Below are positions 1-64,000 of a DNA stretch of 64,000 bases, piece after piece. Source of the stretch: Chitinophagaceae bacterium (lineage in GTDB: Bacteria > Bacteroidota > Bacteroidia > Chitinophagales > Chitinophagaceae); NCBI GenBank assembly GCA_004322425.1, contig SCVJ01000032.1, positions 1 through 64,000 of the forward strand, given 5' to 3'. Under the pieces are notes generated by a model, which was not told where the DNA came from, searched no databases, and was given only the letters and a program-made list of their open reading frames with translations. The position numbers and the translations under genes were made by a program. Numbering within the stretch: position 1 is the stretch's first letter; each line of letters begins with the position of its first letter.

Positions 1-126
1 GTCGAGAGATTGGTCCTTTTTACATTTATACAAGTAATTTTTTTTGAAAAAATTTCTGCTAACTCTTTCAAAAAGCAAGTACAAGGTGAATCTAAAATAA
101 AAATCTCCACGCATTATTTTTTTTAA
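1..126 (+). CDS. 3' end of a CDS truncated by the window edge, product unknown
   Basis: Frame 1 is open from base 1 to TAA at 124-126 (VERLVLFTFIQVIFFEKISANSFKKQVQGESKIKISTHYFF*); short, so could be chance. Confidence 0.35.
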   Translation, partial: VERLVLFTFIQVIFFEKISANSFKKQVQGESKIKISTHYFF

Positions 127-163
127 TCGTTGTTGGCTAGTTGGTATGCGCTAACTTTATTTT

Positions 164-1537
164 ATGGCTAAAATTAAATCGGCTTTTTTTTGTCAACATT
201 GTGGGTATGAAAGTATAAAATGGGTAGGACAATGTCCATCGTGTCAGCAATGGAATTGTTTTGTTGAAGAAATAATTCAGAAAGAAAACAAGAGCACTTC
301 CTCCGATTGGAAAGAATATAAAAACGAAACAAGAACTGCCAAAATTATTTCGTTACAAGAAATTATTCCCATCAAAGAAAAAAGATTGATAACTGAAGAC
401 CTAGAGCTGAACAGGGTTTTGGGAGGAGGTATTGTACCGGGAAGTATTGTTTTGATTGCTGGCGAACCAGGCATTGGCAAATCCACTTTGTTTTTACAAA
501 TAGGATTACAGTTAAAAAATTATACCGTCCTTTATATTAGCGGAGAAGAAAGTGAACAACAAATTAAATTACGTTCCGATCGATTAAAGTTGAACAATGA
601 AACTTTTTATTTATTGACGGAAACTTCAACACCCATTATTTTTTCGGAAATAAAAAAATTGAAACCCGATATTGTTATTGTAGATTCCATTCAAACATTA
701 TATACAAATTATATTGATTCATCTCCTGGAAGTGTTTCACAAATAAGAGAATGCACAGCAGAGTTGCAACGGTTTGCAAAAGAAACCAACACACCAGTAT
801 TTTTAATTGGTCATATTACTAAAGATGGAAGTATTGCAGGACCCAAAATTTTGGAGCACATGGTGGATACGGTACTACAATTCGAGGGAGATCAACATTA
901 TGCTTACCGTATTTTACGAACCATGAAAAATCGTTTTGGTAGTACGGCAGAATTAGGAGTGTACGAAATGACAGATACCGGAATGAGAGGTGTAGCTAAT
1001 CCCAGCGAAATATTAATTTCACAAAAAGAAGATCGGCTGAGCGGGATCGCCATTGCCGCCACAATCGAGGGTATCCGCCCATTATTAATTGAGGTGCAAG
1101 CCCTTGTTACCCAATCTGTTTACGGAAATCCACAGCGTACAATTAGTGGGTTTGACTTGAGAAGACTTCAGCTATTATTAGCCGTTTTGGAAAAAAGAGG
1201 AGGATTTCATTTTGGAGTAAAAGATGTTTTTGTAAATATAGCCGGTGGAATAAAAATTGAAGACCCCTCCACTGATTTAGCCGTTTTATGTGCTTTACTC
1301 TCCTCATTTGAAGATATTCCTATTCCCAATCAGGTTTGCTTTGCCGGAGAAGTAGGTTTAAGTGGAGAGATAAGAGCCGTCAATAGAATTGATCAACGCA
1401 TAGCAGAAGCGGAAAAGTTGGGATTTGAAAAAATTATTGTTTCTAAATACAACGCCAAGGGATTGGCCAAACAAAAATTCAAAATTGAAATAAAAACTAT
1501 GGGACGAGTAGATGAATTATATCAACAACTTTTTTAA
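164..1537 (+). CDS. radA: DNA repair protein RadA
   Basis: N-terminal C-x2-C...C-x2-C zinc finger, Walker A GEPGIGKST, KNRFG motif, Lon-like C-terminal domain. Confidence 0.97.
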   Translation: MAKIKSAFFCQHCGYESIKWVGQCPSCQQWNCFVEEIIQKENKSTSSDWKEYKNETRTAKIISLQEIIPIKEKRLITEDLELNRVLGGGIVPGSIVLIAGEPGIGKSTLFLQIGLQLKNYTVLYISGEESEQQIKLRSDRLKLNNETFYLLTETSTPIIFSEIKKLKPDIVIVDSIQTLYTNYIDSSPGSVSQIRECTAELQRFAKETNTPVFLIGHITKDGSIAGPKILEHMVDTVLQFEGDQHYAYRILRTMKNRFGSTAELGVYEMTDTGMRGVANPSEILISQKEDRLSGIAIAATIEGIRPLLIEVQALVTQSVYGNPQRTISGFDLRRLQLLLAVLEKRGGFHFGVKDVFVNIAGGIKIEDPSTDLAVLCALLSSFEDIPIPNQVCFAGEVGLSGEIRAVNRIDQRIAEAEKLGFEKIIVSKYNAKGLAKQKFKIEIKTMGRVDELYQQLF

Positions 1538-1542
1538 CTTAA

Positions 1543-2250
1543 GTGTTTATGTTTCTCTTGCAAGAAATAAAAGATTCTTTACTGCACTTGGCTTTCCCCC
1601 ATATTTGTGCGGGATGTGGTTCCGATTTCTTAAATAAAGAAAGTCAGATTTGCTTGCGATGTTTATCCTTGCTTCCTGAAACAAATTTTCATTTACACGA
1701 AAAAAATCCTGTTGAAAAAATATTTTGGGGCCGGCTAACACTTGAAAGTGCAACAGCTCATTATTCTTTTACAAAGGAATCGTTGATGCAACAACTTATG
1801 CATCAATTTAAGTACAAGGGCAACAAAGAGTTGGGATTGCAATTGGGTAGATTGATGGGGAAATCTTTACTGCAAACAAGTCGTTTTCTGTCTGTTGATG
1901 CATTGATTGCATTGCCTTTATTTCCAACGAAAGAAAAAAGGAGAGGTTTCAACCAAGCAGAAATTCTTTGCGATGGGATAGCCGAAAAAATGAAAATCCC
2001 GATTTTAAAAAATTGCATTATTCGGCCACAGCATACTGAAACGCAAACCAAGAAAGGGAGAGTGGAACGATGGAAAAATATAGAAGGAAAATTTAAGCTG
2101 CTCCAAGAAGAAGCAATTCAGCACAAACACATTTTACTGGTGGATGATGTAGTTACCACGGGCGCTACGCTGGAAGCCTGCGGTATCGAATTATTGCGTG
2201 CTACAAATTTAAAATTGAGTATTGCAACACTTTGCTATGCCGAACATTAG
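1543..2250 (+). CDS. ComF family phosphoribosyltransferase-like protein
   Basis: Zn-binding N-terminus CAGCGSDF..CLRC, RGFNQAE, PRPP motif ILLVDDVVTTGAT. Confidence 0.92.
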   Translation: MFMFLLQEIKDSLLHLAFPHICAGCGSDFLNKESQICLRCLSLLPETNFHLHEKNPVEKIFWGRLTLESATAHYSFTKESLMQQLMHQFKYKGNKELGLQLGRLMGKSLLQTSRFLSVDALIALPLFPTKEKRRGFNQAEILCDGIAEKMKIPILKNCIIRPQHTETQTKKGRVERWKNIEGKFKLLQEEAIQHKHILLVDDVVTTGATLEACGIELLRATNLKLSIATLCYAEH

Positions 2251-2295
2251 TTTTCTTTTTTCAATAACTTTGTACGCTTCTAAAAAACACAAATC

Positions 2296-2817
2296 ATGAA
2301 ACTTATTTTATTTGCCGCTTTACTTTTGTTCGCCCCGTACAGCCCTTCGATTTACGACTTTAAAATAGAGGGCTTGGATAACACACAAATTGATTTTTCA
2401 AAATTTAAGGGGAAGAAAATTTTAATTGTAAATGTAGCCAGCTATTGTGGTTACACTTATCAGTACGAAGGGTTGGAAAAATTATATCAAACCTATAAAG
2501 ACAAATTAGTAGTGGTTGGATTTCCTGCTAATAACTTTAAAAATCAGGAACCAGAAAGCAATGAAAAAATTCAAGAGTTCTGTCGCAAAGACAAAGGCGT
2601 TCAGTTTCCCATTGCTAAAAAAATATCGGTAGCCGGTGACGACATCCATCCAATATTCAAATATTTAATTCAAGAAGCAGAAAAATCGGGCGCCGAATTA
2701 CCCGTAATTAAATGGAACTTTACCAAATTTTTAGTGGACGAAAACGGGAAATTGCTAAAAGTTTTTCGCAGCAAAGTAGAGCCGATGAGTGAAGAGATAA
2801 CCGCTTTTTTGAAATAA
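2296..2817 (+). CDS. glutathione peroxidase family protein
   Basis: VNVASYCGYTYQYEGLE, GFPANNF and WNFTKFLV motifs. Confidence 0.93.
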   Translation: MKLILFAALLLFAPYSPSIYDFKIEGLDNTQIDFSKFKGKKILIVNVASYCGYTYQYEGLEKLYQTYKDKLVVVGFPANNFKNQEPESNEKIQEFCRKDKGVQFPIAKKISVAGDDIHPIFKYLIQEAEKSGAELPVIKWNFTKFLVDENGKLLKVFRSKVEPMSEEITAFLK

Positions 2818-2852
2818 GTTGTTTTCGTTTTTTCTATACAGAATTTAATTGC

Positions 2853-4049
2853 ATGCAATTCCAATCCATCATCGGTCAATCGGACATCAAAAATAAATTA
2901 GTTGAACTCGTTCAACAGAATCGACTCAGTCACGCACTACTTTTTTTAGGTAAGGAAGGCAGTGGTGCTCTTCAGTTGGCATTAGCATTTGCTCAATATA
3001 TTGTTTGCGAAAAAAACGGGCTGCCGAGGAATCAACAAAAAGTTGAAAGTTTGTTTCTTGAAGAATCTTCAATAGCAGAAAAAGTAAAAATTTCAATCTC
3101 AGACTCTTGCGGACAATGTGCTGCTTGCAAAAAAGCGCAGCAGCTGGTTCATCCCGATATTCATTTTAGTTACCCAGTAATTCCTAAAAAAACAGGCACG
3201 CCTCCGATGAGTACCGATTATATTGCTTATTGGCGAGAATTTATTCTTTCGTCTCCCTACGGAAATGTATATGATTGGTTGCAACAAATTGGCGCCGAAA
3301 ACAAACAAGGAAATATTACGGCAACCGAATGCAACGACATCATTCGAAAACTGAGTTTGAAAAGTTTTGAATCGGAGTATAAAATTTTAATTCAATGGAT
3401 GCCGGAATATTTGGGCAATGAAGGAAATAAATTATTGAAACTAATAGAAGAACCGCCACCCAATACCTTATTTATTTTAGTAGCAGAAAACGATTCGTTG
3501 ATTCTTCCCACCATATTAAGCCGTTGCCAATTAATAAAAATTCCTTCGTTGGATGTAACGACTATTGAAAATGCGTTGATTGAAAAAAATAATATTCAAG
3601 CAGATCGAGCTCATCAACTGGCATTGGTGTGTGATGGAAACTTTCGTCTAGCCGAAAAATTATTGGAACAAACCGAAGAAGACTGGCATGCTTTGTTGTG
3701 TGAGTGGCTGAATGCACTTTTAAAAAATGGGCCGGCGGCTCAAACAAAATGGGTGGAAGAAATGAGCCGATTGGGCAGAGAAAAACAAAAACAGTTTCTG
3801 TATTATTTCAATCATCTATTGGGGCAATCTATTCGTTTTCGAATTACTGAAAACCCCTTGTCAGAAAAAGAAAAAGAATTTGTTATTCGTTTAAACAAAC
3901 TGATATCTATCAACCAGCAAAAAGCTATTATTGAAGAGCTTGACAAAGCAGCTTATTATATTGAGCGTAATGCAAATGCCAAAATCCTGTTTCATGCTCT
4001 TACCATAAAATTGAATCATATAATTAAGGATAATATTGTTTTTGCCTGA
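2853..4049 (+). CDS. holB: DNA polymerase III subunit delta' (HolB-like)
   Basis: IGQSDIKNKL, LFLGKEGSGALQLA, Cys cluster CGQCAACKKA, LLKLIEEPPPNTLFIL, ILSRCQ. Confidence 0.88.
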   Translation: MQFQSIIGQSDIKNKLVELVQQNRLSHALLFLGKEGSGALQLALAFAQYIVCEKNGLPRNQQKVESLFLEESSIAEKVKISISDSCGQCAACKKAQQLVHPDIHFSYPVIPKKTGTPPMSTDYIAYWREFILSSPYGNVYDWLQQIGAENKQGNITATECNDIIRKLSLKSFESEYKILIQWMPEYLGNEGNKLLKLIEEPPPNTLFILVAENDSLILPTILSRCQLIKIPSLDVTTIENALIEKNNIQADRAHQLALVCDGNFRLAEKLLEQTEEDWHALLCEWLNALLKNGPAAQTKWVEEMSRLGREKQKQFLYYFNHLLGQSIRFRITENPLSEKEKEFVIRLNKLISINQQKAIIEELDKAAYYIERNANAKILFHALTIKLNHIIKDNIVFA

Positions 4050-4303
4050 TCGACAATTTGTCCAAAAAATTCCACTTGGAATCCCTTCCTATTTTTAACA
4101 ACATCCTCATTCACTATAAAAACTGTATTTTTGTCACTGTGTGAAAGAGAATGAAAATGGTTTTGTGAGAGCTGGAATGAATTGTTTAGTAACCGGTGAA
4201 TTTTTATCAATGTCTGCAACGAACTCAATATATGGTACTGTTTTTCAACACTTTCTTTTGTTGAACAGTAATACCTGCATAGCGCAAGCATTCTGATAAT
4301 CAT
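4016..4303 (-). CDS. hypothetical protein (95 aa), uncertain
   Basis: ORF fills the 293-nt gap between holB and the PSP1 gene on the opposite strand; no recognised domain or promoter. Confidence 0.25.
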   Translation of the reverse strand: MIIRMLALCRYYCSTKESVEKQYHILSSLQTLIKIHRLLNNSFQLSQNHFHSLSHSDKNTVFIVNEDVVKNRKGFQVEFFGQIVDQAKTILSLII

Positions 4304-4342
4304 TCTTCAGTTATTTTTTTTTAATATTAATACTATCGAGAG

Positions 4343-5551
4343 ATGGGATGTGGTAATTGTGGTACGGGAACACCGAATGGATGTAAAAGCAACGGAGGCT
4401 GCAGCACCGGTGGATGTAATCGTATGAATACCCACGACTGGCTTTGCAATATTCCTATTGCTTTTTTGGACGAAGCTTGCAAAGTAGTAGAAATTAGTTT
4501 TAACCAAGGAAGTCGTAAAGATTTTTTCAGAAATAGTACGCTACAGCATTTTGAAAAAGGCGATAGAGTTTCCCTTGAAGGAGTGAACGGTTTTGATGTA
4601 GGTGAAATTTCTTTGACAGGAGAAATTGTACGAATTCAAATGAAGAAAAAAGGGGTAAAGGAAGATGATGTGGAGATGAAAAAAATTTTACGCCCTGCTA
4701 CCGATCGAGATGTTGATACTTGGATAATTAATAAAGCTCGAGAAAAAGAAGCCATCATTCGCAGCCGTGCTATTGTAAAACAGCTGAAGTTGAATATGAA
4801 AATCAGCGAAATTGAAATACAGGCAGATGGACGAAAAGCTACCTTTTTTTATATTGCCGATGGCCGCGTGGATTTTAGGGAACTTATAAAAATTCTTGCG
4901 AGTGAGTTTAAAGTAAAAGTAGAAATGCGCCAAATTGGAGCCCGCCAGGAAAGTGCAAAAGTGGGTGGTATTGGTAGTTGCGGAAGAGAACTTTGTTGCA
5001 GCACTTGGCTTACAGAATTCAAATCGGTGAATACAGTTGCGGCCCGTTATCAGAATTTATCCATCAACCAAACAAAATTGAGCGGACAGTGTGGTCGATT
5101 AAAATGCTGCTTGAATTACGAACTAGATACTTATTTAGACGCTTTGCAACATTTTCCTGAAGATTGCGACACGATTCGTGTAGCAAAAGGGAATGCTTTT
5201 TTAATTAAGAAAGATATTTTTAAAAATTTGATGTGGTATAGTTTACCCGATAGCAACAAACATTATCCACTTACCATTGATCGAGTGCATAAAATAAAAT
5301 CGTTGAATGCGCAAGGCATTGTACCCGACGAGATTGGTGCCGTTGATTTAAATGCGTCTAAATCAAATAAGGATGTTCCAGAGTTTGTAGAACTAGTAGG
5401 GCAAATAAGTTTGCAGTCGTTGGAAAGAGCCGATCGAAAACGCAGACAGCAACAACGACCTAACCAACAAAGAAACCGACCACAAAACAATCCCCAAAGA
5501 GGACCACAGCGGGGACCGAATCGTCCACCACAACCAAGAAGAGATAATTAA
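4343..5551 (+). CDS. PSP1 (RicT-like) domain protein with Cys-rich N-terminus
   Basis: RQIGARQESAKVGGIGSCGRELCCSTWL and SGQCGRLKCCLNYE are PSP1 hallmarks; Arg/Gln/Pro-rich tail. Confidence 0.93.
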   Translation: MGCGNCGTGTPNGCKSNGGCSTGGCNRMNTHDWLCNIPIAFLDEACKVVEISFNQGSRKDFFRNSTLQHFEKGDRVSLEGVNGFDVGEISLTGEIVRIQMKKKGVKEDDVEMKKILRPATDRDVDTWIINKAREKEAIIRSRAIVKQLKLNMKISEIEIQADGRKATFFYIADGRVDFRELIKILASEFKVKVEMRQIGARQESAKVGGIGSCGRELCCSTWLTEFKSVNTVAARYQNLSINQTKLSGQCGRLKCCLNYELDTYLDALQHFPEDCDTIRVAKGNAFLIKKDIFKNLMWYSLPDSNKHYPLTIDRVHKIKSLNAQGIVPDEIGAVDLNASKSNKDVPEFVELVGQISLQSLERADRKRRQQQRPNQQRNRPQNNPQRGPQRGPNRPPQPRRDN

Positions 5552-5563
5552 TTTTCTCTAGAA

Positions 5564-8443
5564 CTAGTTGACGCTTTTCATTTTGTAAATCGCATCCTGA
5601 ATTTTTCCTCTCACCTGCAATTGTGAAAGCAAAGAATTATTTCTAGTAGGATTTACTCGATTGGAAAGAAAAATATACACCAGCTTTTTTTCGGGGTCCA
5701 CCCACACACAAGTTCCTGTAAACCCTGTATGGCCAAAGGTTTGTAACGAAACTCCTTTTGAAGGATACGGATCTTTTCTTGTGGCATTATCTTTTTCCGG
5801 CTTATCAAATCCCAATGCTCTACGGCTATTTGGAGACCCGTATGCAGTAAATTTTTCTATCGTTTCTTTTTGTAAATATCGTTCACCGTTCCATAAACCA
5901 CCTTGCATTAACATTTGATACAGCACTGATAAATCGTATGCATTGGAAAATAATCCTGCGTGGCCGGAAACTCCGCCAAACATACTGGCACCCTCATCGT
6001 GTACATCGCCCTGAATGGTTTGTTTGCGAAAATGTTTTTCCATTTCGGTGGGAACAATTCTGTTTATTTCAAATTTTTTGCGGGGTTTAAAACTGGTGGT
6101 TTCCAAGCCCATTTTACTATAAAAATTTTTTTGCACAAATTCATCCAATTTCATTCCACTGATGGCTTCCACTATTTTACCCAACAAAATAAATCCGTTA
6201 TCACTATAAACATATTTTCCATTTTCCGTCAACGGACTTTGTAAGATGCGTTGCAGCATTGTATCATTCCAACTTTTTTTCAAATAAATATTTTCAGCTA
6301 CTCGAATAGAATAGTTAGAATTTGGCGTAGCCGAAAATAATTCAGGATTGGGAATGCCTGTAATTGTATCAATCACTTCTCTGTAAAAAGGTATAAAAGG
6401 CACCAACCCCGCTTGATGCAATAAAAGATCTTTGATGATTAGTTTTTCTTTATTACTTCCTTTCGTCCAAAGTAAATAATCACCTAATGTTTTGGTGATA
6501 TCCAATTTCCCTTGCTCGTATAATTTCATTACGGAAATAGTGGTTGCAGAAATTTTTGTTACGGAGGCCAAATCAAAAATTGCATCGGATGACATGGATT
6601 GACTTGAATTGTGTGCCATTTTCCCCACTGCTTTTTGATAAATGATGTTGCCGTTTTGTACAACCAATACTACCGCTCCCGGAAATGCTTTTTTAGCAAG
6701 TGCATCTTCCAAAATAGAATCTATTTGATATTTATTATCCAGAATGTTTGGAGTAATTTTTATAAACCGCTGAACTGTGTCAACAGATAAACTATTACAA
6801 ACCGAAACGGGTAATTTTCCGATTGCCCTTAATTTTCCACGAAGTAAATCATACGCGGCATCGTGAAATGGTTTTTCATCCTGATAGCCCGCTATCAGTG
6901 ATTTTGCTTCACAAAATTTTTTGAGCGCATACACATTCCCAAAAACAAAACTGATTGTTTTTTCTCCATTCAATTTTTTCCAAAAAGCTAAGCCCACTTC
7001 AGTCATTCCGTAATTATCTGTCAGTTTCATATTATAATTATGAATACCAACAACAATAACATCGTATCCGTTTTTGGAAATAGAATCAACAATGATTGTA
7101 GCTTTTTCAATCCCTTCTTTCCAAGAAAAAAGAAAGGTATCGGCTAAAAAATCTTTTCTGATTTTTTTTCCAAATTCATTTAATTCCGTGCAACCAATAC
7201 CTACGTAAGCAACTTTTTTATTTGAGCCAAGTAGCAATAAATTATTCTCGTCGCGAACAATCGTAATGGCACGCTGTGCTACTTTTTTGTTAATCGCTTC
7301 TGTTTTTACATTCAACTCTTCCAATAAATAATTAGTATTGATGGGGTGCATTTGCTGTAATCCTAATTGATATTTTGCTGCTAATACTTTTTTTAGTTTT
7401 CGATCAATATCAGCCCAAGTCAATTTTTTTTCGTCGATTGCTTTTCGAATAGCAGCAACTGCTTCTGCCACATTTCCGGGAAGACAAAGCATATCGTTAC
7501 CTGCAATCAAGGCCTGCACCGACGCTTCTCCGGATGGAAAAAATTTTGAAACTCCTTTCATTTCCAGCGCATCGGTGAATGTCAGTCCACTAAATTTTAA
7601 TTCAGTTTGTAATAATTCAGATACGTTTTTTTGAGAAAGAGATGTTGCTCTGTTTACTGCAGTATCAACTGAGGGAATATACAAATGTGCAACCATCACT
7701 CCGCCCACTCCTGATTGTAACAATGCTCTGAATGGAAAAAGTTCTAAAGAATCCAACTGCTCTCTTGTTTTATTAATAATCGGTAAATCGTGATGTGAAT
7801 CAGTTTCCGTATCGCCATGTCCTGGAAAATGTTTGGCGCATGCCATAATTCCCGCATGTTGCATACCTCGGGAATAAGCCGTGCCGAAAGTTGCCACTTT
7901 ATATTTGTCTTCGCCAAAAGACCGATAACCAATAACCGGATTGTTGGGATTGTTATTAACATCCACTACGGGCGCATAATTTACATGAACCCCCAATCGC
8001 CTGCATTGTTCCCCAACTGCAATTCCCATTTGATACATTAATTTGGCATCATTCATAGCTCCCAATGTGAGCTGATATGGAAATTTGATAACACTATCTA
8101 AACGCATGCCAAGTCCCCACTCTGCATCTATTGTAATAAGTAAAGGAGTTTTAGCAATACTTTGATAATAATTTGTTAGCTGTGCTTGTCGCAAAGGCCC
8201 TCCTTGAAAAAAACATAAAGCACCTATATTATATTGTTTGATGTCGGCTTCCAGTTTCGCAACATGATCGACACCTAAATTTGAGTGGGCTCGCACGACC
8301 ATCAACTGTGCAATTTTTTCATCTTCCGACAAACTATTGAATACACTATCCACCCAAAGCAATGCTTTTTTATTTTCTTTGGACTGTGCGGCTACAACAA
8401 AAATGGAAAAAAATAAGATAGTGGTTAATAAAAATTTGTTCAT
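5564..8443 (-). CDS. glycoside hydrolase family 3 / serine hydrolase (beta-lactamase family) fusion
   Basis: Signal peptide; GH3 motif KHFPGHGDTETDSHHDLP and FTDALEMKG; C-terminal SVTK, YSDNGF and HTGFTG motifs of the beta-lactamase fold. Confidence 0.93.
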   Translation of the reverse strand: MNKFLLTTILFFSIFVVAAQSKENKKALLWVDSVFNSLSEDEKIAQLMVVRAHSNLGVDHVAKLEADIKQYNIGALCFFQGGPLRQAQLTNYYQSIAKTPLLITIDAEWGLGMRLDSVIKFPYQLTLGAMNDAKLMYQMGIAVGEQCRRLGVHVNYAPVVDVNNNPNNPVIGYRSFGEDKYKVATFGTAYSRGMQHAGIMACAKHFPGHGDTETDSHHDLPIINKTREQLDSLELFPFRALLQSGVGGVMVAHLYIPSVDTAVNRATSLSQKNVSELLQTELKFSGLTFTDALEMKGVSKFFPSGEASVQALIAGNDMLCLPGNVAEAVAAIRKAIDEKKLTWADIDRKLKKVLAAKYQLGLQQMHPINTNYLLEELNVKTEAINKKVAQRAITIVRDENNLLLLGSNKKVAYVGIGCTELNEFGKKIRKDFLADTFLFSWKEGIEKATIIVDSISKNGYDVIVVGIHNYNMKLTDNYGMTEVGLAFWKKLNGEKTISFVFGNVYALKKFCEAKSLIAGYQDEKPFHDAAYDLLRGKLRAIGKLPVSVCNSLSVDTVQRFIKITPNILDNKYQIDSILEDALAKKAFPGAVVLVVQNGNIIYQKAVGKMAHNSSQSMSSDAIFDLASVTKISATTISVMKLYEQGKLDITKTLGDYLLWTKGSNKEKLIIKDLLLHQAGLVPFIPFYREVIDTITGIPNPELFSATPNSNYSIRVAENIYLKKSWNDTMLQRILQSPLTENGKYVYSDNGFILLGKIVEAISGMKLDEFVQKNFYSKMGLETTSFKPRKKFEINRIVPTEMEKHFRKQTIQGDVHDEGASMFGGVSGHAGLFSNAYDLSVLYQMLMQGGLWNGERYLQKETIEKFTAYGSPNSRRALGFDKPEKDNATRKDPYPSKGVSLQTFGHTGFTGTCVWVDPEKKLVYIFLSNRVNPTRNNSLLSQLQVRGKIQDAIYKMKSVN

Positions 8444-8509
8444 GTTTTTTTATTGAGACGCAATTTAGGTTAATTGAAAATTATTATTAAAAATCTGAAG
8501 ACTGACTAC

Positions 8510-9100
8510 TTATTTTTCTTTTATCCAAATATGAATGTCGTGCGGTGCCGTTTCATCGCCGCCAAAATAAGGAAACAGTTTATACCCTTTCCCAGTTAAA
8601 GTAGTGCTGCTTCGCTGCATTAATGTTGTAGTTCCATTTAGTGAAAATGCATAAGAACTTCCTTGCACTTTAATACTGCAATCTTGTTCAACTCCAATAG
8701 AAATAATTCCAAGTTCTTGAGATGTTACAACAGCGTTATTATAAACATACGCAAATAACCGAAGTGCGTTATTGCTCCATCGCCAACCAAAACGAGCACT
8801 AAAGGATTGGTGCAATTCGCCATTATCGGCAAAACCATAAAGTTTATTTATGTCGAATTGATTGCTCGGAAGAATGGTGCTGTAAATAGCAGAGCTATCG
8901 AATTTAGCCACAAACCTAAGTTCTTGCTGTTCAAAATTTTCAACTTTGGTTTTATCGCTGTAATGCTGCCCCTGAAGTATTTTATGGTGAATAAATTCAG
9001 GAGTAGGAATTACAGGATTATTTACGGTAGGCTTTTTACAACCAAGCAGCAAAACAAAAAGCCCACAAGCAACCCCTATTTTATAATTCAAACGACTCAT
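8510..9100 (-). CDS. putative lipoprotein, unknown function
   Basis: N-terminal signal with lipobox LLLGC. Confidence 0.7.
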   Translation of the reverse strand: MSRLNYKIGVACGLFVLLLGCKKPTVNNPVIPTPEFIHHKILQGQHYSDKTKVENFEQQELRFVAKFDSSAIYSTILPSNQFDINKLYGFADNGELHQSFSARFGWRWSNNALRLFAYVYNNAVVTSQELGIISIGVEQDCSIKVQGSSYAFSLNGTTTLMQRSSTTLTGKGYKLFPYFGGDETAPHDIHIWIKEK

Positions 9101-9189
9101 TTTGAAATACTAAATTTACGAAATTCTATTTGCACCCATCACAAAGTATCGTTTCAAATGCTGTATTTTTGAAGGCTAAAAATGAATTT

Positions 9190-11004
9190 GTGCCTGATTG
9201 CATTGCGCTATTACCCGATCATATTGCTAATCAAATTGCTGCCGGTGAAGTTATTCAGCGTCCCGCCTCGGCTGTAAAAGAGCTTTTAGAAAATGCAGTG
9301 GATGCAGGCGCTACTGAAATAAAACTAATAATTACCGATGCCGGTAAATCGTTGATTCAAGTAATTGATAATGGAACGGGGATGAGTGAAACCGATGCTC
9401 GAATGAGTTTTGAACGACATGCCACCTCAAAAATTCAAACCATTGACGATCTGTTTCAAATTCGTACCATGGGTTTTCGTGGCGAAGCATTGGCTTCCAT
9501 TGCTGCCGTAGCACAAGTTGAATTAAAGACTAAAAAAGCAGACGACACTACGGGAATATTTATTGAAGTTGAAAATAGTGTTGTAAAAAAACAAGAAGTA
9601 ATTGCTGCACCCACTGGCACCAGTATTGCTATGAAAAATTTATTTTTCAATGTACCGGCACGTCGCAATTTTTTGAAAAGCAATGCAGCAGAAATGCGCC
9701 ACATCATCGATGAATTTACAAGAGTGTCATTGGCTTTTCCCAACATTTTCTTTTCACTTTTTTCCAACAACCAACCCGTATTTCATTTAGAACCCGGAAA
9801 TCTAAAACAAAGAATTCTTCAATTGTTGGGCAATAATTACAACACGAAACTGGTGTCGGTAAAAGAAGAAACCGACTATATGAATATTTATGGTTTTGTG
9901 GGAAAACCTGATACAGCAAAAAAAACCAGAGGCGATCAGTACTTTTTGGTAAACAATCGGTTTATAAAAAGTCCGTATTTGAATCATGCGGTTACCAGTT
10001 CCTTTCGGGAAATGATTGCTAAAGATAGTTTTCCAGCCTATGTTCTTTGTATTGATTTAGATCCTGCTCATGTTGATATTAATGTACATCCCACCAAACA
10101 AGAAATAAAATTTGAAGACGAAAAAATTATTTATGCCTTTGTTCAAGCAGCAGTAAAACATTCCTTGGCGCAATTTAGTGTGGCGCCTGCTTTGGATTTT
10201 GATTTGGATGCAGCTATTCAACAGCTCCCTTCAATACAACAACCTTTCACCGAAAAACAACAAGCAACCACCCAATCAGGTTCTATTTTTAAAGGATTTA
10301 CTGAAATGCATCAAGCTCATTTTATTGAACCCTCCAAAAAAAATGAACTGAAACCCTGGAAAGATTTATATGAGCTTAGTGAATTAAATACTGAAAAGCC
10401 AATTGAAAATCTTTCACTTGAATTTCTAAATAATAATACAGATGAAAAAATAATTCAACTGCATCAACAGTTTATTCTTGTTTCATCTTCAACAGGTTTT
10501 ATTCTTGTACAACAACAATTGGCACATGAACGAATTATTTATGAACAGTTACAAAATTCGTTAAAGGGAAAAAATATTCCTACACAAAAATCGCTGTTCC
10601 CCATAACCCTTACAGTTTCTGCAGCCGATGCAATTTTGCTCGAAGAATTGAGTGGCGATTTATTGCAGTTTGGTTATTGTGTTGAACCTTTTGGTAAAAA
10701 TAGTTTTGTATTACAGGGCACTCCGGCCGATGTAGAACAAGGAAACGAAAAACAAGTTTTCGATTCTTTGTTGGAACAATTCAAACATTTTAGCTCCGAA
10801 CTTAATTTTTCAAAACGAGAAAAATTAATTCGTTCTTTGGCAAAGCAACAAGCCACAAAAACAGGAAAGCAGCTAACTGAAACAGAAATGCAATTTTTAG
10901 TAAAAAATTTATTCGACTGTAAACTGCCTAATATATCTCCAGATGGCGCTCCTACTTACTTGGAATTTAAAAAAGATCAGTTGGAAAAAATGTTCGGTAA
11001 ATAA
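9190..11004 (+). CDS. mutL: DNA mismatch repair protein MutL
   Basis: LLPDHIANQIAAGEVIQRPASAVKELLENAVDAGA, GFRGEAL. GTG start at 9190 preferred over the ORF-track start 9130 because a -7-like TATTTTTG lies between them. Confidence 0.95.
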   Translation: MPDCIALLPDHIANQIAAGEVIQRPASAVKELLENAVDAGATEIKLIITDAGKSLIQVIDNGTGMSETDARMSFERHATSKIQTIDDLFQIRTMGFRGEALASIAAVAQVELKTKKADDTTGIFIEVENSVVKKQEVIAAPTGTSIAMKNLFFNVPARRNFLKSNAAEMRHIIDEFTRVSLAFPNIFFSLFSNNQPVFHLEPGNLKQRILQLLGNNYNTKLVSVKEETDYMNIYGFVGKPDTAKKTRGDQYFLVNNRFIKSPYLNHAVTSSFREMIAKDSFPAYVLCIDLDPAHVDINVHPTKQEIKFEDEKIIYAFVQAAVKHSLAQFSVAPALDFDLDAAIQQLPSIQQPFTEKQQATTQSGSIFKGFTEMHQAHFIEPSKKNELKPWKDLYELSELNTEKPIENLSLEFLNNNTDEKIIQLHQQFILVSSSTGFILVQQQLAHERIIYEQLQNSLKGKNIPTQKSLFPITLTVSAADAILLEELSGDLLQFGYCVEPFGKNSFVLQGTPADVEQGNEKQVFDSLLEQFKHFSSELNFSKREKLIRSLAKQQATKTGKQLTETEMQFLVKNLFDCKLPNISPDGAPTYLEFKKDQLEKMFGK

Positions 11005-11038
11005 ATTAATACTCAAAAATTAATTATTCTTTTTACTA

Positions 11039-12172
11039 TTAATTTCTTTCCATGGCACGCAACCAGCGTTCAGGGATTTCATTTCTACTTGCTTGCGAAT
11101 AATCTTTATAACTACACGCAATAAATTTTTTATCGGGCATTTGCATCCACCAACGGCCGGTTTTTTTGCTTTGTAAAAAAATAGTTTCTACTTCAGCAAA
11201 TACAAGATGATATTCATTAAACGATTCTTTTTCGCCAAAACTAGCTTCTTTAATTCCGCGGCTACGGCCATCAACTAAATACCAAATCATTTGACTTATT
11301 TGCTTTGCAGTTAGTTCATTTTGATCACTATCTTCATCGTAACCATAAATACCAACGGTGCTGATGTTGGGGCTCATGCCGGCATAACGCATCAACACAC
11401 AAGCTTCTTCTCCGTTAAATCCATTGGGTAAATTATTTTTCGAAGGGGCGTATGCGTGGGCAATAGCTGAAATATCGAAACTTAATAGTTGTGAATTGCG
11501 CAAAACGGGCTCCATTTCTTCAATATTTTCCTTCACACTTCCAACTCGATAACAATCGAAACGAAGTTTATCCATTGTTTCCAACATGCGTGGATGTACA
11601 TAATAACTTTGAAACCCAATATGATTATAATGGCGGATAAAATTGGGCTCACTAGTTAGCATTTCCATTAAAAAATGATTGCTTCTAAGTAGAGAACTCA
11701 TATCGATGTCGATGTGTGCATCAATAGTTGTTGCTTCAACAATGGATTTATTTTCTCCATAGGCAAAATATTGAGCCAAACTAAGATCGTGAGAGCCGCC
11801 CAAAATAATAACCATTTTATTTTCGTTCAACAATTCTTTGATCACTGTTTTTAGTGCCGCATAAGTATCATTCAAACTGGCTCCTCTCTGTAAATTTCCA
11901 AGGTCGGTCAACTGAATATCCGAATGCCAAAAAAATAACGAATACAGTTGATGTCGAATAGCATCTTGAGAAGAAGTAAATTCGTCACCATTTCCTCGTT
12001 GCTCACCACAACCAATTAAAATAATATCGGCGGTTTCAATGTCAGGAAATCCTACTTCATCATACGCCTTTATTATGCTCCCAATCTGGCCTTCTTTATA
12101 TCCTTGATCAGACGAAAGTTGAGATTTGTTAATAGGAGTTAGAAAGTCGGCAATTTTTAAAAAATCAGACAT
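11039..12172 (-). CDS. arginase/ureohydrolase (formimidoylglutamase-like) family protein
   Basis: GGSHDLSLAQYF and TIDAHIDID motifs; start re-set to ATG at 12172 (MSDFLKIADF). Confidence 0.85.
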   Translation of the reverse strand: MSDFLKIADFLTPINKSQLSSDQGYKEGQIGSIIKAYDEVGFPDIETADIILIGCGEQRGNGDEFTSSQDAIRHQLYSLFFWHSDIQLTDLGNLQRGASLNDTYAALKTVIKELLNENKMVIILGGSHDLSLAQYFAYGENKSIVEATTIDAHIDIDMSSLLRSNHFLMEMLTSEPNFIRHYNHIGFQSYYVHPRMLETMDKLRFDCYRVGSVKENIEEMEPVLRNSQLLSFDISAIAHAYAPSKNNLPNGFNGEEACVLMRYAGMSPNISTVGIYGYDEDSDQNELTAKQISQMIWYLVDGRSRGIKEASFGEKESFNEYHLVFAEVETIFLQSKKTGRWWMQMPDKKFIACSYKDYSQASRNEIPERWLRAMERN

Positions 12173-12243
12173 AGGTTGCAAGATAAGAAGAACCGATTAG
12201 TTTGTTGGTCGTTGGCTTTTGAACTGTTCTGTATATTTGTACA

Positions 12244-13275
12244 ATGAGTGACGTTTTACAAAAAATACAGAGCTTAAAAAAGGAAATCGAACTTTTCGAA
12301 TTCGCAAATGATCAATCGGCAGAAGAATTTCGAATAAAATATTTGGGCACAAAAGGAATTGTGAAGGAGTTAATGAGCGAAATGAAAAATATTCCTGTTG
12401 AGCAAAAAAAAGAATTTGGACAAATTTTAAATGAGTTTAAACAATTTACAGAATCCAAATATGAATCGCTGAAACAATCAAGTGGTTCAGAAAAAATTTC
12501 ATCTCACGATCAAATTGATTACACTTTGCCTGGAGATGAGATGCCTTTAGGAAGTAGGCACCCCATCAGTTTAATGCAAAACAGTATTCTTACAATTTTC
12601 CAACGACTAGGATTTGCTGTTGCTGAAGGACCCGAAATTGAAGATGACTGGCACAATTTTACAGCACTTAATTTACCAGAGCATCATCCTGCACGCGACA
12701 TGCAAGACACTTTTTATGTGCAACAAAATCCTGATTGGCTTTTGAGAACACATACCAGCAATACACAAATTCGTGAAATGCAGAAAAACAAACCACCCAT
12801 TCGTGTTATTTGTCCGGGCAGGGTTTATCGCAACGAAACGATTAGCGCACGAAGTCATTGTTTTTTTCATCAGGTGGAAGGATTATACATTGATGAAAAA
12901 GTATCGTTTGCTGACTTAAAACAAACGCTTTATTTTTTTGCTAAAGAAATGTATGGCAAGGATGTAAAAATTCGTTTTCGTCCTTCCTATTTTCCATTTA
13001 CCGAACCTAGTGCGGAAATGGATATCAGTTGTACTTTGTGTGCCGGTGCCGGATGTACTGTTTGTAAAAGAACAGGATGGCTCGAAATATTAGGATGCGG
13101 CATGGTACATCCTAACGTTTTACAAAACTGTGGGATTGATTCTGAAAAATATACAGGTTTTGCATTTGGAATGGGAGTGGAGCGTCCTGCATTATTAAAA
13201 TACGGCATCAACGATATTAGATTATTCAGCGAAAATGATGTTCGCTTTTTGAAACAATTTACGTCAGCAATCTAA
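12244..13275 (+). CDS. pheS: phenylalanyl-tRNA synthetase subunit alpha
   Basis: LRTHTSNTQIREM, GRVYRNETISARSHCFFHQVEGL, FRPSYFPFTEPSAEMDI, GFAFGMGVERPALLKY. Confidence 0.98.
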   Translation: MSDVLQKIQSLKKEIELFEFANDQSAEEFRIKYLGTKGIVKELMSEMKNIPVEQKKEFGQILNEFKQFTESKYESLKQSSGSEKISSHDQIDYTLPGDEMPLGSRHPISLMQNSILTIFQRLGFAVAEGPEIEDDWHNFTALNLPEHHPARDMQDTFYVQQNPDWLLRTHTSNTQIREMQKNKPPIRVICPGRVYRNETISARSHCFFHQVEGLYIDEKVSFADLKQTLYFFAKEMYGKDVKIRFRPSYFPFTEPSAEMDISCTLCAGAGCTVCKRTGWLEILGCGMVHPNVLQNCGIDSEKYTGFAFGMGVERPALLKYGINDIRLFSENDVRFLKQFTSAI

Positions 13276-14120
13276 TGACTCGAACAATTTGCATTTGCGG
13301 CGCCGGAACAATGGGAAGCGGAATAGCCCAAGCCTCTGCTTTTGCCGGATTTTATACTTTGCTCTACGACCTCAACGAAACTGTGTTGGAAAATGCAAAA
13401 GCGAACATTGAAAAAAACCTTCAGTCGCTGGTTACCAAAAATAAAATTTCGGAAGAAGTAAAAATTGCCACAATCAATAACCTTCATTTTACGAATGATT
13501 TATATGATTGTCTTGCTGATATAGTGATTGAAGCTATTATTGAAAAAACAGAAGCTAAAATTTCGTTGTTTAATCAATTAGCCGAAATCAATCATAGCGA
13601 AACCATTTTTGCCACCAATACTTCATCGCTTTCCGTAACGAAAATAGCAGCTGGCATTAAAAATCCGGAACGGGTAATTGGCATGCATTTTTTTAATCCA
13701 GCACCCATTATGAAATTGGTGGAAATAATTACTGGCCCAACTACTAACTTGACTGTTCTTGAAATGAGTGTTGATCTCACAAAAAAAATGGGAAAAATAC
13801 CAGTCATTTGTAAAGATTCTCCGGGGTTTATTGTAAATCGCGTAGCTCGTCCTTATTATATTGAAGCGCTTCGATTATTAGAAAATAATTTTGCCGATCA
13901 TTCAACTATCGATTCTGTAATGCAATCAACCGGATTTAAACTGGGACCTTTTAAATTAATGGATTTGATTGGCAACGATATTAATTATGCCGTAAGCTGT
14001 TCTGTTTACGAACAACTTGGAAAACCGGAACGACTTTTGCCTTCATTCATTCAAAAAGAAAAAGTAACAGCTGGTGCGTTAGGAAAAAAAACAAAACTTG
14101 GTTATTATCGCTACGAATAA
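13275..14120 (+). CDS. 3-hydroxyacyl-CoA (3-hydroxybutyryl-CoA) dehydrogenase
   Basis: ICGAGTMGSGIAQASAFAG, ATNTSSLSVTKIA, GMHFFNPAPIMKLVE; TAATG overlap with pheS. Confidence 0.95.
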   Translation: MTRTICICGAGTMGSGIAQASAFAGFYTLLYDLNETVLENAKANIEKNLQSLVTKNKISEEVKIATINNLHFTNDLYDCLADIVIEAIIEKTEAKISLFNQLAEINHSETIFATNTSSLSVTKIAAGIKNPERVIGMHFFNPAPIMKLVEIITGPTTNLTVLEMSVDLTKKMGKIPVICKDSPGFIVNRVARPYYIEALRLLENNFADHSTIDSVMQSTGFKLGPFKLMDLIGNDINYAVSCSVYEQLGKPERLLPSFIQKEKVTAGALGKKTKLGYYRYE

Positions 14121-14138
14121 AACAATAAAATTTCAATT

Positions 14139-15122
14139 ATGATTTTAGTAACCGGTGGCACAGGATTTCTTGGAGCTTATATAATTAAGGAACTGATAGA
14201 AAAAGGACATAAAGTAAGGGCTATCCGCCGCTCAAGTCAATATCCAGGTTTTATTTCAAAAGAAATTTTTGATCAAGTAGAATGGGTAGATGCAGATATA
14301 CTGGATGTTGATTCCCTAAACGATGCTATGCAAAATGTGGAAAGCATTATCCACTCAGCTGCGGTCGTTTCTTTTGCGGCCAAAGAAAGAAAAAACATGT
14401 ACATCGTCAATATCGATGGTACTGCCAATGTTGTAAACCTTGCTCTTGAAAATAAAATTAAAAAACTGGTACATATTAGTTCGGTTGCGGCGTTGGGAAG
14501 AACTGAAAGTGGTGATATGGTCAACGAAGAAAAAACTTGGGTAGAAAGTACGCTTAACACGCATTACGCTATTACCAAATACAAAGCAGAATTGGAAGTA
14601 TGGCGAGGAATTGCAGAAGGATTGAACGGAGTTATATTAAATCCGAGTACCATACTTGGATTTGGAAATTGGAATTCGGGCAGTTGTTTAATTTTTAAAA
14701 ATGCAAACAACAATTTTCCGTGGTACACTGACGGTGTAAATGGTTTTGTAGCAGTGGAAGATGTTGCAAAAGCAGCTGTTGCATTACTGGAGTCTTCTAT
14801 TTCGGAACAACGATTTATAATCAATGGAGAAAATTGGGGATTCAAAAAACTATTTTCCACTATGGCCACTCAATTTGGTAAAAAAATTCCTTCCAAAAAA
14901 GCAACACCTTTTTTAAGCGGAATTGCTTGGAGATTGGAATTGATAAAATCAATTTTTACAGGGCAAACACCACTTTTAACAAAAGAAAGTTCAAAGATTG
15001 CACAAAGCAAAACTTATTTTGAAAACGATAAATTACTAAAGGCACTACCCGGATTTTCTTTTACAACACTTGAAGACACTATTAGAATTGCATGTAAAAA
15101 ATACAAAGAATCGTTGCGTTAA
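14139..15122 (+). CDS. NAD(P)-dependent epimerase/dehydratase family protein
   Basis: VTGGTGFLGAYI Rossmann motif, Y-x3-K (YAITKYKAE). Confidence 0.93.
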   Translation: MILVTGGTGFLGAYIIKELIEKGHKVRAIRRSSQYPGFISKEIFDQVEWVDADILDVDSLNDAMQNVESIIHSAAVVSFAAKERKNMYIVNIDGTANVVNLALENKIKKLVHISSVAALGRTESGDMVNEEKTWVESTLNTHYAITKYKAELEVWRGIAEGLNGVILNPSTILGFGNWNSGSCLIFKNANNNFPWYTDGVNGFVAVEDVAKAAVALLESSISEQRFIINGENWGFKKLFSTMATQFGKKIPSKKATPFLSGIAWRLELIKSIFTGQTPLLTKESSKIAQSKTYFENDKLLKALPGFSFTTLEDTIRIACKKYKESLR

Positions 15123-15126
15123 ACTT

Positions 15127-16074
15127 TTATTTATCAACCATTACTTTCTTCCACAAAAGAGGAATTCTTTTGATCCACACCAGTTCTTTTCTTTTTTGTT
15201 GTGCTTCTCCGACAGGAAAACCAAAATATGTTTTTCCACCTTTCAAAGATGATGTAACACCACTTTTGCCCAATACAATGGCACCTTTCCCAATCGTTAA
15301 TGTTTTATTCACACCTACTTGCCCCCATAACACTACATTATCTTCAATTATTGTAGCGCCGGCAATACCTACCTGAGCAGCAAACAAACAGTTTTTTCCA
15401 ATATTGGTATCGTGTCCTAGGTGTACCATATTGTCCAATTTTGTCCCGGCACCAATTCGTGTATCGCCACTCACACCACGGTCAATAGTACAAGCGGCTC
15501 CAATTTCTACATCATTTTCTATTACCACCCTACCACAACTTTTCATTTTTTTATAATGAATATCTCTATTTGCTTTTTTATTATAATAGAAAGCATCGCT
15601 ACCAATTACAGTTCCGGATTGAACAATTACATGATCGCCCAATACACAATGATCCAATATTGTAACATTGGGATGAATGATACAATGATGACCAATACTA
15701 ACTTCATTACCAATATAAACTCCGGGCATAATCACTGTGGAGTTTTCAATTTTTGCTGTATCGCTAATCATTTTCATGCTTGGAGAAAATGGACGAAAAT
15801 GGTGGACCAATTTTTGATACGCTTCAAATGGATCTTCCACAATTAATAAAGTTTTACTTGATGGGAAATCAACTCTTTCATTGATAATTATAAATGTTGC
15901 ATCTGAAGTTAGACAAGCATTGTAATATTTTGGATGATCTACAAATACGATATCTCCTGTTTCAACTTGATGTATTTCATTAATACCGGTAGCGTGCTGA
16001 ATATTATTTCCAACAATCTCGGCATTAATCATAGCAGCAATTTCGCTAATACCAACGGGGGTTTTAAAACGCAT
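15127..16074 (-). CDS. lpxD: LpxD-like UDP-3-O-acylglucosamine N-acyltransferase
   Basis: LpxD-type N-terminal domain, left-handed beta-helix hexapeptides, GIAGATIIEDNVVLWGQVGV. Confidence 0.85.
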   Translation of the reverse strand: MRFKTPVGISEIAAMINAEIVGNNIQHATGINEIHQVETGDIVFVDHPKYYNACLTSDATFIIINERVDFPSSKTLLIVEDPFEAYQKLVHHFRPFSPSMKMISDTAKIENSTVIMPGVYIGNEVSIGHHCIIHPNVTILDHCVLGDHVIVQSGTVIGSDAFYYNKKANRDIHYKKMKSCGRVVIENDVEIGAACTIDRGVSGDTRIGAGTKLDNMVHLGHDTNIGKNCLFAAQVGIAGATIIEDNVVLWGQVGVNKTLTIGKGAIVLGKSGVTSSLKGGKTYFGFPVGEAQQKRKELVWIKRIPLLWKKVMVDK

Positions 16075-16251
16075 ACACTAAATTTTTACAAAGATAATTC
16101 TCGACAGTTGCTTGTAATTTTTTATCTTTTATTAGAATTAATCACTCCTTTTTTATACTCACTAACTTTTTATTTGATTTCGATTATCCACAACTATAGA
16201 AAAATGTTAATAAAATTTATTCAAATATTTTTCTGTCGTATAAATTCTTAG

Positions 16252-16259
16252 TAACATTG
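16252..16259 (+). promoter_or_regulatory. candidate -7 box TAACATTG with TTTC 18 nt upstream
   Basis: One mismatch to the Bacteroidota TAnnTTTG -7 consensus. Confidence 0.4.
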
Positions 16260-16262
16260 TGT

Positions 16263-16335
16263 AGGGAAATTCGTTTCCCGATACTTACTAACCCATCTCC
16301 ATATTAATCTCTCGAATCTTCGGGAGATTTTTTTT
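16263..16335 (+). ncRNA. candidate small RNA ending in an intrinsic terminator
   Basis: GGGAAA-TTCG-TTTCCC hairpin (16264-16279), single-stranded linker, 10-bp terminator stem (16306-16329, one G:U) then six T; no ORF; sits between divergent genes. Confidence 0.55.
16306..16335 (+). terminator. intrinsic terminator
   Basis: AATCTCTCGA-atct-TCGGGAGATT followed by TTTTTT. Confidence 0.8.
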
Positions 16336-16404
16336 ATATAAAAAAGAATTAACAAGTACCGCAAGTGTTGAATAACTTTACGTATTACATCAAAATAATA
16401 TTTC

Positions 16405-17280
16405 ATGCTTAAATCCATGACTGGTTTTGGAAGAGCCGAACAAGCCGTTGGCGATAAAACATTTTTAATTGATATTAAATCGTTAAACGGAAAACAATTT
16501 GAATTACAATTACGGCTTCCAGCATTTTTGAAACCGTTTGAATTTGAAATTCGGCGAATCTTATCCGCTAAACTGGGAAGGGGCAGCATTGATTGTGCTA
16601 TTAGTTTGAAAGAATCGGGGAAAGCAAGGCCAGTCGCTATTAATACGGAGCTTGCTAAAGCCTATTATCACTCATTAACTGAGCTTACATCGTCGCTCAA
16701 CTTAGACACCTCTCATCTTTTAAGCACCCTTTTGAAGCTACCAGAAGTAATAACACCAACAGGTGAAACGCTGACAGATCAGGAATGGGACGAATTCAAA
16801 AAAATTATTGAATCGGCTATTGATAATCTAGAAATTCATCGAAATGATGAAGGGAATATGTTGGAAAAAGAATTACTTTTTAGAGTTGAAAATATTTTAA
16901 AACTACAAGAAGGAATTGTTCAACTAGAGCCGCTTCGCCAAAAAACTATTCGTGAAAGAATTACTAAATTGTTAGAAGAACAAATTGGAAAAGAAAATTA
17001 TGATAAAAACAGACTCGAACAAGAGTTAATTTATTATATCGAAAAAATTGATCTGACTGAAGAACAATCAAGATTAAAGAATCACTGCGAATATTTTAAA
17101 ACCGTCCTAACAGAAAATGAAGATGCGAAGGGCAAAAAATTATCTTTCATTATGCAGGAAATTGGCCGAGAGATAAATACAACGGGATCGAAAGCCAATG
17201 ATGCAACAATTCAAAAAATAGTAGTTCTGATGAAAGACGAATTGGAAAAAGCAAAGGAACAGGTTTTAAATGTGCTCTAA
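16405..17280 (+). CDS. yicC: YicC family endoribonuclease-like protein
   Basis: MLKSMTGFGRAE start, IKSLNGKQFELQLRLP, C-terminal KLSFIMQEIGREINTTGSKANDATIQKIVVLMKDELEKAKEQVLNV. Confidence 0.97.
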   Translation: MLKSMTGFGRAEQAVGDKTFLIDIKSLNGKQFELQLRLPAFLKPFEFEIRRILSAKLGRGSIDCAISLKESGKARPVAINTELAKAYYHSLTELTSSLNLDTSHLLSTLLKLPEVITPTGETLTDQEWDEFKKIIESAIDNLEIHRNDEGNMLEKELLFRVENILKLQEGIVQLEPLRQKTIRERITKLLEEQIGKENYDKNRLEQELIYYIEKIDLTEEQSRLKNHCEYFKTVLTENEDAKGKKLSFIMQEIGREINTTGSKANDATIQKIVVLMKDELEKAKEQVLNVL

Positions 17281-17785
17281 AAAAACATATTCAACTTTGT
17301 TAATGGCAAATTGCAGACTTTCTTTTTTATTATTCGCCTTTAGTGGTAGCTTCCTGTATTCGTGTACCACTTTGGATTTCACTGAAGTTTCTGCGAATAT
17401 CCCACAAAAAAAATGGGACAGCAAACAGAAACACGAGTTGCTTTTTACACTTATAGATACCACCGTTTCCTATGAATTATTTTTAGTACTTCGTCATAAT
17501 GAGGCATATCGATTCAATAATATTTGGATACAACTAACCATTCAACAACCCAACAACCAAATAGAAAATTATCGAATAGAAAAGATATTAGCTAGCAACG
17601 AAATGGGCTGGCTTGGCAGTGGCTTAAGTGATATTTATGAGCATCGAATACCGCTTGCTTTGCCTAATTTCTTATTTAAACAAAAGGGTCGATATAAAAT
17701 TGTAATGGAACAAATTATGCGCGAAGATCCGCTGCAGAATATTATTAGCGCCGGACTTCGACTAGAAAAGAAATCCAACAGCTAA
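17270..17785 (+). CDS. gldH: gliding motility lipoprotein GldH
   Basis: Lipoprotein signal (SCTT), GldH-type sequence ending in MREDPLQNIISAGLRLEKK; start may be ATG at 17303. Confidence 0.88.
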   Translation: MCSKKTYSTLLMANCRLSFLLFAFSGSFLYSCTTLDFTEVSANIPQKKWDSKQKHELLFTLIDTTVSYELFLVLRHNEAYRFNNIWIQLTIQQPNNQIENYRIEKILASNEMGWLGSGLSDIYEHRIPLALPNFLFKQKGRYKIVMEQIMREDPLQNIISAGLRLEKKSNS

Positions 17786-17792
17786 CCATTTT

Positions 17793-18782
17793 ATGGCACC
17801 ACTTTCAAAAAATAGAATACGACTAACCACTTCCATTTTTTGGTTATTGTTGCTTTATGTTATCGTATCTCTGTTTTGGTGGTATATTATACTAGAAACC
17901 CAGAATACACAACTGAAGGACCTTTCATTACAAACTATAGAAAATAAAAAAACTACACTTACTGTTAATCACTATAATAGTAGCGTGTTAGCAATTGAAC
18001 GAGTAGCAAAACGAAATACACAAAAACACGTAGGCGAAGGATTAACCTTTCTACTTTTCATCGTTATTGGTGCAGTGTATTTACATCGATCAGTTTATCG
18101 TCAGTTTACAGAACAACTGCAACAACAAAATTTTATGATGGCCGTTACGCATGAGTTTAAAACTCCGATTGCTGTTGCAATACTTAACATTGAAACATTA
18201 CAGAAATATGAATTGGAACCTGAAAAGAAAAGTAAACTATTGCAAATGACGTTGGAGGAAGTGAGTCGCTTAAACACACTCACCAATAATATACTTATTA
18301 CCTCGCAACTGGAAGGACCAAGAAGCAAGCTATCTAAGGATGATCTTAATTTTTCGGCACTGTTAAAAGATTCAATTCAGAATTTTAAAAATCGACATAG
18401 CGATAACAACATAGTAGAAGATATAGAAACCGAAATTGATATTTTGGGTGATGCTTTTTTGTTACAAATGATGATTAATAATTTATTGGGAAATGCAATT
18501 AAATATTCTCCAAAAGGCAAATCCATTTATTGCCAATTAACGAAGCAAAATAATAAAGTGAGGTTGGCTGTTATTGACGAAGGGCCGGGCATTGCCGATA
18601 TAGAAAAAAAGAAAATATTTGATAAGTTTTATAGAATTGGTAACGAAGAAACCCGAAAAACACAGGGCACGGGATTAGGGCTTTACCTTTGTAGAAAGAT
18701 TGCCAAAGATCACAATGCCGACATTTCAGTGACAAACAATAGTCCCACAGGCAGTACTTTTGCGGTTACTTTTCAAGTTTAA
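17793..18782 (+). CDS. sensor histidine kinase
   Basis: Two TM segments, H-box AVTHEFKTPIAV, N-box LLGNAIKYSP, G-boxes DEGPGI and GTGLGLYL. Confidence 0.96.
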   Translation: MAPLSKNRIRLTTSIFWLLLLYVIVSLFWWYIILETQNTQLKDLSLQTIENKKTTLTVNHYNSSVLAIERVAKRNTQKHVGEGLTFLLFIVIGAVYLHRSVYRQFTEQLQQQNFMMAVTHEFKTPIAVAILNIETLQKYELEPEKKSKLLQMTLEEVSRLNTLTNNILITSQLEGPRSKLSKDDLNFSALLKDSIQNFKNRHSDNNIVEDIETEIDILGDAFLLQMMINNLLGNAIKYSPKGKSIYCQLTKQNNKVRLAVIDEGPGIADIEKKKIFDKFYRIGNEETRKTQGTGLGLYLCRKIAKDHNADISVTNNSPTGSTFAVTFQV

Positions 18783-18785
18783 ATT

Positions 18786-19496
18786 ATGCCCCTTAAAAAA
18801 GAGAAAGCTTCTATCTTACTTATTGAAGATGAAGAAAACTTACACGAGGCCCTAAAACTAAATTTAGAGATGGAGGGCTATGGTGTGGTTTCGGCATTCG
18901 ATGGCGCAGAAGCACTTAAAATTTTTCAAAGTGAATACTTCGATTTAATTATCGCTGATATTATGCTTCCGGAAATTGACGGAATTAATCTAATAGAATT
19001 CATTCGAATTAAAAATAACGAAGTACCCATTTTAATTTTAAGCGCAAAAAATAGCAGCGCAGACAGAGTGTTGGGATTAAAAAAAGGCGCCGACGATTAC
19101 CTGACAAAGCCATTTAATTTGGAAGAACTTTTGTTACGAATTCAAAAATTAATAGAAAAAAATAAAAAAATTCAAGACAAAACAACCATCAACGAAACGT
19201 ATAGTTTTGGTGAAAATATAATCGATTTTAAAGCGCAGGAAGCCACCACTTTTAATAATCTAAAAATTCGATTGAGTAAAAAAGAGACTATGTTATTGAA
19301 ATTACTCATCGAAAATAAAAATGAAGTAGTGCCTCGAGAAAAAATACTACAAGCAGTTTGGGGTTACAATGTCTATCCAACCACAAGAACGATTGATAAC
19401 TTTATTCTGAATCTTCGAAAATATTTTGAAGAAGATAGTCGTAACCCAAAATACTTTCAATCTGCCCACGGAGTGGGTTACAAATACAGCGAATAA
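18786..19496 (+). CDS. OmpR-family response regulator
   Basis: LLIEDEENL, DIMLPEIDG, KKGADDYLTKPF, C-terminal winged helix (VWGYNVYPTTRTIDNFI). Confidence 0.97.
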   Translation: MPLKKEKASILLIEDEENLHEALKLNLEMEGYGVVSAFDGAEALKIFQSEYFDLIIADIMLPEIDGINLIEFIRIKNNEVPILILSAKNSSADRVLGLKKGADDYLTKPFNLEELLLRIQKLIEKNKKIQDKTTINETYSFGENIIDFKAQEATTFNNLKIRLSKKETMLLKLLIENKNEVVPREKILQAVWGYNVYPTTRTIDNFILNLRKYFEEDSRNPKYFQSAHGVGYKYSE

Positions 19497-19524
19497 TTTT
19501 TAAAAATATTGTGTTCGATTTTTT

Positions 19525-20223
19525 CTACAAATCACCCAATTGAGGTCTCATCACAATATCTTCTACACAAGCGCCGGGCGATAATTGCGAGGCAGCAAAA
19601 ATCATTTTAGCCACATCCTCTGCTAACATTATTCGATGTGCTGAATTATCAAAATCTCCCCATGAATCAGTAAACACAGCACCTGGAAACACCGAAGTAA
19701 CTTTTATGCCAAATGATTTTAATTCTTCTCGCAAATTTTTACTAAATCCATGTAGCGCATATTTGCTAATACTATAAGCTCCACCATTTGAATACGCTTT
19801 CAAAGCAGCAATGGAACAGATATTGAAAATATGACCTTGTTTAGCTTCTTTCATTTTCGGCAGCAATGTTCTTGTAAGATGATAAGCTGCTTGTAAATTA
19901 ATTGCTAATTGTTCTTCCAATAATCCTTCGCGTTCATTATGAATGGAACCAGGCTCAAAAGCACCTGCGTTATTAATTACCAAATCCGGAACGGAGTGGC
20001 TTAAACACCAGTTACCAAATTCTTTGGCTTGTTCTTTTTCGCTAATATTAAATGGCTTTGCTTTTATGGAAATAGAGGGAAATTGCACTTGCAGTTTTTC
20101 CATAGTTTGATATAACCCCACTGCACCTTTTGAAGTAAGCAACAAGTTGAATCCATTAGCCGCAAATAACTCGGCGATAGATTTTCCAATACCTCTTGAC
20201 GCTCCAGTAATTACTACATTCAT
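19525..20223 (-). CDS. short-chain dehydrogenase/reductase
   Basis: VVITGASRGIGKSIA, NNAGAFEPG, YSISKYALHG. Confidence 0.95.
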   Translation of the reverse strand: MNVVITGASRGIGKSIAELFAANGFNLLLTSKGAVGLYQTMEKLQVQFPSISIKAKPFNISEKEQAKEFGNWCLSHSVPDLVINNAGAFEPGSIHNEREGLLEEQLAINLQAAYHLTRTLLPKMKEAKQGHIFNICSIAALKAYSNGGAYSISKYALHGFSKNLREELKSFGIKVTSVFPGAVFTDSWGDFDNSAHRIMLAEDVAKMIFAASQLSPGACVEDIVMRPQLGDL

Positions 20224-20296
20224 AAATTACACTTTTTTATCAACAAGGTTCTAAGTTAAACATTATGTGTTACATCATACACCGTAAATTGCAGGC

Positions 20297-20992
20297 ATGA
20301 AATATCGTCACCTTTTTTTTGATCTCGATCATACTCTTTGGGACTTTGAAGCCAATGCCCGAGTAACGATGCTTGACTTGTATCATGCTCTCGAATTGAA
20401 AAGTAGAGGTATTGATGATTTTGAACTTTTCTATAAAAACTATCTCCAGCACAATGAAAAACTTTGGGAGCGCTATCGAAATGGGTTTATCAAACAAAAG
20501 GATTTGCGATTTAAAAGAATGTGGTTGTCGTTAATTGATTTTAAAATTGCGGATGAAAAACTTGCACAAGAAATGAATGTTCTTTTTTTAGATTCACTTC
20601 CTTCTCGCACCATTTTATTTCCTTACACAAGAGAAATTTTAACATACTTAAAAAACAAAAATTATTTCCTTCATCTTATTACCAATGGTTTTGAAAGTGT
20701 ACAACAAGGGAAACTAAAACATTCTGGATTGGAAACATTTTTTACTGAGGTTATCACATCCGAAGCTAGCAATAGTTTAAAACCGAATAAAGAAATTTTT
20801 GATTACGCATTAAAAAAAACAGGAGCAACCCTTCAGGAAAGTATTATGCTCGGCGACAATATTGAAGTAGATATTGAAGGTGCTATGAACTTCGGAATGG
20901 ATCAGGTTTTTATCAATCATTTACGAATTGAAACAACTATTAAACCCACCTACACTGTTTTTTCGCTGAAAGAGCTGGAGCAAATATTTTAA
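20297..20992 (+). CDS. YjjG family noncanonical pyrimidine nucleotidase (HAD superfamily)
   Basis: FFDLDHTLWDFEANA, LITNGFESVQQGKL, MLGDNIEVDIEGAMNFGM. Confidence 0.94.
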   Translation: MKYRHLFFDLDHTLWDFEANARVTMLDLYHALELKSRGIDDFELFYKNYLQHNEKLWERYRNGFIKQKDLRFKRMWLSLIDFKIADEKLAQEMNVLFLDSLPSRTILFPYTREILTYLKNKNYFLHLITNGFESVQQGKLKHSGLETFFTEVITSEASNSLKPNKEIFDYALKKTGATLQESIMLGDNIEVDIEGAMNFGMDQVFINHLRIETTIKPTYTVFSLKELEQIF

Positions 20993-21004
20993 TACACGTA
21001 TAAT

Positions 21005-21661
21005 TTACCAAGTTGCGACTACAGTTACTCCGCCTTTTGGTTTATCGCCCAACTTTACTTGAATTTTTGCATCGAGTGGTAAAAGTAAATCTACTCGTGA
21101 TCCGAATTTTATAAATCCCATTTCTTGTCCTTGCTTAATTTTTTGTCCGGCTTGTACATAATTCACAATTCGTTTTGCAACAGCGCCGGCAATTTGTTTA
21201 ACTAATAGCTCTTTGCCATTTTTATTATAAACAACGCTGTGACGTTCATTTTCAGTAGAAGATTTTGGATGCCACGCTACTAAGTATTTCCCTTGATGAT
21301 ATTGGCTGTACGCAACATTGCCACTTACCGGATTTCGATTTACGTGCACATTCAATGGACTCATAAAAATGGAAACCTGAATACGTTTGTCGGTAAAATA
21401 TTCATCGGCTTGCACTTCTTCAATAGTCACCACAGTTCCGTCGGCAGGAGCAACAATAGCGTTTTCGTCAATCGTCAACACTCTGTTGGGAATACGAAAA
21501 AAGGAAACAATAAATAATAACAATATCAATGTAACAAAAAATAACATTCCACAAACGAGCGGCAAACTAAAACTGATAAAATAAAAGCTTAAAAGATTTA
21601 GGGCACTAAACAAGATGACTGCTATCGCGATACTCTTATTCCCTTCTTTATGAATTGTCAT
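21005..21661 (-). CDS. psd: phosphatidylserine decarboxylase family protein
   Basis: VAPADGTV, IFMSPLNVHVNRNPVSG, processing site KFGSRVDLLLP. Start re-set to MTIHKEG (21661) since a TATCTTTG box overlaps the ORF-track start 21682. Confidence 0.92.
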   Translation of the reverse strand: MTIHKEGNKSIAIAVILFSALNLLSFYFISFSLPLVCGMLFFVTLILLLFIVSFFRIPNRVLTIDENAIVAPADGTVVTIEEVQADEYFTDKRIQVSIFMSPLNVHVNRNPVSGNVAYSQYHQGKYLVAWHPKSSTENERHSVVYNKNGKELLVKQIAGAVAKRIVNYVQAGQKIKQGQEMGFIKFGSRVDLLLPLDAKIQVKLGDKPKGGVTVVATW

Positions 21662-21679
21662 TTTTGAAATTTTGAAATG

Positions 21680-21687
21680 CAAAGATA
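21680..21687 (-). promoter_or_regulatory. -7 box TATCTTTG for psd
   Basis: Perfect TAnnTTTG on the minus strand (plus strand CAAAGATA). Confidence 0.55.
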
Positions 21688-21710
21688 ATAATTTGAAAAG
21701 GGCGATACGT

Positions 21711-22562
21711 TTATTTCATACAACAATAAATATAAACCCACACAGCAGGAATGGCAAAAAGCAGAGAATCAAACCGATCTAGAAATCCGCCGTGGCCGGG
21801 CATAAAAGAACCACTGTCTTTTACCGCTGCCATTCGTTTCAATTTTGATTCAAACAAATCACCAAAGGTGCCGGCAATTGTAACAATACCAACAATGAAT
21901 AGTAAATGAGTTATTTCCATAACTGAATTAAAATAACCTACTGCGCCCAAAATGATCATCGTGCAAACAATCCCTCCTACAGTTCCTTCCCAAGTTTTTT
22001 TGGGTGATACTTTTGAAAGTGGTGTTTTACCTATTAAAGAACCCACAAAATAAGCAAGAGAATCATTCAACCATATTGTGATAATGATTAGGAATGGAAA
22101 AAATATATTTGAAATTTCAATCGCCTTTAGATCAAACAAATCAATCATAAATGCCAACGACAACGAAATATAAATCAACCCAAATGCTGTAAAGGCATTT
22201 GCTTTCAAATCATTTCTATGTGTATTAAAATTTCCGAGGACGATTAGTGTGGCGCCACAAATAAAAACAGGTAAAAATAAATCTGCTATCAAAAATCCAA
22301 TGATTGAAAGATTAAGTTCGGTAGCACTGAATAGCAACATCGAAAAACTCAAAAACATTAACCCACTTTTTACTAAAAAATGAAAGGGCTGTTTTTGTAT
22401 TTTCTCAACCAGTTTTAAATATTCCCACCAACATCCAAAATGAATAACAGAAAAAAGCAAGAAAAAACTCCACTTGTTCCATAGCAAACCCAAAAGCATA
22501 ACCGCTACGAAAACGATAGCCGTTCTACTTCTTGTTTGCAATATTTTTTTATCAATTGCCAT
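21711..22562 (-). CDS. cdsA: phosphatidate cytidylyltransferase
   Basis: C-terminal signature SKLKRMAAVKDSGSFMPGHGGFLDRFDSL; start MAIDKKILQTRSR at 22562. Confidence 0.94.
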   Translation of the reverse strand: MAIDKKILQTRSRTAIVFVAVMLLGLLWNKWSFFLLFSVIHFGCWWEYLKLVEKIQKQPFHFLVKSGLMFLSFSMLLFSATELNLSIIGFLIADLFLPVFICGATLIVLGNFNTHRNDLKANAFTAFGLIYISLSLAFMIDLFDLKAIEISNIFFPFLIIITIWLNDSLAYFVGSLIGKTPLSKVSPKKTWEGTVGGIVCTMIILGAVGYFNSVMEITHLLFIVGIVTIAGTFGDLFESKLKRMAAVKDSGSFMPGHGGFLDRFDSLLFAIPAVWVYIYCCMK

Positions 22563-23568
22563 TATTAGTTTGATTATTGGGTGTTTCCTGAGCCCATGAT
22601 GGATGCCGCGCATCCTCCACCACAATCAATTCTTCTTCGCCGGGATTATTATTTTGATGCATGTTAATCTTTTCAAATTGCAGGAGCAAACCTACAAGCA
22701 CTATAGTGGAAAAAATACCAACCCAAATAGGAAAAGTTGGATCCGCATCATTTACTTTGAGTGCAGGATTGTAAAGTTTCATAAGATAAAGAACAGTCAT
22801 CGCAACTCCGTTATTTGTTATATGTCCAATGATACTCAGCCAAAGATTTCCCGTTCGGTAATACATCCATCCTAATACCAAACTTAGCGCCACTCTACTT
22901 AAAAATCCGATATACGAAAAATGAATAGCGCTGAAAATAATGGAGGTAACAATAATTGCCAATATGGGCGCTTTGAACCAGCGTGATAAAAGATTTTGAA
23001 TGCCTCCCCGAAAAAGTGTTTCTTCAAACAAAGCAGGAAAAATGGCTAACATAAATAGTGCGAGTAAGTAATCTTTAAAATTATTCATCCTTCCAACTAC
23101 TTCAATTTGTCTCGCATAATCTTCTTCTGCAATTTTGAACTTTAATTTAGTCGCCTCAGAAAACGGCAACGATTCTGTAAACTGCGCCAACATACCCACC
23201 AAGGGTAAACACGCAAACATGATCAATAATACAATAAACATTTGTTGCCCATTTACTGGTTTGTTGAATCCTAAATGTGTCCCTGTTTTTTTGTGACATA
23301 TCCATGCATAAAAAAGTGTTGGGAGGAAAAAAATAAATAGTGTACTCAAAAGCTGAACAAGTCGAAGCATTCCTGCATTTTCGGGAACCAGCAACTTATC
23401 CATAATTTTTTCTTGCGAAGCACCAATCAAAGATGTTCCCAATTCAGGGTTCATCCATAGCGGAATGAAGCTTACAATGCCCGCCAAAACAATTCCGGCA
23501 CCGGTAAGTCCCAACAATACGCCAAACTGTCCCCAATATGTAAATTTTTTTGTTGCAGGGTAAGACAT
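22552..23568 (-). CDS. CPBP family intramembrane metalloprotease
   Basis: FEETLFRGGIQNLL and SAIHFSYIGFLSR (EExxxR / FxxxH type). Confidence 0.92.
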   Translation of the reverse strand: MSYPATKKFTYWGQFGVLLGLTGAGIVLAGIVSFIPLWMNPELGTSLIGASQEKIMDKLLVPENAGMLRLVQLLSTLFIFFLPTLFYAWICHKKTGTHLGFNKPVNGQQMFIVLLIMFACLPLVGMLAQFTESLPFSEATKLKFKIAEEDYARQIEVVGRMNNFKDYLLALFMLAIFPALFEETLFRGGIQNLLSRWFKAPILAIIVTSIIFSAIHFSYIGFLSRVALSLVLGWMYYRTGNLWLSIIGHITNNGVAMTVLYLMKLYNPALKVNDADPTFPIWVGIFSTIVLVGLLLQFEKINMHQNNNPGEEELIVVEDARHPSWAQETPNNQTNNGN

Positions 23569-23703
23569 GTCTATTTATTTTTTTACTTGTAAATTTGCAC
23601 GCAGCAATCCGCGAAAGTATTGGATAAAAGCCAATCAAATACAAGATACTGTATAGGCAACAAAATATCACACTTACAAATATTTGACTCTTAATAGCAT
23701 TGA

Positions 23704-24741
23704 ATGGTGAAAATTGATACGATAATACTTCCGGATTTTCCGATTTTATTGGCTCCCATGGAAGATGTAAGCGATCCGCCTTTTCGTGCTGTTTGTAAAG
23801 ACAATGGCGCAGATCTTATGTACAGCGAGTTTATTTCCAGCGAAGGATTGATTCGAAACGCCATTAAAAGTAAAGTGAAGCTTGACTTTAGCGAAGAAGA
23901 GCGGCCGTTTGGAATTCAAATTTTTGGCGGCGACGAAGAGGCACTTTCTCTTAGCGCAAAGATTTGCGAAGCAGTAACCCCAGATTTGATAGATATTAAT
24001 TTTGGATGCCCCGTAAAAAAAGTAGCACTACGAGGTGCCGGAGCCGGTGTTTTAAAAGACATTGATTTAATGGAACGATTAACCTCTTCTGTTGTAAAAT
24101 CAACCACATTGCCCGTAACGGTAAAAACAAGATTAGGATGGGATGATCAAACAAGAAATATTGAAGAAGTTGCCGAACGTTTGCAAGATGTTGGAATTAA
24201 AGCGTTAACTATTCATGGGCGCACCCGAACTCAAATGTATAAAGGAGAGGCTGATTGGACTTTGATTGGCCGCGTAAAAAATAATCCGCGCATTCATATT
24301 CCCATATTTGGTAACGGCGATATTGAAAGTCCGGAAAAAGCATTGGAATATAAAAACCGCTATGGCGTGGATGGAATAATGATTGGTCGTGCCGCTATTG
24401 GTTATCCTTGGATTTTTAATGAGATTAAATATTTTCTAAAAACAGGCAATCATTTACCGCCTCCAACAATTGAAGATCGTGTGGCTGTTTGTCGAAAGCA
24501 CTTATTTAAAAGTGTAGAATGGAAAAATCCAATTGTAGGAATAAATGAAATGCGCCGACATTATGCCAATTATCTAAAAGGGTTACCCAACATAAAAGAA
24601 TACCGCAATAAATTAGTGACGTTAAAAACGGTGGAAGAAATTGATGAAGTATTGTATGATATTGAAAAAACCTATTCAGGATTTACTTTTGAAAAATCGG
24701 CAATCGAACTCATTAACTACCACGAAAAATGTGCCGTGTAA
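23704..24741 (+). CDS. dusB: tRNA dihydrouridine synthase DusB
   Basis: LLAPMEDVSDPPFR, DINFGCPVKKV, TIHGRTRTQMYKGEADW, GNGDI, MIGRAAIGYPWIF. Confidence 0.96.
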   Translation: MVKIDTIILPDFPILLAPMEDVSDPPFRAVCKDNGADLMYSEFISSEGLIRNAIKSKVKLDFSEEERPFGIQIFGGDEEALSLSAKICEAVTPDLIDINFGCPVKKVALRGAGAGVLKDIDLMERLTSSVVKSTTLPVTVKTRLGWDDQTRNIEEVAERLQDVGIKALTIHGRTRTQMYKGEADWTLIGRVKNNPRIHIPIFGNGDIESPEKALEYKNRYGVDGIMIGRAAIGYPWIFNEIKYFLKTGNHLPPPTIEDRVAVCRKHLFKSVEWKNPIVGINEMRRHYANYLKGLPNIKEYRNKLVTLKTVEEIDEVLYDIEKTYSGFTFEKSAIELINYHEKCAV

Positions 24742-24750
24742 TTTTCAATT

Positions 24751-25431
24751 TTATTCAATAGCGTTTAACACTTCTTTACTTAATGGAGAAATAGTAGCTC
24801 CGAAAAAATGAGTTAGTTCTCCATTTTCATCAACAATATATTTACAAAAATTCCAGGCGGGCTGTTTGTTGTTCCATCCATTTTTTGAAGCATCGCTCAG
24901 CCATTGATATACACTATTTTGTTCGACTCCCTTTTTAACAACCGATTTTTTCATGATTAAAAAAGTAACTCCGTAATTGAGTTTACAAAAACTAGCAATC
25001 TCTTCGTCACTTCCTTTTTCTTGTTCTTTAAAATCATTAGCCGGAAACCCAATCAGCACTAATTTTTCTTTATACTCTTCGTGTAGTTTTTGTAAATCGG
25101 CATATTGATTTGTATAACCGCAATCGGATGCTGTATTTACCAGCATTACTTTTTTCCCTTTTAATGAAGAGAAGTCAAGAGCTTCCCCATTGTTGCTCAT
25201 CGCCGTCAACGAATAAAAAGAAACTATAGATTTATTGGTTGTACTTGAAACTGCTTGCGTATTTATTTTTTTCACGTTCGTCCACCACATAAATACCGGA
25301 TACGTTGCTTTTAAAATCATTTGTCGGATTGTCATATTCTTTGCATTTAAATTTATAAAAGCCACATAACCACAAAAAGTAGCTACAAATAAAAAAAGAA
25401 CAATAAGGCTTTTTTTAATAAAACTAATCAT
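24751..25431 (-). CDS. glutathione peroxidase family protein with N-terminal TM anchor
   Basis: VNTASDCGYTNQYADLQ, GFPANDF, WNFCKYIV; hydrophobic N-terminus. Confidence 0.92.
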   Translation of the reverse strand: MISFIKKSLIVLFLFVATFCGYVAFINLNAKNMTIRQMILKATYPVFMWWTNVKKINTQAVSSTTNKSIVSFYSLTAMSNNGEALDFSSLKGKKVMLVNTASDCGYTNQYADLQKLHEEYKEKLVLIGFPANDFKEQEKGSDEEIASFCKLNYGVTFLIMKKSVVKKGVEQNSVYQWLSDASKNGWNNKQPAWNFCKYIVDENGELTHFFGATISPLSKEVLNAIE

Positions 25432-25436
25432 ACTTT

Positions 25437-26816
25437 TTAATTGATAATCCGCTTCAGCAACTTCAACTTTCCAGAAAAAGGCGGATATTTTAAAGAAGGA
25501 TCAAACCAAGTTGGTGTTTTCATCACTGGCTTTAAACGTGTAAATGTATCAAATGTATATTTCCCGTGATAAGCCCCCATTCCACTAAAGCCTACGCCGC
25601 CAAAAGGAAATTTTTTGTTGGCAAAATGCCACGCAGTATTATTTACACAGCCGCCTCCGAAATGAACATTTTCTATCCATTGTTTTTCTTTTTCATCGCT
25701 CGATGTAAAAACGTAAAATGATAATGGGTTCGGATTTCGATGTACAATACGAATAGCTTCTTCCGTAGTTTCAAAACTTATGACTGGTAAAATAGGTCCA
25801 AAAATTTCTTCGGCCATTAGCGGAGAATCCAATGAAACATTTTCAATGATAGTTGGTTCTATCCAACTTTCATTTTTGTTGTGTCGCCCACCAGCTAAAA
25901 TAGTGCCGTGTTGTAAATACGTTACAAGTCTGTCGAATTGTTTTTCATTAATAATCTTTCCATATTCAACACTTTGATTGCTATCCTTGCTATAAAATTT
26001 TAGTATTGTCGATTTTATTTCTGCTATCAATTTCTCCTTGATGGAAGTGTGTACCAACAGATAATCGGGGGCAATACAAGTTTGTCCAGCATTGACAAAT
26101 TTTCCCAACACAATTCTTTTAGCTGCAACTGCTATCTCGGCATCAGCTTCAACAACGCAAGGGCTCTTGCCACCTAATTCCAGAGTTACAGGGGTTAAAT
26201 GTTCTGCCGCCATTTTATACACTACTTTTCCAACTGCCGTACCTCCTGTATAAAAAATATGGTCGAATCGAAAGTCTTTCAACAACGGAGGAATGACCGT
26301 AGCACCATCGCCACTGATGACGCGAACAAAGTTTGGAGCAAATAAAGAACTAATAATTTTTGAAATTAATTTATCTGTTGCTGATGCTACTTCCGATGGT
26401 TTTACCACCACACAATTCCCACCGGCAATAGCGCCAATTAAAGGAATCAATGATAATTGCACTGGATAATTCCACGGTCCAATGATTAACACCACGCCCA
26501 ACGAATCGCGATACACCTTACTCGACGATGGCAGATTTACCAAATCTGTGCCCACTGATTTCGGTTTCATCCATCGTTCCAAATTTTTTATCGTGAGGTT
26601 AATTTCCGACAACACAAAACCTAATTCAGTTGCATACGCTTCTTCCTTATTTTTTTTCAAGTCGGCAAATAATGCATCATATATTTCCTGCTCTTTTTCA
26701 AGAAGCATTTTTTTCAATTTTACCAGTTGCATTTTTCGAAACTCGTATGAACGAGTTGCCCCTGTTTCATAAAATTTTCTAATCTCATTCATAGAATCCA
26801 AGAGAGCATTCTCCAT
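25437..26816 (-). CDS. aldehyde dehydrogenase family protein
   Basis: IGPWNYPVQLSL, VTLELGGKSPCVV, GQTCIAPDY, EEIFGPILPV. Confidence 0.96.
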   Translation of the reverse strand: MENALLDSMNEIRKFYETGATRSYEFRKMQLVKLKKMLLEKEQEIYDALFADLKKNKEEAYATELGFVLSEINLTIKNLERWMKPKSVGTDLVNLPSSSKVYRDSLGVVLIIGPWNYPVQLSLIPLIGAIAGGNCVVVKPSEVASATDKLISKIISSLFAPNFVRVISGDGATVIPPLLKDFRFDHIFYTGGTAVGKVVYKMAAEHLTPVTLELGGKSPCVVEADAEIAVAAKRIVLGKFVNAGQTCIAPDYLLVHTSIKEKLIAEIKSTILKFYSKDSNQSVEYGKIINEKQFDRLVTYLQHGTILAGGRHNKNESWIEPTIIENVSLDSPLMAEEIFGPILPVISFETTEEAIRIVHRNPNPLSFYVFTSSDEKEKQWIENVHFGGGCVNNTAWHFANKKFPFGGVGFSGMGAYHGKYTFDTFTRLKPVMKTPTWFDPSLKYPPFSGKLKLLKRIIN

Positions 26817-26824
26817 AGTTAAAA

Positions 26825-26854
26825 TTTGCGGTCAAGATAAGTTTTTTATCTTTA
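26825..26854 (+). promoter_or_regulatory. promoter for tadA: TTTG-N18-TATCTTTA
   Basis: TTTG at 26825-26828, TATCTTTA at 26847-26854, ATG at 26859 four nt later. Confidence 0.6.
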
Positions 26855-26858
26855 AAGC

Positions 26859-27296
26859 ATGACTGATGATTATTTTATGGAACAAGCTTTGAAAGAAGCG
26901 AACAAGGCTTTTGACAAGGACGAAGTACCGGTGGGCGCCATTGTAGTATTGAATGAAAAAATTATTGCACGCGGCTATAATATGGTGGAGCAGCTCAACG
27001 ATCCCACTGCTCACGCCGAAATGATTGCACTTACCGCAGCGTTCAATTCTTTAGGAAGTAAATACCTGCCCGACGCTACTTTATATGTAACCGTAGAACC
27101 TTGTTTTATGTGCGCCGGCGCTCTTTATTGGAGTAAAATTGGAAAAATTGTTTTTGGTGCTTCCGATGAAAAAAATGGTTATAAAAAAACGGCCGGAACC
27201 AACTGCCCTTTCCATCCAAAAACAGAATTGATACAAGGAATTATGAAAGAAGAATGCGCAAAACTGATGAAAGATTTTTTTAAATCAAAAAGATAA
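26859..27296 (+). CDS. tadA: nucleoside (tRNA adenosine) deaminase TadA-like
   Basis: DPTAHAEMIAL and VTVEPCFMCAGAL zinc motifs. Confidence 0.95.
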   Translation: MTDDYFMEQALKEANKAFDKDEVPVGAIVVLNEKIIARGYNMVEQLNDPTAHAEMIALTAAFNSLGSKYLPDATLYVTVEPCFMCAGALYWSKIGKIVFGASDEKNGYKKTAGTNCPFHPKTELIQGIMKEECAKLMKDFFKSKR

Positions 27297-27299
27297 TCG

Positions 27300-27336
27300 C
27301 TTCCTGAGTAGCGACAAAGTCGCGTATCGAAGGAAG
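27300..27336. repeat. compound palindrome, possible REP-like element
   Basis: CTTCCT...AGGAAG outer arms around GCGAC-AAA-GTCGC inner hairpin. Confidence 0.5.
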
Positions 27337-27404
27337 TAATGCAACAAAGCAAAAGATGCAGTAACTTTGTTTCAATACTTTTTTTTTAATTAAATATATA
27401 TTTT

Positions 27405-28004
27405 ATGGCATTCATATTACCCAATTTACCCTACGCACATGATGCGCTTGAGCCTCATTTCGATACACTAACGATGCAAATTCATCACGGCAAACATCAT
27501 CAAGCATACGTTGATAATTTAAATAAAGCGATCGCCGGCACAGAACACGAAAATAAATCGCTTGAAGAAATAAATGCAATGGTCGGAAAAATATCACCCG
27601 CTGTTCGCAACAATGGTGGCGGACATTGGAATCATAGTTTTTTTTGGGAAAGCTTGGACGATAGTGGCGGCGGAATGCCTTCTGGTAATTTAGCGCAAGC
27701 TATTCACGATGCTTTTGGAAACTTTGAAATATTTAAAGAAAAATTTGCAGCCGCAGGTATCACACGTTTTGGAAGTGGTTGGGCTTGGTTAATAATAAAA
27801 GATGGCAAATTAGAAATTTGTTCTACTCCCAATCAAGATAATCCGTTGATGGATGTTGCGGATGTAAAAGGCAAACCCATTTTGGGAGCAGATGTATGGG
27901 AACATGCGTATTATTTGAAATATCAAAATCGCCGCGCCGATTATTTGACTGCTTTTTGGAATGTAGTAGATTGGAAAAAAGTAGCCGAACGATTTGAAGG
28001 ATAA
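27405..28004 (+). CDS. superoxide dismutase (Fe/Mn type)
   Basis: [47 protein letters not shown]. Confidence 0.98.
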
Positions 28005-28009
28005 AAAAA

Positions 28010-28246
28010 TTACGGCACGGGATCGTAACCGCTTCCGCCCCAAGGATGGCATCGTGAAATTCTTTTTATCGATAACCAAATTCCTTTTATTATCCCATAT
28101 TTTTTTATGGCCTCTTCGGCATAATGAGAACAGGTGGGGGTGAATCTGCACTTCGGCCCCAACAATGGAGAAATAATCCACTGATAAATTTTAATAACCG
28201 CAATAAACGGAAGACTAAGAATTTGTAACAGTGTTTTCATGAGCAA
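28010..28246 (-). CDS. yidD: membrane protein insertion efficiency factor YidD
   Basis: [43 protein letters not shown]. Confidence 0.97.
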
Positions 28247-28637
28247 GTTTTAAAAGTTTTTTTAACCCAATCGCCACCGCATCTTTAACATCGGGAAATG
28301 TAGGAAGCGTTTTGCCGGTATAAATAAAAAAAACATTCATCTGCTTTTTGTCTGTTTCTAGTTTCTCTTTCAATTCATTTTTTTGCAAACGCCACGCTTC
28401 GCGAATCAATCGTTTAATACGATTTCTGTTCACCGCTTTTTTAAATATTTTACTGCTGACGGCAGCACTAAATTGTAACAAACCGCTTGCGTTACTTGCC
28501 GCTAAAGAAGATTCCCGAATGCAAAATAAAATCCTGAACGGTGACACCACAATTTTTTTCCCTTCACTGAACAAAAGGTCAATTTGCTTTCTGCTTTTCA
28601 GCTTTTCGTTTTTCCCGAGTGTGAATTGTTTTGCCAC
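28215..28637 (-). CDS. rnpA: ribonuclease P protein component
   Basis: [35 protein letters not shown]. Confidence 0.96.
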
Positions 28638-28658
28638 GATTAAAGAGATTAAAACAAA

Positions 28659-28689
28659 AATAGCTCCGAAGTTTTACTTCAGAGCTATT
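28659..28689 (-). terminator. hairpin terminator/attenuator between rpmH and rnpA
   Basis: Minus strand AATAGCTC-t-GAAG-loop-CTTC-g-GAGCTATT followed by TTTGTTTT. Confidence 0.7.
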
Positions 28690-28739
28690 CAAATATTAGA
28701 ATCTTCTACATTTTCCAAAAAGGGAAAACTATCCGATTT

Positions 28740-28904
28740 TTATTTTGCTTTCTTTTCGTCGGAAACTGTTAGCTTTTTACGGCCTTTAGCACGACGGCTG
28801 GACAATACTTTACGTCCGTTTGCTGTTTGCATCCGCTGACGAAACCCATGTACCGATTTACGGCGACGCTTATGGGGTTGATAGGTTCTTTTTTTACCTG
28901 GCAT
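28740..28904 (-). CDS. rpmH: 50S ribosomal protein L34 (absent from ORF track, 54 aa)
   Basis: Reverse-complement translation [54 protein letters not shown]. Confidence 0.97.
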
Positions 28905-29000
28905 TTTATAAAAATTTTTCCTTTAACAATATCCTGTAGAGAAACAGGGTTTACTAATTTTTCAGCGAGAACACCACTTCCCGCTTTTGTGAAAGGACGG

Positions 29001-29008
29001 CAAAGGTA
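29001..29008 (-). promoter_or_regulatory. -7 box TACCTTTG for rpmH, followed by CCGTCC
   Basis: Perfect TAnnTTTG on minus strand; same extension as at the tRNA genes. Confidence 0.6.
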
Positions 29009-29080
29009 AGGGTTCGATGGCAAAACCCGAATGCAAATGCTGAAAAAAATGATCTTTTTGGAATATTGAAAAGCGGCAGG

Positions 29081-29920
29081 TTAACTATTTTTCAACTGCG
29101 CGTGCTTGGCAGCAATGTCTTTTCCGTAAAACAAGCTGGCGTGTTGATCAAATTCTAAAGCTGAATCGGTTGTATAAAACTCCCTTTCACTGTTTTGGCT
29201 CAATCGGCTTTCAATTCTCGTGTGGCGGTGCAAGTAATCTGCTAAACTGTTGGCCACAATTTCTCCCTGAGAAATAATTTGGATAGAGGGCGGGCAGTAC
29301 TCTCTAATTTTATCGTACAACAAAGGGAAATGGGTACAGCCTAATAAAATAGTATCAATATCGGATGATTGCTGCAACAATTGATCAACATATTTTTTTA
29401 CAAAAAAATCACAGCCGGAATTTCTCAACTCGTTGTTTTCTACTAAAGGAACTAACATGGGGCACGCTTGTTGAAAGACTTTTGCTTTTGGAAAAAACTT
29501 ACCAATTTCTATTGGGTAGGATTGAGAACTCACGGTTCCGGAGGTAGCTAAAATGCCAATATGATTAGACTTGGAATAACTACCGATCAATTCTGTGGTT
29601 GGTCGGATAACGCCCAACACTCTTTTTTCGTTACCCATTTTTTGTAAATCAATTTGTTGAATACTTCGCAATGCTTTTGCCGAAGCAGTATTACACGCTA
29701 ACACAACTAAGTGACAATTTTTTTCGAAAAGCCATTGCACACTTTCCAGCGTATATTGATAAACAGACTCAAAAGATCGAGTGCCGTAAGGAGCACGAGC
29801 GTTATCGCCCAAATAAATAAAATCGTACTGTGGTAGCAGCGCAACCATTTCTTTTAAAACAGTTAATCCGCCATATCCGGAATCAAAAACACCAATGGGA
29901 GTTTTGTGTTGCATAGTCAA
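29081..29920 (-). CDS. murI: glutamate racemase
   Basis: GVFDSGYGGLTVLKEM, LACNTASAKAL, LLGCTHFPLL. Confidence 0.97.
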   Translation of the reverse strand: MTMQHKTPIGVFDSGYGGLTVLKEMVALLPQYDFIYLGDNARAPYGTRSFESVYQYTLESVQWLFEKNCHLVVLACNTASAKALRSIQQIDLQKMGNEKRVLGVIRPTTELIGSYSKSNHIGILATSGTVSSQSYPIEIGKFFPKAKVFQQACPMLVPLVENNELRNSGCDFFVKKYVDQLLQQSSDIDTILLGCTHFPLLYDKIREYCPPSIQIISQGEIVANSLADYLHRHTRIESRLSQNSEREFYTTDSALEFDQHASLFYGKDIAAKHAQLKNS

Positions 29921-29926
29921 AAATAA

Positions 29927-29958
29927 AAAAGCTGTCGTAGTAATGTACGACAGCTTTT
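29927..29958 (-). terminator. intrinsic terminator between ompH and murI
   Basis: 13-bp perfect stem AAAAGCTGTCGTA / TACGACAGCTTTT, loop GTAATG, T-rich flank on the minus strand. Confidence 0.85.
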
Positions 29959-29976
29959 AATAAAAAATTTATTTAT

Positions 29977-30531
29977 TTAGTTTTTAACCGCCGGTTTGGT
30001 AGCGGGTGCTGCTGCCTGTGGCGCTTGATTCGGTAACTTAATGTTTAGCTTAGCTAAAACCGACAATGTTAAATCGTCTGTTTCTGGAGCCACAATAAAA
30101 GCCTCTTTGGAAAGTACATATGCGTATCCTTTTTCTTTAGCTACAGCATCAATTGCTTTTTGTGCTTTTTGATAAAATGGCTGAAGGAATTCGTTCTGCT
30201 TGTATTGTTGCGCTTGTTGAATGACGTTTTGAGCATTGTCCAATTCCGCTTTATCTTCTTGTAATGATTTTAATACTTCGGCACGAATAGCGGCTGGTTT
30301 TGTAGTGTCGTTCAAGTCGGCCAACTTACGCTGATATTCAGATTGAATATAATTATAGCGTGGCAAAATAGAATCTTGAATAAATTTTTGTCCAACTGTA
30401 TCCATATTTACTTTCTGAACTTCAGGCATCATGCCAACAATGTCATCTACGCGGATATAACCAATTTTTTGTGCACTAGCAGTGGCGCACAAACTCAAAA
30501 CAGTAATAAAAATAGCTATGCTCTTTTTCAT
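29977..30531 (-). CDS. OmpH/Skp family periplasmic chaperone
   Basis: Signal peptide, KIGYIRVDDIVGMMPE, coiled-coil. Confidence 0.9.
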   Translation of the reverse strand: MKKSIAIFITVLSLCATASAQKIGYIRVDDIVGMMPEVQKVNMDTVGQKFIQDSILPRYNYIQSEYQRKLADLNDTTKPAAIRAEVLKSLQEDKAELDNAQNVIQQAQQYKQNEFLQPFYQKAQKAIDAVAKEKGYAYVLSKEAFIVAPETDDLTLSVLAKLNIKLPNQAPQAAAPATKPAVKN

Positions 30532-30566
30532 TTTATGATATTAATTATTGTGTAAAAAAAATTGAA

Positions 30567-31079
30567 TTATTTAATCCCCAATTCCCGTAAAACGTCTTCA
30601 CTTTTGTCGAGTTTTGGGTCGGCAAATATAATGGTAATTCCCTCACTTTTATCCAAAATAAAATCGTAGCCGCGCTGTATAGCCAGCTTTTGTACGGCGT
30701 TGTAAACTCTATCCTGAACGGGCTTAATAAACTCTTGTCTTTTTTTGAACAAATCTCCTTCAAAGCCAAACCGCTTCCGTTGCAGATCGCGCAAGCTTTT
30801 TTCTTTTGCAAAAAGCTGGTCTTCCCTTTTTTTCTTTAGTTCATTGCTCAGCATTACTTGTTCGGCGTCAAAATCCCGATACATTTTATCCAATTCAGCT
30901 TGTTGACTATCTATTTCTTTTTGCCATTCTATAGCCAAATCATCCAATCTTTTTTGTGCTTCTTTATAATCGGGTAATTTGTCGAGAATATATTTTGTAT
31001 CAATGATGGCATATTTCTGGGCTTGCGAATTAAAAGATGCCAACCAAAAACTACAACACAGAAGTATTATTTTTTTCAT
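30567..31079 (-). CDS. OmpH/Skp family periplasmic chaperone
   Basis: Signal peptide, KYAIIDTKYILDKLPDYKEAQKRLD, coiled-coil. Confidence 0.92.
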   Translation of the reverse strand: MKKIILLCCSFWLASFNSQAQKYAIIDTKYILDKLPDYKEAQKRLDDLAIEWQKEIDSQQAELDKMYRDFDAEQVMLSNELKKKREDQLFAKEKSLRDLQRKRFGFEGDLFKKRQEFIKPVQDRVYNAVQKLAIQRGYDFILDKSEGITIIFADPKLDKSEDVLRELGIK

Positions 31080-31103
31080 GATCGGAAGTTTTGTTGTCCG
31101 GTT

Positions 31104-33845
31104 TTATTCGGGTTCGTACCCCATCATAAACGTAAATTTAGCAGCTGATTTTAATCCAGCTCCTGGTTTCAATCTATCAATACCAATTCCATAATCAAAC
31201 CCAAGTAAACCAAACATGGGTAAAAAGAAACGCATTCCGGCGCCTACGCTACGACGCAATTGAAACGGATTATACTCTCTGAAATTATACCAACCATTCG
31301 CTGCTTCAAAAAATACCAATCCAAAAATGGTACTACTGGGGCTTGTGGTAAACGGATAACGAAGCTCCAGTTGATATTTATTGAACATGGTAAAAAAGTT
31401 TCTGGCTTGCGATACATCGTCTCCGGCATTAACACTCGGATTGGATGTCTCGTAAATTGAATAGCCCCGATGAGCCACAATATCATAACCCATCATATTG
31501 TAATTGTTGGACATTCCGGCATCACCCAACTGAAATCTTTCAAAAGGAGAATGATCCAATTTGGTATTATAGCGGCCCATAAATCCGTATTTCGCAGCTA
31601 ACTTAATAATAAACTGTCTGTTTTTTTCAGCACCCATCGGTCGGCCAAGCGGCACATACCATTCAGCATTAAATCTCCATTTATGATATTCAGGATGTTT
31701 GAATGAATTGTCGCTAGCCAACGTGCTATTCAATAACGAATACGGCAGCGTTAGTTGAAGACTGGCCATAAAGTTGGACCCCGTAGTTGGAAAAATAGGG
31801 TTGGGTCCTGCCGAATTTCTATTCAACGCAACTTTAAAACTAAAATTGGTTGAATTACCACTGTCGAGGCCAGCAAAAATTGGATAGTCTCTTAATTTAT
31901 ACTGCGTAAAATTCAATGAATAAACTAAGCTGAAATAGTCGTCGGGCCATTTTAATTGTTTGCCCAAAGAAATACTTGCACCTCTAGTTTTTAAATAACT
32001 CGAATCCGCTTTTTCTCGAACAAAGCGTTGCGTCATATAATCAAATCCGTTCGTAAACTTACTGCTGTAAAAACTGGTAGTAAATGAATTTCTTTTTTTG
32101 CCACCCAACCAAGGTTCGGTAAAAGAAAAATTATACGAACTGTAAATTTTACCATTGGTTTGAATTCGCAAACTCAGCTTTTGTCCGTCGCCTGTGGGTA
32201 ATGGATCCCAATATTTTTTATTAAAAATATTATTGAGAGAAAAGTTGTTGAATGTAAAACCTAGCGTTCCGGTTAATCCACCAATGCCACCGCCCCAACC
32301 GGCAGAAAGTTCTACTTGATCGGAAGATTTTTCCTCTAACTTATAATGAATATCTACCGTTCCGTCTTCGGGATTTGGAATGGGATTAATGCCAATGGTT
32401 TCTTGGTTAAAAAAGTTCAACTGTCCCAATTCACGTTGAGAACGTATAAGATCTGCACGACTGAAAAGTTCGCCCGGCACAGTTCGCAATTCTCGACGAA
32501 CAACGTATTCTTTGGTTTTATCGTTGCCGAATATTTTTACGTTTTTAATTCTTGCTTGCGGCCCTTCTACAATTCTTATTTCATGATCAATCGTATCGCT
32601 ATAAACCCTCATTTCCACCGGATCGGCACGAAAGAAAAGATAGCCATCATCCATATACAATCCACTAATATCGCCACCTTCGGGCAAAAGCTGTTTCCCT
32701 AATCGCTGGTTTAATATTTCAATATTATACACATCGCCTTTTCTAATTCCCAATATTGACGACAACAAAGAATCGGGATATTTTGAATTTCCTTTCCAAA
32801 TAGTATTACCAAAAAAATATTTTTGGCCTTCATTTATTTTAAAGTCGATATTAATATTCCCGTTGGGTAATGCGTAGGGACGAACATCTTCAATGGACGC
32901 ATCTCTGTAACCTGTTTTATTGAAATATTCAAGTAGTTTTTCTTTGTCTTCTTCAAATTTCTTTTCATCAAATTTTGCGGAGCTAAAAAGATTAAAACGA
33001 AACCAAGGATCTAAAAAGTTTTTTGTTTTGGTAAAAGAAAAATAACCTCGATCTTTTACATATTCTTTAAAACTTATACTAGGGTTGGTGCCAAAGATTG
33101 TTGAATCTTTTTGAGGATACAGTGTGAATCGGCTTAATTCTTTTGTTCCTTTTAATTGTTTTTTTAATTTCAGATCGCTGATTGTTTCATTACCAAAAAA
33201 GTTGATGTTATTTATTTTTACTTTTTCGCCTTTATCAATAATAAAAGTGATGGCAACGGAATTACTAAAAGCAGTATCGGGAGCTTCATCAATTTTTACA
33301 ACAACATTTCCAAACCCTTTTTCTGAATAATATTTAGTAATTACTTCTACAGAATTCCTACGCGTATTTTCTGTAACAATGGTTTGCTTTGCCAATGTTA
33401 ATTTTCCCAACAACTCTTCTTGTTCTGTTTTACGAATTCCTTTAAAATGAAAACTTCCTAATCGAGGCAGCTCCATTACGTGAATTTCAATTTCTAGATT
33501 GGCTTCCTGAATTTTAGTTACAAAAATTTGAATATCTGAAAACAAGCGTTGTTTCCAAAGTTTTTGAATAGCGCTTGAAAACTCATCCCCACCGGGATGT
33601 AAAATTTTGTCGCCCACTTGCAAACCGGAAATAGAGATAACTATTGAAGAGTCTAAAAAATATACGCCGGTAGTTTTAATCGCCGAAATTGTATACTCCT
33701 TGGGGCGAGAGGCTTGTTGCCATTCCAATAAATTGGGATCAACAGAAGTGGGTTTTAGCGAATCGGGCTCTTGGGCATTGCCAGAAAAGTTCATAAAAAA
33801 AGCTAAAACCAGCACGCCACAAAATCTTAATAAAATTGGATACAT
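31104..33845 (-). CDS. bamA: outer membrane protein assembly factor BamA
   Basis: Tandem POTRA domains and C-terminal barrel; adjacent to two OmpH genes. Confidence 0.95.
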   Translation of the reverse strand: MYPILLRFCGVLVLAFFMNFSGNAQEPDSLKPTSVDPNLLEWQQASRPKEYTISAIKTTGVYFLDSSIVISISGLQVGDKILHPGGDEFSSAIQKLWKQRLFSDIQIFVTKIQEANLEIEIHVMELPRLGSFHFKGIRKTEQEELLGKLTLAKQTIVTENTRRNSVEVITKYYSEKGFGNVVVKIDEAPDTAFSNSVAITFIIDKGEKVKINNINFFGNETISDLKLKKQLKGTKELSRFTLYPQKDSTIFGTNPSISFKEYVKDRGYFSFTKTKNFLDPWFRFNLFSSAKFDEKKFEEDKEKLLEYFNKTGYRDASIEDVRPYALPNGNINIDFKINEGQKYFFGNTIWKGNSKYPDSLLSSILGIRKGDVYNIEILNQRLGKQLLPEGGDISGLYMDDGYLFFRADPVEMRVYSDTIDHEIRIVEGPQARIKNVKIFGNDKTKEYVVRRELRTVPGELFSRADLIRSQRELGQLNFFNQETIGINPIPNPEDGTVDIHYKLEEKSSDQVELSAGWGGGIGGLTGTLGFTFNNFSLNNIFNKKYWDPLPTGDGQKLSLRIQTNGKIYSSYNFSFTEPWLGGKKRNSFTTSFYSSKFTNGFDYMTQRFVREKADSSYLKTRGASISLGKQLKWPDDYFSLVYSLNFTQYKLRDYPIFAGLDSGNSTNFSFKVALNRNSAGPNPIFPTTGSNFMASLQLTLPYSLLNSTLASDNSFKHPEYHKWRFNAEWYVPLGRPMGAEKNRQFIIKLAAKYGFMGRYNTKLDHSPFERFQLGDAGMSNNYNMMGYDIVAHRGYSIYETSNPSVNAGDDVSQARNFFTMFNKYQLELRYPFTTSPSSTIFGLVFFEAANGWYNFREYNPFQLRRSVGAGMRFFLPMFGLLGFDYGIGIDRLKPGAGLKSAAKFTFMMGYEPE

Positions 33846-33969
33846 ATATTAAAAAATTCAAATTAGTGAAATAACACCCCGCTTTAAACCGATACTCCCT
33901 TTGGGGGGCAAATTAACGGTAAATAGTTGAAGAGTTTGTTAAAGAAATATTGTTTGTTTTTTTTACGAT

Positions 33970-34731
33970 TCATGATTGGCTTACTTGCAAGCCCGTTTTG
34001 CCAAATCTACGTTCCCGTTGTTGATAGTCAATAATGGCCGCGATGAGATTGTTTTTTCTAAATTCTGGCCAATGTACATCGGTAAAATATAATTCGGAAT
34101 ACGCTATTTGATATAATAAAAAATTACTGACTCGATATTCTCCTCCTGTTCTTATCATCAATTCCGGATCGGGAATAGAAGCTGTTTCAAGATTTGTTTG
34201 CAGCAAATCCATATTAATATTTTCTACATCAACAGAGCCAGCTTGTACTTGTTTTGCGATTTTTTTTACAGCATTCAGCAACTCCCATCTGCCGCTGTAA
34301 CTCAGCGCCATGACTAGATTTAAGCCAGTATTATTTTTTGTAATTTCAAATGCTTCGTGTAATTCTTTACACGCTTGCTTAGGAAGTTTTTCTATTTCGC
34401 CAATAACACTAAGTCTGATATTATTTTTATGAAGCGTTTCTACTTCATTTCGAATAGTGCTTACTAAAAGTTCCATTAAACCTGCAACTTCTTCTTCGGG
34501 GCGATCCCAGTTTTCTGTGGAAAAAGCGTAGAGTGTTAAATAACCAATTTTTAATTCGGCGCAAGTTTCTACAATATTCCGAACACTTTCTACCCCATGA
34601 AAATGACCATACAGTCTGTCTTTACCTTGCTCATTTGCCCAACGACCATTGCCATCCATTATTATGGCAATATGACGAGGCAGCCTATTTGTATCTATTT
34701 GTTCGTTTTGTTCCAGCATCGATTTTCTCAA
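33970..34731 (-). CDS. uppS: isoprenyl transferase (undecaprenyl diphosphate synthase)
   Basis: RHIAIIMDGNGRWA, LTLYAFSTENW, ELMIRTGGEYRVSNFLLYQIAYSELYFTDVHWPEF. Confidence 0.97.
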   Translation of the reverse strand: MRKSMLEQNEQIDTNRLPRHIAIIMDGNGRWANEQGKDRLYGHFHGVESVRNIVETCAELKIGYLTLYAFSTENWDRPEEEVAGLMELLVSTIRNEVETLHKNNIRLSVIGEIEKLPKQACKELHEAFEITKNNTGLNLVMALSYSGRWELLNAVKKIAKQVQAGSVDVENINMDLLQTNLETASIPDPELMIRTGGEYRVSNFLLYQIAYSELYFTDVHWPEFRKNNLIAAIIDYQQRERRFGKTGLQVSQS

Positions 34732-34744
34732 AAATTGAGGAGCG

Positions 34745-34752
34745 CAAAGGTA
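34745..34752 (-). promoter_or_regulatory. -7 box TACCTTTG for uppS
   Basis: Perfect TAnnTTTG on minus strand just upstream of uppS. Confidence 0.5.
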
Positions 34753-34825
34753 ATTAATTCTGCTTCAATATTATCTTTAAGCGATAAGCTCACTTTCTCG
34801 AATTGGCCCAATAAGTTCAATAAAA

Positions 34826-35680
34826 TTATCGTACAGTAGGGCATTTATACGATTGCAGATTGAAAGTCATGTAAAAAACACCCGTTACAAACTGATCTTT
34901 TTGAGTGCTAATGCCTCGCTGCCTTCCAATACTTCCAATAGGCTCTCCCAATTCGTAGGAGCGATCGTATAAATAATAGGCAGGAGTAGGCGGAAGTACT
35001 CCGGCTGGATCTAAGAAAATACTAGGGTCAACAAAGGTTGTACTCACATCGTCCAAGTAATCGGTTCCTGTAAAGCGATGCAATAATTCTACTCCAATAT
35101 TAATTCTTTCATTTATCGAATACTTCATGCCTACACCAAACGGAATGCAATATGTGGTTGACTTGTAGGGCTGACGATCGGGATAAAGAGCATTGCCTTG
35201 GCCTTCGGTATTAAGGGTTCTAAGAAAATATTTTTTCCCAGAAAGCATGGCATACGGATCATAATTAAAAGCGCCTACTCCAAAAGTAATATAGGGAGTA
35301 AAATTATATCCCGGTTCGCCGGGTACAAATCTGAAAAAATTAAAATCGCCCTGAAGAGTAAGTTCCCAAACAGTTGCATTAAAGCTAAGGTTGCGTTGAT
35401 TCATAAACGCGTTGTGCGTGTTATAAATATCTGAATAACCCAATTGAACCATACTGGCTCCAGCCCTCACGGCAATATAGTTACCAAAATTTTTTCTAAA
35501 AAAAGCAGTTGCCGCAATTTTTGGTGTGTTAACTCTTGATCTTGTATTTAAGTCGCCAAAGTACTGGCCGGCTCCAAAACCCAACCCAAATTCACCTTCT
35601 TGTACGATTGCCTGCGATTGAGCATAAAACACAAAAGGGAAAAGCAGCAAAACGATGGAGAAGAAACTGTTTTTAAACAT
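34826..35680 (-). CDS. DUF6089-like outer membrane beta-barrel protein
   Basis: Signal peptide, GFGAGQYFGDLN, beta-barrel pattern, position next to uppS/bamA. Confidence 0.82.
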   Translation of the reverse strand: MFKNSFFSIVLLLFPFVFYAQSQAIVQEGEFGLGFGAGQYFGDLNTRSRVNTPKIAATAFFRKNFGNYIAVRAGASMVQLGYSDIYNTHNAFMNQRNLSFNATVWELTLQGDFNFFRFVPGEPGYNFTPYITFGVGAFNYDPYAMLSGKKYFLRTLNTEGQGNALYPDRQPYKSTTYCIPFGVGMKYSINERINIGVELLHRFTGTDYLDDVSTTFVDPSIFLDPAGVLPPTPAYYLYDRSYELGEPIGSIGRQRGISTQKDQFVTGVFYMTFNLQSYKCPTVR

Positions 35681-35745
35681 GGTTGCAAATTAAGGGTTAA
35701 GCATCTTACAACGAAAAATATTCGCTTTTCTTTTAATTTCGGATA

Positions 35746-36624
35746 TTAGTTTCTTCTATCGAGCCCCCAAGTAAGCTTATGTTGCAAGGTTTGCAGAAAG
35801 TTATTTTCAGCAGGTCTTAATAAGTTCAAGGAAAAGTTTTCTTTTTTTACTGCCAGCTGAACATCTTTACTTACGATTTCTCTTCTACTATCCATGGCAC
35901 AAATAATTTGCTCTGTTCTGCTTTCTACTTCAAAAGAAATGACGTTATTATCGGGTACAACAATTGAACGAACGTTAAGATTATGCGGCGCAACCGGCGT
36001 TATTACAAAACTCCCAGAATCGGGAAAAACAATTGGACCATTGCAACTTAGAGAATAGCCTGTGGATCCTGTGGGTGTTGATACAATTAGTCCATCCGCC
36101 CAATATGTATTTAAAAACTCACCATTTAAATAAGTGTGAATTTTTATCAAAGAGGCGGTATCTCTCTTATGAATTGCAAACTCATTTAATGCAAAAGGAA
36201 CTGGACCAAACATTGAAATATTTGCATCCAAATGAATCAATGTTCTTTTATCGACAACAAAGGTTCGGTTCGAAAATGCTTTAACAACTCCTTCCATTTG
36301 GTCTCTTCCAATACTGGCTAAAAAACCGAGTCGTCCAAAATTGATCCCTAAAATTGGTATTCCTTTGTCGCGAACAAGCGTAACAGCATCCAATAAAGTG
36401 CCGTCTCCGCCTAAACTAACAACATAATCAATTTCATTATTCAAATCTTCTGAAAGATAAAAACTAGTGGTGGTTTTAGGCAAGCGAACAATTCCTCTCA
36501 ATTGTTCCATCAAAGGAAGAAACACGACAGCTTCTATATTTTGCTTTTCGAGCTCGTCAAAAAAATGTTGGATGTCGCTGTTATTATCTCCTTCAATTAT
36601 CCGACTGTAAATGGCAATCTTCAT
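35746..36624 (-). CDS. nadK: NAD kinase
   Basis: VSLGGDGTLLDAV, NEFAIHKRD, DGLIVSTPTGSTGYSLSCNGPIV. Confidence 0.97.
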   Translation of the reverse strand: MKIAIYSRIIEGDNNSDIQHFFDELEKQNIEAVVFLPLMEQLRGIVRLPKTTTSFYLSEDLNNEIDYVVSLGGDGTLLDAVTLVRDKGIPILGINFGRLGFLASIGRDQMEGVVKAFSNRTFVVDKRTLIHLDANISMFGPVPFALNEFAIHKRDTASLIKIHTYLNGEFLNTYWADGLIVSTPTGSTGYSLSCNGPIVFPDSGSFVITPVAPHNLNVRSIVVPDNNVISFEVESRTEQIICAMDSRREIVSKDVQLAVKKENFSLNLLRPAENNFLQTLQHKLTWGLDRRN

Positions 36625-36733
36625 TTTTGAAAACCAATAGTGGTTGGTGTGTTTGTGTAAATATAATCTGTTTGTGGAATTCTCAAATCCATTCTTGATT
36701 CGACTTGTTTTCTAATTACAGGTTCTGAAAGAA

Positions 36734-37396
36734 TTACATTTTTAGATAATTCATAAGATTGTCGTAGTTGAAACGCAACTCGTTTTCGTAAAGCTCTTCA
36801 CCAAAATAATATTTTACACAATATTCGTGCCGCTGTAAAGTAGCAACAACTTCAGAAATTTCTTCTTTATTCAGTTTTATTGTTACCAATAACAATCCCG
36901 TTTGTGAATCAACAACTGTATTTAATTGCACGACTTGTGCATTGCTGGTTTCCACTAATCGGCTTATTTCGCCTACCGAATAATTATTGCTTTCCATTTC
37001 TAAAACAATGAGTCCGCCGGGTTCATTGACATTCATAAATTCGGAAGCTTTTTGTAGCAATTCATGATAACTAACAACTCCAACTAATTGATTGTCTTCA
37101 TCAACCACAGGAACTACACTTATTTTTTTCCCTACTGCTATTTGTAACGCTTTTAGGAAATGCTCTCCCGGTTGTACGGAAATTAAAGAGAGATTATTTT
37201 GAATCGAATTAATTCGATTGGAACCATCGGGTGCTTGTAACAATAACTCTTCGCTTACTAGCCCAACATATTTTTCATTGTCAGCAAGGGCAAGATGGGA
37301 AACGTGACAGTCGCTCATCATTTGCAAAGCATTGCCAATTGAGTCTTGCATGCTCAGTACCGGAATCGATTGTGATATCATTGCTTGTATCAACAT
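36734..37396 (-). CDS. CBS domain-containing protein
   Basis: Two CBS-like repeats plus C-terminal ACT-like segment. Confidence 0.88.
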   Translation of the reverse strand: MLIQAMISQSIPVLSMQDSIGNALQMMSDCHVSHLALADNEKYVGLVSEELLLQAPDGSNRINSIQNNLSLISVQPGEHFLKALQIAVGKKISVVPVVDEDNQLVGVVSYHELLQKASEFMNVNEPGGLIVLEMESNNYSVGEISRLVETSNAQVVQLNTVVDSQTGLLLVTIKLNKEEISEVVATLQRHEYCVKYYFGEELYENELRFNYDNLMNYLKM

Positions 37397-37432
37397 TTCA
37401 ATAATATTCTTTAGTAAACGCTTCGCGGCTAA

Positions 37433-38206
37433 TTATTGGTTAGGACCGGAAGTTAATTTTTTCAAAAAATTATCTAGCAAGACATTGAACTCATTTGGAA
37501 CTTCCATCATGGGTGCATGTCCACATTTATCAATAAAATATAGTTCGCTGTGGGGGATCAACTTATTAAACTCTTTGCCTACAAACGGAGGAGTGACCGT
37601 ATCATTATTACCCCAAATTAATAAAGTGGGCTGTTTTATTTTATGTAGTTCGTGTCCAATGTTATTGCGAATGGCGCTTTTTGCTAGCGAAATAATTTTA
37701 ATAACTTTTAATCGATTTCCCACTATTGAAAAAACTTCATCTACTAACTCTTTAGTTGCTACTTCGGGATTATAAAAAGTAAGTTGGGTTTTTGTTTTGA
37801 TATATTCATAATCGCCTCGTTTGGGATAGCTGTCACCCATTCCGCTTTCGTAAAGGCCCGAGCTTCCTGTGAGAATTAACGATTTCACTCTATCGGGATG
37901 TTGTAAAACATATTCTAAAGCAACGTGTCCGCCCAACGAATTCCCTAAAAGATGAATCTCTTTATAATTTTTTGCTTCTAAAAATTTGTATAAAAATTTT
38001 GTCAGGCCACCCACGGTTGTGTGCAAAATATCCAATTCCAATAACGGCAGCATGGGAACAACTACTTTATAGTGATGCTTGAAATATTCTATGACACCTC
38101 CAAAATTGCTTAAAGAACCAAATAGGCCGTGTAAGAGCACCAAGGGTTCTCCCTGACCTTCTTCGATGAAGCTAAATTTTTCGTCTTTTTTTATTTCGTA
38201 CTGCAT
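37433..38206 (-). CDS. alpha/beta hydrolase
   Basis: LVLLHGLFGSLSNF, nucleophile elbow LLGNSLGGH, catalytic region DKCGHAPMME. Confidence 0.95.
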   Translation of the reverse strand: MQYEIKKDEKFSFIEEGQGEPLVLLHGLFGSLSNFGGVIEYFKHHYKVVVPMLPLLELDILHTTVGGLTKFLYKFLEAKNYKEIHLLGNSLGGHVALEYVLQHPDRVKSLILTGSSGLYESGMGDSYPKRGDYEYIKTKTQLTFYNPEVATKELVDEVFSIVGNRLKVIKIISLAKSAIRNNIGHELHKIKQPTLLIWGNNDTVTPPFVGKEFNKLIPHSELYFIDKCGHAPMMEVPNEFNVLLDNFLKKLTSGPNQ

Positions 38207-38267
38207 ACACTTTTACAACTTTCAAATTTTGGTGAAAATAACTAATTTGCAACAACTTAACTACTTA

Positions 38268-38819
38268 TTACTGGGGTGTAATAGTGGGAACTTGTGTAGC
38301 CATTGTTCCGAAAAAATCTTTTAATTCTGTAAACATATGTTTAAAGAGTGGAAGAACTTTTCCAAAAGCGTCCATCACTTTCGGCCCCCATGGTTGAATG
38401 AATTCATATGTAACAGATGATGTTTTTGTTTCTGGTTTAAGTAAACTTATCTGTTCGCAATAAAATAATACAACACTGAAAATTAATAAGTAAAGTAAGG
38501 TGAATAATAAAATGCCAGCTAGTTTATCAATCCATCCCATCATTGAAAACTCAATTGCTTTTCGCAACAAAACAGCACACCAGCGAATTATCATAACAAA
38601 TAAAACAAATACAAGAATAAATGAAACGATGGGCAACCACTTATCAGTAATATTAACTGCCTTTCCAATGTAACTCGCCACTACTACCGAAAGTTTTATA
38701 GCAGCAGCCAAACCCACTATTAAAGCAATCACAGAAAACACAGCTACAACTAATCCTTGTCGATAGCCCTTAAGAATAGCCAAGAGTACTGCAATTGCAA
38801 AAAAGATGTCAATAATCAC
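38268..38819 (-). CDS. CvpA family protein
   Basis: Four TM segments, GYRQGLVVAVFSVIALIVGL. Confidence 0.88.
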   Translation of the reverse strand: MIIDIFFAIAVLLAILKGYRQGLVVAVFSVIALIVGLAAAIKLSVVVASYIGKAVNITDKWLPIVSFILVFVLFVMIIRWCAVLLRKAIEFSMMGWIDKLAGILLFTLLYLLIFSVVLFYCEQISLLKPETKTSSVTYEFIQPWGPKVMDAFGKVLPLFKHMFTELKDFFGTMATQVPTITPQ

Positions 38820-38829
38820 GTAGTAAAAT

Positions 38830-39282
38830 TTATTTTGAGAGTAATTCTTTTACAACTGTTGCAATTGTTTTTCCGTCGGCCTTACCGGCAAATTTTTTTG
38901 AGGCCACTCCCATCACTTTTCCCAAATCGGCCATTGAGCTTATCCCGAGCTCTGCAACAATTTTAACCAGCTCTTCTTTCAACTCCTCAACAGAAAGTTG
39001 TTGTGGTAAAAACTTTTCGATTATTTCAATTTCTTCTATTTCTTTTTGTGCTAAGTCAGTTCGGTTTTGTTGCTGAAATATTTCCAATGAATCTTTTCGT
39101 TGCTTCACTAACTTTTGCAATAATTTTATTTCCTCATCAGATGTTATTTCACCATTTGAGCCTTCTGCAGTTTTAGCCAATAAAATAGCCGCTTTTATAG
39201 CACGAAGACTACGCAATGATTTTTCATCTTTTGCAAACATGGCCGTTTTTAAATCAACCATTATTTTTTGTTCTAAACTCAT
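38830..39282 (-). CDS. GatB/YqeY domain-containing protein
   Basis: SLEQKIMVDLKTAMFAKDEKSLRSLRAIKAAI, KFLPQQL, GKVMGVASKKFAGKADGKTI. Confidence 0.95.
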   Translation of the reverse strand: MSLEQKIMVDLKTAMFAKDEKSLRSLRAIKAAILLAKTAEGSNGEITSDEEIKLLQKLVKQRKDSLEIFQQQNRTDLAQKEIEEIEIIEKFLPQQLSVEELKEELVKIVAELGISSMADLGKVMGVASKKFAGKADGKTIATVVKELLSK

Positions 39283-39291
39283 GGAAAAAAT

Positions 39292-39639
39292 TTAAGCTTT
39301 GTTTTCTTTAAGTTGTTTTTCTCTGAAACTGCTGTAAAATTCTTTGGCAAAATTTTTCATACTTACTGCGCCCTCCTTATGTTGCGTAGCACGGTCATAC
39401 GTATCCGCCATCGTTATTAACGATTGGTAAAAAAAGTCTGCCATTTCATCAACCATCATATCCTTGGTCCATAAATCCATGCGCAAGGCGGTTTTATCGG
39501 CACTATCCCAAAAAGCTAATAGTATGGCTTTCGCCTTTTGCTTTTGTACAATTGTACTATCCGACGCTTCCCAAAAAATTGATTCAGGAATTTTGTCTTC
39601 ATTAAGTTCTACTTCAATGGAAATTGTTGACTTCTTCAT
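39292..39639 (-). CDS. gldC: gliding motility protein GldC
   Basis: ISIEVELNEDKIPESIFWEASDS, KAILLAFWDSADKTALRMDLWTKDMMVDEM. Confidence 0.93.
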   Translation of the reverse strand: MKKSTISIEVELNEDKIPESIFWEASDSTIVQKQKAKAILLAFWDSADKTALRMDLWTKDMMVDEMADFFYQSLITMADTYDRATQHKEGAVSMKNFAKEFYSSFREKQLKENKA

Positions 39640-39662
39640 AGTTTATTTAATAACTGAAGTCG

Positions 39663-39670
39663 CAAAAGTA
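39663..39670 (-). promoter_or_regulatory. -7 box TACTTTTG for gldC
   Basis: Perfect TAnnTTTG on minus strand. Confidence 0.5.
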
Positions 39671-39677
39671 ACCCAAA

Positions 39678-40733
39678 TCAATCAACTGTTTTTTTAATGG
39701 CTTGCCATAAAAGATCAACAGTTTGTTTTATACTTTTTGTCGCTGCAATGTTTATTGCTTTTTCAGCTAATTCATTTCGTAAATTTTCGTTTGTGTAAAG
39801 CAGCATCATTTTTTCTGAAAGATTGGCAGGAGTTTCATTTTCAAAATAAAGACCGGCTTCGGTTGCCATTTCCTGCGCAGAAGAATTTTCTACCGCAATA
39901 ACTGGAATTGCCGATTGCATAGCTTTTAAAACAGGTAGATAATTGAAGTTCTTTGAAAACGGGTGCAACAAAGCATACGCTGTAGCCGTAATTAGAAGCT
40001 CCTCCGATTGGTCACAATTCGAAAACCATTTTACATCCCCTCGGTATTTATAATTGGTCAGCTTGTTTTCAAAGTAGGATTTTTGATTATTAATAATCAA
40101 AATTTGAAAATTGCTTTGTTGTCTTTTTTTAAATTGAGAAAATGCTTTTAATAAAAAAATCAGGCTTTCTTCTCCGGTGAAATTCCCGATATATAAAAAA
40201 AATTCTTTCCCATCGCTGTACTTTTCTTTTACAACATTTTTCTGAAGCACATCAATGGAAGTGAAATTTGAATTTGGGCTAACGGGCACAACCTCTATTT
40301 TTTCTGTGTCAATTTTAAATTGGCGAGTTAAAACATTTTTGAAAAAAAATGAATCCACCACAACGGTTTTCATTTTTTGAAAATGATTTTTTCTAATTTT
40401 GTTTGCGTCCGTTGCAATAAAGCATTGGGATGACGCTTTGACGAAAAAGCATTTTTTTTCAAACGATACAAGTATGTCGAATCTTTTATTGCCACGAATC
40501 GCTAATTTAAAATCCCACCAAATTTTCCCAAGTAAATGACTTTTGCGCTGTGTATTTTCAAAAGTAAAATTGACAGATGTACTATTTTCTTCCTGTAGTT
40601 TTTCATCGACAAGAAATAAAAAATCGTGTTCCTTTTCTTGCTCAGTAATTAATTTTAGCGTTTTGTAATAAATAGCAGCCGGACTATCTTTTAAATCGAG
40701 GTGTGGATGTGAGGCGTCAATAACAATTTTCAT
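39678..40733 (-). CDS. glycosyltransferase family 1/4-like protein
   Basis: FFLYIGNFTGEESLIFLLKAF, ALLHPFSKNFNYLPVLKAMQSAIPVIAVENSSAQEMATEAGLYF; start MKIVIDASHPH at 40733. Confidence 0.87.
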   Translation of the reverse strand: MKIVIDASHPHLDLKDSPAAIYYKTLKLITEQEKEHDFLFLVDEKLQEENSTSVNFTFENTQRKSHLLGKIWWDFKLAIRGNKRFDILVSFEKKCFFVKASSQCFIATDANKIRKNHFQKMKTVVVDSFFFKNVLTRQFKIDTEKIEVVPVSPNSNFTSIDVLQKNVVKEKYSDGKEFFLYIGNFTGEESLIFLLKAFSQFKKRQQSNFQILIINNQKSYFENKLTNYKYRGDVKWFSNCDQSEELLITATAYALLHPFSKNFNYLPVLKAMQSAIPVIAVENSSAQEMATEAGLYFENETPANLSEKMMLLYTNENLRNELAEKAINIAATKSIKQTVDLLWQAIKKTVD

Positions 40734-40859
40734 GTGCGCCAAAGGTACTCTTGTGTTTCAAAAAGAACGAAACTCCACTCTTGGAAACTTGCTTCATTTA
40801 TTCATATTAGACTTTTCTGGAACTCTTTCCTACATTTGCGCTTGCACTATTTTGCATTT

Positions 40860-41510
40860 ATGGAATATAATACTACACGAAATTCGATGGCTATGCGTGA
40901 ATATGGACGTCATATTCAAAAGATGATTGACCATATTTTAACTATTGAAGACCCAGAAAGAAGACAACGAAATGCGCAAGCCGTTATTGAATTAATGGGA
41001 TTTTTTAATCCTCATTTGAAAAATGTTGAAGATTTCAGACATAAACTTTGGGACCACTTATTTCTTATCTCTGATTTTAAATTAGAGGTTACATCGCCAT
41101 ACCCCATTCCTACAAGAGAAACTTTGAAAAGCAAGCCCACTGTATTGCCTTATCCAAAACGCTATCCAAAATATTCGCATTTGGGAAAAAATTTGGAAAC
41201 CATTATTAATAAAGCGCTTGAAGAGCAAGACCCCGAAAGGAGAAATGGTTTTGCCAATGCCATTGCTTATTATATGAAATTAACGTACAACAACTGGCAT
41301 AAAGAACAAGTACAGGATGATACCATTCAAAGTGAACTATCCGCCATCACTAATGGTCAGCTTGAATTTACCGACACACCATTTGTAAAAACGTATCAAC
41401 CACAACAAGGACAACGCGGTGGATACGGAAAACAGAGAGGTAGATTTCAACAACGTGGAGATGGATGGAGAGGCGATAATCGCCCAGGGTATAAAAAAAA
41501 GAGATACTAA
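40860..41510 (+). CDS. DUF4290 domain-containing protein with RG-rich tail
   Basis: MEYNTTRNSMAMREYGRHIQKMIDHILTIEDPERRQRNAQAVIELMG; ORF-track start 40734 is over-extended. Confidence 0.9.
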   Translation: MEYNTTRNSMAMREYGRHIQKMIDHILTIEDPERRQRNAQAVIELMGFFNPHLKNVEDFRHKLWDHLFLISDFKLEVTSPYPIPTRETLKSKPTVLPYPKRYPKYSHLGKNLETIINKALEEQDPERRNGFANAIAYYMKLTYNNWHKEQVQDDTIQSELSAITNGQLEFTDTPFVKTYQPQQGQRGGYGKQRGRFQQRGDGWRGDNRPGYKKKRY

Positions 41511-41531
41511 TTTCTTATGTATAAATTTTCT

Positions 41532-41566
41532 GAGTTGGTTGCCTGTTGAAACCAACTCTTTTTTTT
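41532..41566 (+). terminator. intrinsic terminator after DUF4290 gene
   Basis: GAGTTGGTT-loop-AACCAACTC then eight T. Confidence 0.85.
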
Positions 41567-41588
41567 ACAACCTTATTGAACGATACAA

Positions 41589-42899
41589 ATGCATTCTTTT
41601 GAAGTTATCGGTGGTAAAAAATTAAAAGGCGAAATCGTTCCGCAAGGAGCAAAGAACGAAGCCCTGCAAATTATCAGCGCCGTACTACTTACGCCCGAAT
41701 CGGTAACGATTAAAAATATTCCCGACATATTGGATGTCAACCTCCTCATTGAATTATTAATGGACATGAATGTACAGGTGCACCGCCCTCAACGCGACAC
41801 TTGTATTTTTTGTGCCCAAGAGGTTAATATTGATTATTTACACAGCCAAGAATTTAAAAATAAAAGTACCCGATTGCGCGGTGTTGTGTTATTGGCAGGA
41901 CCGTTGTTAGCCCGATTTCGTAAAGCCTTTATACCCAAACCCGGTGGCGATAAAATAGGAAGAAGAAGATTAGACACGCATTTAACAGGTTTTGAAAAAC
42001 TCGGCACCACTTTTACTCATCACGTTGAAGATGGGTTTTTTCATTTAGACGGGAAAAAATTAAGAGGTTCGCACATCACACTCGATGAACCCTCTGTAAC
42101 CGGAACAGCCAATATTATTATGGCAGCTGTAATGGCGCCCGGTACAACTACAATTTATAACGCGGCCTGCGAACCTTATATTCAACAACTCTGCAAAATG
42201 CTGAATCGAATGGGCGCCAATATTATTGGTATCGGCAGTAACTCGTTAACCATAAACGGTGTTTCTTATTTAGGTGGAACGGAGCATACCTTGTTGCCCG
42301 ACATGATTGAAGTTGGCTCTTTTATTGGATTAGCCGCTATGACGCAAAGCGACTTGTTAATTAAAAATGCAGGAGTAGAACACTTGGGAATTATACCTGA
42401 AAAATTTCAACAGTTAGGAATAAAAATGAATTTCATCGGTGATGATATTCATATACCCGAACAAGAGGTGTACGAAATCAGCCGCTATTTTGATGGCAGC
42501 GTGTTGACAATTTATGATCATCCTTGGCCGGGTTTTACGCCCGATTTATTAAGCATCATTTTAGTTACCGCCATTCAAGCAAAAGGAAGTGTTCTCATTC
42601 ATCAAAAAATGTTTGAAAGCCGACTCTTCTTTGTTGATAAACTGATTGACATGGGTGCTCAAATTATTTTATGTGATCCTCACCGCGCGGTGGTTATCGG
42701 TTTGGAGCGAGAACAAAAATTACGAGGAATTACCATGAGCAGTCCTGATATACGGGCCGGTGTTGCCTTATTAATTGCCGCCCTTAGTGCGGAAGGGAAA
42801 AGCACGATTCAAAATATTGAACAAATTGATCGAGGATACCAATTTATTGATGAACGATTAAGAAAATTGGGTGCAGATATAAAAAGGATAAAAGCTTAA
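41589..42899 (+). CDS. murA: UDP-N-acetylglucosamine 1-carboxyvinyltransferase
   Basis: GAKNEALQIISA, RLRGVVLLAGPLLARF, DMIEVGSFIGLAAM, DIRAGVALLIAAL. Confidence 0.96.
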   Translation: MHSFEVIGGKKLKGEIVPQGAKNEALQIISAVLLTPESVTIKNIPDILDVNLLIELLMDMNVQVHRPQRDTCIFCAQEVNIDYLHSQEFKNKSTRLRGVVLLAGPLLARFRKAFIPKPGGDKIGRRRLDTHLTGFEKLGTTFTHHVEDGFFHLDGKKLRGSHITLDEPSVTGTANIIMAAVMAPGTTTIYNAACEPYIQQLCKMLNRMGANIIGIGSNSLTINGVSYLGGTEHTLLPDMIEVGSFIGLAAMTQSDLLIKNAGVEHLGIIPEKFQQLGIKMNFIGDDIHIPEQEVYEISRYFDGSVLTIYDHPWPGFTPDLLSIILVTAIQAKGSVLIHQKMFESRLFFVDKLIDMGAQIILCDPHRAVVIGLEREQKLRGITMSSPDIRAGVALLIAALSAEGKSTIQNIEQIDRGYQFIDERLRKLGADIKRIKA

Positions 42900-42970
42900 A
42901 AGAATCGTCCATGTTACCAACTGCATTTTTTGAATAAAAGTAAAACACTTCTTTTCCCTATCTTCCGTGC

Positions 42971-44239
42971 ATGCTACAAAGAAGTATCAATAAAAACGCG
43001 CTGATTTTATTATTTATCAATGGAGTTATCGGTGCTGGTATTTTTGGATTACCCTCTAAAGCATTTAATCTATCGGGCGTGCATAGTTTATGGGCTTTAC
43101 TGCTTTGTGCATTGGCGGTTATCATCATCATTCTTTGTTTTGCAGAAGTTAGCAGTCGTTTCGAAAAAACAGGAGGGCCGTACCTCTATGCCCTTGCAGC
43201 GTTTGGGCCATTACCTGCTTTTATTACCGGATGGCTATTGTTGCTGTCGCGATTTATTACCTATGCGGCCCTAATAAATTTATTGGTAACCTATCTTTCT
43301 GTTTTTTCCTCTTGGTTTTTATTACCCTCTATTCGCGTTATGAGTATCATAAGCATCACTTTCATTTTGATGTTGGTCAATTATGTGGGTGTAAAAAACT
43401 CTACTCGTGTTAATAATTTTTTTACCATCGCCAAATTGCTGCCGCTATTCTTGTTTATTTGTGTTGGTTTCTTTTTTTTCATTCCCCAAAATTTTGAAAT
43501 AAAAACCACCCTTACTTTTTCATCTTTTTCTTCGACTGTGCTACTATGGGTTTTTGCATTTGGAGGATTTGAATCAGTATTAGTGAATTCGGGCGAAGTA
43601 AAAAACCCGGGGAAAAATCTTCCTTTTGCGTTGTTAATAGCCACGGCCGTTATTGCCACTGTTTATTTTCTCATTCAGTTAGTAAGCATTGGCACACTCA
43701 CTTCACTGGGTAATTCCGAAACACCTTTAGCTGATGCAGCCGGTTTATTTTTTGGAAAAACAGGTTCGATAATTATTAGTTTAGGTGCTTTGTTTTCAAT
43801 TACGGGAACACTGAATGCAATTATGTTGGTGGGCTCGCGTTTGCCGTATGCTTTCAGCGAAGAAAATCAGTTCCCAAAAATTTTCTCTTTTATTCATCCA
43901 AAATATAAAACCCCCACTTGGTCTTTATTATTTTTTGCAGCAATTACCATTATAGTTTCTATAACCAATAGTTTTTTGTATGCCGCCACCATCAGCGCTA
44001 TCATTCGATTGATGGTTTATGGCATTGTTTGTATTGCGTTAATACAGCTGAGGTATCGCGATAAAAAAGTAACAATGTTTTTCAAACTACCTTTTGGAAA
44101 ACTTTTTGCTTTTCTGGGAATTGTTATAACTGGATGGCTTCTGTCAAGTGCAAAAAACAGTGAATTACGGGATGTTGCTATTGCGGTGGCAGCGGGGTTG
44201 CTAGTCTATTTCCTCGTTAAGCTATTTAGGAAAAAATAA
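42971..44239 (+). CDS. APC family amino acid permease
   Basis: About 12 TM segments, GVIGAGIFGLPSKAF, FAFGGFESVLVNSGEVKNPGKNLP. Confidence 0.94.
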   Translation: MLQRSINKNALILLFINGVIGAGIFGLPSKAFNLSGVHSLWALLLCALAVIIIILCFAEVSSRFEKTGGPYLYALAAFGPLPAFITGWLLLLSRFITYAALINLLVTYLSVFSSWFLLPSIRVMSIISITFILMLVNYVGVKNSTRVNNFFTIAKLLPLFLFICVGFFFFIPQNFEIKTTLTFSSFSSTVLLWVFAFGGFESVLVNSGEVKNPGKNLPFALLIATAVIATVYFLIQLVSIGTLTSLGNSETPLADAAGLFFGKTGSIIISLGALFSITGTLNAIMLVGSRLPYAFSEENQFPKIFSFIHPKYKTPTWSLLFFAAITIIVSITNSFLYAATISAIIRLMVYGIVCIALIQLRYRDKKVTMFFKLPFGKLFAFLGIVITGWLLSSAKNSELRDVAIAVAAGLLVYFLVKLFRKK

Positions 44240-44308
44240 TCAACCTCAGTTAAACTAGTGGCAGATGGTTTGGTCTTCTTAAAAATTACAAACTATCTTT
44301 ATACGACT

Positions 44309-45496
44309 ATGGCGAAAATACTAACAACCTTCGTCGTCTTGGTAACACTGCAATTAATAGTTGTGCGCTGTACAAAAACAGCAACCAATTCCACCAATTC
44401 TTATCCGGCCGTTCGGGCTGCGTTTGGCGATAATATTGACCTCAACAATCTTTTAAATTATGCCAATCAAACAAGGCCAGCTTACATAACAAAAGATAAC
44501 ACAGGCGGAAATGTTATAACTAATTCGAAAGCAACTTTAGGAAGGGTTTTGTTTTATGATAAAAATTTAAGCATTGATAATTCCATTTCGTGTGGTAGTT
44601 GCCACAAACAGGAATTTGCCTTTAGCGATACAGCTATTGCTAGCAAAGGAGTTTCGGGAGGTGTAACAGCAAGACATTCAATGCGACTTATTAATTCTCG
44701 TTTTGCAACTGAAAGAAAATTCTTTTGGGATGAAAGGGCTGCAACGCTAGAACAACAAACTACAAAACCAATTCAAGATCATGCAGAAATGGGATTTAGT
44801 GGCCAGAACGGAAGGCCTGCCTTGTCAAATTTGTTATCAAAACTTCAAGGAGTTACATACTACAATGAACTTTTCAAATTTGTTTATGGCGACATGAATG
44901 TTACCGAAGCGCGCATGCAGGAATGTTTAGCACAGTTTGTTAGAAGTATCCATTCATTCGATTCAAAGTATGACGCAGGAAGGATACAGGTTCCCAACGA
45001 CGGACCTCCATTCCCCAATTTTACACAACAAGAGAATACAGGAAAACAAATTTTTATAACGCCGCCTGTTTTTAATGCTACCGGAGTTAGAGTTGGTGGC
45101 GGTGCAGGTTGTAACGGTTGCCATAATGCACCGGAATTTGATATTGACCCCAATTCAAAAAACAACGGAATTATCGGAAGAATTGCTGGCGCAGGAATTG
45201 ACATAACAGCTACAAGAGCTCCTAGCTTGCGCGATGTTATGAATAGAACCGGTATTGAAAATGGGCCGTTAATGCATACAGGAAATTTAGCTACACTTCA
45301 AAATGCAATTGGACACTACGGCACCATTACTATTGCTGTGGGGAACAACAATCTTGATCCTAGGCTTACGCCAAATGGTTTTGGACAACAACTAAATTTT
45401 AATGCTCAAGAAATAAATAGCTTAATGGCCTTTATTAAAACGTTAACCGGAACCAATGTGTACACCGATAAAAAATGGAGCAACCCCTTTAAGTAA
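44309..45496 (+). CDS. cytochrome-c peroxidase (di-heme, MauG/CcpA family)
   Basis: Two CxxCH motifs (CGSCHK, CNGCHN); start at ATG 44309 after TTTG-N21-TATCTTTA. Confidence 0.95.
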   Translation: MAKILTTFVVLVTLQLIVVRCTKTATNSTNSYPAVRAAFGDNIDLNNLLNYANQTRPAYITKDNTGGNVITNSKATLGRVLFYDKNLSIDNSISCGSCHKQEFAFSDTAIASKGVSGGVTARHSMRLINSRFATERKFFWDERAATLEQQTTKPIQDHAEMGFSGQNGRPALSNLLSKLQGVTYYNELFKFVYGDMNVTEARMQECLAQFVRSIHSFDSKYDAGRIQVPNDGPPFPNFTQQENTGKQIFITPPVFNATGVRVGGGAGCNGCHNAPEFDIDPNSKNNGIIGRIAGAGIDITATRAPSLRDVMNRTGIENGPLMHTGNLATLQNAIGHYGTITIAVGNNNLDPRLTPNGFGQQLNFNAQEINSLMAFIKTLTGTNVYTDKKWSNPFK

Positions 45497-45578
45497 TAAT
45501 GGCTGAGCCGGAACTTCTAATTTAAATACGTTTATTTATTAGATTTAGAAACGTTAAAAAAGATTATCATTTATTATC

Positions 45579-45586
45579 TATTTTTG
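45579..45586 (+). promoter_or_regulatory. -7 box TATTTTTG followed by CCGCCC, upstream of tRNA-CAT
   Basis: Perfect TAnnTTTG 51 nt before the tRNA. Confidence 0.6.
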
Positions 45587-45637
45587 CCGCCCCAAGCGAA
45601 AAGCTTGGCTTTCGATAAGTTCTTGATTTATTGATTG

Positions 45638-45711
45638 GGACCCTTAGCTCAGATGGTTAGAGCACCTGACTCATAATCAGGGGGTCGTTGGTTCGATCCC
45701 AACAGGGTCCA
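45638..45711 (+). tRNA. tRNA with CAT anticodon (elongator Met or Ile2)
   Basis: GGACCCT/AGGGTCC acceptor, GAGC D-stem, CCTGA-CTCATAA-TCAGG, GTTGG-TTCGATC-CCAAC T-arm. Confidence 0.95.
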
Positions 45712-45799
45712 CAATACATACATTAATTTGCATTTATTATTAAAACACACTTTCTTTAACCTTTTATTAACCCGGTTGAAGATATTTTTGAAGACAATT

Positions 45800-46540
45800 A
45801 TGAAAAAACTACTTCTTTTTATTCCCGCCTTTTTACTTGTAATTATTTCAACAGCGCAAGAAACTCCAAAAGCAAAAAAAGACTGGAGCAAGGTAAAGCT
45901 TACGGGCAGAGCCAACGATCATTTTATGATCCAGTACGGTATTGCTAATTGGGGACAAACTCCCGATAGTGTTGCTCCTTCTGGAACTTCGCGCAGTTTT
46001 AACTTTTATGTAATGCTGGATAAGCCATTTAAAACAGATCCTCGTTTCAGTGTAGGATTTGGTGCAGGAATTGGTACCGATCATTTCTTTTTTAAAAACA
46101 AGAATATTACTATTACTGATAAGCGCAGTCCTTTACGCATTCAAAATGTGGCAGACACGAATCATTTTAGTAAATACAAATTAGCCGTTGCTTATTTGGA
46201 ATTACCTGTTGAGCTTCGTTTTTGTTTGAATCCTGAAAATAGCAACCGTAGCTTTAAGGCTGCTCTCGGTGTAAAAGTGGGGTTATTGGCAAGTGCTCAA
46301 ACAAAAGGTAAAGGCTGGGTAGATAAAACGAATACACTAGTAGCGGGTTATGACGAAAGTTTTATTCAAAAACAAAAAGGGAAATCGTTTTTCAATAGCA
46401 ACCGTATTGTTGGAACTTTTAGAGTTGGATATGGAAACATTTCGTTTTATGCCAATTACCAATTGGGTACTTTAATAAAAGAAGGATTGGGCCCAAAGGC
46501 AAACCCTTACAGCTTGGGGCTTACCATCAGTGGACTTTAA
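45800..46540 (+). CDS. outer membrane beta-barrel protein
   Basis: Signal peptide MKKLLLFIPAFLLVIISTAQE and beta-barrel pattern; start re-set from 45728. Confidence 0.8.
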   Translation: MKKLLLFIPAFLLVIISTAQETPKAKKDWSKVKLTGRANDHFMIQYGIANWGQTPDSVAPSGTSRSFNFYVMLDKPFKTDPRFSVGFGAGIGTDHFFFKNKNITITDKRSPLRIQNVADTNHFSKYKLAVAYLELPVELRFCLNPENSNRSFKAALGVKVGLLASAQTKGKGWVDKTNTLVAGYDESFIQKQKGKSFFNSNRIVGTFRVGYGNISFYANYQLGTLIKEGLGPKANPYSLGLTISGL

Positions 46541-46570
46541 TGCCACTTTTTTCTAACAAAATAATTTACG

Positions 46571-46599
46571 AAAGCAATCTGATCGATAGATTGCTTTTT
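46571..46599 (+). terminator. intrinsic terminator
   Basis: AAAGCAATCT-gatcgat-AGATTGCTTT then TT. Confidence 0.75.
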
Positions 46600-46645
46600 A
46601 TATTTATCTTACTTTCATTAGTGGAAATTATTTTTTTTACACAAT

Positions 46646-47836
46646 ATGCTGGATAAAAAAAACAGTATTCAAAAAGAAGAACGAGCGGTATTAGTTGGGT
46701 TGATTCAAAAAAATCAAACTGAGCAGCAAGTTGTAGAATATTTAGCAGAGCTAGCATTTCTGGCAGAGACAGCGGGTGCTGTCCCCGTTAAAGTATTTAC
46801 ACAAAGATTTGCGCATCCCGATAGTAAAACTTTTGTTGGAAAAGGAAAGTTGGAAGAAATAAAAAATTACTGTCAAGAAAAAAATATTACGATTCTCATT
46901 TTCGATGATGAGTTGAGTGGGGCACAAATCAATAATATTGAAAAAGCAACGCTTGTAAAAACAATTGATCGAAGCGATTTAATTCTCGACATATTTGCCA
47001 GCAGAGCAAAAACAGCACAAGCAAAAGCGCAGGTAGAATTGGCCCAATACCAATATATTTTACCAAGATTGCGCGGTATGTGGAAACACTTGGAAAGATT
47101 GGGGGGCGGTATTGGAACCCGAGGACCCGGTGAAACCGAAATTGAAACCGACCGAAGAATTGTTAGAGATAAAATTTCTTTGCTACGTAAGAAATTATTC
47201 GAAATAGATAAGCAAGCATTTACACAACGAAAAGACCGTGGAGAGTTTATTCGCGTGGCTTTAGTGGGTTATACCAATGTGGGCAAATCTACTTTAATGA
47301 CTTTGTTGAGTAAGTCAGATGTGTTTGTTGAAAATAAATTATTTGCAACCCTCGACACTACAACGCGAAAGATAGTTTATGATAGAACTCCTTTTTTATT
47401 GAGCGATACGGTTGGATTTATTCGAAAGTTGCCGCATCATTTGGTAGAAAGTTTTAAAAGCACATTGGATGAAGTTCGCGAAGCCGATATTTTATTACAT
47501 GTGGTGGATATTTCTCATTCCTCTTACGAAGAACAAATGGGTGTAGTCAATAAAACATTGCAAGAAATCAGTGCATTTGAAAAGCCTATTATTACTCTTT
47601 TCAATAAAATGGATTTGTACGAAACAAACACCTTTGATGAATGGCTAGAAGAATCGGTGAAAAAAGAATTGTTGGCAGATTTGCATCAGCGATGGGAACA
47701 AGAAACGGACCACTGTGCTGTTTTTATTTCAGCCACAGAAAAAAGAAATATTGAACTTTTACGAAATACAATTTTAACCAAGGTTCGAGAATCTTATAAA
47801 ATTAGATACCCGTATAAATCCGATTTTTTTTACTGA
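46646..47836 (+). CDS. hflX: GTPase HflX
   Basis: RLGGGIGTRGPGETEIETDRR, VALVGYTNVGKSTLM, FLLSDTVGFIRKLPHHLVESFKSTLDE. Confidence 0.97.
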   Translation: MLDKKNSIQKEERAVLVGLIQKNQTEQQVVEYLAELAFLAETAGAVPVKVFTQRFAHPDSKTFVGKGKLEEIKNYCQEKNITILIFDDELSGAQINNIEKATLVKTIDRSDLILDIFASRAKTAQAKAQVELAQYQYILPRLRGMWKHLERLGGGIGTRGPGETEIETDRRIVRDKISLLRKKLFEIDKQAFTQRKDRGEFIRVALVGYTNVGKSTLMTLLSKSDVFVENKLFATLDTTTRKIVYDRTPFLLSDTVGFIRKLPHHLVESFKSTLDEVREADILLHVVDISHSSYEEQMGVVNKTLQEISAFEKPIITLFNKMDLYETNTFDEWLEESVKKELLADLHQRWEQETDHCAVFISATEKRNIELLRNTILTKVRESYKIRYPYKSDFFY

Positions 47837-48195
47837 TGGCGACAAAAGAATTAATATGGGAAAAAGTAGCTAATACAAAAGAGGAACTTGTATTTGCAGA
47901 AAATAATATTGCAGTAACGGAGTTGAACGGGAAAAAAATTTGCATCGGAATCTTTAATAACGAAATGTTTGCCTTTGGCTATAGTTGCCCTCATGCCGGT
48001 GGAATTTTGGCAAACGGCAATTTTGATTCTTTGGGGAATATAGTTTGCCCCATTCATCGCTTTAAGTTTTGTGCTCATAATGGGCGGAACTTGAGTGGAG
48101 AGGGCTATTATTTACAACATTGGCCAGTTGCCATAAAAAAAGATGGAATATTTATTGGTATTGAAAAGAGCAAAACCTGGTTTCCTTGGTTTTAA
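47836..48195 (+). CDS. Rieske (2Fe-2S) domain protein
   Basis: CPHAGG and CPIHRFKF motifs; TGATG overlap with hflX. Confidence 0.93.
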   Translation: MATKELIWEKVANTKEELVFAENNIAVTELNGKKICIGIFNNEMFAFGYSCPHAGGILANGNFDSLGNIVCPIHRFKFCAHNGRNLSGEGYYLQHWPVAIKKDGIFIGIEKSKTWFPWF

Positions 48196-48233
48196 TTAGT
48201 TTGCTTTAGGGCTTACTAACAACTAAAAATCCT

Positions 48234-48241
48234 TATTTTTG
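48234..48241 (+). promoter_or_regulatory. -7 box TATTTTTG followed by CCGTCC, upstream of tRNA-Asn
   Basis: Perfect TAnnTTTG 11 nt before the tRNA. Confidence 0.6.
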
Positions 48242-48252
48242 CCGTCCAAAAT

Positions 48253-48326
48253 TCCTCCTTAGCTCAGTTGGTTAGAGCATCTGACTGTTAATCAGAGGGT
48301 CTCAGGTTCAAGTCCTGAAGGGGGAG
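48253..48326 (+). tRNA. tRNA-Asn(GTT)
   Basis: TCCTCCT/AGGGGGA acceptor, TCTGA-CTGTTAA-TCAGA anticodon arm, TCAGG-TTCAAGT-CCTGA T-arm; followed by CCA. Confidence 0.96.
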
Positions 48327-48337
48327 CCACACTAGAC

Positions 48338-48364
48338 AAGCCATCAGCAATGATGGCTTTTTCT
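48338..48364 (+). terminator. intrinsic terminator after tRNA-Asn
   Basis: AAGCCATCA-GCAA-TGATGGCTT then TTTCTTT. Confidence 0.85.
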
Positions 48365-48453
48365 TTGCATATCAGTGAGTTAGATTGGTTTCATTTATTG
48401 TTTTAATCTTCCAATTCCTTATTTAATCTTTACATTTAAATTTCTAAATTGTT

Positions 48454-49113
48454 ATGCCCAAAGTAAGAGTTAAGATTTGTTGCATTAGCAGTATTGAAGA
48501 AGCTAATATGGCTGTTCAATATGGTGCATCAGCTATAGGTTTAGTGGGTAAGATGCCGAGTGGTCCCGGGGTAATTGCTGACGAGCTAATACATAAAATC
48601 GCTAAAAAGGTTCCCCCTACCATTGCAACCTTTTTATTGACAAGCGAAACAAATTCACAATCAATTATTGAACATTACAAAAAAGTAAATACTTCCACAA
48701 TTCAAATTGTAGATGCATTAAATGATAGACAATATCAAGAAATAAGGGAGGCGCTTCCAAGTATTAAAATAGTTCAAGTAATTCACGTTTTAGATGAGAA
48801 CTCAATAAGAGAAGCAGTGGAAATAGCTGAATTTGTAGATGCAATTTTATTGGATAGCGGCAATCCAAATTTGACAACTAAAGAGTTAGGAGGAACAGGT
48901 AGAACGCATAATTGGGATTTAAGTAAGAAAATTAGAGAGAATATTGGAATTCCAATTTTTTTAGCAGGGGGCATCAATAAAGACAATGTTATGCAAGCGC
49001 TTAATTATGTTCAACCATTTGGAATTGATTTGTGTAGTAGCGTAAGAACAAATGGTCAATTAGATGAAAAGAAATTAGAAGCTTTCTTTGAAGCCATTAA
49101 ACAATTAGGATGA
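48454..49113 (+). CDS. phosphoribosylanthranilate isomerase-like protein (divergent TrpF)
   Basis: VKICCISSIEEA, DAILLDSG, LAGGINKDNV, FGIDLCSSVRTNGQLDEKKLEAFF. Confidence 0.82.
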   Translation: MPKVRVKICCISSIEEANMAVQYGASAIGLVGKMPSGPGVIADELIHKIAKKVPPTIATFLLTSETNSQSIIEHYKKVNTSTIQIVDALNDRQYQEIREALPSIKIVQVIHVLDENSIREAVEIAEFVDAILLDSGNPNLTTKELGGTGRTHNWDLSKKIRENIGIPIFLAGGINKDNVMQALNYVQPFGIDLCSSVRTNGQLDEKKLEAFFEAIKQLG

Positions 49114-49152
49114 TGTATTGATTTTTCAAATTATAAAATTGTAACGCAAAGT

Positions 49153-49193
49153 AAAAAACACTGGACAGAAAGCTACTGAGGTGTGTTTTTTTG
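49153..49193 (+). terminator. probable terminator after trpF-like gene
   Basis: AAAAAACAC paired with GTGTTTTTT around a 21-nt loop. Confidence 0.5.
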
Positions 49194-49276
49194 ACTTGAT
49201 TCATTCGGACTAATCTCTTTTAATAAATTACAGTAAGTCTCTTACATTGTAACTTTAAAATTTAAATCGTTTTAAG

Positions 49277-49609
49277 TTGAGCCATAAATTAAACGTACCC
49301 GTAAAAGGATATATAATTGATGAACATACCCGGTGCATTCATTATCATTCACCTCTTGATATTATTGCAATCCGTATGAAATGCTGTAACGAATATTATC
49401 CTTGTATTTATTGTCACGGAAAAGAAGCAAGTCATCCTCCACAGGTTTGGTCAAAAAATGAATTTGATACAAAGGCAATACTTTGTGGAGAATGTTATAA
49501 TGAAATGACCATTACACAGTATTTACAAAGTAACTATCGCTGCCCCTTTTGCAAAGCCTCGTTCAATCCCGGCTGCAGCAACCACAATCATTTTTATTTT
49601 GAAACCTGA
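49277..49609 (+). CDS. CHY-type zinc finger protein
   Basis: CIHYHSPLDIIAIRMKCCNEYYPCIYCH...CGECYNEM..CPFCKASFNPGCSNHNHFYF; TTG start. Confidence 0.9.
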   Translation: MSHKLNVPVKGYIIDEHTRCIHYHSPLDIIAIRMKCCNEYYPCIYCHGKEASHPPQVWSKNEFDTKAILCGECYNEMTITQYLQSNYRCPFCKASFNPGCSNHNHFYFET

Positions 49610-49746
49610 GCAAAATTCTTCTTCTTTAACGCTGTAATGGAAATATTAATCGCATCTGTCTGCCAGAGTGCTTCAGTTTTTTTCAAATTAAATCATGAAT
49701 TATCTTCGCGGAGCACCAAAACATTAAGGCAAATCTTTTTTACAAA

Positions 49747-50433
49747 ATGAATTCCGTTCTTGACAATCCAATTTGGAAGGCACTTTCCGGCACCGATCTT
49801 AGTAAAAATATTGGGTTTACCAACTGCGCCTATTTCGATGAAGAAGTAGCGCCATTTATTGGACTTGCTAATTGGGATAAAGAAAGTCAGAAAAATTTAA
49901 TCGATCGCGTTCCCATTAATCGTAGTTGGTTTTTGTTGATTGCCGATGAGGTGGATTTTATTGATGAACTAAAAATGACGTATTCCACTACACTATATCA
50001 ATTCGTTTGCCCCAAACTGGGCCCCGCCCCGTTTAGCAAAACGGACACAGAAATTGTTCCTTTACACGCGGCGCATATCGACGAAATGATTGCCCTTACC
50101 GAACTTACCAAGCCGGGACCTTTTCGAAGTCGAACCATTGAGTTTGGTAATTACCACGGCATTTTTGAAAACAACAAACTCGTTGCCATGGGCGGTGAAC
50201 GATTGCATGTGGATGATTATATTGAAGTGAGTGCGATTTGTACGCATCCTGATTTTCAAGGAAAGGGTTATGGAGCAAAAATCACCCATTATCTTTCGGC
50301 ATCCGTTATTGAAAAAAACAAAATCCCCTTTTTACATGTTCGAATGGAAAATGATGCTGCCATTGCTGTGTATAAAAAACTAGGATTTGAGATTCGTGCT
50401 AAGATTAATTTCTACATTATCAAGAAAAAATAG
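49747..50433 (+). CDS. GNAT family N-acetyltransferase
   Basis: VSAICTHPDFQGKGYGAKIT acetyl-CoA motif, AIAVYKKLGFEIRAKINFYIIKKK. Confidence 0.93.
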   Translation: MNSVLDNPIWKALSGTDLSKNIGFTNCAYFDEEVAPFIGLANWDKESQKNLIDRVPINRSWFLLIADEVDFIDELKMTYSTTLYQFVCPKLGPAPFSKTDTEIVPLHAAHIDEMIALTELTKPGPFRSRTIEFGNYHGIFENNKLVAMGGERLHVDDYIEVSAICTHPDFQGKGYGAKITHYLSASVIEKNKIPFLHVRMENDAAIAVYKKLGFEIRAKINFYIIKKK

Positions 50434-50472
50434 TTTTGTAGAGCTTTGTTATTTTTTCTCCCCAATTCCTAT

Positions 50473-51711
50473 ATGATGCATAAAAAAATAAGTTGCTTAT
50501 TCTTATCAGTTATTCTATTGCTTCAAGGCATAACGGCTCAGTCGTTTGCCCCCATTGACAGTATCGTAAACTCCGAAATTTCTAAAAAAAATATTGCCGG
50601 CGGCGTGTGTTTAATAATCCACCAAGGGAAAATTGTGCACAACACCGCACTGGGCTTTGCCGACATTGCTCAGCAAAAACCCATGACAACCTCGAGCATT
50701 TTTAGAATTGCTTCGCAAACAAAAGCAATCGTATCGGTTGCTTTTCTACAATTAGTGCAACAACATAAAATTGGACTCGATGATCCGATTGAAAAATATA
50801 TACCCGCCTTTGCTAATCAACAAGTGGCTGTATTAAAAAATGATTCTATTGTTTTAGAAAATCGAAAAAGATCTATTACACCACGAGATTTATTATCGCA
50901 CCAATCCGGCATTTCCTCCGTTGACGAGTTTCCTCAATTTGCTTCTTTGTTTTCGGCGTATCAATTAAACAAACCATTTAACACCGGATTTGAATCTTTG
51001 GCAGAAGAAATGCAACAACTGGCAAAAATGCCCTTGGTACACCAACCCGGCGAACGGTTTAGTTACGGATTAAGTACCAATGTCATTGGGAGATTGATTG
51101 AAATTGTTTCTCAAAAAACGCTGGACAGCTATCTCACCGAAATGATTTTCGCACCCTTAAAAATGAACGACACTTATTTTTATCTTCCTAAAGAAAAACA
51201 GGATCGTCTGGTGAAGGTGTATGCAAAATTTATTCGGGATAGTTTGCAGGAAATAGATGGTGCTAAATATTCCATCAATTATCCATTGCAAGAAAAAAGA
51301 AATTATTTTTCCGCCATCGGCGGCTTGGTTTCTACTACGCACGATTATGCAAACTTTTTACAATGCTTATTAAATGGAGGCGTTTATGGAAACAATAAGC
51401 GTTTAATTTCTTCCGATTTGTTAAACGAATTTCTTACGAATCAATTGGGTGATAAAACATTTATTTTTTCGGGTAAAAAATCATTAAACAATTTTGGCTT
51501 GGGTGTTGGCTTAACGACTCCAAAAGGCAGTGGGTTGAATAATGCGTCAGCAGGAAGTTTTTTTTGGGGCGGCGCTTTTAACACAGCTTATATGGTTGAC
51601 AAAAAAAGAGAACTCATAACGTTATTTTATTTTCAAGTGGCTCCCTTTGTATTGCCTCCGCTTTTATCCAAGCTCGAAAAAACAGCCATCTCCATTATTG
51701 ATGCGCAATAA
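50473..51711 (+). CDS. serine hydrolase (beta-lactamase family)
   Basis: Signal peptide, SQTKAIVS (SxxK), FSYGLSTNVIGRLIE; start at ATG 50473. Confidence 0.93.
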   Translation: MMHKKISCLFLSVILLLQGITAQSFAPIDSIVNSEISKKNIAGGVCLIIHQGKIVHNTALGFADIAQQKPMTTSSIFRIASQTKAIVSVAFLQLVQQHKIGLDDPIEKYIPAFANQQVAVLKNDSIVLENRKRSITPRDLLSHQSGISSVDEFPQFASLFSAYQLNKPFNTGFESLAEEMQQLAKMPLVHQPGERFSYGLSTNVIGRLIEIVSQKTLDSYLTEMIFAPLKMNDTYFYLPKEKQDRLVKVYAKFIRDSLQEIDGAKYSINYPLQEKRNYFSAIGGLVSTTHDYANFLQCLLNGGVYGNNKRLISSDLLNEFLTNQLGDKTFIFSGKKSLNNFGLGVGLTTPKGSGLNNASAGSFFWGGAFNTAYMVDKKRELITLFYFQVAPFVLPPLLSKLEKTAISIIDAQ

Positions 51712-51712
51712 T

Positions 51713-51778
51713 GTTTGTAAACGGATTGGTTTTGAAATTCGTTCTAAAATTCAATCCTATATTATTAGAAAGAAATAG
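51713..51778 (+). pseudogene. 3' remnant of a second GNAT acetyltransferase gene
   Basis: VCKRIGFEIRSKIQSYIIRKK* aligns with VYKKLGFEIRAKINFYIIKKK* at the end of the GNAT at 49747-50433. Confidence 0.75.
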
Positions 51779-51787
51779 CATAAAAAA

Positions 51788-52195
51788 ATGAATCAACGAT
51801 TAGCACAAATCAGTATTGTAGTTCGAGATTACGATGAGGCAATAAATTTTTATACCAAAATTTTAGGCTTCGATTTAGTAGAAGACACATTACTTTCTCC
51901 TGAAAAAAGATGGGTTTTGGTTAAACCAAAATCAACCGAAAATGGATGTATGTTATTATTAGCCAAAGCTTCAACCCCTGAACAAGAAAGGGCAATTGGC
52001 AATCAAACTGGTGGCCGAGTTTTTCTGTTTCTTTTCACAGATGATATGGAAAGAGATTTTATACTCTATCAAGAAAGAGGTGTTGCTTTTGTAAACGAGC
52101 CAAGGCTTGAAGCTTACGGAAAGGTGGCGGTATTTTCTGATTTGTACGGCAATCTCTGGGATTTAATTCAGCCTTCAACTTTGAAGAAAATTTAG
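51788..52195 (+). CDS. VOC (glyoxalase/bleomycin resistance) family protein
   Basis: MNQRLAQISIVVRDYDEAINFYTKILGFDLVED, VFSDLYGNLWDLIQP. Confidence 0.93.
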   Translation: MNQRLAQISIVVRDYDEAINFYTKILGFDLVEDTLLSPEKRWVLVKPKSTENGCMLLLAKASTPEQERAIGNQTGGRVFLFLFTDDMERDFILYQERGVAFVNEPRLEAYGKVAVFSDLYGNLWDLIQPSTLKKI

Positions 52196-52206
52196 TTGCC
52201 CTTTTT

Positions 52207-52887
52207 CTACACTGCAAAATATATAGCCAGCAATTGAGAAATTACTCCCACTACAATTCCCAAATAAATTTCTTGTTTGCTGTGATTTGAAACAATTTGT
52301 CTTGCCGTGCAAACCGCACCTGTAATCAAAAAGCTAATCAGCATATAAAGAATAAACAAATCGATTTCTCTAAAAGTAAGCCAAGCAATAAAGCAGCTCA
52401 TTACAGAAACAGCAATAGCGTGCAAACTAATTTTCAAAACAATGTTTGCCATAAATCCAATGATGGAAGCAATAAAAAGAGCAAGACTAAAACTAACAAG
52501 CTCTTCGGCTACAATATTATTTTTGAAAGCATACCAGTTCCAGAAATAAAAAATCATCGAAATAATGTATGGGATGATTCTTTCTTTTTGCGATTGAAGA
52601 AAAATGGAGTCAATAAAATTCAACCCTCTTAAAAGCAAAACGCTAACCAACGGCAGAAATGTGCAGTTTACAAACATCTGCAAAAAAAGGCGCAGTTTTT
52701 CTATGTCGGTTTCAGCAGAAAATAAATAGGGGTGTTGATAAACAAGAAACAGTGTTACATAAATTGGAATAAATAACGGATGAAAAACATACGAAAAAGT
52801 GGTAGCAAAAAGTTTAATCAGAAAATGCTGTGGCTCCGAATGAGTTTCTAAATCGATGACTTCAGCAGTTTGTTTGTTATTATCCAT
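52207..52887 (-). CDS. multi-pass membrane protein, PAP2-superfamily-like
   Basis: Several TM helices; topology resembles PAP2-related proteins but no clear catalytic motif. Confidence 0.6.
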   Translation of the reverse strand: MDNNKQTAEVIDLETHSEPQHFLIKLFATTFSYVFHPLFIPIYVTLFLVYQHPYLFSAETDIEKLRLFLQMFVNCTFLPLVSVLLLRGLNFIDSIFLQSQKERIIPYIISMIFYFWNWYAFKNNIVAEELVSFSLALFIASIIGFMANIVLKISLHAIAVSVMSCFIAWLTFREIDLFILYMLISFLITGAVCTARQIVSNHSKQEIYLGIVVGVISQLLAIYFAV

Positions 52888-52888
52888 T

Positions 52889-54394
52889 TTATAATTCTTT
52901 TCTTAATCGAGCTACCGAAATATTAAGTTGCTCGCGATATTTTGCCACCGTTCTTCGTGCAATATTATACCCTTTTTGTTGCAGCAGTTCCTTTAACGCG
53001 TCATCGCTATGCGGATTATTTTTATTTTCACTTTCAATTAAGTCGCTTAATATTTTTTTAACTTCTCGAGTCGATACTTCTTCACCACTTTCGGTACTAA
53101 TGGATTCACTAAAGAAAAATTTTAAACGATAAATACCAAATTCTGTTTGCACATATTTACTATTGGCAACTCTGCTCACTGTTGAAATATCGAGTCCAAT
53201 TTTATCGGCAATGTTTTTTAATATCATTGGGCGCATCGTAGTCTCGTCATCAGTAAGAAAAAACTGATACTGATAATTCAGTATGGCTTGCATAGTACTC
53301 AACAAGGTATGCTGACGTTGTTTGATAGCATCAATAAACCATTTAGCAGAGTCTATTTTTTGTTTAATAAAAAGAACGGCTTCTTTTTGTCGTTTATCTT
53401 TTTTACTACCACGATCATATTCCGTCAACATATCGCGATACCCTTCGCTGATTCGTAAATCGGGAGCATTTTTCGAATTCAATGTTAACTCAAGTGTTCC
53501 GTTATTATTAAAAATAAAAAAATCGGGAATGACATAATTATCGCCTTTATTGATACTGCCTAAATTGCCTCCGGGTTTTGGATTGAGCCGAATAATTTGT
53601 TTAATTAATTCTTTCAAAGCCTCGTCGGTAAGTTGTAACCCTTTTTGAATTTTATCGTAATGCTTTTTTGTAAACGCCTCAAAATATTCTTCTAATGCTT
53701 CAATAGCTATTTGAATATTTTTTCTATTTTCTTCTGACAATCCAACTTCATCTTGCTGACGATAGAGCTGCAACAATAAACATTCTTGTAAATTCCTTGC
53801 GCCAATTCCGGGAGGATCAAACTGTTGAATTTTTTTTATAACCGCTTCAATATCGGCCGTCGATACAAATACATTTTGACGAAACGCTAAATCATCAGCA
53901 ATGGAAGTTGTTGCTCGCCGTAAATAACCGTCTTCATCTATGCTGCCAATTATTTGTTCAGCAATTTTTTGATCAGCCTCTTCTAGTTTCAATCCACTTA
54001 TTTGATCCTGTAAGATTTCATAAAAACTTGTTTCCGTTTTTATGGGTTGTACCTTATTTTCTTCTTGATTAGCATAGTTATTATCGCGCAACTTATAATC
54101 TGCTACATCGTCATCTCCCTCTTGCACATAATCACTCACATTAATATTTTCATACCCTTCAAGTTGATTATCTGATTCCTGCAAATCATCGCCATTATCA
54201 TCAAATTCATTTTTCAAGTCGTCGGAGGAGGTTAGTTTTTCTTCACCCAATTCTAATGCAGGGTTTTCTTCCATTTCTTCTCTTAGTCTTTCTTCAAGGG
54301 TAGCAGTTGGTACCTGCAACAGTTTCATCAGTTGAATCTGCTGTGGGGATAATTTTTGCATCATCCTTTGCTGTAACCTTTGACTTATGGCCAT
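52889..54394 (-). CDS. rpoN: RNA polymerase sigma-54 factor
   Basis: QRMMQKLSPQQIQLMKLLQVPT, FDPPGIGARNLQECLLLQL, DISTVSRVANSKYVQTEFG, RRTVAKYREQLNI. Confidence 0.98.
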   Translation of the reverse strand: MAISQRLQQRMMQKLSPQQIQLMKLLQVPTATLEERLREEMEENPALELGEEKLTSSDDLKNEFDDNGDDLQESDNQLEGYENINVSDYVQEGDDDVADYKLRDNNYANQEENKVQPIKTETSFYEILQDQISGLKLEEADQKIAEQIIGSIDEDGYLRRATTSIADDLAFRQNVFVSTADIEAVIKKIQQFDPPGIGARNLQECLLLQLYRQQDEVGLSEENRKNIQIAIEALEEYFEAFTKKHYDKIQKGLQLTDEALKELIKQIIRLNPKPGGNLGSINKGDNYVIPDFFIFNNNGTLELTLNSKNAPDLRISEGYRDMLTEYDRGSKKDKRQKEAVLFIKQKIDSAKWFIDAIKQRQHTLLSTMQAILNYQYQFFLTDDETTMRPMILKNIADKIGLDISTVSRVANSKYVQTEFGIYRLKFFFSESISTESGEEVSTREVKKILSDLIESENKNNPHSDDALKELLQQKGYNIARRTVAKYREQLNISVARLRKEL

Positions 54395-54477
54395 ACGCTT
54401 AACTTACTTGCAACTGAAAAAATAACGGAACAATTAGGTTGTAAAATTACAAACAAAAAATAGTACGCACCAATGGA

Positions 54478-55701
54478 CTATTGTGGTTTTTGAGGTAACC
54501 ATTTCATAGGTGGCACTAAGGCCGGTAATCGATAATAATTATTTTTTAAACTATCGTTCCACCCATTGGGATTATTATTAAATGATTTGCTGCTGAAATA
54601 AATACTCCCTTTTACATTTTCATATTGTCGATTTAACTTTATTTGATTGGGGAGTTCGCAAGGATTTGTCCAAGCCGTATTGGATCCTGCGCGATAGGGG
54701 GCCTGGCCAATATAAAGATGCCTCCCAAAAGAATTTTTATCCCACCATGCCAACAGTTTTGCATAATCAATTTTATCATGGCCTATTTCAAGATAAAGTT
54801 GTGGCGCTACATAATCAATCCATTTTTCTTGTAACCATAATAAAATATCTGCGAAAAGGTCATCGTAGTTTGTTTGTCCAGCCTTACTGTCGCTTCCCCG
54901 AGCATCCTTGTCATTATTTCTCCAAACACTAAATGGAGATATACCGAACTGAACCCAAGGCTTTTCATTTTTAATAACAGCATTTAATTTTTTAATGATG
55001 GAATCCACATTACTTCTGCGCCAATCATCTTTTAAAAGTTTCGTCCCTGAATTTTTATAGGAAATTTCATCGGGAAATTCTTTCCCCGCAATGCGATATG
55101 GATAAAAATAATCGTCCATGTGAATTGCATCCACCTCATATCTGTGAACAATATCGCGAACTACTTCTAATACAAAATTCTGTACTTCGATATTTGCAGG
55201 ATCAAAATATTTTTTATCGCCATAGGTTAAAAACCATTTGGGATGTGTTTTAGTAAGATGCGTAGCAGCAATAGAGGAAACTCCAATTTTAAATTCTGCA
55301 CGGTAAGGATTTAACCACGCATGAAATTCCATATTTCTTTTATGCGTTTCTTCAATCATAAATTGCAGTGGATCGTAATAGGGAAAAGGTGGCTGACCCT
55401 GAACACCCGTAAGCCATTCACTCCACGGTTCCAGCTTAGAAGGATAAAAGGCATCGGCCGCTGGGCGAATTTGAACGACAACAGCATTCATCCCATTTTG
55501 TTTGTGCATTTCCAATTGGCGGATAAATTCTTTTTTTTGATCGTCGGAGTTTTTCATTCCCCTCAATGGCCAATCAATATTATCTACTGAAGCAATCCAA
55601 ACACCACGAAATTCATGGGTTGGCTGCGTAGCTGCTGTAAAAGAAAGCAACAATGCAATTGCTAAAAAAAAATGGGTTGGTTTTGTTTTCATAGAATTCA
55701 T
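54478..55701 (-). CDS. glycoside hydrolase family 10-like protein (DUF187/GHL10)
   Basis: EFRGVWIASVDNIDWP, FHAWLNPYRAEF, VDAIHMDDYFYPY. Confidence 0.92.
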   Translation of the reverse strand: MNSMKTKPTHFFLAIALLLSFTAATQPTHEFRGVWIASVDNIDWPLRGMKNSDDQKKEFIRQLEMHKQNGMNAVVVQIRPAADAFYPSKLEPWSEWLTGVQGQPPFPYYDPLQFMIEETHKRNMEFHAWLNPYRAEFKIGVSSIAATHLTKTHPKWFLTYGDKKYFDPANIEVQNFVLEVVRDIVHRYEVDAIHMDDYFYPYRIAGKEFPDEISYKNSGTKLLKDDWRRSNVDSIIKKLNAVIKNEKPWVQFGISPFSVWRNNDKDARGSDSKAGQTNYDDLFADILLWLQEKWIDYVAPQLYLEIGHDKIDYAKLLAWWDKNSFGRHLYIGQAPYRAGSNTAWTNPCELPNQIKLNRQYENVKGSIYFSSKSFNNNPNGWNDSLKNNYYRLPALVPPMKWLPQKPQ

Positions 55702-55814
55702 AATAAAAAAGAAGGCGAAGTTATAATTAAATAATACTCAAAATTTATTCACATTACTCATCAACTGTTTTTTGGAATGTAAAAAAGTATCAACTTTGTA
55801 TACAAATCATAACC

Positions 55815-55904
55815 ATGAAATTCATTTTCGATTCCATTAAAAAATTTACGGAGGGTTTTATGTTTTTTTATCGAAATATGTTTGCTGCTTTTTGGAACTG
55901 GTAA
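55815..55904 (+). CDS. candidate small protein, 29 aa (not in ORF track)
   Basis: ATG..TAA encodes MKFIFDSIKKFTEGFMFFYRNMFAAFWNW; CAACTTTG -7-like box upstream; stop abuts the stop of the convergent radical SAM gene. Confidence 0.5.
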   Translation: MKFIFDSIKKFTEGFMFFYRNMFAAFWNW

Positions 55905-56930
55905 TCAACCCCACACTTTTGTTCCTTCGCTGCAATTGGAACAGATGTCGATATTTTTTCTTCCAGTTAAAATTGAAGTTCTAAATTTTGTGTAGTCGCC
56001 GTTGTCCCAAATTTCTTTGAACGACTTCTGCTGCAAATTGCCCAACTTGTGTTGCGCATCTTTATCAAAACAACAAGGAGAAACAAATCCATCCCAAGTA
56101 ATGACAGGATCATGCCAAAGCCGCCAACAGTGATTGGTTAGTTTCCCTTTAAATGCTGTGCCATTACTCGTTTTCTGGTATCTGCTATATTTATCATTAG
56201 TGGGAATTAATTGGTTGGGGTCGTTTTCAAAATCATACACTTGCGCCGTTTTATACCACACCGCATCAACGCCTATTTCATCTCCAAGTATTTTAATTTC
56301 ATTAATCTGATGTTCGTTGGGCTTTACTACTAAGAATTGAAAAATGATAAAAGGAGTTTTGCTTTTTAATTTTTTTTTCCACGCCACAATGTTTTTGGCT
56401 CCTTCGATTACTTTTTGCAACTGACCGCCAACTCGATATTGTTCATACACTTCTTGTGTGGTGCCATCTATGGAAATAATTAATCGATCTAAGCCGCTTT
56501 CGATAGTTTTTCTGGAATTTTCATCGGTTAAATAATGCGCATTTGTAGAAGTAGCTGTGTAAATATTTTTTTTAGACGCATATTGAACCATTAATAAAAA
56601 GTCAGGATTTAAATAGGGCTCTCCTTGAAAGTAAAAAACCAAGTATAGCAATTCTTGATACAGTTGATCAATCGTTTCTTTAAAAAATGATTGCTGCAAC
56701 ATTCCTGTTGGCCGAGTAAAAGATCGTAATCCACTGGGGCATTCGGGGCAACGGAGATTGCAAGATGTTGTTGGTTCGAAAGAAATAGAAATGGGATAAC
56801 CCCATTGAATGGGTTTTTTTATCCATTTACTTACATAGTAACTGCTTAAAACCTTAATGGCATTCCACAATCTTCGAAAACTAAGTTTTGAAATTATTGT
56901 GATACTATCGTTCCAGTTGAATTGCGACAT
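55905..56930 (-). CDS. radical SAM/SPASM domain protein
   Basis: TTSCNLRCPECPSG (CxxxCxxC), C-terminal SPASM CCFDKDAQHKLGNL...ICSNCSEG. Confidence 0.95.
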   Translation of the reverse strand: MSQFNWNDSITIISKLSFRRLWNAIKVLSSYYVSKWIKKPIQWGYPISISFEPTTSCNLRCPECPSGLRSFTRPTGMLQQSFFKETIDQLYQELLYLVFYFQGEPYLNPDFLLMVQYASKKNIYTATSTNAHYLTDENSRKTIESGLDRLIISIDGTTQEVYEQYRVGGQLQKVIEGAKNIVAWKKKLKSKTPFIIFQFLVVKPNEHQINEIKILGDEIGVDAVWYKTAQVYDFENDPNQLIPTNDKYSRYQKTSNGTAFKGKLTNHCWRLWHDPVITWDGFVSPCCFDKDAQHKLGNLQQKSFKEIWDNGDYTKFRTSILTGRKNIDICSNCSEGTKVWG

Positions 56931-56999
56931 AAACAGTAAAGGTAATTTTAAATTGTATGGCCCAATCGGTAATAATTTTATAATTTAACCGATTATAAA

Positions 57000-57719
57000 A
57001 TGACATCAATACCCGACTATAAAATATTCCCATTGGGCGACTCCGCTCTTACGATTGATTTTGGTAATACCATTAATGAATGTTTAAATGATACGGTAAT
57101 TTCTATTTTTAATTCGTTACAACAAAATCCCTTTGAGGGATTAATTGAATCCGTTCCTGCTTATAGTAGTCTTACCATTTATTATGACATTAGTATAATT
57201 AATAAAATAATAAAAAACGAGTCAACAGTTTTTCACTGGATAAAAAACAAAGTCAATGAACAACTACAACAAAAGCAAGTGCTACTAAATAAAAAAGTGA
57301 GCACTGTTTCCATTCCTGTTTGCTATGATAAAAAATATGCTCCCGATTTGGAATGGATGTCTGAGCATATAAAAATTTCTTGCGAAGAAATCATACAATT
57401 ACATTGCGATACAACTTACCGAGTTTTTATGTTGGGCTTTTTACCTGGCTTTGCTTATATGGGTACTGTAAATAATAAAATTGAAGCCCCAAGAAAACAA
57501 AAACCCCAGAACGTATCTGAAGGAAGCGTTGGTATTGCAGGAAAACAAACGGGTATTTATCCATTATCATCACCGGGTGGTTGGCAAATTATTGGAAGAA
57601 CACCTTTGAAGCTATTTAACAAAAAAGAGGGCAACACATTATTAAATCCGGGAGATAGTGTTCGCTTTTATTCAATTAATAAAGATGAGTTTGACAATAT
57701 TGAAAGCAGGAATTCTTGA
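57000..57719 (+). CDS. pxpB: 5-oxoprolinase subunit PxpB (KipI family)
   Basis: GDSALTIDFGN, LGFLPGFAYMGTV, VGIAGKQTGIYPLSSPGGWQIIGRTPLKLF. Confidence 0.96.
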   Translation: MTSIPDYKIFPLGDSALTIDFGNTINECLNDTVISIFNSLQQNPFEGLIESVPAYSSLTIYYDISIINKIIKNESTVFHWIKNKVNEQLQQKQVLLNKKVSTVSIPVCYDKKYAPDLEWMSEHIKISCEEIIQLHCDTTYRVFMLGFLPGFAYMGTVNNKIEAPRKQKPQNVSEGSVGIAGKQTGIYPLSSPGGWQIIGRTPLKLFNKKEGNTLLNPGDSVRFYSINKDEFDNIESRNS

Positions 57720-58674
57720 CACCATTCAAGATTTGGGAAGAATGGGATACCAACACCTTGGAATAAATCCAACAGGGGCAATGGACAAGTATGCAGCAAG
57801 TATTTCAAATGCAATAGTTGGAAATTCATTGGATGAAGCTGTGCTTGAGATGCATTTTCCTGCCGCAACAATTTTATTTGAAACGGCTACGATGATTGCA
57901 ATTTCCGGTGCCAACTTTAGTGCAACCATTAATAAAGAACCCATCCCAATAAATACTCCGTTGATTGTAAATAAGAGTACTGTTCTGCAATTTAATAGTG
58001 TGCAAAATAATTCAATAGTTTATTTAGCCGTAAAGGGTGGATTTAAAATAGATACTTGGAAAAATAGTTGTTCAACAAATCTGTTGGCACAAGTGGGTGG
58101 CTATAACGGCAGAAAATTATTAAAAAATGATACGCTTGAATTTAAAACAGAACCCTCTTTTAAAAATATTTCGGGTGATTATAAAATCGCTCCGTGGAAA
58201 GTAAATGAAAACTGGGATGCAGATTTTAAAAATGAGCTTTTAGTTTTACCGGGTAACGAATGGGATTGGTTATCGAAAGAGGAGCAGCAGAAATTTCTTA
58301 CCGGTAAATTTTCTATTGGCACCAATTCAAACCGGATGGGGTTTCAGCTCAAAGGTCCTGCACTTCATTCACACACTCAATCAGAATTAATTTCGTCTGC
58401 TGTTTGTTTTGGCACTATTCAATTGCTTCCCGATGGACAATTAATTATCTTGATGGCCGATCATCAAACAACTGGCGGCTATCCTAGAATTGGAAATATT
58501 ATTTCGGCACATTTGTCAGCACTTACTCAAATGAAGTCCCCAGATCATTTGTTTTTTTCATTGACTGATCACAGTGTTGCTGAAAATTTATTTTTAAAAC
58601 AACAACAACATTTGAAACAACTCCAAATTTCTTGTACTTTGAAACTTGAAAATTTTATGCTTGAAAACAATTGA
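57685..58674 (+). CDS. pxpC: 5-oxoprolinase subunit PxpC (KipA, biotin-dependent carboxyltransferase family)
   Basis: LKAGILDTIQDLGRMGYQHLGINPTGAMD, SNRMGFQLKGP, MADHQTTGGYPRIGNI. Confidence 0.96.
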   Translation: MSLTILKAGILDTIQDLGRMGYQHLGINPTGAMDKYAASISNAIVGNSLDEAVLEMHFPAATILFETATMIAISGANFSATINKEPIPINTPLIVNKSTVLQFNSVQNNSIVYLAVKGGFKIDTWKNSCSTNLLAQVGGYNGRKLLKNDTLEFKTEPSFKNISGDYKIAPWKVNENWDADFKNELLVLPGNEWDWLSKEEQQKFLTGKFSIGTNSNRMGFQLKGPALHSHTQSELISSAVCFGTIQLLPDGQLIILMADHQTTGGYPRIGNIISAHLSALTQMKSPDHLFFSLTDHSVAENLFLKQQQHLKQLQISCTLKLENFMLENN

Positions 58675-59401
58675 TATTAATTGCGACATGGGCGAAGGAA
58701 TAATTGGAGAAGAACTGCTTATGCCGTTTATTTCTTCGGCAAATATTGCTTGCGGCTACCACGCCGGCGACGAGGCCACTATGCAACAAACTATTGAAAA
58801 TAGCCTGCAGCATGGGGTTGCTATTGGTGTGCATTGTTCTTTTCTTGACAAACAGAATTTTGGAAGAACAGAAATGAAATTGTCTGAATTAGAAATATAT
58901 CAACTCGTTTTTCAACAATGCACTATTCTTGAAAAAGTTGCAAAATCATTGAACGCAAGTTTATCTCATGTAAAACCACACGGCGCTTTATATAATATGT
59001 CGGCGAGAGATGAAAAAATTGCAAAAGCAATTGCTTGCGCGGTAAAGGATTTTAATCCTCAATTATCATTAATGGGATTAAGCGGTAGTTGCTCAATTAG
59101 TGAAGCCCAAAAAATAGGACTAAAAACCATCCATGAAGTTTTTGCAGATAGAACGTATCAAAACGACGGTAGTCTTACGCCTCGTTCTCAACCAAATTCT
59201 TTGATTAACAATCCTGAAGCTGTTACCAATCAGGTTTTGCAAATGGTTGAAAAGGGAAATGTAACAACCACAACAGGAAAAATAATTCCTATTATTGCTG
59301 AAACAATTTGTGTTCATGGCGATGGGCCTCATGCTTTTGATTTGGTTACTGCCATTTATCATTGTATAAATAAAAAAAACATTGGCATTAAAGCTCAATA
59401 A
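58661..59401 (+). CDS. pxpA: 5-oxoprolinase subunit PxpA (LamB/YcsF family)
   Basis: TIDINCDMGEG, ANIACGYHAGDEATM, HVKPHGALYN, EVFADRTYQNDGSLTPRSQPNSLI; TTG start. Confidence 0.95.
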   Translation: MKTIDINCDMGEGIIGEELLMPFISSANIACGYHAGDEATMQQTIENSLQHGVAIGVHCSFLDKQNFGRTEMKLSELEIYQLVFQQCTILEKVAKSLNASLSHVKPHGALYNMSARDEKIAKAIACAVKDFNPQLSLMGLSGSCSISEAQKIGLKTIHEVFADRTYQNDGSLTPRSQPNSLINNPEAVTNQVLQMVEKGNVTTTTGKIIPIIAETICVHGDGPHAFDLVTAIYHCINKKNIGIKAQ

Positions 59402-60569
59402 AAATTCTGCACTTATAGGCGCCGCTTTTTTAATGGCAACTTCTGCTATTGGGCCAGGGTTTCTTACACAAACTTCTTTGTTTACCGAGCAATTATTAAC
59501 CAGTTTTGGATTTGTCATTCTTATTTCTATTTTATTGGATATTGGGGTACAGCTAAATATTTGGCGAATAGTTGCCGTAAGCGAATCTCTTGCTCAAGAT
59601 CTTGCCAATAAAGTGTTTCCTGGTTTAGGTTTTTTCTTAGCTACACTAATTGCTTTTGGCGGTTTGGTATTCAATATTGGAAATATTGCCGGTTGCGGAT
59701 TGGGCTTTGAAGTTCTTTTTGGAATAAAACCAGAATATGGCGCAATCATTAGTTGTTTAATCGCTCTTGGAATTTTTTGGTACAAAGAAGCGGGGTTATT
59801 AATTGACAGTTTTGCAAAATGGTTGGGAATCATTATGATTTTGTTGACCGTTTATGTTGTCTTTTATTCTAACCCACCAATAGGTGAAGCGATATATAGA
59901 ACTTTTTGGCCGGAAAAAATTGATGTGATGAAAATAGTGACTATCGTTGGTGGAACAGTGGGTGGGTATATTTCTTTTGCAGGCGCTCATAGATTATTAC
60001 AAGCAGGAATAAAAGGAAAAAGCTCTCTTTCTCAAGTAACAAAAAGTGCCGTAAGCGGAATATTGATTACTTCTTTAATGCGCTATCTGTTGTTTCTTGC
60101 TGCGTTAGGAGTGGTTTGGGGTGGCGTATCATTATCCTCCGGAAACCCAGCTGCTTCTGTATTTCAATCTGCCGCCGGAAAATTAGGATATACATTTTTT
60201 GGTATTGTCATTTGGTGTGCAGCTATTACATCGGTAGTGGGCGCCTCGTACACTTCGGTTTCTTTTTGGAAAACCCTTCATCCGATTATTGAAAAAAAAG
60301 AAAAAATATTTATCAGCTTCTTTATAGTAACCTCTACCGCTATTTTTATTTTTGTAGGAAACCCGGTTAAACTTTTAGTGTTTGCGGGAGCCATTAACGG
60401 AATTATTCTACCCTTGGCTTTGGCAGTTATGCTAATTGCCTCGGCACGATTAACAACAGACAAGAATTATAAACATCCACTATGGTTGCAAATTTTAGGC
60501 TGGGCAGTTGTAATTGCTATGAGTTGGATGAGCGTCCTCGCTATTCAACATATGGCTCAAACAATTTGA
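59382..60569 (+). CDS. NRAMP-family-like transporter (YcsG-type)
   Basis: About 11 TM segments, SAIGPGFLTQ start of TM1; overlaps pxpA; TTG start. Confidence 0.85.
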   Translation: MALKLNKNSALIGAAFLMATSAIGPGFLTQTSLFTEQLLTSFGFVILISILLDIGVQLNIWRIVAVSESLAQDLANKVFPGLGFFLATLIAFGGLVFNIGNIAGCGLGFEVLFGIKPEYGAIISCLIALGIFWYKEAGLLIDSFAKWLGIIMILLTVYVVFYSNPPIGEAIYRTFWPEKIDVMKIVTIVGGTVGGYISFAGAHRLLQAGIKGKSSLSQVTKSAVSGILITSLMRYLLFLAALGVVWGGVSLSSGNPAASVFQSAAGKLGYTFFGIVIWCAAITSVVGASYTSVSFWKTLHPIIEKKEKIFISFFIVTSTAIFIFVGNPVKLLVFAGAINGIILPLALAVMLIASARLTTDKNYKHPLWLQILGWAVVIAMSWMSVLAIQHMAQTI

Positions 60570-60666
60570 CTTGTTTTTGATCAGTTTTCAAAATAAATTA
60601 GTTTTATTTTACTAAATATATTAGTTTTGTTATGAAACAAATATTTACTCGCGTAAGCGGAAAACT

Positions 60667-60674
60667 TAACTTTG
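60667..60674 (+). promoter_or_regulatory. -7 box TAACTTTG for recA, TTTA 19 nt upstream
   Basis: Perfect TAnnTTTG four nt before the recA ATG. Confidence 0.6.
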
Positions 60675-60678
60675 AACT

Positions 60679-61716
60679 ATGGCAAAATCTGATAAAGAAA
60701 AAACTACTGACATGACAACTAACAACGAAAAGCTGAAAGCACTGAAGTTGACAATGGATAAAATTGATAAGGATTTCGGCAAAGGAAGTGTGATGATGAT
60801 GAATGAAAAGCCGGTTACCGAGACTGCTATTATTTCAACCGGTTCTATTGGCTTGGATGTGGCGTTGGGCATTGGCGGACTTCCAAGGGGTCGTGTTGTA
60901 GAAATTTATGGACCCGAGGCTTCCGGAAAAACGACAATTGCAATACATGTAATTGCCGAAGCGCAAAAAAAGGGTGGTATGTGTGCCTTTATTGATGCAG
61001 AACATGCATTTGATAGTTCTTATGCCAAAAAACTAGGCGTTGATGTAGACAATCTTTTAATATCACAACCAGATTATGGAGAACAAGCGTTGGAAATTGC
61101 CGATCGTTTGATTTTATCAGGGGCTTTGGATGTATTGGTAATTGATTCTGTAGCAGCTCTTGTTCCAAAAAGTGAACTTGAGGGAGAAATGGGCGACAGT
61201 AAAATGGGATTGCACGCACGACTAATGAGTCAGGCATTGAGAAAATTAACAGCTACTATTTCAAAAACAAATACTATTTGCATTTTCATCAACCAATTAA
61301 GAGAAAAAATTGGGGTTATGTTTGGCAACCCCGAAACAACCACGGGCGGCAATGCATTAAAATTTTACGCATCGGTACGTTTAGACATTCGTCGTATTGC
61401 ACAAATTAAAGATGGAGACCTGGCTATTGGAAACCGCGCTAAAGTAAAAGTTGTTAAAAACAAAGTAGCACCCCCTTTTCGTACTACAGAATTTGATCTC
61501 ATTTTTGGAGAAGGGATTTCAAAAGTGGGAGAAATTGTGGATATGGGTGTAGAGTTCGAAGTGGTTCAAAAAAACGGAAGTTGGTTTAGTTACAATGGCG
61601 ATAAACTAGGGCAGGGCCGCGATGCTGTAAAACAACTATTACTGGACAACCCAGAAATGGCGAATGAAATTGAAACAAAAATTCGAGAAAAAATAAAAGA
61701 AGCAAAAGTTAACTAA
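60679..61716 (+). CDS. recA: recombinase RecA
   Basis: [75 protein letters not shown]. Confidence 0.99.
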
Positions 61717-61743
61717 TGGTTGCCGTGTCGGTCTTTACGCTTG

Positions 61744-61880
61744 CTGGTAACGGTTTTGGGGCTTGCGCAGTTTGGCTTTCGGAGATGTATTTGTCGGCAA
61801 GACAAATGCTTATTTGGAAACCCGCACTCCATTTTAGTTGAATGCCCGCATAACGCCAAGCCGCTGTTAGTGGTTCGTTG
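61744..61880. repeat. imperfect long inverted structure downstream of recA
   Basis: Left GTAACGG..GGGGCTTGCGC and right GCATAACGCCAAGCCGCTGTTAG share inverted TAAC/GTTA and GGCTTG/CAAGCC blocks. Confidence 0.4.
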
Positions 61881-61890
61881 TTTTTCTTCG

Positions 61891-62304
61891 TCAGTTAGTT
61901 TCAGCGTATTTTTTGAAGTTGTTCAATATCATTTGCCAACCTTCTTGTTGCATTTCAACAGGGTTTTCAGTTTCAGCGTCAAAAGTTGTGGTAACATTAG
62001 TTTCGCTTCCATTACTTTCAAAAATAGTGGTTGCTTTCCTACCGTCACTCATTGTGTATATAAATTCTTTCTTCTCATTTACCACATCATAAATCGCTTC
62101 AAAGTCAAAACCGAAACTGTTGTCTTTGGTTTCCATTCTTGCAAAATATTTTCCTCCAACTTTTAAGTCATTCTCTGCTTTTGGACATTGCCAGTCGTCC
62201 ACGGCAAAGTTCCATTTTGTTATGTGTTGCGGTTTTGTCCAATTGTCCCAAACCTTTTCAATGTGTGCATTTACCAATGCAGTAACTGTAATTTTTGTTG
62301 CCAC
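61891..62304 (-). CDS. SRPBCC/AHSA1 family protein
   Basis: ITVTALVNAHIEKVWDNWTKPQHITKWNFAVDDWQCPKAENDLKVGGKYFARMETKD; GTG start. Confidence 0.93.
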   Translation of the reverse strand: MATKITVTALVNAHIEKVWDNWTKPQHITKWNFAVDDWQCPKAENDLKVGGKYFARMETKDNSFGFDFEAIYDVVNEKKEFIYTMSDGRKATTIFESNGSETNVTTTFDAETENPVEMQQEGWQMILNNFKKYAETN

Positions 62305-62305
62305 T

Positions 62306-62464
62306 TTATTTTGATTGTTTGTTTAAATAGTAAATCATTGTAAAAGCGATTAAACACATAACTCCTGCTCCAATATATATTGAACTGTCGTGCTGCGTAA
62401 AGCTATAATGCCATTGTAATCTAGCATATCGGCAAAACGCTTTTGCCGTCCGTCGCAAGGATTT
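62306..62464 (-). pseudogene. possible truncated membrane-protein remnant
   Basis: 52 open codons ending SSIYIGAGVMCLIAFTMIYYLNKQSK*, no complete gene. Confidence 0.3.
62430..62448. repeat. perfect short hairpin CGGCAAAA-CGC-TTTTGCCG
   Basis: 8-bp perfect arms, 3-nt loop. Confidence 0.6.
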
Positions 62465-62821
62465 TCAACTGGGTAGTAGCACTAACCACTTGGCTATTTT
62501 CTTTCTTCAACTGGACTTTTTACTTGTTGTTAATTTCTTGTACTTCATTTGTATAAATGGGTTACTATTTACCTCATTTCGACCATCAAGGTAAAAAGAT
62601 TATTTAATAAAAAACGTACTACTTATCGGTAGTTTTTTTGGGGGTAAAATGTGCCGAGAACCGCTATTTATACCAACAGTTTTTTATCTTGCCGCCTTAA
62701 TTATGAACAAAAAAATTCAAGCTAGCTTCCAACCTATTATAAAAATATACCGGCCTGTTTGTTTGAAATAAAATTGTAAGCGCCGAACAATGATTGCGAT
62801 TTTTTCTTCTTTTCTTTGCAC

Positions 62822-63409
62822 ATGCCAACTCCCCTCAAAAAGATAATCATAATTACAGCGGCTTCCGGCTCGGGAAAAACTTCTATTGTAAAGCATTTAT
62901 TAAAAAAAAATTCTGAACAACTAGATTTTTCAATTTCTTGCGCCACAAGGCAAAAAAGAAATAATGAAGCAGATGGTATGGACTATTATTTTATTTCTCC
63001 CGATGAGTTCAAAGAAAAAATTACGAAAAATGAATTTGTGGAATGGGAAATGGTGTACGAGGGAAAATACTACGGAACTTTAAAAACTGAGTTGGAGCGA
63101 ATTTGGGGGAAAAACAAAACGCCACTTTTAGATATTGATGTTAAAGGTGCATTAGCCATTCAACAACAGTTTCCGAAAGAAACATTATCAATATTTATTG
63201 CACCGCCCTCTATTGCCGAACTTAAAAAAAGATTAGAAGCAAGAGGAACAGAAACGCCTGAAAGCCTAGCCACACGTGTTCACAAAGCCGCAGATGAGAT
63301 TATTTTTCAGCCACACTTTACTACTACTATTATTAATGATGATTTACAAAAAGCAGGATCTGAGGCAGAAGAATTGGTAAGAAATTTTTTACAAATTCGA
63401 GCTAACTAG
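62822..63409 (+). CDS. gmk: guanylate kinase
   Basis: IITAASGSGKTSIVKHLL, ISCATRQKRNNEADGMDYYFIS, EWEMVYEGKYYGTLK; start ATG 62822. Confidence 0.96.
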   Translation: MPTPLKKIIIITAASGSGKTSIVKHLLKKNSEQLDFSISCATRQKRNNEADGMDYYFISPDEFKEKITKNEFVEWEMVYEGKYYGTLKTELERIWGKNKTPLLDIDVKGALAIQQQFPKETLSIFIAPPSIAELKKRLEARGTETPESLATRVHKAADEIIFQPHFTTTIINDDLQKAGSEAEELVRNFLQIRAN

Positions 63410-63472
63410 TATTTGACACTCAATAATCAAAATCGCATCATCCCTTATCTTTGACCTCTTTTATATAACCAA

Positions 63473-64000
63473 ATGGCACTTAATTTTTTAGGGAATAAAT
63501 CCATGGACGAAAAGGCAGAAATGTCTTTTCTGGATCACTTAGATGTCTTACGAAAATATTTATTTCGCTCCGCTGTTGCCATCGCAATTGGCATGCTGAT
63601 TGCCGGCATTTACAATGAATTTATTATTGACTCGATCTTGCTGGGACCAATGCACAAAGACTTTATTTCGTTTAGAAAGCTTTGTGAGTGGGGCCAACAG
63701 TTGGGCTTGGGTAACAGTATGTGCACAAGCACCATTTCTATTAATATGCAAAACACGAACACTACAGGCCAGATTTCAATGTTCTTTACCGTGTTATTTG
63801 TAGCTGGACTTGTGATTGCTTTCCCTTATATTTTTTGGCAGTTTTGGCTGTTTATTCGCCCGGCATTAACTAAAAAAGAATTGAACAAAACAAGAGGAGT
63901 TATTTTTTGGGTTTCTTTTTTATTTTTTACCGGAATTTTATTTGGATATTTTTTTCTGGTTCCTATTAGTATGAATTTTTTGGCAAATTTTTCTTTGTCT
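63473..64000 (+). CDS. tatC: Sec-independent protein translocase TatC (truncated by window end)
   Basis: MSFLDHLDVLRKYLFRSAVAIAIG, FPYIFWQFWLFIRPALTKKE; open to the right edge. Confidence 0.93.
   Translation, partial: MALNFLGNKSMDEKAEMSFLDHLDVLRKYLFRSAVAIAIGMLIAGIYNEFIIDSILLGPMHKDFISFRKLCEWGQQLGLGNSMCTSTISINMQNTNTTGQISMFFTVLFVAGLVIAFPYIFWQFWLFIRPALTKKELNKTRGVIFWVSFLFFTGILFGYFFLVPISMNFLANFSLS

Follow-up and report, generated by a model that had tools for sequence, protein, structure and literature searches.

Two questions are raised by the intergenic stretch between the divergent lpxD and yicC genes in the window (the whole 64,000-nt stretch of DNA analysed here): whether it holds an RNA gene of its own and, if so, with what this RNA would pair. 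A preliminary description had proposed a candidate small RNA of ~73 nt at this place, independent of both neighbours and belonging either to a known Bacteroidota family or to a new one.

sRNA1, a predicted terminated RNA between lpxD and yicC

The box, TTTC, hairpin, linker and terminator of the preliminary description were all found at the positions it had given (Table 1), arranged in the order promoter-like TAACATTG, 5' hairpin, single-stranded linker and intrinsic terminator. In folding prediction the core of the RNA, here called sRNA1, had a mean unpaired probability of 0.98. The promoter consensus is TTTG/TAnnTTTG (PMC7366714), and the mismatch in the -7 box was peculiar to the window's genome. 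The ORFs listed across this stretch are mechanical only; a small peptide encoded in sRNA1 was considered and rejected, the lengths of the hairpin and the spacer being variable.

Table 1. Features of the sRNA1 locus and its neighbours in the window
Feature	Position	Strand	Remarks
lpxD	15127..16074	-	Divergent neighbour; Pfam LpxD, Hexapep; conserved context, outside the RNA
Box 1 TTATCCACA, DnaA-box-like	16184..16192	+	First inverted-repeat arm, upstream of promoter
Box 2 TGTTAATAA	16205..16213	-	Second inverted-repeat arm; reverse strand TTATTAACA, in most relatives TGTGAATAA
-33-like element TTTC	16230..16233	+	18 nt before -7 box; TTTTTTG or similar in relatives
-7 box TAACATTG	16252..16259	+	All 85 other loci of the 86 aligned have TAATATTG
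sRNA1	16264..16335	+	~72 nt; ends predicted from promoter spacing and terminator
5' hairpin GGGAAA-TTCG-TTTCCC	16264..16279	+	Perfect; covaries in most genera
Core TACTTACTAACCCAT	16282..16296	+	15-nt invariant single-stranded region; predicted to pair with sRNA2
Intrinsic terminator	16306..16335	+	10-bp stem 16306-16315/16320-16329; T run to 16335
yicC	16405..17280	+	Downstream neighbour; Pfam YicC-like N and C; own box TAACTTTA

BLASTN and covariation across Chitinophagaceae, which the preliminary description had suggested as a check, gave a conserved block in which both helices covary. Of 20 tested relatives belonging to the same genus or family, 17 gave the block with varying strength, and no tested relative from another family did. 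In the aligned copies the parts follow one another in a common order: the inverted repeat upstream, then an AT-rich stretch, TAATATTGTG, the GGGAAA/TTTCCC hairpin, TACTTACTAACCCAT and the terminator. From 17 copies a covariance model was made, which in a sample of the phylum matched 8 of 8 members of the family and none of the 190 remaining genomes. When applied to the family as a whole, it matched 217 of 244 genomes (192 of the 209 of good quality), almost always as a single copy. Carriers included Chitinophaga, Niastella, Niabella, Sediminibacterium, Ferruginibacter and other Chitinophagaceae, as well as MAGs. Weak model matches in order-level relatives (L083-L085) did not have the core and were rejected as chance.

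In 86 aligned copies, 97.3% of the modelled pairs were standard, and helix covariation reached 0.489; shuffles gave 0.180 and slid controls no more than 0.127. Compensatory changes were present at all 7 modelled pairs of the terminator (98.1% paired), changes on both sides were seen in 4 of the 6 pairs of the 5' hairpin, and the 15-nt core was nearly invariant. The most divergent genera were without the 5' hairpin and still had the core and the terminator, which suggests that the core is the essential part of sRNA1. With these family-wide model matches and covarying helices, the small RNA first proposed as a candidate is taken to be real. As to its family, Rfam gave none at threshold for sRNA1, the best hit being His_leader with 21.7 bits against a threshold of 49 (E 0.33), a chance match; ten loci with sRNA1 or with its partner gene described below gave no match either, Flavo-1, 6S and Bacteroidales-1 included. 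Flavo-1 and 6S, the families named beforehand, had no useful score.

Pfam bore out the proposed identities of the minus-strand neighbour as lpxD and of the plus-strand neighbour as yicC, and the separate box of yicC was present. In relatives, the minus-strand side is usually occupied by lpxD, and the place downstream of sRNA1 by yicC, by a gene for a pseudouridine synthase of the RluE-like type or by one that runs on the opposite strand; in one genome (G015), sRNA1 and yicC lie on different contigs. Since the downstream genes vary while sRNA1 is retained, it is a gene of its own, as had been proposed, and not a yicC leader. In many genomes the terminator does lie just before the downstream start codon, as would be the case for a leader or attenuator of the following gene (yicC here, the RluE-like gene in most relatives); with sRNA1 retained beside a different or an opposite-strand gene (G015, G011), and yicC having its own box in the window, such a role is exceedingly improbable. 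By sequence criteria, i.e. promoter, conserved structure, terminator, lack of an ORF and independence of neighbours, sRNA1 is an intergenic terminated small RNA.

A second gene with the complementary sequence

Nearly all of 20 genomes searched had the exact complement ATGGGTTAGTAAG at one or more further places, where about 3 sites in total would be expected by arithmetic; antisense sites with one mismatch to the core showed no enrichment in the same 20-genome search. Most of the further sites belonged to a second conserved gene, sRNA2, consisting of a promoter-like AATTTTG-N18-TAATTTAG (TACATTTG in a divergent clade), followed by GAATTTAATGGGTTAGTAAGTA and a terminator, and carrying the exact reverse complement of the 15-nt core of sRNA1. 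A second covariance model, built for sRNA2, matched 212 of the 244 genomes of the family and none of the 190 outside it, and the stem covaried strongly (0.900 against 0.249). The gene has a divergent Zn_peptidase_2 gene on one side and radA downstream. In many genomes it shares a chromosomal region with sRNA1, at a spacing of 4 to 40 kb in a good number of them, and the two are not adjacent. A peptide reading of sRNA2 (AUG-GGU-UAG) was rejected, as it is broken in G366, G432 and G022.

In the window's own genome, sRNA2 lies at the end of a contig (C298) and is cut within its terminator (L323). Assembly contigs often end in or near this gene, as at G000:C298:6-43 (L323), G247:C198:6-55, G355:C31:15-84, G337:C46:393, G003:C109:582 and G004:C3:649.

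Pairing between the two RNAs was followed in 57 genomes of about 45 genera for which both cores were in hand, the 15-bp duplex giving 855 cells. Of these, 824 were Watson-Crick, 15 were G-U and 16 were mismatched, so that 98% of the pairs were kept; core columns 4-11 were paired in every genome. When partners were reassigned, 0 of 5000 trials were as good as the real pairs. Because the partner shuffle makes no correction for shared ancestry, individual compensatory events weigh more. A double change was restored in G366 (sRNA1 CCTAT, sRNA2 ATAGG) and two positions were restored in G315 (sRNA1 CATTTAC, sRNA2 GTAAATG); full compensatory change was confined to three positions in two genera, and G-U pairs were retained in several other genomes. 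Mismatches were A-A in one genus (g19) and near the end of the duplex in another (g2). In G294 and G299 the complementarity was longer, sRNA1 CCCATAAATTC facing sRNA2 GAATTTTATGGG with one bulge, and reached the otherwise unpaired GAATTT of sRNA2. sRNA2 begins with an invariant GAATTTA, which lies outside the duplex in most genera, suggesting that sRNA2 may have an additional role.

Occurrence of the two genes agreed as well: a lax search of 40 divergent genomes found both in 33, neither in 4, sRNA1 only in 3 and sRNA2 only in 0. In g35, a degenerate sRNA1 was present and sRNA2 was not detected. Two separate RNA genes with complementary regions conserved in evolution, the mark of a sponge pair, were thus found, and base pairing between sRNA1 and sRNA2 is well supported by these comparisons. 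That pairing can be read from intermolecular sequence changes is rarely possible.

An inverted copy is complementary automatically, and a family-invariant 15-nt element can be a protein site; the core might accordingly be a protein-binding site or DNA element, with no RNA pairing involved. Such an explanation appears very unlikely, as both copies are fixed between a promoter and a terminator, the terminators covary as RNA stems, the two genes have changed together in G315 and G366 in ways that restore pairs, and the element is not enriched otherwise.

Other carriers and the direction of regulation

Outside the sRNA1 and sRNA2 genes, the surroundings of 24 exact 13-mer sites were inspected, and 14 of the sites directly precede a terminator-like stem. 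The complement is found 1) 3' of recA, before the terminator, in five genera (L259, L311, L315, L448, and L454); 2) 3' of a gene of the bacilliredoxin family (L257, L317, L445, and L453); and 3) 3' of a gene for a LexA-like HTH plus Peptidase_S24 protein (L441 and L442). Most genera have no exact copy behind recA, and by appearance the site was gained repeatedly. In two divergent genera (L314 and L446), a stand-alone element, ATGGGTTAGTAAGTACAGTCC with a terminator, adjoins an hsp20 gene and is perhaps a third small RNA.

Two uncultivated phage types also carry the element, AATTTAATGGGTTAGTAAG followed by a terminator (L457:8881-8950; L458:2068-2120 / L460:3125-3180). In L457 it lies directly 3' of an endolysin gene on a contig that also has a terminase gene. 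Among the 62 viral 13-mer matches, only those of L458/L460, which are one phage type, passed the strict terminator filter; L457 was accepted by eye, as it has the same 19-nt element with a longer loop, and the remaining matches were rejected as chance. The phage elements are candidate decoys for sRNA1.

Taken together, these elements probably belong to a system in which a hub, sRNA1, is restrained by a dedicated sponge, sRNA2, and by decoys in mRNAs and phages. sRNA1 would be a trans-acting base-pairing RNA with a protective 5' hairpin, an exposed 15-nt core UACUUACUAACCCAU and a terminator end. From the sRNA2 gene an RNA of ~55-60 nt with the exact complement AUGGGUUAGUAAGUA would be made, which would pair with sRNA1 and sequester it, thereby acting as a sponge or anti-sRNA. 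Once added to certain mRNA 3' ends (recA, bacilliredoxin, and LexA-like HTH-S24) and to the two phages, the complement would provide sites that either titrate sRNA1 too or are its direct targets. The comparisons establish the two genes, their common distribution and a complementarity that has been maintained; from sequence we infer the expression of sRNA1 and sRNA2, the direction of the sponge with sRNA1 as the hub, and the existence of further mRNA targets. That sRNA1 is the hub is suggested by the recurrence of the complement, and not of the core, in unrelated transcripts, and by recurrence of the core solely in paralogues: genus g7 (L251 and L451, two of the 24 sites) has a second sRNA1-like copy, with TACTTACTAACCCAT or a near form of it and a terminator, outside the lpxD locus. 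Near-invariance of all 15 core nucleotides suggests partners beyond sRNA2. A sponge model requires a target set, yet the exact 13-mer search detected no sRNA1 target in a 5' UTR, its sites being those at the 3' ends of recA, bacilliredoxin and HTH-S24 genes.

These 3'-end sites, with 14 of the 24 placed just before a terminator-like stem, including five that follow recA, each in a different genus, would also suit an sRNA1 that pairs beside terminators (of sRNA2, recA, bacilliredoxin and HTH-S24) and alters transcript stability, sRNA2 then being just another target or a stable remnant of processing. We regard this as unlikely: sRNA2 lacks an ORF, is preceded by a promoter-like sequence of its own and keeps the same place in more than 200 genomes, which better suits a decoy, and the recA sites are found in some genera only.

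The opposite direction was also considered, pairing being symmetric in sequence: sRNA2 and the 3' ends that resemble it would do the regulating, and sRNA1 would serve as their sponge. The invariant stretch of sRNA2, GAATTTAATGGGTTAGTAAGTA, is the longer one and reaches past the duplex, and an sRNA1-type core was seen in the ftsA-ftsZ gap, sense with ftsZ, of a single genome (L449, G252:C1:823326), where it may be chance. Against these points, sRNA2-type sites occur in many unrelated transcripts and the sRNA1-type core in almost none, and the architecture of sRNA1, an exposed seed between two hairpins, is that of a regulator; reversal of the roles is quite unlikely.

Conservation of sRNA1 extends beyond the interval of the preliminary description to an inverted pair of boxes, with the full pattern nnWTNCACA-N13-TGT[GT]NATAA. 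Box 1 (nnWTNCACA) was present in 81 of 86 aligned loci and Box 2 (TGT[GT]NATA) in 84 of 86; in 72 of these 84 loci a distance of 49 nt separates Box 2 from the -7 box downstream of it. The gap between the boxes is usually 13 nt and is 12 nt in the window. In sRNA2, TTATN[CA]ACA lies at -66 from ATGGG in 32 of the 37 loci having the box, and its distance to the -7 box is much the same as in sRNA1, so that TTATNMACA boxes often occupy fixed positions in both promoters. Among genomes with both genes, the box was present at both in 21, at sRNA1 only in 13, at sRNA2 only in 0 and at neither in 23 (p = 5e-7, kinship ignored). In sequence, the motif matches the DnaA box TTATNCACA. Both promoters are presumably under common control via these boxes.

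Two further uses of the boxes were considered. For an operator regulon, 20 genomes gave few exact inverted pairs at other places, and those looked like chance; a search for the box-plus-promoter pattern with 3 mismatches allowed returned mostly noise. An oriC, marked by a DnaA-box cluster at a skew switch, was not supported, as there are just two DnaA-like boxes and their position varies among complete chromosomes. Skew, sampled in one complete relative (G009), was flat.

A broader scheme may be put forward tentatively, although we consider it doubtful: a family-wide circuit made of RNA only, in which the anti-sRNA beside radA and the decoys on recA, LexA-like and bacilliredoxin mRNAs would determine how much of the hub is free, transcription connected with DNA damage or redox stress would thereby release the hub's targets, one box-binding factor (perhaps DnaA) would act on both sRNA genes, and phages would bring their own decoys.

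Comparison with known systems

The core sequence was absent from the open-licence papers searched, among which there was also no report of an sRNA sponge in Bacteroidota; sRNA1 and its sponge in Chitinophagaceae thus seem to be undescribed. RNA regulation is little known in this phylum. If true, the present reading would mean a core-genome sRNA/anti-sRNA pair across a whole family, which might connect RNA titration with recA and phage, and the two small non-coding genes form a directly testable system.

Within the phylum, Rfp18 of Flavobacterium psychrophilum (PMC9723704) and GibS of Bacteroides thetaiotaomicron (PMC7366714) are likewise intergenic sRNAs with promoters of the -7/-33 type, and B. 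thetaiotaomicron is stated to be without obvious Hfq and ProQ (PMC7366714). Rfp18 is described as a genus-level RNA and GibS as a Bacteroides RNA, without mention of a partner sRNA for either. Anti-sRNAs encoded by prophages of pathogenic E. coli titrate a host sRNA by imitating its target (Tree et al. 2014, as cited in PMC12559287), whereas the Chitinophagaceae case consists of sequence elements alone in two uncultivated phages (L457, L458/L460).

In Bacillus subtilis, a species with no Hfq hub, the sponge RosA pairs with another sRNA, RoxS, and each of the two has its own gene and promoter (PMC8216469). FsrA is a further partner of RosA, and CcpA represses RosA (PMC8216469); the resemblance to the present pair is one of function, with no relation in sequence implied. 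The CrfA sponge and the SisA-D (alphaR8) sRNAs of Caulobacter crescentus (PMC12559287) resemble the present pair in that an sRNA with a 5' hairpin (weak in Caulobacter), a conserved single-stranded core and a terminator is countered by a complementary second sRNA. The SisA-D core is 10 nt long, whereas that of sRNA1 is 15 nt with an exact complement in sRNA2. CrfA and SisA-D differ from sRNA1 and sRNA2 in being Hfq-dependent and in belonging to another phylum with another sequence, and the pairing region of CrfA sits in a stem loop. Four siblings face one sponge in Caulobacter, whereas the Chitinophagaceae pair has one hub together with 3'-UTR and phage copies of the complement.
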